A DNA stretch of 33,808 nucleotides from Candidatus Taylorbacteria bacterium RIFCSPLOWO2_02_FULL_44_35 (GTDB lineage: Bacteria > Patescibacteriota > Minisyncoccia > Phycocordibacterales > DSPV01): NCBI GenBank assembly GCA_001822695.1, contig MHSF01000026.1:1-33808 (forward strand), given 5' to 3'. Positions 1 to 33,808 of this stretch are shown here, one piece after another. The notes under the pieces were generated by a model. The model was not told where the DNA came from. It saw only the letters and a list, made by a program, of their open reading frames with translations, and ran no database searches. Numbering within the stretch: position 1 is the first letter of the stretch; the number at the start of each line of letters is the position of its first letter. Both the position numbers and the translations under genes were made by a program.

Positions 1-22
1 CGCGAAAAATCCGAAACGAAAC

Positions 23-63
23 CCCGCCCGCATTCATTCCCCAGACCCCTTTCTGCGGGCGGG
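23..63. repeat. GC-rich hairpin, 10-bp perfect stem
   Basis: CCCGCCCGCA (23-32) is the reverse complement of TGCGGGCGGG (54-63). Confidence 0.75.
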
Positions 64-137
64 AAATCAGTCGAGGCAAAACGAAAAATCCTTTTCCCCA
101 GAAAATAGCTTTTTCGCTTTGCCGAGTCCGTATTGAA

Positions 138-284
138 GCCCCACCACCTGCCCGAAGCATTGAGGGCAGAGTCCCGCAAAAAATGTTCTCATCCTTTTAG
201 AAGAAAAAACAGGTGCGCGCCAAATCAGAAAAGCGGAGAACATTTTTTTGCGGGACACGCGAGCGGAGCGAGCGGTGGTGGGGC
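138..284. repeat. Nested inverted repeat / multi-stem structure upstream of ftsH
   Basis: Outer GCCCCACCACC (138-148) pairs GGTGGTGGGGC (274-284). Inner GTCCCGCAAAAAATGTTCTC (171-190) pairs GAGAACATTTTTTTGCGGGAC (236-256) with a 1-nt bulge. Small TGCCC/GGGCA hairpin in the left arm. Confidence 0.8.
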
Positions 285-300
285 AATTCATTCAGCGATT

Positions 301-328
301 TTGAAAATAGGTGCGAGCTTGGTAAAAT
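301..328 (+). promoter_or_regulatory. Putative sigma70-type promoter for ftsH
   Basis: TTGAAA (301-306), 16-nt spacer, TAAAAT (323-328), about 20 nt before the ATG at 349. Confidence 0.4.
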
Positions 329-348
329 AGAGACATTACCAACTTATT

Positions 349-2241
349 ATGAAAAAAGAACCGAATAAAATGCCGTTAGGAAATCTTTTGCGAAACGCGC
401 TGGGAGCACTAATGGTTTTTTTCTTGCTGTCAGCTGTTTATTCTTGGTTAGTTGGCGGCACCTCTAATGTGCCAGAGATTTCTTTGTCAGAACTGTCGGC
501 TGATATTACCAAAGGTCTCGTGGCTAAGGTAACCGTTAACGGCGAAGTGGTAGCCATTGATTATGTTGAAGCCGGCAAAGTTGCCCAAACTAAAAAAGAA
601 ACTGGCACTGCCTTGTCGCAAACATTGCTTAATCTCGGGGTGCCGAAAGACAAGTTGGATAAAGTGAATATTAACATTGAAGAACAATCTGGTACTGGCT
701 ATTGGCTGCTCGGCCTAGCGCCATTTCTGTTGCCGATTCTTTTCATCGCTTTTTTCATTTGGTATCTGACGCGGCAGATGCGTGGCGCTGGCATGCAGGC
801 ATTATCGTTCGGCCAATCCAAAGCGCGCTTGACTGCCCCTGATGATCAAAAACAGAAAATCACTTTTAAAGATGTCGCTGGTGTCAAAGAAGCCAAAGAA
901 GAATTGCTGGAAATTGTGGATTTTCTAAAAAGCCCGAAGCGGTTTTTGGAAATCGGCGCGCGGATTCCCAAGGGCGTGTTATTGATGGGGCCGCCGGGCA
1001 GCGGCAAAACCATTCTTTCTCGGGCTGTCGCCGGCGAAGCCGGCGTGCCATTCTTTTCCATTTCCGGTTCGGAATTTGTGGAAATGTTTGTGGGAGTAGG
1101 AGCTTCGCGAGTTCGTGATTTATTCCAGATGGCGAAGAAATCGGCGCCAGCCATTATTTTTATTGATGAGATAGACGCTGTTGGCCGGGTGCGCGGCGGC
1201 GGTTTGGGCGGCGGCAATGATGAGCGCGAGCAGACCCTAAATCAAATTTTGGTGGAAATGGACGGTTTTGAGCCCAATGAAAAATTAATTATTATGGCGG
1301 CGACTAATCGGCCGGATGTTTTGGACCCGGCGTTGTTGCGGCCGGGAAGATTCGATAGGCGAGTGGTCTTGGATTTGCCGGATCGCAACGACCGCGAGGA
1401 AATTTTGAAAATTCATTCCCGCAAAAAACCTTTTGCCGAAGATGTTAATTTGCGCGTAGTCGCCGAACGGACTCCCGGTTTTTCCGGCGCCGATTTGTAT
1501 TCGCTGATGAACGAGGGGGCAATTCTGGCGGCGAGGGAAAACCGCAAAAAGGTCTCCCAATTTGATTTGATTCGGTCCATTGAAAAAGTAATGTTGGGTC
1601 CCGAGCGCAAGAGCCATTTGCTTTCAAAAAAAGAAAAAGAAATTACCGCTTACCACGAGGCCGGCCACGCTTTGGCCGCTTCGGTCCTGCCGTTCGCCGA
1701 CCCGGTCCATAAAATTTCCATCATTTCGCGTGGTCGGGCAGCCGGTTACACTTTGAAATTGCCCATTGAAGATCGGAAACTCCAGTCGCGCCGAGAGTTT
1801 TTGGACGATATTGCCGTTTCTTTGGCCGGTTACTCGGCGGAAAAAATGATTTTTGGCGATTTGACAACTGGCCCTTCCAACGATTTGCAAGTAGCGACCG
1901 GTTTGGCACGGGATATGGTGGCGAAATACGGCATGTCGGAAAAACTTGGACCAATGGCTTTTGAAGGCCAATTGGGTCGGCCAATGTTTGGTTATGGTTT
2001 TGAAGGGGGAGTCGATTATTCCGAAAGATTTGGCGCTGTCATTGACGACGAAGTGGCGCGGATTTTGTCCGAGGCGGAGAAAAAGGCGGAAGAAATTTTA
2101 ACTAAACATCGGCCGACGCTCAACGCCATCGCCACCCGTCTCATTGAAACCGAAACCATTGAACGCGAGGCCTTTGAAAAACTGCTCGTTGCCAACGGCA
2201 TCACACCCAAGCAGAAGCAGGACATTGAGCATCAGGTCTAG
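349..2241 (+). CDS. ftsH: ATP-dependent zinc metalloprotease FtsH
   Basis: Two N-terminal TM segments, Walker A GPPGSGKT, Walker [13 protein letters not shown] region [18 protein letters not shown], zinc motif HEAGH. Confidence 0.98.
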
Positions 2242-2263
2242 AAAATTCCCAATTCCCAATTTT

Positions 2264-2288
2264 TGCGCGCGCTAGGATTTGAACCTAG
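2264..2288 (-). pseudogene. tRNA 3'-end fragment (T-arm plus 3' acceptor strand)
   Basis: Minus strand CTAGGTTCAAATCCTAG (5-bp T-stem, canonical GGTTCAAATCC) followed by CGCGCGCA; no D-arm or anticodon arm found upstream. Confidence 0.55.
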
Positions 2289-2313
2289 AACCTAAAACTA
2301 GTATGATATCGGC

Positions 2314-2384
2314 GCGCCTATAGCTTAGTGGTAAAGCCGCCGTCTTATACACGGCTGTCGGGGGTCCGATTCCCTCTAGGCGCA
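2314..2384 (+). tRNA. tRNA-Ile with anticodon UAU
   Basis: Hand-folded cloverleaf: GCGCCTA/TAGGCGC acceptor, GCTT/AAGC D-stem, GCCGT-CTTATAC-ACGGC anticodon arm, GGGGG/CCCTC T-stem; discriminator A; no encoded CCA. Confidence 0.85.
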
Positions 2385-2517
2385 ATGTATGTTTGCATCT
2401 AGTAGTTTGTCCGATGGGAGATTTTTGCTACGCGCGCTTGTATTTTGTCGACGGTGTGAATATAATACAACTTATAATCGGAATGTCAGAAGGTTATAGG
2501 TTACAAGATTTAAGAAA

Positions 2518-3447
2518 ATGTTTTGGACCAAAATTAAAAGAGTAATCCGCTGGAGTTTCGCTAGTTTTTGGCGCAACGGTTTCGTGTCGCTGGCGGCGGT
2601 GGCGGTGATGACCGTGACTCTGTTTGTCATCGGTTCGTTAATTTTCACCGGCGCTTTATTGAGGACCTCCATTGAAGCGCTCAAAGACAAAGTGGATGTT
2701 AATGTTTATTTCGTCACTTCGGCGCCGACAGAAGAGATTTTGTCTTTGAAAAAATCACTGGAGGCCTTGCCGGAAGTGGCGAAGGTGGAATATATTTCCC
2801 GCGAGCAAGCGTTGGCGGATTTCAAAAATCGTCACCAGGACGACCAGTTGACTTTACAGTCACTGGGGGAATTGGGCGATAACCCGCTGGGCGCGGTTTT
2901 GAATATTAAAGCCAAAGATGCCACTAATTACGAAAGCATCGCCAAATTTTTGGACCAAGGTAGCCGATTAATTGGTGACGGCAAGATGTCGATTATTGAT
3001 AAGGTGAATTATTATCAGAACAAAGTTGCCATTGATAAATTAATCAGGGTGACTAATTCCGCTCAGACGCTAGGTTTATTTGTGATTTTGTTTTTCGCCG
3101 CCGTTTCCATACTTATCACTTACAATACTATCCGGTTGACGATTTTTATTTCCCGCGACGAAGTGTCGGTAATGCGGCTAATGGGCGCCAGTGGCCGCTA
3201 TATCAGCGCCCGGTTTCTTCTTCAAGCAGCCCTCTACGGCATCGCCGCCGCCGCCATCGCTTTGTTGGTTTTTTACCCGACGACTTATTGGCTCGGTCCC
3301 AAGACCGCCGATTTTTTCTTTGGCGTTAATGTTTTTCGTTATTACTTGGATAATTTTCCGCAAATCTTCCTGCTCATTTTTGGTTCCGGCATTGTCCTCG
3401 GCGTCGTTTCCAGTTTTCTGGCAGTGAGAAGATATTTGAATGCTTGA
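2518..3447 (+). CDS. ftsX: Cell-division ABC transporter permease-like protein FtsX
   Basis: N-terminal TM, FtsX extracellular domain (VDVNVYFV...LPEVAKVEYISREQAL), three C-terminal TM segments with RDEVSVMRLMGAS. Confidence 0.93.
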   Translation: MFWTKIKRVIRWSFASFWRNGFVSLAAVAVMTVTLFVIGSLIFTGALLRTSIEALKDKVDVNVYFVTSAPTEEILSLKKSLEALPEVAKVEYISREQALADFKNRHQDDQLTLQSLGELGDNPLGAVLNIKAKDATNYESIAKFLDQGSRLIGDGKMSIIDKVNYYQNKVAIDKLIRVTNSAQTLGLFVILFFAAVSILITYNTIRLTIFISRDEVSVMRLMGASGRYISARFLLQAALYGIAAAAIALLVFYPTTYWLGPKTADFFFGVNVFRYYLDNFPQIFLLIFGSGIVLGVVSSFLAVRRYLNA

Positions 3448-3878
3448 GTAATGAGTGGTATAGTGTCGTTGTGATAACCAACGAACAAAAAAACAAAATT
3501 GCGGAAATTGCCAAACGCCATAAACTTGCGTTGGTGGTGCTTTTCGGTTCGCAGGCGACCGGACACACTCACAGACGAAGCGATGTGGATATTGGTTATG
3601 TTGCTGATAAAGAGATTGATTATCGTGAGAATTATGAAATATCAATGGAAATGGCGCGAATTTTCAAAAATCCCGATGTGGAACTCGTGAATATTTATAA
3701 TGTTGCTCCCGATTTCAAAAAACAAATTGCCGATACCGGTATAGTTTTGTACGATGGGAACGAATCGGTTTTTGATTTATTTAAAATTCACGCCAATAGG
3801 ATTTACATGGAAACAAAATCATTAAGGGATTATAGATTAACTTACATCAAAAGTTTTTTACAAAGATATGCCCAATAG
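3444..3878 (+). CDS. MNT-type nucleotidyltransferase, HEPN/MNT module antitoxin candidate
   Basis: LFGSQATGHTHRRSDVDIGYV matches the GS-x(n)-DxD minimal nucleotidyltransferase motif. The listed start is TTG; GTG at 3471 is an alternative. Confidence 0.85.
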   Translation: MSNEWYSVVVITNEQKNKIAEIAKRHKLALVVLFGSQATGHTHRRSDVDIGYVADKEIDYRENYEISMEMARIFKNPDVELVNIYNVAPDFKKQIADTGIVLYDGNESVFDLFKIHANRIYMETKSLRDYRLTYIKSFLQRYAQ

Positions 3879-4305
3879 CAATGTGATAAAAAGCAAATTG
3901 GCAGCGATGAGTTCTTACATGGAGGAGCTGATGCCTTTTGTTGAAAAATATCGGCGAGGAGAAATGCCGCTTGATAGTTCCGAAGTACATATTATTGAAC
4001 GAATGTTCCAACTTTTAGCTGATGCGGCGATAGATATCAATACCCACATAATTACCCGTAATAGGTTGGAATCGCCCGATGATTACGAAGGGACTTTCCG
4101 TGTCTTGGGTAAAAGCCGAATAATTCCATTGGGTTTAGGTGAGCAGATTTCCAGCTCGGTTGGTTTACGCAACCGTATGGTTCATGGTTATGAAAAAGTG
4201 CAAAAGAAAAAAATGTTGGACGATATTTCAAACGGTATTGGCCAATATGTGGAGTATATGAAGTATATTATTGAGTATATAGAAAAACAACCACCGGAAA
4301 ATTAG
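3868..4305 (+). CDS. HEPN-domain (HepT/DUF86-like) toxin candidate
   Basis: LRNRMVHGY (Rx4H HEPN motif), all-alpha composition, 11-nt overlap with the MNT gene. Confidence 0.83.
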   Translation: MPNSNVIKSKLAAMSSYMEELMPFVEKYRRGEMPLDSSEVHIIERMFQLLADAAIDINTHIITRNRLESPDDYEGTFRVLGKSRIIPLGLGEQISSSVGLRNRMVHGYEKVQKKKMLDDISNGIGQYVEYMKYIIEYIEKQPPEN

Positions 4306-4314
4306 CAATTAAAA

Positions 4315-4338
4315 AAGCGAGGCGCTCGCGCCTCGCTT
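4315..4338 (-). terminator. Rho-independent terminator for the small minus-strand CDS
   Basis: AAGCGAGGCG-CTCG-CGCCTCGCTT 10-bp stem; the minus strand continues into TTTTTTAA. Confidence 0.75.
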
Positions 4339-4356
4339 GGGAAAATGGGGAAGGAT

Positions 4357-4551
4357 TCAATCCGCTTCGCCGGCTTGACCGTCAATGGGGCCGTCAAATT
4401 TCTGACCACTTCTGCGTCGAGCATTTGCCTCAGACTCTTTGAGTTTTTGCTTCAATTCCCTAAACCGCCGGAGGATTTCGGTTTGTGCTTTAGTTGATTG
4501 CTCAGGGTCTGATGTTAGGTCTAGTAATAGTTCAAGAGGTATGTTTGTCAT
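4357..4551 (-). CDS. Small charged hypothetical protein
   Basis: ORF 4357-4581; the internal ATG at 4551 (MTNIPLELLLDLTSDPEQ...) is a plausible start; has its own downstream terminator. Confidence 0.55.
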   Translation of the reverse strand: MTNIPLELLLDLTSDPEQSTKAQTEILRRFRELKQKLKESEANARRRSGQKFDGPIDGQAGEAD

Positions 4552-4643
4552 AAGCTTTTCTCCATTTCTTATATTAAACATTCATTGTTCAATGTCAACT
4601 CTACAAGTGGGAAATAAATTTGCTACTATTAGGAAAATTTTTA

Positions 4644-6347
4644 ATGAAGAAGAAAAATCACAAATACATTTTCGTTATTGGCGGGGTGATGAGCGGCGTG
4701 GGGAAAGGCGTGGCGGTTTCGGCCATCGGCAAAATTCTTCAAGCCAAAGGTTTTTCGGTTAATCCGGTGAAAGTTGATCCCTATTTGAATGTTGACGCCG
4801 GCACAATGAACCCCACCGAACACGGCGAGGTTTTTGTTTTGGATTCAGGAATGGAATGCGACCAGGATATGGGCAACTATGAAAGATTTATGGAAGTAAA
4901 TTTGGGCAGCGAAGATTACATCACCAGCGGTATGGTTTACAAGCAGGTGATTGAAAAAGAGCGGGCGCTTGGTTATAAAGGAAAATGCGTGGAGGCGATT
5001 CCCCACATTACCGATGAGATTCGCCGGCGGATTGAACGAGCGGCGGAAGTTAGTGGCTCGGATGTTTCCTTGGTTGAAATCGGTGGCACGGTGGGGGATT
5101 ATCAGAATATTATGTTTATTGAAGCGGCGAGGGGTATGAAATTAAAAAATCCCGGCGATGTTTTATTTATTATCGTTACCTATTTGCCGATTCCTAATAA
5201 AATCGGCGAGATGAAGACCAAACCGACCCAAAATGCCGTCCGTCAGCTTAATTCTTACGGTGTCCAGCCAGACATTATTATCGCTCGGAGCGAGGTGGCA
5301 TTGGACGCCAAGCGCAAAGAAAAAATCGCTATTTGGTGCAATGTGCCGGCCGAAGCGGTGGTCTCGGCGCCGGACATTGAAAGCATTTATGAAGTGCCGT
5401 TGAATTTTGAACGCGACAATATCGGCGCTCTAATTTTGGAACGATTGGGTTTGAAGTCGCGAGTGCGCAAAGACGGCTTGGCTAAATGGCGGAATTTCGT
5501 GGCGCGGGTAAAAAATCCTAAGGGCGAAGCAAAAGTGGCGATTGTTGGCAAATATTTTGACAGCGGCGATTTCGTTTTGTCCGACGCTTACATTTCGGTG
5601 ATTGAAGCAATTAAGCACTCGGCGGCGAAACTTGGCATTAAGGCGAATCTGACTTGGCTTAACGCTAAAAAGCTAGAAACGGGCGAGGAAAAAGTAGAAA
5701 CGCTGAAAAATTACGCCGGCGTGATTGTGCCGGGTGGTTTCGGCGAGAGTGGCATTGAAGGTAAACTGGCGGTTATCAAATATTGCCGGGAAAACAAAAT
5801 TCCGTTTCTCGGTTTGTGTTATGGTATGCAATTAATGTGTGTGGAATTTGCGCGCAATGTGTTGGGGCTCAAAGATGCCAACACAACCGAAATCAACCCA
5901 GAGGCGCCGCATAAAATCATTGACATTATGCCGGACCAAAAGAAAAAATTAGCCGAAGGTAATTACGGCGGCTCAATGCGGCTCGGCGCTTATCCGGCGC
6001 AACTTATCCCTGGTACTATCGCGCACCGGGCTTATTCTAATTCGTTGGACTATAAGCTAGAAGTTAAAAGCTACCTGCCCGATGGCAAGGCGAGTAAGCT
6101 GATTAGTGAAAGACACAGACATCGTTATGAAGTGAATCCCGAATATGTTGAAGAATTGAAAAAAAACGGTTTGGTTTTTTCGGGTAAATCACCCGACAAT
6201 AAATTGATGGAAATAGCCGAACTTCCACGCAGGGTCCACCCCTTTTTCCTCGGCACCCAGTTCCACCCAGAATTCAAATCTCGTCCCCTGGCGCCGCATC
6301 CGCTGTTCACGGAATTTTTGAAAGTTTGTGTTAAACTAGGAAAATAA
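4644..6347 (+). CDS. pyrG: CTP synthase
   Basis: KYIFVIGGVMSGVGKGVAVSAIGKILQAKG N-terminus and GATase motif FLGLCYGMQLMCVEFARN. The listed TTG start at 4620 is probably too early. Confidence 0.97.
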   Translation: MKKKNHKYIFVIGGVMSGVGKGVAVSAIGKILQAKGFSVNPVKVDPYLNVDAGTMNPTEHGEVFVLDSGMECDQDMGNYERFMEVNLGSEDYITSGMVYKQVIEKERALGYKGKCVEAIPHITDEIRRRIERAAEVSGSDVSLVEIGGTVGDYQNIMFIEAARGMKLKNPGDVLFIIVTYLPIPNKIGEMKTKPTQNAVRQLNSYGVQPDIIIARSEVALDAKRKEKIAIWCNVPAEAVVSAPDIESIYEVPLNFERDNIGALILERLGLKSRVRKDGLAKWRNFVARVKNPKGEAKVAIVGKYFDSGDFVLSDAYISVIEAIKHSAAKLGIKANLTWLNAKKLETGEEKVETLKNYAGVIVPGGFGESGIEGKLAVIKYCRENKIPFLGLCYGMQLMCVEFARNVLGLKDANTTEINPEAPHKIIDIMPDQKKKLAEGNYGGSMRLGAYPAQLIPGTIAHRAYSNSLDYKLEVKSYLPDGKASKLISERHRHRYEVNPEYVEELKKNGLVFSGKSPDNKLMEIAELPRRVHPFFLGTQFHPEFKSRPLAPHPLFTEFLKVCVKLGK

Positions 6348-6355
6348 TTATTTTT

Positions 6356-6436
6356 TTCCAAAATTTTTTCTTCGGCAATATGATTTTTCGCCAGAAATTT
6401 CAAGGCGGCGGCGGAAAAATCAACATCCCATATCAT
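6356..6436 (-). pseudogene. Truncated RelE/ParE-like toxin remnant
   Basis: ATG at 6436 just after the upstream ORF stop encodes MIWDVDFSAAALKFLAKNHIAEEKILE (RelE-like N-terminus), then runs into antisense pyrG. Confidence 0.5.
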
Positions 6437-6437
6437 A

Positions 6438-6635
6438 TTATATTCGTGCGATATAACTTTTGGCGGTCTTGCGAGTTGGTTTCCCATATTGTCGCTCAAT
6501 TTCTTTTTGTTCTTTATCGGAAACAAATGGCAAAAAAGCGGCGCGGATTTGCGCCAGTTCACTGACCAGCGCTTCACGAATGCTTTCGCGAATTACGCTT
6601 TTGAATTCCTTTTTTGAAACAGTCAAGGTAGTCAT
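6438..6635 (-). CDS. Putative orphan antitoxin-like small protein
   Basis: 65 aa, MTTLTVSKKEFKSVIRESIREALVSEL...; immediately upstream of the truncated toxin-like ORF. Confidence 0.55.
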   Translation of the reverse strand: MTTLTVSKKEFKSVIRESIREALVSELAQIRAAFLPFVSDKEQKEIERQYGKPTRKTAKSYIARI

Positions 6636-6749
6636 AGTGGAATTATAGCGCTATTTTCGTTTTTGTCCAGATTGCGTTTTTGTGTTTTGACGATGGGGAT
6701 TTTGGTGTTAATGTTTTTGGAGAAAAAGTGAATACGGAAAGGCAGAATT

Positions 6750-7094
6750 ATGAAAAGAAAAAAACGGCGATGCCTGTGGTTTATTGAGCCGGAACATCCG
6801 GACACGAATAAGTATGTCTCCAAAGAGCTTGCAGAAAATAAATATGTCAATGAGAGGCCTAATGTGCCGTGCTTTGACGGCGCACCGAGAGTTTTTTGGG
6901 CGGCGACTAGCCTTCGATTTGTTGACCAATTAGCGAAAGCCGGAGAGGCGGCTAATCTTCCGTTCAAACTCTGGCGGCAGATTGGCAACGAACCGGCCAA
7001 ACCTTGGCTGTTTTCTTTGGGCACGGCCAAGAAATGGCTGAGAGTCAAGCGAAGAAGGAAACAAAGTTATCCACAGGTTGGACTTGTGTCCTGA
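6750..7094 (+). CDS. Hypothetical basic protein
   Basis: 114-aa ORF with plausible composition, followed by a strong terminator. Confidence 0.45.
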   Translation: MKRKKRRCLWFIEPEHPDTNKYVSKELAENKYVNERPNVPCFDGAPRVFWAATSLRFVDQLAKAGEAANLPFKLWRQIGNEPAKPWLFSLGTAKKWLRVKRRRKQSYPQVGLVS

Positions 7095-7167
7095 AACCAA
7101 CTGGATATAATTTTAACTGGTTGGTTGTGATATTGATCGCAACTTGCTTAGGATTCATTCGTTGGTG

Positions 7168-7200
7168 GGGTCGGGAGCTTGTCTCTCGACCCTTTTTATT
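7168..7200 (+). terminator. Rho-independent terminator
   Basis: GGGTCGGGAG-CTTGT-CTCTCGACCC followed by TTTTTATT. Confidence 0.85.
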
Positions 7201-7231
7201 TTGTTTTTCTTTTCCGTGTTAAAATGTCAAA

Positions 7232-7765
7232 ATGGATTTGGCGGCGAAAATTGAGGCGATTCTTTTTTGGAAAAGCGAGCCAGTTTCTTTGAAGAAACTG
7301 GCGTTTTGGTTGACTGTGACGAAAAATGAGGTGGAGGAGGCGCTTGGGGTTCTGGAAGAAAAATTGGCCGAGCGGGGCGTGGCGCTTTTACGAAAAGACG
7401 ATGAAGTGGCGTTAGGCACTGCGCCGGCATTGAGTGAATTGATGGCAACGCTAGCCAGAGAAGAATTGGCCGGTGAACTTTCCAAGGCCAGTTTGGAAAC
7501 ATTAACAATCATTCTTTATCGCGGGCCGGTCGGTAAACAGGAAATTGATTACATTCGGGGTGTTAATTCCGGTTACACTTTGCGCGGTTTGTTGATTCGC
7601 GGTTTGGTTGAGCGTTTGGAAAATCCCACTGACCGGCGCACTTACCTTTACAAACCAACCTTTGAACTCTTATCATATATGGGTATCAAGCGGCTTGAAG
7701 AATTACCTGATTATCAAATGGTTAGGGAGGAGATAAAAAATGAAGAATTATCAAATGAAAACTAA
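7232..7765 (+). CDS. scpB: Segregation and condensation protein B
   Basis: AAKIEAILFWKSEPVSLKKLA..., ASLETLTIILYRGPVGKQEIDYIRGVNS..., RGLVERL. Confidence 0.92.
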   Translation: MDLAAKIEAILFWKSEPVSLKKLAFWLTVTKNEVEEALGVLEEKLAERGVALLRKDDEVALGTAPALSELMATLAREELAGELSKASLETLTIILYRGPVGKQEIDYIRGVNSGYTLRGLLIRGLVERLENPTDRRTYLYKPTFELLSYMGIKRLEELPDYQMVREEIKNEELSNEN

Positions 7766-8738
7766 CTGGTGGTCAAAAATTTACCGAGGAATTTCAGCGG
7801 CCTTCCCGGTTATTTTACTTTCGGCCGCGGCCGCGATAATTTTAGTAAATTTGAGTTTGATGTCCGCCATACCGACATTGTCGACTAAATTACCGCCACC
7901 GTCTTTACCCCCCACCCCGAATCCCTTCGATGAGATAAATTTAGAAGCCAAGGCGGCGATTGTTTTTGACGCACTGGAAAATAAAATTATTTACTCGCTG
8001 AACAGCGAAGAACAATTGCCTCTGGCCTCGTTGACGAAGATTATGACCGTGGTTGTGGCGCGGGAAATTTTGCCGGAATACGCGACGGTGACGATTGACC
8101 GCGATTCCGTTAAAAAGGAAGGCGACAGCGGCTTGCGCACCGGCGAAAAATGGCGAGCCCGCGATCTCTTGGATTTTACTTTGCTGGTTTCTTCCAACGA
8201 TGGCGCCGCTTCGTTGGCCGCTGCTGCCGCCGCGGTTTTTGTCGGCACCGGCCAGAATACGGAAGGAGTGGTGAATGAACTGGTTGCCAAAGAAAATCAA
8301 TTTGCCGCAAAAATGAATGAAAAGGCGCGCTCTCTCGGTCTCGCCCAAACCTATTTTCTGAACGAAACCGGTTTGGATCTTCAGCCGCAGGTCAGCGGCG
8401 GCTACGGTTCGGCGCGGGATGTGGCGATTTTGCTTACTTACGCCGCGACCAAATATCCGGATTTATTTGAAGCCACGCGTCAGCCGGTATTTAAGGTTGC
8501 GCCGCTGGACGGTAAAAGTCGGACAGCAAAAAATACTAACGAAGCGGCGGCAAAAATTCCCGGTTTACTTGCTTCCAAAACCGGTTACACTGATTTGGCT
8601 GGCGGTAATCTGGCGGTGCTGTTTGATGCTGGTTTGGGTCACTTAGTGGCGGTTGTGGTTTTGGGTTCCAGCGAGCAAGGTCGATTCAGTGATGTGGAAA
8701 AATTAGCATCCGCTACGATGAGTTTTTTAAATGATTAA
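7740..8738 (+). CDS. D-alanyl-D-alanine carboxypeptidase (serine-type, PBP5/DacA family)
   Basis: SLTKIMT (SxxK), SSNDGAA (SxN), SKTGYT (KTG), N-terminal TM. Confidence 0.92.
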   Translation: MKNYQMKTNWWSKIYRGISAAFPVILLSAAAAIILVNLSLMSAIPTLSTKLPPPSLPPTPNPFDEINLEAKAAIVFDALENKIIYSLNSEEQLPLASLTKIMTVVVAREILPEYATVTIDRDSVKKEGDSGLRTGEKWRARDLLDFTLLVSSNDGAASLAAAAAAVFVGTGQNTEGVVNELVAKENQFAAKMNEKARSLGLAQTYFLNETGLDLQPQVSGGYGSARDVAILLTYAATKYPDLFEATRQPVFKVAPLDGKSRTAKNTNEAAAKIPGLLASKTGYTDLAGGNLAVLFDAGLGHLVAVVVLGSSEQGRFSDVEKLASATMSFLND

Positions 8739-8756
8739 TGATTACGAAATAGCTTC

Positions 8757-8849
8757 AAGAACGAAATTTTAAAAATTCCTTAACCCCAAATTACTCGCTT
8801 CGCTCGTAATTTGGCACGCCCCCGCCTAGAATTTTTAAAATTTGTTCTT
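8757..8849. repeat. Nested inverted repeat upstream of mraY
   Basis: Outer AAGAACGAAATTTTAAAAATTC (8757-8778) pairs GAATTTTTAAAATTTGTTCTT (8829-8849) with a 1-nt bulge; inner CCAAATTAC (8786-8794) pairs GTAATTTGG (8806-8814). Confidence 0.85.
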
Positions 8850-8869
8850 TCCGCCATTTTACCAATTTT

Positions 8870-9940
8870 ATGATAATAGACATTGTAAAAGTTTTCTTGC
8901 CCGCCGCCGTTGCCTTTTTCATCGGTATTGCTTTGACGCCTCTGTGGACTAATTTTTTGTATCGCCGGCAAATGTGGAAAAAGAAAGCCGGCAAAATTGA
9001 TTTAGACGGTAAAGAAACGAAAATTTTTAATGAACTTCACAAAGACCGAGAAATAAACACACCTCGCATGGGCGGCGTCATTATTTGGTTTTCCGCCGCT
9101 TTGACGATGTTGTTGTTTTGGCTTTTGGCGAAAATATTTCCGGGCGACATCAGCACCAAAATTGATTTTATGAGCCGCAATCAAACTTGGATTCCCTTAT
9201 TTACTCTATTATTGGGCGGATTGATCGGCTTGGTGGACGATTGGTTGGAAATCAGAGGCAATGGTTCTCATATTGCCGGCGGTTTATCGCTTAAAAAGCG
9301 TTTGATTTTAGTTTCTTTAATCGCTTTGGCCGCCGCTTTTTGGTTTTATTTCAAATTAGACGTTGCCGCCATTGGCCTGCCTTATATCGGCGATTTCCAA
9401 ATCGGTTGGCTGTTCATTCCATTATTTGTATTAGTCATTCTCGGACTTTATTCCGGCGGCATAATTGACGGCATTGACGGTTTGGCTGGCGGTGTTTTTG
9501 CGGCGATGTTTTCCGCTTATGCTATTATCGCTTTTCAACAAAATCAGATTAACTTGGCGGCTTTTTGCGCTGTTCTCGTCGGCGGCATTTTGGCTTTTCT
9601 TTGGTTCAATATCCCGCCGGCGCGTTTTTATATGTCGGAAACCGGCACTATGGGCTTAACCATTACTTTGGGCGTGGTCGCTTTTATGACTGATTCGCTC
9701 GGTGAAGGGCGCGGTTTAATCGCTCTGCCGATTGTCGCTCTGCCTTTAGTAGCTACCACTTTGTCTACCATTATCCAAGTTTTGTCCAAAAAATATCGCG
9801 GCAAAAAAGTTTTTCTGGTCGCGCCCATCCACCATCATTTTGAAGCGCTCGGCTGGCCGCCCTACAAAGTAACGATGCGTTTCTGGATTTTAAGCGTCGT
9901 CTTCGCCATCGTTGGCGCGATTGTCGCCCTCTTGCGGTAA
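8870..9940 (+). CDS. mraY: Phospho-N-acetylmuramoyl-pentapeptide-transferase
   Basis: Multi-TM, GLVDDWLEIRGN, GIIDGIDGLAGG, APIHHHFEALGWPPYKVTMRFW. Confidence 0.93.
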   Translation: MIIDIVKVFLPAAVAFFIGIALTPLWTNFLYRRQMWKKKAGKIDLDGKETKIFNELHKDREINTPRMGGVIIWFSAALTMLLFWLLAKIFPGDISTKIDFMSRNQTWIPLFTLLLGGLIGLVDDWLEIRGNGSHIAGGLSLKKRLILVSLIALAAAFWFYFKLDVAAIGLPYIGDFQIGWLFIPLFVLVILGLYSGGIIDGIDGLAGGVFAAMFSAYAIIAFQQNQINLAAFCAVLVGGILAFLWFNIPPARFYMSETGTMGLTITLGVVAFMTDSLGEGRGLIALPIVALPLVATTLSTIIQVLSKKYRGKKVFLVAPIHHHFEALGWPPYKVTMRFWILSVVFAIVGAIVALLR

Positions 9941-9951
9941 GTTCTCGGAAG

Positions 9952-9990
9952 AAGGCCTCGCCTTGGGTTGCAAAGGCGAGGCCTTTATCT
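9952..9990 (+). terminator. Probable terminator after mraY
   Basis: AAGGCCTCGCCTT (9952-9964) / AAGGCGAGGCCTT (9973-9985), 13-bp perfect stem, weak U tract. Confidence 0.65.
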
Positions 9991-10084
9991 CTTATTTTCA
10001 TCTTCAAAAACCACGCCAAAAGTTGAGGAGTTTTGGCAACGAAACACTGAGGACGTCAGTCCGAATGTGTGGTAGGATTTGGAT

Positions 10085-10870
10085 ATGGAATGGGAAAAAA
10101 AATTTCTAAATAAAATCATTTGCGGTGATGTTGTAAAAACGATGGGGCAAATTCCAAACAATTTGGTTGATTTGGTGATTACTTCGCCACCTTATAACAT
10201 AAGAAATTCTACCGGCAACGGCTTAAAGAATGGCCGCGGTGGTAAATGGGCCAATGCGGGATTACAAAAAGGATATTCGCACTATGACGATTGCATGCCC
10301 CACGATAAATATGTGAAATGGCAAAGAGATTGCTTGAAAGAAATGATGAGAATTATTCCCGAGCACGGCGCGATTTTTTACAATCACAAATGGCGCGTGC
10401 AAGGTGGTTTATTACAGGACAGACAAGATATTGTAAGCGGTTTTCCAGTTCGTCAAATTATTATCTGGAAAAGAAAGGGTGGTCTCAATTTCAACCCCGG
10501 CTATTTTTTGCCGACTTACGAAGTAATTTATCTTATTGCTAAACCAGAATTTAAGCTTATTCCGAAAGCAAACGCCTACGGTGATATCTGGGAATTTACA
10601 CAAGAAATGAACAATGAACATCCGGCCGCTTTCCCGGTTGACTTAATTGACCGAATTGTTTCTGCCACAGACGCTAAAGTCATTTTGGATCCATTTATGG
10701 GTTCTGGCACAACAGCGATTTCCGCGCTAAATTTCAAGCGAGATTACATTGGAATTGATATTTCACCTGAATATTGTGAGATGGCAAGAAAGAGAATAAA
10801 AAATCATTCGCCCGGGAGCAATTTCTTTCAATTCCAATTACCACAAGAAAGATTATTCAAGACCCCATGA
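10085..10870 (+). CDS. Type II DNA methyltransferase, N4-cytosine/N6-adenine class
   Basis: VITSPPYNIRN (motif IV) and ILDPFMGSGTTAISA (motif I), beta-type order; ATG 10085 preferred over the TTG at 10079. Confidence 0.92.
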   Translation: MEWEKKFLNKIICGDVVKTMGQIPNNLVDLVITSPPYNIRNSTGNGLKNGRGGKWANAGLQKGYSHYDDCMPHDKYVKWQRDCLKEMMRIIPEHGAIFYNHKWRVQGGLLQDRQDIVSGFPVRQIIIWKRKGGLNFNPGYFLPTYEVIYLIAKPEFKLIPKANAYGDIWEFTQEMNNEHPAAFPVDLIDRIVSATDAKVILDPFMGSGTTAISALNFKRDYIGIDISPEYCEMARKRIKNHSPGSNFFQFQLPQERLFKTP

Positions 10871-11664
10871 AAAACAAACTGGCTATTTACACAAAACTAG
10901 CACTTATCGCAAAACTGAAAGAAATTTCAGCAATGGGTTTTGTCCCGAACGCGCGCCGGAAAAATTCTGGAGGGATTGGCAACACACTTGAAGACCTGCT
11001 TGGTATCAAAGAAAACAACCTACCGATACCGAATGCCGCGGAATGGGAATTAAAAGCTCAACGGCTTAACTCAACTTCGCTTACAACGCTTTTTCATGTT
11101 GAACCTTCGCCACGCGCTGTCCTTTTTGTACCACAAATATTTTTACCAGTTTATGGTTGGACACACGAAGAAGCGGGCAAGAAATATCCAAAGGGTGAAA
11201 TGAGTTTCCGGCAAACAATTCACGGAAAATCGCGAAGTGACAGGGGTTTCAAAATTGTAATTGATCGCAAGGAACGAAAAATCTTGATTTCATTTGACGC
11301 TGGAAGTGTCGACTCTAGACATAAGAAATGGCTTGAACTGGTCAAGAAGCACGTTGGGCTTGGCGAAGTTAATCCGCAACCATATTGGGGCTTTGATGAT
11401 TTAGAACATAAGGCCGGAACAAAACTTCTCAATGCTTTTTATGTTCAAGCGGAAGTTAAAAAGGAACGAGGGAAAGAATATTATCATTATACGAAAGTGA
11501 CGATGCTACAAAAATTCAGTTTTGAAGGATTTTTGAAAGCATTGGAGGAAGGTAAAATTCTAGTGGATTTCGATGCGCGCACTGGCCATAATCACGGCAC
11601 AAAATTTCGCATGAAGCAGGATTGTCTGCCGATGTTATACAGAGACAAACAAATAATTTTATAG
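10867..11664 (+). CDS. Type II restriction endonuclease, MvaI/BcnI-like
   Basis: GGIGNTLEDLLGIKENNLPIPNAAEWELKAQR resembles the MvaI/BcnI catalytic region (E...ExK); 4-nt overlap with the methylase. Confidence 0.8.
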   Translation: MKNKLAIYTKLALIAKLKEISAMGFVPNARRKNSGGIGNTLEDLLGIKENNLPIPNAAEWELKAQRLNSTSLTTLFHVEPSPRAVLFVPQIFLPVYGWTHEEAGKKYPKGEMSFRQTIHGKSRSDRGFKIVIDRKERKILISFDAGSVDSRHKKWLELVKKHVGLGEVNPQPYWGFDDLEHKAGTKLLNAFYVQAEVKKERGKEYYHYTKVTMLQKFSFEGFLKALEEGKILVDFDARTGHNHGTKFRMKQDCLPMLYRDKQIIL

Positions 11665-11697
11665 AGGAAGAAATAAAAATTGTGAATTACGGATGTT

Positions 11698-11716
11698 ACG
11701 GATGTCAGACATCCGT
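11698..11716. repeat. Short perfect hairpin after the R-M genes
   Basis: ACGGATGT-CAG-ACATCCGT. Confidence 0.6.
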
Positions 11717-11745
11717 CAAATCTTTGAAAAGTTTTTTATGAAAAA

Positions 11746-12840
11746 ATGAAAAAAGTTGATAAGTGGTTTTTGATTATTGTCGGGCTGCTGGTTGCCGCCG
11801 GCCTTTTGATTTTCTTGTCCGCCGCCATGGGGCTGTTAGTCAGGGAGAACGGCGCCAGTTTTGGTTCGGTGGTGCTGAAGCAAATTTTAGTTGGTTTGTT
11901 GCCCGGCTTGCTTTTGCTTTGGGGCGTTTCCAAAGTCCCACCTGTTTTCTGGCGGCGCAACGCTTTCTATATTTTCATTATTTCACTAGCGGTGGCGGCG
12001 CTGGTGTTTGTGCCCGGTTTGGGCATAGAACACGGCGGCGCGCGCCGTTGGATTTTGATTTTCGGCCAATCATTCCAACCGGCCGAACTTTTAAAAATCG
12101 GTTTCGTGATTTATTTCGCTGCCTGGCTGTCGGGTGTCAAGACGCGCGCCGCTGAATTCAAATCTGGTCTCTTACCGCTGATAATTTTGCTGGCAGTAGT
12201 CGGCGCGCTAATAATCGCCCAGCCGGACACCGACACCTTTATGGTATTCTTTGTGACTGGTTTGGTGATGTATTTAGCTGGTGGCGGTAAGTGGCGGTAC
12301 GCCGCTCTGCTTTTTTTTGTGGCGATTTTGTGCGTTATCGCGTTAGCTTTTGCGCGCCCTTATATAATGGAGCGATTCCAAACTTTTTTTAATCCGAATG
12401 CCGACCCGAGGGGCGCCAGCTATCAAATTCACCAGTCACTTATTGCCATTGGTTCCGGCGGCTTGACTGGCCGCGGTTTTGGTCAAAGCATTAGGAAATT
12501 TAATTATCTGCCGGAGCCAATGGGCGATTCCATTTTCGCGGTGGTTGGCGAAGAATTTGGTTTTGTCGGTGCCGTCTTTTTAATTTTCCTTTTCACCGCT
12601 TTTGCCTGGCGGGGGCTTTGGATTGCCAATCGTTCCGCCGATACTTTTGCCAGCTTAATGACCGTTGGTATTGTTACGACAATCGTGTCCCAATCATTCA
12701 TTAATATGGCGGCGATGACGAATATCTTGCCGCTTTCCGGCACGCCGCTGTTGTTCATCAGCCAGGGCGGCACTGCCTTGTTGTTTGCTCTCGCCGAAGC
12801 CGGCATGATTTTGGGCGTTTCCAGGCATATCAGGAAATGA
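11746..12840 (+). CDS. ftsW: SEDS-family peptidoglycan polymerase FtsW
   Basis: Multi-TM; GGARRWI, QPAELLKIGFVIYFAAWL, QPDTDTF, PEPMGDSIFAVVGEEFGFVGA. Confidence 0.9.
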   Translation: MKKVDKWFLIIVGLLVAAGLLIFLSAAMGLLVRENGASFGSVVLKQILVGLLPGLLLLWGVSKVPPVFWRRNAFYIFIISLAVAALVFVPGLGIEHGGARRWILIFGQSFQPAELLKIGFVIYFAAWLSGVKTRAAEFKSGLLPLIILLAVVGALIIAQPDTDTFMVFFVTGLVMYLAGGGKWRYAALLFFVAILCVIALAFARPYIMERFQTFFNPNADPRGASYQIHQSLIAIGSGGLTGRGFGQSIRKFNYLPEPMGDSIFAVVGEEFGFVGAVFLIFLFTAFAWRGLWIANRSADTFASLMTVGIVTTIVSQSFINMAAMTNILPLSGTPLLFISQGGTALLFALAEAGMILGVSRHIRK

Positions 12841-12868
12841 TTTTTGATGTTATTATATAAGGGCTGCG

Positions 12869-13210
12869 GTGATTAAAATTGTTAAAGACCAAATCAGTTT
12901 GGAGGAATTGCAAACACTAGCGAAAGAATTTTACGGCGCTATGATAAAAGGTGTCGCTGATATTGAGCGCGGCGTAGCGGCTTTCGGTGGCGAGTATCAT
13001 ATGGAAGCGAACATGATACTGATTGAAGACGGCTCGGGCCAATCCAATTTGTGGGGTTTCAATGTCTATTTCAAAAAACCGCGCGAGGATTGGCTGGAAT
13101 ATATTTCGTTGATAAACATTAGACCAGTCGACGGTAATTTTGATATGATGATTGGCGACGAGCAAATTCGGAATAAAGTTAAAGAAATTGTTAATTCAAA
13201 AATTGCATGA
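12869..13210 (+). CDS. DUF5674-like protein (GTG start)
   Basis: MIKIVKDQISLEELQTLAKEFYGAMIKGVADIERGVAAFGGEYHMEAN...LWGFNVY...INIRP recalled as DUF5674-like. Confidence 0.75.
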   Translation: MIKIVKDQISLEELQTLAKEFYGAMIKGVADIERGVAAFGGEYHMEANMILIEDGSGQSNLWGFNVYFKKPREDWLEYISLINIRPVDGNFDMMIGDEQIRNKVKEIVNSKIA

Positions 13211-13500
13211 ACACTAAACACTCGTCAGCTTTTTTGATGGCCAATCTTGGTAGCGAAGTGACGCGGCTTTTGAGCGCTTTGGAAAAAGGTGACAAAGAAT
13301 TGTCGGAAAGCGCCAGAATACGTTCGGAAAAAATTATTGGCGAAATTGAATTATCTTTGGAAACAGAACCAAGCAAAAAAGAGGTGCGTCTTTTATCCGA
13401 TGTCATTAATGATTTTTGCCGACCGAAACGCCGATATTCTGTCAGCTATATTGCGCTCAAGCAGTATTTTTTGCCGTTTGCTTTGAGGGTTTTTAATTAG
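13207..13500 (+). CDS. Hypothetical protein
   Basis: 97 aa; 4-nt overlap with the upstream CDS; collinear with murG. Confidence 0.65.
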   Translation: MNTKHSSAFLMANLGSEVTRLLSALEKGDKELSESARIRSEKIIGEIELSLETEPSKKEVRLLSDVINDFCRPKRRYSVSYIALKQYFLPFALRVFN

Positions 13501-13508
13501 AAACCTTT

Positions 13509-14639
13509 ATGAAAATACTTTTAACAGGCGGAGGGAGCGGCGGGCATTTTTATCCGATAATCGCGGTGGCGGAAGCGATTCACAAGCTGGTTCGGGTGGA
13601 AAAACTAATCGCGCCGGAATTATACTTTATGTCCGATTTGCCCCGTGACGAGAAACTGCTCTATGATAACGAGATAATTTTCAAGAAAATTAGTGCCGGT
13701 AAAATCCGCCGCTACTTCTCATTGATGAACTTTACTGATTTGTTCAAGACCTTTTTCGGTACGCTCAAAGCCGTCGTTGTTGTCTACAGCATTTATCCAG
13801 ATGTGGTTTTCGGCAAGGGCGGTTATGCCAGTTTTCCAGCGCTTTTGGCAGCGAGGATTTTCGGGATCCCGGTGGTTATTCATGAGTCCGATTCAGTGCC
13901 GGGCAAGGTCAATCTTTGGGCGGGTAAATTCGCCGCCAAAGTTGCCGTCTCTTATCCGGAGGCGGCGCGCTATTTTCCGGCCGACAAAGTGGCCTGCGTC
14001 GGCAACCCGATTCGGGAAAGTATCAAGAGTCCGGCGACGGAGGACGCGCGCGCCTATTTTGATTTTGTATCGGATTTGCCGGTAATTCTTATTATTGGCG
14101 GCTCGCAAGGCGCCGAACTGATCAATGACACCGTGCTCGGGGCTTTGCCGTCGCTTTTGCAAAAGTATCAAATTATTCATCAAACCGGCAAAAAACAATT
14201 TGCTTTGGCGAAAGAGATGGTCAGCGTGGCGCTCGGCGAAGGCGGTTCGTTGCTGGCGCGCTATAAGGTTTACGAATATCTGGATGATTTGCCGTTGAAG
14301 ATGGCGGCCGGCGCGGCTGATGTGGTTGTCAGCCGCGCCGGCTCGGCGCTGTTCGAGTTCGCCGCTTGGGGCAAGCCAGCGATTGTTATTCCTATTACTG
14401 AATCCAATGGAAATCATCAAAGGGAAAACGCCTACAATTTCGCCCGTAAAACTGGCGCTACGGTGATTGAAGAAAATAATCTCTCGCCCAATTTGTTTGA
14501 GTCGGAAATCAGTCGGTTGCTGGCCGACCCGGCAAAAAGAGAAGCGCTTGGCAAAAGAGCTAAAGAATTTGCTGCCACCGACGCCGCCGACAAAATCGCC
14601 CGGGAACTCATCAACATCGCCATCACTCACGAAGTTTAG
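13509..14639 (+). CDS. murG: UDP-N-acetylglucosamine--N-acetylmuramyl-(pentapeptide) pyrophosphoryl-undecaprenol N-acetylglucosamine transferase
   Basis: LTGGGSGGHFYPIIAVAEAI, GKGGYASFPALLAARIFGIPVVIHESDSVPGKVN, IIGGSQGAELIN. Confidence 0.96.
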   Translation: MKILLTGGGSGGHFYPIIAVAEAIHKLVRVEKLIAPELYFMSDLPRDEKLLYDNEIIFKKISAGKIRRYFSLMNFTDLFKTFFGTLKAVVVVYSIYPDVVFGKGGYASFPALLAARIFGIPVVIHESDSVPGKVNLWAGKFAAKVAVSYPEAARYFPADKVACVGNPIRESIKSPATEDARAYFDFVSDLPVILIIGGSQGAELINDTVLGALPSLLQKYQIIHQTGKKQFALAKEMVSVALGEGGSLLARYKVYEYLDDLPLKMAAGAADVVVSRAGSALFEFAAWGKPAIVIPITESNGNHQRENAYNFARKTGATVIEENNLSPNLFESEISRLLADPAKREALGKRAKEFAATDAADKIARELINIAITHEV

Positions 14640-14652
14640 ATAATTTTTTTGG

Positions 14653-14725
14653 AGCCGAAGGCCGGGATCGAACCGGCGACATTTCGCTTACGAAGCGAAT
14701 GCTCTACCAACTGAGCTACTTCGGC
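14653..14725 (-). tRNA. tRNA-Thr (CGT)
   Basis: GCCGAAG...CTTCGGC acceptor, TTCGC-TTCGTAA-GCGAA anticodon arm, GCCGG-TTCGATC-CCGGC T-arm, discriminator T. Confidence 0.95.
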
Positions 14726-15171
14726 TTGGTTTTAATTAATAAACGACCTTCTTTCACTCGATTACTCACTACTCGTCCCTTTCTACCATTTCCTCTGTTT
14801 GAACCTGCAAATGTAGGAGTTAAAGCGTCACAATTTGGGCAAATCAGACGCAGATTACCGTCAACATTATTGCGCCAATTACCGTCTATATGATCAGCTA
14901 CTAATGGAACAACACCTGTCCTCGGATTAATTTTGGACCAACTACATAGCTGACACTTATCGCCAAATTTTCTACGCAGATATCGCTTAATGTAAGGCGA
15001 AACAGTGCCCGTCGTTTGTAACCCAACAACTTTCCCAGCTTTCCATTCCGAAATATAAGATTGATATTGATATTCTAGCTGGCAGGTATTACTGCAATAC
15101 TTATACTTGGCGCGAGCTGGTTCTTCACCACAAACAAGACACGAAGTTCTCAATTTTTTTGGATTCGACAT
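14716..15171 (-). CDS. HNH endonuclease-like protein with zinc-binding Cys pairs
   Basis: CLVCGEEP...CSNTCQ; CQLCSWSKINPRTGVVPLVADHIDGNWRNNVDGNLRLICPNCDALTPTF; the TAG stop lies in the tRNA-Thr 5' end. Confidence 0.85.
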   Translation of the reverse strand: MSNPKKLRTSCLVCGEEPARAKYKYCSNTCQLEYQYQSYISEWKAGKVVGLQTTGTVSPYIKRYLRRKFGDKCQLCSWSKINPRTGVVPLVADHIDGNWRNNVDGNLRLICPNCDALTPTFAGSNRGNGRKGRVVSNRVKEGRLLIKTKPK

Positions 15172-15259
15172 ATACTAATGATATGTTATTAAGCGACCAA
15201 AGTCAAATTAAAAAACGGAAGTAAGTTGAAAAATTCTAATTATAGTAGTTAAAAATGGA

Positions 15260-15395
15260 AGTGTCTTTACGATTTCACTCGAACCTACTTTATCAAAAAT
15301 TCCTGAGATTCGCACGCTCCGCGTGCGTGGTAACTCTAAGCTTAATCTTACGCTCCGATTCAGTGCCAACTCTAACCATTCCGCCAACGCCTCGC
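15260..15395 (-). pseudogene. Possible degenerate Leu/Ser-type tRNA-like sequence
   Basis: Minus strand GCGAGGC..TGGCGGAATGGTTAGAG (D-arm-like) ... GGTTCGAGT (T-loop-like); no good anticodon or T-stem. Confidence 0.25.
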
Positions 15396-15489
15396 ACCTT
15401 CTTACAGAAGCTGTACACCTTTCGCATTTTGAAGACAAAATGCTCAAGGTCTTGCGAAGCTCCAAGTATTCGTTTCTCACCTCGGCGTT

Positions 15490-15576
15490 CCCGCCCCTCT
15501 CGCCCTGCTTTGCAATTCCATTTTTTGAATGCGCGCGTGTTTTTTTCAGTATGGAAAAGCGGGCGAGAGGGGCGGG
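15490..15576. repeat. Long GC-rich inverted repeat
   Basis: CCCGCCCCTCTCGCCC (15490-15505) pairs GGGCGAGAGGGGCGGG (15561-15576); followed by CTTCTTC-TAAG-GAAGAAG (15578-15595). Confidence 0.8.
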
Positions 15577-15692
15577 GCTTCTTCTAAGGAAGAAGCAAGC
15601 GGAATTTAGGAAAAGAAAAAAGATGGATTTATTGTGCCTCGTTCATCGCTATTTGTTTCGTCCGTGACTAAAAGGGGCCATCCTCGGCATTC

Positions 15693-16078
15693 GCCTCGGA
15701 CATTTCCGCTAGGGCTACTCGCACCTAGATGTCTAGGTTTCCTGCTTATCCTCGCCATTCCCGCTCTGCGGAGCGGGCGCTCGGGCGCCATACTGTTTGG
15801 GGGAAGGAAGGAATCCTTCCCCCAGCTTCGCCTCGTCTCGGCAGGGCTCGACCAACCGGCTCAGCCAACCCCCTTTCTCGTTTTCATATCGGCTGTGTGT
15901 GGTATCGCTTTCGCTTCGGATTTCTGCATTGCAAGATTACGGCGGCGCTCATCCTTTAGTCATGGAGCCAAAAGTATTTTTCTACTGAAAAATCTTTCAG
16001 CCCTATCTCGCGCCGTCGCGCTCCGACCTTGCGAAGCTCCACGCCTTCGCTTCTCACCCTAGCGGAAATGTCCGAGGC
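15693..16078. repeat. Segment bounded by 22-bp perfect inverted repeats
   Basis: GCCTCGGACATTTCCGCTAGGG (15693-15714) and CCCTAGCGGAAATGTCCGAGGC (16057-16078). Confidence 0.85.
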
Positions 16079-16085
16079 TCAAATG

Positions 16086-16148
16086 CATCGTGCTTACCCC
16101 AGCGTGTGCGAGTACGCACACGCTTTGCCCACCCGTGCGCGCACGATG
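16086..16148. repeat. Nested hairpin
   Basis: Outer CATCGTGC (16086-16093) / GCACGATG (16141-16148); inner AGCGTGTGCG-AGTA-CGCACACGCT (16101-16124). Confidence 0.75.
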
Positions 16149-16168
16149 GAGACTCCCTTAACTCAAAA

Positions 16169-16579
16169 TTAGACCTGCCGAGAAAGTCGTTCTCTGATTT
16201 TTTCTACTAAATCTTCGATTGTATAGTTTGATTTCACTAAATAGTAAGCAGGTTCATCGTTAGTGATTGCCGCCATAATTTTGTCATCATCCGCACTAAG
16301 ATTTGTCAGTAGTATGATTGGAACTTTCTTCCCCCACTCATTGCCCTCTCGCAACTTTTTCATCATCGTTAAACCATCCATCTTGGGCATTATGATATCA
16401 AGTAAAATAATATCAGGGCGTTCGCGAAGCGCTGTCGCTAACCCCTCCTCACCATCCCTTGCTTCAAGAACACTAAAACCCTCTTTGACAAACTTGTCAT
16501 GAAGCACATCTCGTAGCGATTTTTCATCCTCAACCTCTTCAATCACCAGTATTTTTTTGTCTTTTAATTCGTCGGTCAT
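16169..16579 (-). CDS. Stand-alone response regulator receiver (REC) protein
   Basis: ILVIEEVEDEKSLRD, PDIILLDIIMPKMDGLTMM, VPIILLTNLSA, YYLVKSN. Confidence 0.93.
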   Translation of the reverse strand: MTDELKDKKILVIEEVEDEKSLRDVLHDKFVKEGFSVLEARDGEEGLATALRERPDIILLDIIMPKMDGLTMMKKLREGNEWGKKVPIILLTNLSADDDKIMAAITNDEPAYYLVKSNYTIEDLVEKIRERLSRQV

Positions 16580-16645
16580 AGCTCAAATGTTAATAGTTTT
16601 TAAACAAGAGGATGTTTTTCTTATCCATCAAAAGAAGCTCCGCAA

Positions 16646-16996
16646 TCAATCGGTGACATATTTTATATACTCAACTTGAATACGAGCAATCTCGTTTTCA
16701 TCAAGATGACCTATTTTCTCCTGCAAGAGGCTTATATCAGCAGCAAATGATTGGTAGAGAAGAACAAAAGAAATCGTAGTTAACCCGCTGTGCTTCGTTG
16801 GCAGTATTTCTATCACGTATTTTTGATGAGTTTTCTTTTGAACAGAGGTACACGGGGCAACAGTAACAGTTTCGCCTGTTACTTGTGTCACAATAACATG
16901 TGGCCGAATTCCTTTTTGTATATGCCCCACTGCATTCGCATTATCAATAAGCCACACATCTCCCTTTCGTATGTTTTTATGTTCTGTTTTTTGCAT
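16646..16996 (-). CDS. PemK/MazF-like toxin
   Basis: RKGDVWLIDNANAVGHIQKGIRPHVIVTQVTGETVTVAPCTS... Confidence 0.8.
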   Translation of the reverse strand: MQKTEHKNIRKGDVWLIDNANAVGHIQKGIRPHVIVTQVTGETVTVAPCTSVQKKTHQKYVIEILPTKHSGLTTISFVLLYQSFAADISLLQEKIGHLDENEIARIQVEYIKYVTD

Positions 16997-17138
16997 GAAT
17001 AATCACTTGCTGTTGTAAAGCGGTTCTCTTCCAAAATTCAGATTCACCTATGACTCGACGCGATTCACCATAAAAAGACCTTCGAAGTTTTTTCTTGGAT
17101 GTAACAAAACTACCTTTTTTTATCTTTATTTCTTTCAT
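16977..17138 (-). CDS. 53-aa small ORF overlapping the MazF-like gene; candidate cognate antitoxin
   Basis: Hand translation MKEIKIKKGSFVTSKKKLRRSFYGESRRVIGESEFWKRTALQQQVIIHAKNRT*; 20-nt overlap with the toxin start; absent from the ORF track. Confidence 0.6.
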   Translation of the reverse strand: MKEIKIKKGSFVTSKKKLRRSFYGESRRVIGESEFWKRTALQQQVIIHAKNRT

Positions 17139-17187
17139 ATTGAAATATTACCACAACAGTCCGGCAATTCAAAGCCGTCGTTCAGGC

Positions 17188-19062
17188 TTAATGAGCCGCT
17201 TGGTAACGCCTTTCCTCCTTTTTCATCCCACCCAGAGGAAGTGTAACAAAAAAAGTCGTACCTGGATTTTCCTTTGCCACGCCGTAGCCTTCGGCGGACT
17301 TCGTCTCGCCAGAGGCAGACTCCGTCCTGCCGACGGCGGAGGCGGGAGACTCAAACCATATTTTTCCGCCAGAATTTTCAACGATTGATTTGACAATGTA
17401 AAGACCTAAACCCGTTCCGTCGGTGTCTTTCTCTCTCACATTATCGGCTCGGAAGAACTTAGTGAATATCTTACCTTGCTGGTTTTTGGGGATGCCATAG
17501 CCCGTATCAGAAACTTTGATTTGAATGTTCTTTTTATCAAAAGAAATAACAACCTCAATCTTCCCACCTTGTGGCGTATATTCCACGGCGTTGGCTAGAA
17601 GATTTTGAAAGACCATACGGAGAAGCTTCGGGTCGGTCAAGAACGGTGGGATATCTTTACTGAAATTTTCTATAAGTACAAGCTTTTTCTTTTCAATTTT
17701 AGGTTTTTGTTCATTGAGCACGCTTCCAGCAAGTGCAACGACATCGGTTGGCTTTGGTTCCATCTTAAATGTCCCGAGCTCAAGACGAGAAACGTCCAAA
17801 AGAGTGTTGACAAGTTCGATCATTCGCTGATTGCCTTGATAGATTTCATCAAGATATTTCTTTTGCTTGGGAATAACCGTACCAACATCTCCCTTTAAAA
17901 TCATTTCTGTATACCAGCTGATGGTAGTCAGCGGAGTACGAAGCTGATGCGAGGCAAGAGAGACGAATTCGCTCTTGGTTTTGTCAATCTCTTTTTCTCT
18001 TGTAATATCTCTGAATACACTAATAGCGCCGATTGTTTGGCTTCCTATCTTGACTGGAGATACGGTAAATGCAACCGGAAACTTTGTCTTATCCTTCCGG
18101 GTATAAAAATAAGTTGCGGTGGTATTAGTGGCGTCTGTGATAGTAGTCTTTCTTTTGTGGAGGGCGAGGAAAAGCGGTCCCTCAGTTGGCGGTACTAGCT
18201 TGCCATTTTCAGTTGCGAGTGCAATTACCTCTGACCATATCTTACCAAGTACTTCTTGGCTACTCCAACCCGTAGCTACTTCTGCCGCTTGGTTTATAAA
18301 CCCCACTCTCATGTCCTGACCTGAGAACACTACCCCGTCGCCAATACTTACAAGCATAGCTTCGTTTTTTGCTTGTGCTTCGGCAATTCTATCTCGTTCT
18401 CTTTCCAAATCCTCCAAAAGATTGAAGGCTGCCTTGCGCATATTATTAAGCTCTTCGACCCGTACCGTTAGGGATTTAGTTTGTTCAGCAACATTTTCCT
18501 CCAATCTTTTTATATACTCGGACGAGTCACTCTCGGATTCTTTTTTCTCTTCTTTAGAGGAAGGCGCCGTTGTTTCAATGGGTGATGATTTTCCATTAAT
18601 TAATAACATACCAGTAGTCACATCAAAAAGAACCGACCGACCTACAACGCCACCGAGTTGTTCGTCTGTAATCTTGATGCCTAATTCCTGTAGGGTGTTT
18701 CGTATTGCTACAATATTTTCTTTTCCAATATCAGGTGTGTTTGGCATAACCTGTGCGCCACCCACAAGACGAGCAGTCAACGCAACCCCTCTGGCGCCCA
18801 ATTCCAGCATTTGTTTGATAAGCTCATGTATAGCATGATTGGCATACTTCAAGGCATCTGCGTCTTCGGCATTAATAGACGGTGAAGAAGGAAGCATGAC
18901 ATGAGCAATGCCGCCGATTTTTCTTTCCTCATCATACAGAATTACTGCCACGCAACTTCCCAATGTCAGACATTGCAAAAAGGCAGGGGTATTGATGGCC
19001 TTCACTTCGCCCGTGGCGACTTCGATAGTCCTGTTTTCTTTTGTTTCAGTAAGTGTATTCAT
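17188..19062 (-). CDS. CheD-PAS-histidine kinase fusion
   Basis: N-term LTLGSCVAVILYDEERKIGGIAHVMLP...ARLVGGAQVM...GRSVLFDVTTG (CheD); PAS region; SLASHQLRTPLTTISW (H box), NLLANAVEYTP (N box), DTGYGIP, GTGLGLYIVKSIVENSGG. Confidence 0.92.
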   Translation of the reverse strand: MNTLTETKENRTIEVATGEVKAINTPAFLQCLTLGSCVAVILYDEERKIGGIAHVMLPSSPSINAEDADALKYANHAIHELIKQMLELGARGVALTARLVGGAQVMPNTPDIGKENIVAIRNTLQELGIKITDEQLGGVVGRSVLFDVTTGMLLINGKSSPIETTAPSSKEEKKESESDSSEYIKRLEENVAEQTKSLTVRVEELNNMRKAAFNLLEDLERERDRIAEAQAKNEAMLVSIGDGVVFSGQDMRVGFINQAAEVATGWSSQEVLGKIWSEVIALATENGKLVPPTEGPLFLALHKRKTTITDATNTTATYFYTRKDKTKFPVAFTVSPVKIGSQTIGAISVFRDITREKEIDKTKSEFVSLASHQLRTPLTTISWYTEMILKGDVGTVIPKQKKYLDEIYQGNQRMIELVNTLLDVSRLELGTFKMEPKPTDVVALAGSVLNEQKPKIEKKKLVLIENFSKDIPPFLTDPKLLRMVFQNLLANAVEYTPQGGKIEVVISFDKKNIQIKVSDTGYGIPKNQQGKIFTKFFRADNVREKDTDGTGLGLYIVKSIVENSGGKIWFESPASAVGRTESASGETKSAEGYGVAKENPGTTFFVTLPLGGMKKEERRYQAAH

Positions 19063-20057
19063 ACCTTTTTGTCTGACGGACGCTGTTTCTCAAGTTCTTT
19101 TTTGAGCTCGACCATTTTAAGCTCTCGCCCCACAGTCGCTTTGTTAAATACTTCAAGTTGATGTATTTGCTCTTTGAGAAGATTTTCCGCCGCGGTAAGC
19201 TGCTGATTAGAGGCTCGAAGCTGTTGGGTGCTTGCGTTGAGCTGCTGGTTTGATGCGCGAATCTGCTGGTTAGAGGCTTTTAATTGCTGATTGGCAGCAT
19301 CAAGGTCTCGTGTCCGGTCACGCACTTTTTGTTCCAGCCCCGCGTAGGATTCTTTTAATTTGCCCGCCATTTCATTAAATAATTTCCCCAATGCCCCAAA
19401 CTCATCTTTGCTTTTTATTTCAAGTTTATAATCGAGATTCCCGCCGGCAATAGTTTTTGTTCCTTCGCTAAGTCTGCGCAACGAACCATTCATTGAGCGG
19501 CTTATTGAATACGACCAAATTGAAATTGCGCTAATGATAAATGCCAAAATAGCCATAACAAATTCAAACAAATATCCGGCTAAAATTAAACCTTTGCGGC
19601 TTAATTCAGATAAAACCAACATATTTGAAACACGCTCTTGAGTTTTCACCGAAAGCTGGTCTGTTAACCGCCCTATAATTGTTTCGCTCTTGCCTTGTTC
19701 AACAGCTCCAACAAGCTGGTCAAAAAGCGTCTTGGTGTCTAAGGAAACCTGGAGGGTATATTCAAATAATGCTTCTTCTTTGGGCGTGGTAAAAATAGGC
19801 TTGCCTTCGTTCAAATATGTTGATAAAGATTGGTACACAATATTCCACTGGGCTTTTGGCCGTTCAGATGAATGTGAAATATACTCATGCTGAAGCGATA
19901 TTAGATGGAACGAATTCTCTGTAATTTTTTGCGCCAGTTGCTGTTTTTGCTGCAATCTTTGCAAATTAAAAACAAAAAGAAGCGTCGCGCCAATAAAAAT
20001 TATCGCGAGGATAATCAGGATATTAGAACTTAATCTAAGTTTTGTGCTTACTTTCAT
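19059..20057 (-). CDS. Two-TM sensor protein with HAMP domain and Gln-rich coiled coil, no kinase domain
   Basis: N-terminal TM, ~130-aa extracytoplasmic region, second TM, HAMP, heptads AANQQLKASNQQIRASNQQLNASTQQLRASNQQLTAA; ATGA overlap with the kinase. Confidence 0.88.
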   Translation of the reverse strand: MKVSTKLRLSSNILIILAIIFIGATLLFVFNLQRLQQKQQLAQKITENSFHLISLQHEYISHSSERPKAQWNIVYQSLSTYLNEGKPIFTTPKEEALFEYTLQVSLDTKTLFDQLVGAVEQGKSETIIGRLTDQLSVKTQERVSNMLVLSELSRKGLILAGYLFEFVMAILAFIISAISIWSYSISRSMNGSLRRLSEGTKTIAGGNLDYKLEIKSKDEFGALGKLFNEMAGKLKESYAGLEQKVRDRTRDLDAANQQLKASNQQIRASNQQLNASTQQLRASNQQLTAAENLLKEQIHQLEVFNKATVGRELKMVELKKELEKQRPSDKKV

Positions 20058-20058
20058 A

Positions 20059-21114
20059 TTATTTGATTATTGTAACTGCTTCGGGTTTTACTTTTTGGAG
20101 AGCGTCCAAATAAATATAATCTAGATAATTCGGAACCTCCGTCTTGTTAGTCAGTTTATTTTGAATAGCCCAGCGGGCCTCATCTTCAATTACTTGAATT
20201 ATGGTTTGATCCATAAAAAGCCGTAATTGAAAATCGTTCCAAACCGAAGAAACGAAATTCTTGTCTATGCCCAATCTTTGAGAAACAATAGCAACAGCTT
20301 GGTCTCTGTTGTTTTGGATAAAATCCTCTGCTTGTTTAATTGCTTCCAAAAACCTGATTATTGCTTCGGGATGATTTTGAAGAAACTGCTGGTTAGTAAC
20401 AAAATAAAAATCTTCTCGGAAAATTTTGTTATTGGGAAAAGTAATACTCTTGGCTCCTAATGATTTTTGAGCATTATAAATGTTCGGCTGCCAGGTAGAA
20501 ATCGCATCTACGGCCCCGGCAGCTATGTTTTGAGTCAATTGACCAGTTGGCAAGTCTACTATTTCCACATCAGAAAACTGAATGTTGTTAGTATCCAAAA
20601 ACAAACCGAGAAAGTAGTGGCCGGTAGAGCCTTTGGTCACGCCAAACAAACCGAGAAAGTAGTGGCCGGTAGAGCCTTTGGTCACGCCAATCTTCTTGCC
20701 GCGCAAATCTCCTGGCTTGGTTATGCCTCGATCGGTTCGAGCAAGCACAAAAACATCATTATAAGAAGAAACCATCCCCGCGGTAATCGCAAAGTCACTG
20801 CGCGTAAAACTATTAAACATAATCGGCGTTTGCGCCACAGTCACCATATCCAAACCGCCTTTGTCTAACATGGATGTAAAAGCGGCTCGCCCGGAATCAA
20901 ATTCTTTTATGGTTACTTCTGTGCCGTTTTCCTGAAAATAGCCCTTGTTTTCGGCCACCCACACCAATGAGGGTAAAAGGCTTTTCTCCACACCGACAGT
21001 AATTTTCTCAATCGGGCCGGTGTATTTTGGAATTGACTTAGATTGCCACCACACGATACCGACAACAACGATAATAATTACTGCAACAACTAATATAATA
21101 ATTTTTTTATTCAT
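20059..21114 (-). CDS. Membrane-anchored NMT1/THI5/SsuA-like substrate-binding protein
   Basis: TM anchor MNKKIIILVVAVIIIVVVGIVWW; SLLPSLVWVAENKGYFQENGTEVTIKEFDSGRAAFTSML; LRGKKIGVTKGSTGHYFLG; no permease or ATPase adjacent. Listed ORF extends to 21141. Confidence 0.88.
   Translation of the reverse strand: MNKKIIILVVAVIIIVVVGIVWWQSKSIPKYTGPIEKITVGVEKSLLPSLVWVAENKGYFQENGTEVTIKEFDSGRAAFTSMLDKGGLDMVTVAQTPIMFNSFTRSDFAITAGMVSSYNDVFVLARTDRGITKPGDLRGKKIGVTKGSTGHYFLGLFGVTKGSTGHYFLGLFLDTNNIQFSDVEIVDLPTGQLTQNIAAGAVDAISTWQPNIYNAQKSLGAKSITFPNNKIFREDFYFVTNQQFLQNHPEAIIRFLEAIKQAEDFIQNNRDQAVAIVSQRLGIDKNFVSSVWNDFQLRLFMDQTIIQVIEDEARWAIQNKLTNKTEVPNYLDYIYLDALQKVKPEAVTIIK
20599..20688 (-). repeat. Perfect 45-bp tandem duplication, in frame
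   Basis: GVTKGSTGHYFLGLF encoded twice in a row; identical nucleotide units with 45-nt period. Confidence 0.95.
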
Positions 21115-21118
21115 ATAA

Positions 21119-21169
21119 TTATTTTTTCTTAAGCTCCTCAATTTCTTTTTTGAGTTCCACCATTTTTAA
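21119..21169 (-). pseudogene. Remnant of a sensor coiled-coil C-terminus
   Basis: Frame reads LKMVELKKEIEELKKK*, preceded by a stop; resembles LKMVELKKELEKQ of the HAMP protein, also at nucleotide level (about 19089-19118). Confidence 0.55.
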
Positions 21170-21180
21170 CTATGTTTATT

Positions 21181-21579
21181 TCAACCTTTAGTACCTTGTG
21201 TTTCCAATATCTCTTCTATTTTCTTAACGACATCATGAAGCTTCCAATCTGATTTGATCAAGTAGTGCATTGGCTTATGCGTTACTATATCCTCTACCAG
21301 CTGTTCTTTGGTCGCGCTTAGGTTCGTGAGAATAATAACGGGAACTTTTTCTCCCCACGCGTCTTCACGAATATGCTTGAGAGCAGTCATACCGTCCATT
21401 TCCGGCATCACAAGGTCGAGCAAGATAAGGTCGGGGTGCTTTCCGAGTGCAATCTCTACTCCTTCTTTGCCGTTTTTTGCCTCAAGGGGGTTAAACTTTT
21501 TGAGGCGAAGTATATCCGCAATCGCTTCGCGCAAACTCTTTTCATCCTCTGCTATCAGTATTGTTTTTTGTGTGTTCAT
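21181..21579 (-). CDS. Stand-alone response regulator receiver (REC) protein
   Basis: MNTQKTILIAEDEKSLREA, PDLILLDLVMPEMDGMTAL, VPVIILTNLSA, YLIKSD; internal ATG at 21579 preferred. Confidence 0.93.
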   Translation of the reverse strand: MNTQKTILIAEDEKSLREAIADILRLKKFNPLEAKNGKEGVEIALGKHPDLILLDLVMPEMDGMTALKHIREDAWGEKVPVIILTNLSATKEQLVEDIVTHKPMHYLIKSDWKLHDVVKKIEEILETQGTKG

Positions 21580-21601
21580 AATGTTTTTTAGATTAATTAA
21601 T

Positions 21602-22882
21602 TTATAAATCTGCTTTCTCTCGACGAAATGAGAAAGACACCTTTTTACCAAGTAACTTCTCGTACTCGGATACGAGGGTGGCGATAATCTTTGATGGACG
21701 CTCTGTCAAAGCAAGCACTCGACCAGTTGCTTTATCAATTTTGAGTCCGTCAATATTTGCCGCAATATCAAGCGCGTCATCGCCAACACGCTCACGCATT
21801 TCCATAATAGTGTCGCTTAAAATTTCATAGAAAGTACGCTCTCCATGAGGAATATCGGAATAATCAAATGGAGCGAACCTCACACTACGCCGACGCTTGA
21901 TGAGTGCGCGACCTAACAAGACCATAAGAATACCTACAAGGAGAGTTATGCCTCCATATCGAAGGAAATCACTTTGGAAAAGTCCTAAAAGTTTTCTCTC
22001 TACGACAAAAGGAAACTCCGTGGTAGCGGGAGCAACTTGGTCTTGGTAGACAATGGAGCTTTTGGCGATATATAGTCCAGGAATCGTCTCAAAAGGAATC
22101 TGGATTGTCTTGACAAATGTAGCGGTTGTTTCGACCGCTACTGTTTCTGTAGATGTATATATTGTCTTGCCCGAAAGGTCAGTAATTTCGTACGTTATGG
22201 TAACGTCCACCCTGTTTCTATTGCCAAAGTTGAGTAGCTTGACTGAAAGTGGAAGAAACTCGCCTGGTGCGACTTTTGAGGCTAGCCCAGCGCCAGTGGT
22301 TTGGATTTGAGGTATGAGACTGATGTCAAAAATATTTTGTTCTCCTTGTGGCAGGTCGGGTAGCGGTGTTATGGACGATGCCTTTGGGGGCGACCCGACG
22401 GTTGCAACTACTCGGACTTGAGGTCTGGATTCTAATGTACTCTTGTTTTGCGCATTCAAAATAAAAGATCGCGGTCCGACAGAAATAATAGCTTCTCCAG
22501 CCACTTTAGCCAGGAAGGTAACGGTGCCAAAGGCCTCCGGCACAGAGAATCCTTTGGGGAAACCCGCGGTCTTTATAAACTGACCGCTTTTGTTGTCAAT
22601 AAGGTCGTAGCCCGGCTGTGGCACGGCAAGCCAACTTGAAGCAAGTGCAAACGAGGTTACTTCCAGAATGTCAGGAGGAAAACCGAGTGTAAACCGCACT
22701 GTATAATTTTTCTCACCGGAAGGGTCAATCACGACCGGCATCGTAAAAGTTTGGCCTTTCTCAACCGTAATAACTTTGCTTTGAAAAATAAACGAACTGG
22801 CCTCTGCTCCTAAGGGTATAACCATAAATCCAAGCAAGATGGCGAATGTGGCAAAAAATGATTTTGGGGTTAAGAATTTCAT
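21602..22882 (-). CDS. Cohesin-like domain protein with C-terminal TM and cytoplasmic tail
   Basis: Signal peptide, FIFQSKVITVEKGQTFTMPVVIDPSGEKNYTVRFTLGFPPDILEVTSF...GTVTFLAKVAGEAIISV (cohesin-type beta fold), TM YGGITLLVGILMVLLGRALI. Confidence 0.75.
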   Translation of the reverse strand: MKFLTPKSFFATFAILLGFMVIPLGAEASSFIFQSKVITVEKGQTFTMPVVIDPSGEKNYTVRFTLGFPPDILEVTSFALASSWLAVPQPGYDLIDNKSGQFIKTAGFPKGFSVPEAFGTVTFLAKVAGEAIISVGPRSFILNAQNKSTLESRPQVRVVATVGSPPKASSITPLPDLPQGEQNIFDISLIPQIQTTGAGLASKVAPGEFLPLSVKLLNFGNRNRVDVTITYEITDLSGKTIYTSTETVAVETTATFVKTIQIPFETIPGLYIAKSSIVYQDQVAPATTEFPFVVERKLLGLFQSDFLRYGGITLLVGILMVLLGRALIKRRRSVRFAPFDYSDIPHGERTFYEILSDTIMEMRERVGDDALDIAANIDGLKIDKATGRVLALTERPSKIIATLVSEYEKLLGKKVSFSFRREKADL

Positions 22883-22884
22883 AG

Positions 22885-23595
22885 TTATATTTGATATGTT
22901 ATGCCCCAATAGACCATGAGAGCATTGAAGTTAAGAACATCCACACTAAATGTACTTCCCACGTTAGCGAGATTCTCCGCTCTACCCCAATTAACCATCA
23001 GAGAATTAAAATCAAGAATGTTGATGACGCCGTCTTTTTGGATATCTATCAGTTTTGCTTGCGCCGACATTGCAAGGTCTTCCACAGGCAGAGTTGGTAT
23101 TGGGGTCGGAGTTTGAATAATTGTGCCACCGCTACCTCCTCCACCCCCTCCACCGCCAGATGACACAACAGCAGGAGTTGTGGCTTGTCGCCAATCAGTT
23201 CGGACATCGCAGTAGTTTGGACAGTCAAAGGTAATTGTCCCAATTAATGTGCCAGTTGCGGTACCGGAAAATCTTCCAGTAGAAGGGTTGATGGAAACAT
23301 TGTTAAAATCAATCCAGCCTAGTTTCTCTCCCCACGCAGAGCCGGAAAGATTACCCGCGCCGTCACTTAAAACCCCTCCTTGAGCCGGATTAAATTTTAT
23401 CCAGCCGTAATTGGCCGACCACGCGTATCCAGAAAGCGCACCATCATCCACTACCACATTTTCAAAGTTAATATAGCCAGCATTATTACTCCAAGCGTAT
23501 TTGTATGGACTTGTAATCGTACCGGCCGAAACAAACGACAAAGGCAAAAACAGGGTGAGGATAGACATAAAAATTGTTAATCTTTGCTTTAGCAT
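22885..23595 (-). CDS. Secreted protein with WS.N.GWI.F-type repeats, Gly/Pro linker and dockerin-like C-terminus
   Basis: YAWSNNAGYINF, YAWSANYGWIKF, SAWGEKLGWIDF; SSGGGGGGGGSGG; LIDIQKDGVINILDFNSLMVNWG...VDVLNFNALMVYWG. Confidence 0.8.
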   Translation of the reverse strand: MLKQRLTIFMSILTLFLPLSFVSAGTITSPYKYAWSNNAGYINFENVVVDDGALSGYAWSANYGWIKFNPAQGGVLSDGAGNLSGSAWGEKLGWIDFNNVSINPSTGRFSGTATGTLIGTITFDCPNYCDVRTDWRQATTPAVVSSGGGGGGGGSGGTIIQTPTPIPTLPVEDLAMSAQAKLIDIQKDGVINILDFNSLMVNWGRAENLANVGSTFSVDVLNFNALMVYWGITYQI

Positions 23596-23603
23596 AAAAA
23601 TAA

Positions 23604-25721
23604 TTATGGGGTTTCAGTCGGAGGCAGAACAGCCTCTGGTTGAGATTCTGTGGTATTGACTGCTTCTATTGATGCTGGAGTCGGCTCATCCACGATCGGA
23701 GATATTGCCTCTGGTAATATTGGTGGAATGTCTGTTGGGGTTTCTGCTAGAGTTGGTTCATTTGTTGGGGAAGTAATTATTTCGGAAGTGGTGGTCGAAG
23801 TTTCGTTAGGCGTAGTTGGTGTTGGTAATTGCTCGGGTTCAGGAGATGTGTGAATTGGTGTATTTATTGCTGGAGTGACCCCGTTCTTTTGTAGAAGTAT
23901 GTCTACTTGATCGCCATTTACACAGACTTCGCTCCCGTCAGATTTTTTAATACAAAGTTCTTCAGTATGGAATTTTTTAGTAAATATTTCTTCAAAATAT
24001 CCACGGATTGCTGTTATGCGTGCAACAACAAGATCGGTGAGAAACTTTATTCCAGTAGAAATTTTGTCCGCAATGATAAGAATTGGATTACGACCAACTT
24101 CGGTTTGAATAGCGGTAATGTCTTCTAGAGAGGTGTTATTTTCATTAAAAACAAAATGCTTCACAAAAACTAAAACCATATCGACACCTTCACCATCGTA
24201 AGACGACAACGCTTGTCCTACTACTATTCCTCCATCCATAGCTCTCATAGCGACACCTGGTATTGAAGAAGGCGAGAGATAATCACCCGGCACAATAGCG
24301 CCATTTTCTGTTACAACTTTCACCGGCACTCTTCCTGATAAAGCTACGGGCAAAGCTTTTACTCCCTCTTTTTCCACGCCTCCAATAAGTATCCCCGGTC
24401 TAGTAGCGACGATGCCCAGTACATGTTGGTCGTAAGTATTTATACTCTTTCGTATTCCAGTTTTGAGACTTTGATCAAGTGAGACAACATCTCCTGCTTC
24501 TACACTCTCATCATTTGTGGTATATATTTCGGCCAAGTCAGCGCCGGTATCAATGACCGTTGCAAACATTTCATAAAGGCGAATATCAGTGTCTCCTGTT
24601 GCTGTTGAGGCACAGAGTGAATATGACTGCGATGACGCACCCGCGTCCACCTCAATGGCCGCGATTTCAAAATCGCCGATAACTGTACCAGAATTAGACG
24701 TGATGGTAATTATATTTGTTGCAAGAGTGCTACCCGTACAAGTTGCATCATCTTCAATCGAAAATACAAAACTTTGATCCGTGTTATTACTGCTCAAAAT
24801 TTCTGCTTTTCCACGCACATATACATCGCCAGTTGCCGTTGATGGTGTAACTGACACCGAGGTAACGGTCACTTGGCTTGAGCCGATATTTGTAAGTGCT
24901 TCGGTTGTATCATACGAGGCGACGTGTTGAATATCTCCACCTGGTGGCGTAATACAGTTTGACCATGCACCATTTTCAAAACAGCGGAACTTGCTCGTAT
25001 TTGAGTTATAGTATATTGCTCCATTGGTTCCAGTCGGATCACCGGATGAACTTTTTATATCCATTACCAACAAATCGGGTGTGGCTGAACCGCTACCACC
25101 GGCTCCAATCTGCACATTTCCCGTTGTTTCAGTACCAGCAATCTGCAAACCAATATTGCCTGTTCCGGTAATTCCTCCTCCTAATGCTAACGAACCTAAT
25201 GTTCCAACACTGGTCAATGACGAATCAACCACACCTGAAGCCAGTGAAGTTCCTGTTAATGTTCCGGCTGACGCTGTGACAGTGATGTTCGCTGTTCCGT
25301 CAAAAGATACTCCATTGATGGTCCGTGCTGTTTGAAATGCGCTTGCAGTCCCTGCATTTCCAGATATTGTTGTTTGGTCTCCTGTATTCGTACCGGAAGA
25401 ATTGCCAAGCACTATGAGCTGTGCATCAGTGACGTATCTTTTATTTAAGCTATCCAGAATATCAGCGGTAGAAAAGGAAATATTTCCAGTCAAGGCAAAG
25501 CCGTTGATGGTTGTAGTATTGGGGACTGAAGTGTAACCAAGAGCATCCTGTTTACTATTAAAAATACCCCAATCACCTGTTGTCAAAAGTCCACGATTGA
25601 GCAAAGAAGCCGATGGAATATTGAAAGAATGGATGTTGCCAATTGAGGAAATTGCGAAATCGGTACCAGTACTGCTAGCGACTAATGTCTGGGTAGAACC
25701 AGACTGGCCGTTTAAACTCAA
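23604..25721 (-). CDS. Large surface/tail-fibre-like protein; listed ORF may be the body of a longer interrupted gene
   Basis: Repetitive beta-rich NTGDQTTISGNAGTASAFQTARTINGVSFDGTANITV; DLAEIYTTNDESVEAGDVVSLD...GIVATRPG; Pro/Thr-rich C-terminus. Confidence 0.75.
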   Translation of the reverse strand: MSLNGQSGSTQTLVASSTGTDFAISSIGNIHSFNIPSASLLNRGLLTTGDWGIFNSKQDALGYTSVPNTTTINGFALTGNISFSTADILDSLNKRYVTDAQLIVLGNSSGTNTGDQTTISGNAGTASAFQTARTINGVSFDGTANITVTASAGTLTGTSLASGVVDSSLTSVGTLGSLALGGGITGTGNIGLQIAGTETTGNVQIGAGGSGSATPDLLVMDIKSSSGDPTGTNGAIYYNSNTSKFRCFENGAWSNCITPPGGDIQHVASYDTTEALTNIGSSQVTVTSVSVTPSTATGDVYVRGKAEILSSNNTDQSFVFSIEDDATCTGSTLATNIITITSNSGTVIGDFEIAAIEVDAGASSQSYSLCASTATGDTDIRLYEMFATVIDTGADLAEIYTTNDESVEAGDVVSLDQSLKTGIRKSINTYDQHVLGIVATRPGILIGGVEKEGVKALPVALSGRVPVKVVTENGAIVPGDYLSPSSIPGVAMRAMDGGIVVGQALSSYDGEGVDMVLVFVKHFVFNENNTSLEDITAIQTEVGRNPILIIADKISTGIKFLTDLVVARITAIRGYFEEIFTKKFHTEELCIKKSDGSEVCVNGDQVDILLQKNGVTPAINTPIHTSPEPEQLPTPTTPNETSTTTSEIITSPTNEPTLAETPTDIPPILPEAISPIVDEPTPASIEAVNTTESQPEAVLPPTETP

Positions 25722-25781
25722 GACAGCAACTCCGCAATTCTCCGAGCCAGGAGCGCAGTCGGGTTCCAGAGTTTGCCCCGG

Positions 25782-25970
<189 letters not shown>

Positions 25971-26048
25971 AAGATAAATCGCTTGTATTATTTTAACATA
26001 TTTTTAAAACACAAGAATCCGAGTTTCAGACAAAAGACCAACTTTTTG

Positions 26049-26073
26049 GTGGGACGCGCTTCGCGCGTCCCAC
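26049..26073. repeat. Perfect hairpin, possible terminator-like element
   Basis: GTGGGACGCGC-TTC-GCGCGTCCCAC. Confidence 0.7.
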
Positions 26074-26110
26074 TTTCTGGGTGCTTCTGTATCTTTTTCT
26101 ACAAAACTGG

Positions 26111-26183
26111 AGCCGATGTCCGGGATTGAACCGGAGACCTCGATATTACCAATATCGTGCTCTACCAACTGAGCTACATCGGC
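26111..26183 (-). tRNA. tRNA-Thr (GGT)
   Basis: GCCGATG...CATCGGC acceptor, CGATA-TTGGTAA-TATCG anticodon arm, TCCGG-TTCAATC-CCGGA T-arm. Confidence 0.95.
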
Positions 26184-26296
26184 GTATAGATTTTTTAACG
26201 ACCTATCAAAACAACTACATCGGCACCACCTCAATAGATTAATATAACCATCGAATATTATCAATCAGTTCTCGGGGGTCTCAAAGTTATCCCCAG

Positions 26297-26325
26297 TTGA
26301 CAGATACCCCAAGGGGGTATAGGAT
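26297..26325 (+). promoter_or_regulatory. Promoter with embedded CsoR-type operator
   Basis: TTGACA (26297-26302), 17-nt spacer, TAGGAT (26320-26325); palindrome ATACCCC-AAG-GGGGTAT at 26304-26320. Confidence 0.8.
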
Positions 26326-26332
26326 ACTGGTT

Positions 26333-26599
26333 ATGAAAGATGAAAATAAAAATCGGCTCATTCGCCGGCTAAAAATCGTGGAAGGTCAAGTCCGCGGCCT
26401 TCAGGAAATGTTGAAAAAAGACGCTTATTGTATAGATATCATTACCCAAACATCGGCGGTTAAGCAGGGGTTGTCTAATGTTGAAGATATTCTTATGGAG
26501 AATCATTTGGGCTCGTGTTTGACTCATCAAGTAAAAAAGGGCAAAGAAAAACAAGCGGTGAGTGAGATTTTGAAGGTCTACAGATTAAAAAGAAAATAA
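26333..26599 (+). CDS. csoR: CsoR-family (DUF156) metal-sensing repressor
   Basis: RLIRRLKIVEGQVRGLQEML, AYCIDII..., NHLGSCLTH (C...H...C ligands). Confidence 0.92.
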   Translation: MKDENKNRLIRRLKIVEGQVRGLQEMLKKDAYCIDIITQTSAVKQGLSNVEDILMENHLGSCLTHQVKKGKEKQAVSEILKVYRLKRK

Positions 26600-26632
26600 A
26601 TTATAAAATAATTATCAATTAATTTAACTAAT

Positions 26633-26893
26633 ATGATGTATGGACTATATGGCGACTCTGGGGGCTGGGGCGCGGGCAATATGATGGGCTGGTTCGGCGG
26701 CGGTTTTATGATGATTCTATTCTGGGCGGCAGTAATTATTTTTGTTGTTTGGTTAGTGAGAGAAATTAGTGGAAGGAATAATGAAAAACCTAATTCAAAT
26801 TCCGCTCTTGAAATTCTCAAGGAGCGTTACGCCAAAGGGGAAATCAACAAAGAAGAATTCGAGTCCAAGAAAAGAGACATTGCGTCGAGTTAA
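26633..26893 (+). CDS. Small membrane protein with SHOCT-like C-terminus
   Basis: Gly/Met-rich TM segment; ALEILKERYAKGEINKEEFESKKRDI. Confidence 0.85.
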   Translation: MMYGLYGDSGGWGAGNMMGWFGGGFMMILFWAAVIIFVVWLVREISGRNNEKPNSNSALEILKERYAKGEINKEEFESKKRDIASS

Positions 26894-26917
26894 AATTATC
26901 AGCTCATAAAAATTATT

Positions 26918-27175
26918 ATGCTTGCATATAAAAGTTATGTTTCCAAGTGCGTTCTTGGCGCGGAGGTTATTTATGTTTTCTGTCTCGTTGGCGGATTATT
27001 ACCGTGGCGTTCTTTGCGGGGGATTGAATTGCACCACGCGCTGTTTGAAACACTGCCGGGGTTCACATGGCTTACATTGGGAAGTGTGATATGGGGAGCG
27101 GTTATGTTGGCCGTTTTTGCGATTGTTTTCGGGGCTTATATGGTCTGGATGCATAATTCCAGCTTAGTCAAATGA
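26918..27175 (+). CDS. Small membrane protein (DUF5676-like)
   Basis: Two TM segments; LPGFTWLTLGSVIWGAVMLAVFAIVFGAYMVWM. Confidence 0.6.
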   Translation: MLAYKSYVSKCVLGAEVIYVFCLVGGLLPWRSLRGIELHHALFETLPGFTWLTLGSVIWGAVMLAVFAIVFGAYMVWMHNSSLVK

Positions 27176-29670
27176 AAGCCGTTTACAAAATACAAGGAAT
27201 GCATTGCGCCGGTTGCGTGGCAACGATTGAGCGCGTGCTTTCAAGGACGGCTGGCGTGCGTTCGGCTTCGGCAAATTTTGCTTCAGAATCGGCCTTGATT
27301 GAATTTGATGAAAATATTATTTCCGAGTCGGCTCTTGTGAAAGCAGTAGAATCAGTGGGGTATGATCTCATTTCCAACAATATGAAGACAGATTCCCCCA
27401 AAAAAGATGAAGCAACTGTCGGTGGAAATATTGAAACAATTTCAGTAAAAGTTTTGGGAATGGACTCTCCCCATTGCGCTATGGTCGTGGAAGGAGCGAT
27501 AAAAAAATTGTCGGGCATAAAAAACACGGATGTTGATTTTTCAAACCAGCGGGCAAAAGTAGTTTTTGATTCCAAAAAACTCACCGCCAGTGAAATTTTT
27601 AAAGTAATAACTGATGCGGGATATAAACCGATTGTGGAAGAAGGCGAAGCGGAAGAAATTTTGGATAAGGAAAAAGTTGAAAGAGAAAAGCAAATGAAAA
27701 TTATGAAGCGCAAGCTTACTGTCGGCGGCGTTCTTTCACTTTTTATATTTTTGGGCAGTTTTCCGCAATGGTTCTCTTTTGCGCCGCAGATTTTAAACAA
27801 TAATTGGATACTTCTCCTTCTGACGACGCCAGTTCAATTTTGGGTGGGCTTTCAATTTTACAGCGGGCTTAAGCTTCTTGTAAAATACCGCACGGCTGAT
27901 ATGAACACCTTGATTGCCATCGGAACACTAGCCGCTTATTTTTACAGCGTGGCAGTTACGGTTTTTCCTTCTTTTTTTACACAAGGAGGGTTGATACCGA
28001 CAATTTATTTTGACACCTCGGCGATTATTATTGTCCTGATTCTTTTGGGAAAATATTTTGAGGTCTTGATGAAAGGCAGAGCTTCGGAAGCGATTAAGAA
28101 GCTCATTGGTCTGCAACCAAAAATCGCAAAAATTTTGAGGGATGGGAAAGAGATTGAAATATCTATATCTGAAGTGCAAGTTGGAGATTTGATAATTGTT
28201 CGGCCTGGAGAAAGGATTCCGGTTGACGGAAAAATCACCGAGGGCGACTCGGAAATTGACGAATCAATGGTGACCGGAGAATCAATGCCGGTTCACAAAA
28301 AGGCTGGCGGCGCGGTTATCGGTAGTACCATAAATAAATTCGGAGCTTTTACTTTTCAAGCAACAAAGGTAGGCAAAGACACGGTGCTTTCGCAGATTAT
28401 TAAAATGGTGGAGGAAGCCCAAGGTTCAAAAGCGCCGATTCAACGGCTGGCTGACCTCGTTTCCTCTTACTTCGTCCCAGCGGTTTTTGTTGTTGCCGTT
28501 TTGACTTTTATCGTTTGGTTTTTCTTTGGACCCGTTCCGGCTTTTACTTTTGCTCTTATAAACTTCGTGGCAGTCCTCATAATCGCTTGCCCATGCGCGC
28601 TTGGTCTCGCCACGCCCATGGCTATTATGGTTTCCTCTGGTAGCGCCGCCAGCAGGGGGATTTTGGTAAAAGACGCCGCTTCCCTTGAAATTGCCAACAA
28701 GATAAACGCAGTAATCTTGGATAAAACCGGCACTCTTACTCAAGGCAAACCGGTGGTGACGGATGTAATAATAGCTAACGACCAACGACTAACGACCAAC
28801 GACATTTTAAAAATTGCCGCGAGTATAGAAAACAAATCTGAACATTCTTTGGCACAGGCAATAGTTAATAAAGCGAAGGAAGAAAAAATTAGCTTGTCGC
28901 CGGTGGAAAATTTCCAAGCCATTTCTGGCCATGGTGTTTCCGCGACGCTTGAAAATAAAAAAATTTTACTGGGCACAAGAAAATTAATGGCTGACAATAA
29001 AATTAATGCTGTAGCATGGGAAGAAAAAATAATAAATTTAGAAAGTCAGGGCAAAACCGCAATGATTCTGGCGGTTGATAACGAGCTCATTGGTTTAATC
29101 GCGGTGGCCGATGTGTTGAAAAGAGAGTCAATTGAAGCGGTCCAAGTTCTCAAGAAAAATAATATAGATGTTTGGATGCTAACCGGAGATAACAAGCGCA
29201 CCGCCCGCGCCATCGCGGCCGAGGCGGGTATAGACAATGTGATGAGCGAGGTCCTGCCTGACAAGAAATCGGAAAAGGTGCGCGAGCTTCAGGATCAGGG
29301 GAAAATTGTGGCGATGATCGGCGATGGTATAAATGACGCGCCCGCTTTAACGCAAGCCAATGTCGGCATTGCCATGGGCGAAGGTACGGACATTGCCATG
29401 GAGTCAGCCAATATCACGCTGATGAGAGGGGACATGATGCTTATTCCGGAGGTGATAAAGATTTCAAGGCGAACGATGAGAATAATAAAACAGAACCTTT
29501 TCTGGGCTTTTTTCTATAATGTTGCTTTCATCCCGGTGGCGGCAGGCGTCCTCTATCCATTTTTCGGAATCTTGCTCAATCCTATTTTTGCCGCCGCCGC
29601 CATGGCATTCAGCAGTATTAGCGTTGTCTTAAATTCCTTGCGGTTGCGGAGAGTAAACTTAGATGTATAA
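27172..29670 (+). CDS. copA: Copper-translocating P-type ATPase (P1B)
   Basis: GMHCAGCVATIE HMA domain, CPCALGLATP, DKTGTLTQGKP, GDGINDAPAL. Confidence 0.95.
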   Translation: MKAVYKIQGMHCAGCVATIERVLSRTAGVRSASANFASESALIEFDENIISESALVKAVESVGYDLISNNMKTDSPKKDEATVGGNIETISVKVLGMDSPHCAMVVEGAIKKLSGIKNTDVDFSNQRAKVVFDSKKLTASEIFKVITDAGYKPIVEEGEAEEILDKEKVEREKQMKIMKRKLTVGGVLSLFIFLGSFPQWFSFAPQILNNNWILLLLTTPVQFWVGFQFYSGLKLLVKYRTADMNTLIAIGTLAAYFYSVAVTVFPSFFTQGGLIPTIYFDTSAIIIVLILLGKYFEVLMKGRASEAIKKLIGLQPKIAKILRDGKEIEISISEVQVGDLIIVRPGERIPVDGKITEGDSEIDESMVTGESMPVHKKAGGAVIGSTINKFGAFTFQATKVGKDTVLSQIIKMVEEAQGSKAPIQRLADLVSSYFVPAVFVVAVLTFIVWFFFGPVPAFTFALINFVAVLIIACPCALGLATPMAIMVSSGSAASRGILVKDAASLEIANKINAVILDKTGTLTQGKPVVTDVIIANDQRLTTNDILKIAASIENKSEHSLAQAIVNKAKEEKISLSPVENFQAISGHGVSATLENKKILLGTRKLMADNKINAVAWEEKIINLESQGKTAMILAVDNELIGLIAVADVLKRESIEAVQVLKKNNIDVWMLTGDNKRTARAIAAEAGIDNVMSEVLPDKKSEKVRELQDQGKIVAMIGDGINDAPALTQANVGIAMGEGTDIAMESANITLMRGDMMLIPEVIKISRRTMRIIKQNLFWAFFYNVAFIPVAAGVLYPFFGILLNPIFAAAAMAFSSISVVLNSLRLRRVNLDV

Positions 29671-29677
29671 TAAGTCA

Positions 29678-30073
29678 ATGAAAAATTTTGCGGCAATATT
29701 AATTCTTATCAGTTTCATCAGTATGGCGGTTTTTGGCGCGATTATTATCAACGATTCTATGATGAATCATAATGGCTGTATCGCTTCCGCTGTTACTGGT
29801 GGTGATTGCCCGATTAATCAATTAGCCCTCTTCTTTCATCATCTAGCGCCGCTTCAAGCTCTTTTCATTTCATTACCGCTAGCGCCAGTGGCTTTTTTCC
29901 TTTTATTGTTATTATTTTGGGCGCTCGCGGTCTTTCTGTTGTTTGACAGAATATATTATCCGCCAGCCAGTTTATCTTTAGCGTATATAAAGAATAATAG
30001 AAGCAGGGAACATTTTCACAAATATCAACTTTTGCGTTGGCTCGCTTTTTTGGAGCACAGCCCCTCCTTTTAA
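29678..30073 (+). CDS. Hypothetical membrane protein
   Basis: TM-rich; follows copA; ATG 29678 preferred. Confidence 0.65.
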   Translation: MKNFAAILILISFISMAVFGAIIINDSMMNHNGCIASAVTGGDCPINQLALFFHHLAPLQALFISLPLAPVAFFLLLLLFWALAVFLLFDRIYYPPASLSLAYIKNNRSREHFHKYQLLRWLAFLEHSPSF

Positions 30074-30155
30074 ATAGTGTCCGCGAGAGTTTTTTCGCGC
30101 GCTAGTTTTGTCGTCTCGCTATAAGATTTTTTATCATTTATATTTAATTTAATCT

Positions 30156-30650
30156 ATGAAAACAAAAACAATTATTATCGGTGCGGTTATCGTTTTGGGT
30201 ATTATTGGTTTAATGTGGTGGGGTTGGGGCAATCAAACTGCCGACATTCCAAAGGACTACGGAGCGGCAAGCGCTCTTTTGGCATCGGAAAAATTATACG
30301 ATTTCGGTTCAATCTCAATGAAGGACGGCTTAGTCAATCATATATTTAAGATTACCAATTCTTCGGACAAAGATGTCTTGGTGAAAAAAATTGTCACTTC
30401 CTGTATGTGCACCGAGGCCTATATTGAAAGCGAAGGCAAAGAAAAAGGACCTTTTAGCATGGAAGGCATGGGTTATGTTCCGCCAGCCAATGAAACCATC
30501 AAGGCCGGTGAATCGCGAAATGTCAAAGTTGTCTATGACCCCAATGCTCACGGTCCGGCGGGAGTCGGCGCCATTGGCCGTCTTGTTTACATTACCGACG
30601 CGGCGGGTGGAGAGCTTCAACTTGAAATAAAAGCGCTAGTAACCCCTTAA
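30156..30650 (+). CDS. DUF1573-like membrane-anchored protein
   Basis: LYDFGSISMKDGLVNHIFKITNSSDKDVLVKKIVTSCMCTEAYIE...IKAGESRNVKVVYDPNAHGPAG. Confidence 0.85.
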   Translation: MKTKTIIIGAVIVLGIIGLMWWGWGNQTADIPKDYGAASALLASEKLYDFGSISMKDGLVNHIFKITNSSDKDVLVKKIVTSCMCTEAYIESEGKEKGPFSMEGMGYVPPANETIKAGESRNVKVVYDPNAHGPAGVGAIGRLVYITDAAGGELQLEIKALVTP

Positions 30651-30654
30651 CATT

Positions 30655-31434
30655 ATGAAAAGAATAATAACGATACTGGCGATAATTACAGCCGCCATCG
30701 TTGGCGTGGTTTTTTTGAAGAACCTTCCCGGAATGTCTACTTTTATCTGGAATTTGTCGCAAGGCGGTATTTGGCTTTTGCCGTTGGTTTTAATTTCCGC
30801 GATTTTGGACAGCGTTCATCCCTGCTCATTTTCCATTTTGCTTATCACCATCGCTTTCTTGTTCGGGATGCAGATGACCAGAAAGAAAATCCTGCAGATT
30901 GGCGGACTTTACATCGCCGGTATTTTCGCCGCTTACTTCACCATCGGCATCGGTTTGCTAAAAGTGCTTCACCTTTTCAATGTGCCGCACTTTATGGGCA
31001 AGCTGGGCGCGACCTTACTTATTGTCTTTGGCATGCTGAATATCATCAATGAATTATTTCCGAAATTTCCGATTAAACTGAAAATTCCTTCGGTGTCTTA
31101 CACCGCTATGGGTCGGCTGATGGAAAAAGCGTCATTTCCAGCTGCTTTTGGTTTAGGACTTCTAGTCGGTGTCTGCCAATTTCCCTGTATGGGCGGACCT
31201 TACCTGATGATAATAGGATTACTTCACGACAAGATGACTTATTTCGCCGGCTTCGGCTATCTGACACTATATAACTTGATTCTCATTTTGCCTCTGGTGG
31301 TAGTGCTTTGGATTGCGGCTGATAAGGTGATTGTGGATAAAGTTCAAGAATGGAAAATAACGAATTTGAAAGGTCTGCGACTCTGGGCTGGTTCGGCTAT
31401 GATTATTATTGGCATCTTAATCTTCTTTATTTAA
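30655..31434 (+). CDS. CcdA/DsbD-beta-like thiol/redox transmembrane protein
   Basis: LDSVHPCSFSILLITIAFLFG, GVCQFPCMGGPYLMI, six or more TM segments. Confidence 0.8.
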   Translation: MKRIITILAIITAAIVGVVFLKNLPGMSTFIWNLSQGGIWLLPLVLISAILDSVHPCSFSILLITIAFLFGMQMTRKKILQIGGLYIAGIFAAYFTIGIGLLKVLHLFNVPHFMGKLGATLLIVFGMLNIINELFPKFPIKLKIPSVSYTAMGRLMEKASFPAAFGLGLLVGVCQFPCMGGPYLMIIGLLHDKMTYFAGFGYLTLYNLILILPLVVVLWIAADKVIVDKVQEWKITNLKGLRLWAGSAMIIIGILIFFI

Positions 31435-31445
31435 AAAATAAAAAT

Positions 31446-32417
31446 ATGGAAAAAGAAAAAAATAATTCTTACGCAATACCGATAGCTATTGTAATCGCGG
31501 GAGCAATGTTGTCTGGGTCTTGGTTATACATTTCGCAAAATCCGCCAAATAAAATTTCCGAAGAAAAAAATCAAAAAATCGCGACGGCGCAAAATGTTTC
31601 TGTTTCAGCGCTTGAGGAGGCCGTGCTTCCTTCCGTTGGTGTGATTCTTCCTGTATCGTGGGGCGACCTCGGCGCGAAACTTGTCAGTGTTGGAGCGATT
31701 GACGAGGTTAGGTTTAAAGCTCTCTACGATGAGCGTGGACAATTCCCGGAAGAATATAAGAGCTTACTTGTTGGCAATAATGCCGATAAATTAAAAATTA
31801 CCAAAGATAATGCCGGTTATCTGTTGAATTTGTTTTGGGCATTGGGTTTGGCAAGCAAAAATCCTGTCTTGGATTCGGGCGAAATGGCAAATCCCAGATA
31901 TGGCGGCGCGGGAAATTTCGCTTCCACCGGCGGTTGGACTATGGCTCAAGGCAACCCGATGGACCATTACAGCCGCCATAAGTTCTTTAACTTAATGCCG
32001 GAACAGCAAGCGCTTGTTGAAAAAATATCAAAGGGGATATACCGACCGTGCTGTAATAATTCCACTCACTTTCCGGATTGCAATCACGGTATGGCGATGC
32101 TCGGACTTTTGGAGTTGATGGCTTCGCAAGGCGTGAGCGAGCAGGAGATGTGGCAAGCCGCTCTGGCGGTCAATTCTTATTGGTTTCCCGATACTTATCT
32201 TACCATCGCGACTTATATGAAAAACAAAAGTGTTGAATGGAAAGATGTGAAGCCGGAAGAAATTCTTGGCGTCAATTATTCCAGTGGTTCGGGTTATCAA
32301 AAAATAGCGTCGCAAGTTGTTATTACGCCGAGTAATTCTCAGGGTGGTGGATGCGATGTTAGTGCCGGGCAATCAGTTTCTGTTCCGCAACAAAAACAAA
32401 GTGGTTGTGGAATATAA
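31446..32417 (+). CDS. Membrane-anchored Cys/His-motif protein of unknown function
   Basis: N-terminal TM; IYRPCCNNSTHFPDCNHGMAMLGLLELMASQG; C-terminal GGGCDV...SGCGI; internal ATG at 31446 preferred. Confidence 0.75.
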   Translation: MEKEKNNSYAIPIAIVIAGAMLSGSWLYISQNPPNKISEEKNQKIATAQNVSVSALEEAVLPSVGVILPVSWGDLGAKLVSVGAIDEVRFKALYDERGQFPEEYKSLLVGNNADKLKITKDNAGYLLNLFWALGLASKNPVLDSGEMANPRYGGAGNFASTGGWTMAQGNPMDHYSRHKFFNLMPEQQALVEKISKGIYRPCCNNSTHFPDCNHGMAMLGLLELMASQGVSEQEMWQAALAVNSYWFPDTYLTIATYMKNKSVEWKDVKPEEILGVNYSSGSGYQKIASQVVITPSNSQGGGCDVSAGQSVSVPQQKQSGCGI

Positions 32418-32460
32418 TTGTCCGAATTGAATTTAATTAGAATTTGCGGTATATTATTTT

Positions 32461-32590
32461 TGCCGCCAGGTTCACATTGGGAAAAGAAACCAATCTGTCG
32501 CTTTTTCTTTTGTTCCCCGAACTAAAAGGAGAACCGCCTTACAGGCCAAAAGAATAAAAGTGCCCATTGTCCCTGGCGGCATTTTTCTTT
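32461..32590 (+). ncRNA. Candidate structured RNA / terminator closed by a 10-bp stem
   Basis: TGCCGCCAGG (32461-32470) pairs CCTGGCGGCA (32572-32581), then TTTTTCTTT; internal ATTGG...CCAAT hairpin. Confidence 0.35.
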
Positions 32591-32599
32591 GATATACTT

Positions 32600-32690
32600 A
32601 ATTACAAAATGTCTTTTTCGGACAAGCTTTTTGCTGACCAGCCCTTGCCCCACCTCGCAAAAAGCTTGTCCTCAACGCCATTTTGTAATT
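32600..32690. repeat. Nested inverted repeat upstream of prfB
   Basis: Outer AATTACAAAATG (32600-32611) / CATTTTGTAATT (32679-32690); inner GGACAAGCTTTTTGC (32620-32634) / GCAAAAAGCTTGTCC (32657-32671). Confidence 0.9.
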
Positions 32691-32698
32691 CAAAAAAT

Positions 32699-33589
32699 AT
32701 GGACGAAAAAGAAAAAAAAGAAAATCGCGTAAAAGAAATTGAAGCGGCAATAAATGGCGCGGATTTTTGGGCTGACAAGGCGAAGGCGCAGGCGCTTATC
32801 AAGGAACTCCAAGAATTAAAAGTTGAAGTGGAGGGTGGCGGAAAATATGATAGTGGTGGCGCGGTGGTAACGATTTTTTCCGGCGCTGGCGGCGATGATT
32901 CGGAAGATTTTTCCGCAATGCTTTTTGGTATGTATCGGAAATTTATTGAAAAGCGCGGCTGGTCGTTTGCCATAATTCATCAAAATCAAAATGACCATGG
33001 GGGTTTTCGTAATTTAACTTTTGAAATTCAAGGTCATCCGCCAACTGGCGGAGTTTACGGAACACTTAAGAACGAATCAGGCGTCCATCGCTTGGTAAGG
33101 ATTTCACCCTTCAATGCCCAGAAAAAACGCCACACTTCTTTTTCTATGGTGGAAGTGATTCCAAAGCTGGAAAAAACTTCGGAAATAGAAATTCCGGAAA
33201 ATGAAATAGAGGTGACTTTTGCGAGGTCGTCCGGTCCTGGGGGACAAAATGTAAATAAAAGAGAAACAGCCGTCAGAGTTGTCCATTTACCGACTAAGCT
33301 AGCTGTTCATGCGGAAACCGAACGCTCGCAGGCGCAAAACAAAGAGAAAGCGATAACAATTTTGAAAGGCAAGCTTTACAAACTTCGCGAAGACGAACGC
33401 AAGGCAAAAGAAAAAGGAATGTATATTTCCAAAACGACCGCCATAGAATGGGGTAATCAAATCCGCTCTTATGTGCTTCATCCTTACAAAATGGTGAAAG
33501 ACCATCGCACCGGCGTAGAAACCGCGCAGGTAGACAAAGTCCTCGCCGGCGAACTGGACGAATTCATTGAAGCGGAGAAAAACTTATAA
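32699..33589 (+). CDS. prfB: Peptide chain release factor 2
   Basis: SSGPGGQNVNKRETAVRVVH (GGQ), RISPFNAQKKRHTSF (SPF, RF2-type); ATG 32699 preferred over 32567. Confidence 0.93.
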   Translation: MDEKEKKENRVKEIEAAINGADFWADKAKAQALIKELQELKVEVEGGGKYDSGGAVVTIFSGAGGDDSEDFSAMLFGMYRKFIEKRGWSFAIIHQNQNDHGGFRNLTFEIQGHPPTGGVYGTLKNESGVHRLVRISPFNAQKKRHTSFSMVEVIPKLEKTSEIEIPENEIEVTFARSSGPGGQNVNKRETAVRVVHLPTKLAVHAETERSQAQNKEKAITILKGKLYKLREDERKAKEKGMYISKTTAIEWGNQIRSYVLHPYKMVKDHRTGVETAQVDKVLAGELDEFIEAEKNL

Positions 33590-33808
33590 CATATAGCTTG
33601 TAACATATAACTTTAATACAAAAATCACCTCAATTTTTTCGGTCATTGAAAATATCCTTATTTTAAGCCATATTTTGGCATATACCCCAAAGAAAATTTT
33701 TTCTACCCGATTTTTGCTGCATAAGGTCAGATACATATTGCACTCTTTGGTTTCCCAAAAGGAGTGAGCTACTTCAACAAATTTCGGGGCACAAAAGGAT
33801 TCATCAGC

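Follow-up and report, generated by a model that had tools for sequence, protein, structure and literature searches.

We found a CheD domain fused to the N-terminus of a soluble histidine kinase in the 33,808-nt stretch of DNA that was analysed (the window), directly downstream of a kinase-less receptor whose coiled coil carries five tandem glutamine-pair heptads. The evidence leans towards a role for this CheD outside chemotaxis, as a docking or deamidating module that couples the kinase to the heptad-bearing helix in a three-protein split two-component sensor. To our knowledge, CheD has been described only in chemotaxis, and a literature search for CheD fused to kinases or acting outside chemotaxis yielded nothing of relevance. 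In the proposed mechanism, a substrate-binding protein (SBP) would, like XylFII towards LytS, signal the presence of a ligand outside the cell to the four-helix bundle with which the HAMP protein senses, and HAMP would relay the signal into a long helix that bears the five A-x-x-Q-Q-x-x-A sites in tandem. Located at the kinase N-terminus in the place of TM-HAMP, the CheD domain would recognize these sites, and the receptor's conformation would control the docking of the CheD-kinase, perhaps also Gln-to-Glu deamidation, and through it the phosphorylation of the response regulator RR1. Docking is probably the more important of the two activities.

The three genes are intact, lie on the minus strand and are as tightly coupled as the sequence-only reading had claimed: a single nucleotide separates the stop codon of the SBP gene from the HAMP start (TAATATG), and the HAMP gene ends in an ATGA overlap with the kinase start. 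The SBP gene (20059-21114) encodes a membrane-anchored protein of the NMT1/SsuA type (Pfam NMT1, 2e-23; 3e-37 against SsuA_fam, below that model's cut-off). The HAMP-protein gene (19059-20057) encodes a TM-four-helix-bundle-TM-HAMP-coiled-coil receptor in which HAMP (8e-14) is the sole Pfam domain over cut-off, in agreement with the receptor topology without a kinase that had been read from it; no MCP signalling domain passed the Pfam cut-off. The kinase gene (17188-19062) has the order CheD-coil-PAS-HisKA-HATPase (Pfam CheD 4e-25, PAS_9 8e-10, HisKA 2e-17, HATPase_c 1e-27), and its phospho-acceptor His372, in SLASHQLRTP, is invariant in the kinase alignment. Just upstream of the SBP gene, on the same strand, lies RR1 (21181-21582; Response_reg 4e-20), a receiver-only response regulator that is the likely target of the kinase. 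Neither RR1 nor the five CheD-consensus heptads of the HAMP protein figured in the sequence-only reading, although the heptads are the best indication of the way in which CheD is used. A second single-receiver response regulator, RR2 (16169-16579, minus strand; Response_reg 2e-19), is of uncertain membership in the system.

The CheD domain (aa 1-158; 18589-19062, minus strand) scores 88.5 bits against a curated cut-off of 25 (PF03975), and its fold is confirmed by an AlphaFold2 model (pLDDT 89), whose match to T. maritima CheD (2f9z_C) has E 3e-17 and an rmsd of 1.8 A. The catalytic motifs had been read as retained, and they are: Cys37 and His54 correspond to Cys27 and His44 of T. maritima CheD and are invariant in the 79 CheDs aligned. 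In place of the third triad residue, Thr21, stands Cys31; 51 of the 79 have Thr there and 17 have Ser, and the wider enzyme family is described as diverse at this position (PMC7022378). The CheC-interface pair Met101-Phe102 has become Val-Met; in B. subtilis, McpA was no longer deamidated when Met101 was mutated to Ala or Glu (PMC3513319). CheD occupies the place that TM-HAMP takes in related kinases, and the coil that follows it (18373-18534, minus strand) matches their post-HAMP segment. An insertion rich in GC (69%), located in the C-terminal part of the kinase (17269-17346, minus strand), is missing from the relatives.

On receptor helices, the CheD substrate consensus is A/S-x-x-Q-Q-x-x-A/S. 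The five consecutive A-x-x-Q-Q-x-x-A heptads of the HAMP protein (aa 254-289; 19191-19298, minus strand) fit it, in the signalling helix, and are candidate CheD sites to which the kinase's CheD domain would bind. They fall in a continuous helix (217-324) predicted by a model of the HAMP protein that was built on 3 sequences (pLDDT 75) and is confident in the sensor part only; that sensor part resembles four-helix-bundle sensors, including LytS in the XylFII complex (5xsj_L; TM 0.89 on target, rmsd 1.5 A). Q4 and Q5 are invariant in 44 heptads chosen by a pattern that requires Q-Q, and almost all in-register heptads read without this filter have Q-Q as well; variation falls at positions 2 and 7, and the Q-Q pair stays constant although its codons change synonymously. 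Both CheD-less homologues of the HAMP protein are without the heptads.

Arrays and CheD also occur together across genomes. Arrays of at least three heptads were present in 8 of 13 CheD-bearing genomes of the phylum and in 1 of the 371 others (384 in total), the single exception being low complexity; the Fisher p of 1e-12 is confounded by MCPs, the scan pattern (KCN codons) misses AGY serines, and the test was conceived after sight of the window sequence. No HAMP or kinase protein of the 371 CheD-less genomes carries an array. In Planctomycetota (395 genomes), three arrays form coiled coils, and each belongs to a histidine kinase (HisKA_3 in two of them) encoded directly downstream of a standalone CheD (L150, L225 and L226). 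Searched against plasmids, the array matched nothing but an IS66 transposase and a PAS protein of Spirosoma whose heptads are of NQE type and which lacks an adjoining CheD. Over the 384 and 395 genomes, from the two phyla that were sampled evenly, the array as a generic coil is not favoured. The planctomycete pairs, found in this analysis, resemble the window system in that CheD accompanies a histidine kinase other than CheA and a coiled coil of tandem A-x-x-Q-Q-x-x-A heptads; they differ in that CheD is a separate gene, the array lies inside the kinase and no SBP or HAMP receptor adjoins. To judge from these gene pairs, CheD appears to have a second, non-chemotaxis job.

Comparison with relatives supports well the claim that a receptor-kinase has been divided over several polypeptides. 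In one related genome (G268), a single protein of 648 aa, encoded right behind an SBP, unites a HAMP receptor (56% identity to the window's) with a PAS-kinase and is homologous to both halves of the window system, and in another (G419) an SBP, a split HAMP receptor, a kinase and a response regulator stand in a row. The closest relative of RR1 adjoins the closest relative of the kinase in G402. The window neighbours are thus found together in relatives, as the sequence-only reading had expected. That reading also noted an SBP lacking ABC permease and ATPase, and we found neither among the genes adjoining the window SBP. The same genome's second NMT1 SBP has both beside it, and we therefore rejected a role for the window SBP as part of an importer. 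Instead, the window SBP gene is coupled to a four-helix-bundle membrane sensor, as it is in G268 and G419, and direct contact between SBP and receptor is plausible. An exact, in-frame 45-bp tandem duplication within the SBP gene (20599-20688, minus strand) may be harmful to the protein.

Several known systems share parts of this design. In XylFII-LytS of Clostridium beijerinckii (PMC6321045), TorT-TorS and LuxP-LuxQ, as proposed for the window system, a kinase receives the signal of a binding protein via a membrane sensor domain; unlike the window's split system, they hold sensor and kinase in one polypeptide and have neither CheD nor a Q-Q array. GlnH-GlnX-PknG of Corynebacterium glutamicum comprises, like the window, a binding protein, a four-helix-bundle membrane protein and a soluble kinase in three adjacent genes, but PknG is a Ser/Thr kinase, and HAMP, CheD and a response regulator are not described there (PMC9769921). 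The CheC/CheD/receptor adaptation systems of B. subtilis and T. maritima share the CheD fold and the catalytic Cys/His; the window CheD differs in its fusion to a HisKA kinase, with no MCP, CheW, CheR or CheC found, and the window receptor has HAMP but lacks the MCP signalling domain. In chemotaxis, the glutamine sites that CheD recognizes lie on helices of the receptor, and CheD affects the activity of the kinase; in B. subtilis its receptor binding matters more than its catalysis (PMC3513319).

The docking mechanism draws support from the absence of the array in CheD-less homologues, its co-occurrence with CheD, the constancy of Q4 and Q5, the planctomycete pairs, the grouping of the window CheD with the kinase-adjacent CheDs, the split and one-piece relatives with an SBP, the LytS-like fold, the position of CheD in the TM-HAMP place and the binding role in B. 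subtilis. It is weakened by the changed residues (Val for Met101, Cys for Thr21), by the SBP duplication, by the rarity of the fusion and by the less than certain ancestry of its CheD. The fusion was found in one MAG only, among 384 phylum genomes and the nearest GTDB CheD loci listed (at least 80 matches to a 3-row alignment query, the 80 listed being standalone CheDs); a contig scan of genomes with the fused protein as query found no relative. The window CheD groups weakly with the kinase-adjacent planctomycete CheDs (support 84/85), so a derivation from the phylum's che operons is not favoured by the tree, although the AU test does not reject a tree that places it with the CheDs of those operons (p 0.14).

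Alternatively, CheD could be only a deamidase, performing a one-time Gln-to-Glu maturation or one-way tuning, with the fusion keeping the enzyme near its substrate and with receptor and kinase coupled via coiled coils or the tail motif. Its invariant catalytic residues, an array that fits the deamidation consensus and the absence of a detected CheR are all consistent with this. So is the C-terminal tail motif of the HAMP protein (FNKATVGRELKMVELKKE; 19062-19148, minus strand), since split receptors that carry it occur next to kinases lacking CheD; the motif also ends sensor proteins upstream of kinases at four other loci (L047, L050, L056 and L057). However, published CheD acts mainly by binding (PMC3513319), the Met101 and Thr21 places are changed, and an enzyme needed once need not replace the kinase's TM-HAMP. 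We consider this explanation rather unlikely.

A less probable account makes CheD a roleless relic or accidental fusion on what is otherwise a normal soluble PAS kinase acting on RR1; exchange at the tail motif would have brought in SBP and HAMP, and the heptads would be just a coil lengthened by 21-bp repeats. The SBP-HAMP cassette is indeed flanked by what is left of a sensor protein's tail (LKMVELKKEIEELKKK-stop; 21119-21169, minus strand), with 27/30 nt identical to the tail DNA of the HAMP gene, matched as well in 0 of 500 shuffles. In addition, the fusion was seen in one MAG only, the closest kinase relatives are without CheD, and repeat-lengthened coils exist, as in the CheD-less Spirosoma protein. 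This account does not sit well with an intact CheD frame that retains its catalytic residues, the lack of arrays in the HAMP and kinase proteins of CheD-less genomes, the CheD adjoining every planctomycete array kinase, or the constancy of Q-Q at synonymously changing codons, and we regard it as improbable.

It is very improbable that CheD serves a chemotaxis system encoded in the portion of the genome absent from the assembly, with the kinase as its auxiliary CheA substitute. The host is an uncultured bacterium known from a 584-kb, Patescibacteria-type MAG that is 91.6% complete, leaving about 8% in which such genes could lie, and the phylum's other CheDs do belong to che operons that include CheC and MCP genes, some with a kinase gene immediately after them (L021 and L023). 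However, MCPsignal, CheW, CheR and CheC had no match in this genome, extending the earlier observation that no MCP, CheW or CheR was visible; no further CheD was found in it or in the sampled genomes of its order, and the CheC-interface residues are lost. We accordingly rejected a conventional chemotaxis role. With no CheR or CheC found, deamidation would therefore not be reversible or gated as in chemotaxis. Of the proposal that a chemotaxis adaptation enzyme is built into the kinase, the built-in CheD stands, while reversible adaptation is not supported. Misassembly of CheD and kinase is hardly credible: despite a draft MAG, the exact SBP duplication and the GC-rich kinase insertion, the frame is open and continuous, GC content is alike (CheD 44%, kinase 43%), the linker carries the native post-HAMP segment and the ATGA overlap joins a HAMP gene with the matching array.

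A broader proposal, which we hold tentatively and with a little less than even confidence, is that two or more phyla have a class of non-chemotaxis two-component systems where an adjoining or fused CheD recognizes tandem Q-Q heptads in the signalling helix of a coiled coil and so couples or covalently tunes a kinase. The window system would be an extreme form of it, with CheD replacing TM-HAMP as the plug between receptor and kinase. The binding role of CheD in chemotaxis is hard to separate from deamidation. The window offers a minimal system for the effect of CheD binding alone on a kinase, and the planctomycete gene pairs are independent material for the same question. If the proposal is true, CheD would be a module of general use for coupling or tuning in two-component signalling, and the targets of CheD could be predicted in genomes from Q-Q heptads in tandem.

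The three coupled minus-strand genes described in the sequence-only reading are all intact and have the order and spacing claimed: the SBP (20059-21114) and HAMP protein (19059-20057) genes are separated by a 1-nt gap, and the HAMP protein and kinase (17188-19062) genes overlap as ATGA. Pfam recovered NMT1, HAMP, and the kinase's CheD, PAS, HisKA and HATPase. The CheD fold at the kinase N-terminus is confirmed by a Pfam score more than 60 bits above the cut-off and by a model that superposes on the crystal structure of T. maritima CheD at 1.8 Å. The host genome, from a member of the Patescibacteria, has 583,801 bases in 32 contigs at an estimated completeness of 91.56%, and the window is its contig 26. 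The SBP gene, as assembled, carries an exact 45-bp tandem duplication (GVTKGSTGHYFLGLF twice; 20599-20688, minus strand), present as a single copy in the SBP homologue of another genome, G268. Near the kinase C-terminus, about 26 codons of 69% GC (17269-17346, minus strand) form a GC-rich insertion that contains a CGCCGAAGGC-like inverted repeat and is missing from relatives.

The proposed division of a receptor-kinase over several polypeptides is supported by related genomes. In G268, the gene for an SBP (38% identity) precedes that for one 648-aa protein homologous to both the HAMP protein (56%) and the kinase. In G419, an SBP from a different family lies in a row with a split homologue of the HAMP protein, a kinase and a response regulator. 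Judged by these one-piece and split homologues, the SBP, HAMP protein and kinase are parts of one system, and the order has several arrangements of them, including the split form. In its model, the sensor of the HAMP protein is a four-helix bundle similar to the sensors of chemoreceptors and kinases, in particular to LytS bound to the SBP XylFII. The alignment of the kinase's post-CheD coil with the post-HAMP segment of related kinases places CheD at their TM-HAMP position.

The first account left out RR1 (21181-21582, minus strand), a receiver-only response regulator directly upstream of the three genes. The nearest relatives of RR1 and the kinase adjoin in the related genome G402, which makes a long-standing pairing of the two probable. 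The stretch between RR1 and the SBP holds a 16-codon sensor-tail relic that is identical at 27 of 30 nt to the tail-encoding part of the HAMP gene; this suggests that the SBP and HAMP cassette arrived by exchange at the tail motif. A C-terminal motif, about VGRELKMVELKKEI, recurs at window 19062-19148 and in L047, L050, L052, L055, L056 and L057, ending separate sensor proteins (PAS, Cache-HAMP or 4HB-HAMP) just upstream of kinase genes; it may serve in docking, or as a site at which recombination swaps sensors. Upstream of RR1 (21602-25721, minus strand) are three proteins of secreted or surface type by sequence, with no Pfam or NCBIfam matches; one, of 426 aa, has relatives near sensor kinases in G419 (L050) and G429 (L081). 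Elsewhere, the window encodes an MNT/HepT-like toxin-antitoxin pair (3444-4305, plus strand), an MvaI/BcnI-type restriction endonuclease with its N4/N6 methyltransferase beside cell-wall genes (10079-11664, plus strand), and a PemK/MazF-like toxin with no adjoining antitoxin gene seen (16646-16996, minus strand).

In a tree of 79 CheDs, the window CheD groups with three kinase-adjacent planctomycete CheDs (SH-aLRT 89; UFBoot 84 / SH-aLRT 85 in a thinned tree), and the che-operon CheDs of its own phylum fall elsewhere; the alternative tree uniting it with the latter is not rejected (AU p = 0.14). The other CheDs of the phylum sample (12/12) are standalone, as are the 80 nearest CheDs in GTDB among the matches listed, and the CheD-kinase fusion occurs in one MAG among those surveyed. 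The window CheD lacks the Met-Phe pair found only in species with CheC (Yuan et al., PMC3513319), in agreement with our finding no CheC in the host genome (91.56% complete). It has Val at the place of Met101; by analogy with the M101A and M101E variants, which have little activity on McpA (PMC3513319), this may weaken catalysis. In 3 of 12 Patescibacteria CheD loci (L018, L021 and L023, che operons), the gene immediately after CheD encodes a histidine kinase other than CheA, accompanied in L023 by two response regulators. In Nitrospinota (L124, 2782-6850), the gene directly after CheD encodes a PAS protein whose tail is VGREL-like (KATIQRELRMKELKDRL), and HAMP-GGDEF and HAMP-PAS proteins come next; the stretch examined has no MCP and no QQ array.

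The signalling helix of the HAMP protein carries a QQ-heptad array, tandem heptads that are candidate CheD sites, and two CheD-less homologues are without it. CheD recognizes the consensus A/S-x-x-Q-Q-x-x-A/S, which the helix matches five times consecutively (AANQQLK ASNQQIR ASNQQLN ASTQQLR ASNQQLT A). We surveyed arrays by a criterion of at least three A-x-x-Q-Q-x-x-A heptads, devised after seeing the window sequence and then run on independent genomes, with even sampling in two phyla, the window's (384 genomes) and Planctomycetota (395 genomes). Arrays were present in 9 of the 384 genomes, 8 of them among the 13 CheD-bearing genomes, an association confounded by MCP content; the arrays inspected are located in MCPs close to CheD and, in the window, in the HAMP protein. 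The ninth, CheD-less match was rejected as a low-complexity PAGQQQ repeat, and the HAMP and kinase proteins of the 371 CheD-less phylum genomes contained no arrays. Across 44 heptads from four array proteins, Q4 and Q5 are invariant (partly from selection) and A1 and L6 nearly so, while positions 2 and 7 vary; the constant positions show many synonymous changes. A place in the coiled-coil core is open to L6 but, in both plausible registers, closed to Q-Q, so the constancy of Q-Q points to a partner that recognizes it.

From the observed anatomy, CheD-array co-occurrence and conservation, we lean modestly toward one best reading, in which interaction and activity are predictions: ligand-bound SBP would signal through the four-helix bundle and HAMP to the QQ helix, where the kinase's CheD domain would dock in a state-dependent manner and possibly deamidate the helix. 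Three points favour docking: binding is the main mode of action of B. subtilis CheD (PMC3513319), no CheR was found in the host genome (91.56% complete) and CheD sits at the TM-HAMP place. On the outside, the system, as inferred from its genes, would work like XylFII-LytS, TorT-TorS and LuxP-LuxQ (PMC6321045); like GlnH-GlnX-PknG, it is split over proteins (PMC9769921). Its CheD would act on receptor helices as in B. subtilis; a HisKA kinase would stand in for the CheA/CheW/MCP apparatus.

An independent case came from a set of 29 CheD-bearing genomes drawn from many phyla. The sole array match there was in a Sedimentisphaerales MAG, where the gene immediately downstream of CheD encodes a receiver-coil-PAS-HisKA_3 kinase that has 13 sites. 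The 395 Planctomycetota, which include this genome, yielded two further coiled-coil arrays (G511 and G629), both right after a CheD gene, in a PAS-HisKA_3 kinase that the contig end truncates and in a PAS-HATPase kinase; the remaining 17 matches were rejected as low-complexity or short DNA repeats, judged from the matched sequences. At all three planctomycete loci (L150/L196, 1350-3686; L225, 1214-3277; L226, 5408-9073), a standalone CheD precedes a histidine kinase whose coiled coil holds 9-13 A-x-x-Q-Q-x-x-A heptads in a single register. Our search of the open-licence literature yielded no account of a CheD that is fused to an ordinary histidine kinase or paired with one, and these CheD and array-kinase pairs are possibly a wider, undescribed form of the window system.
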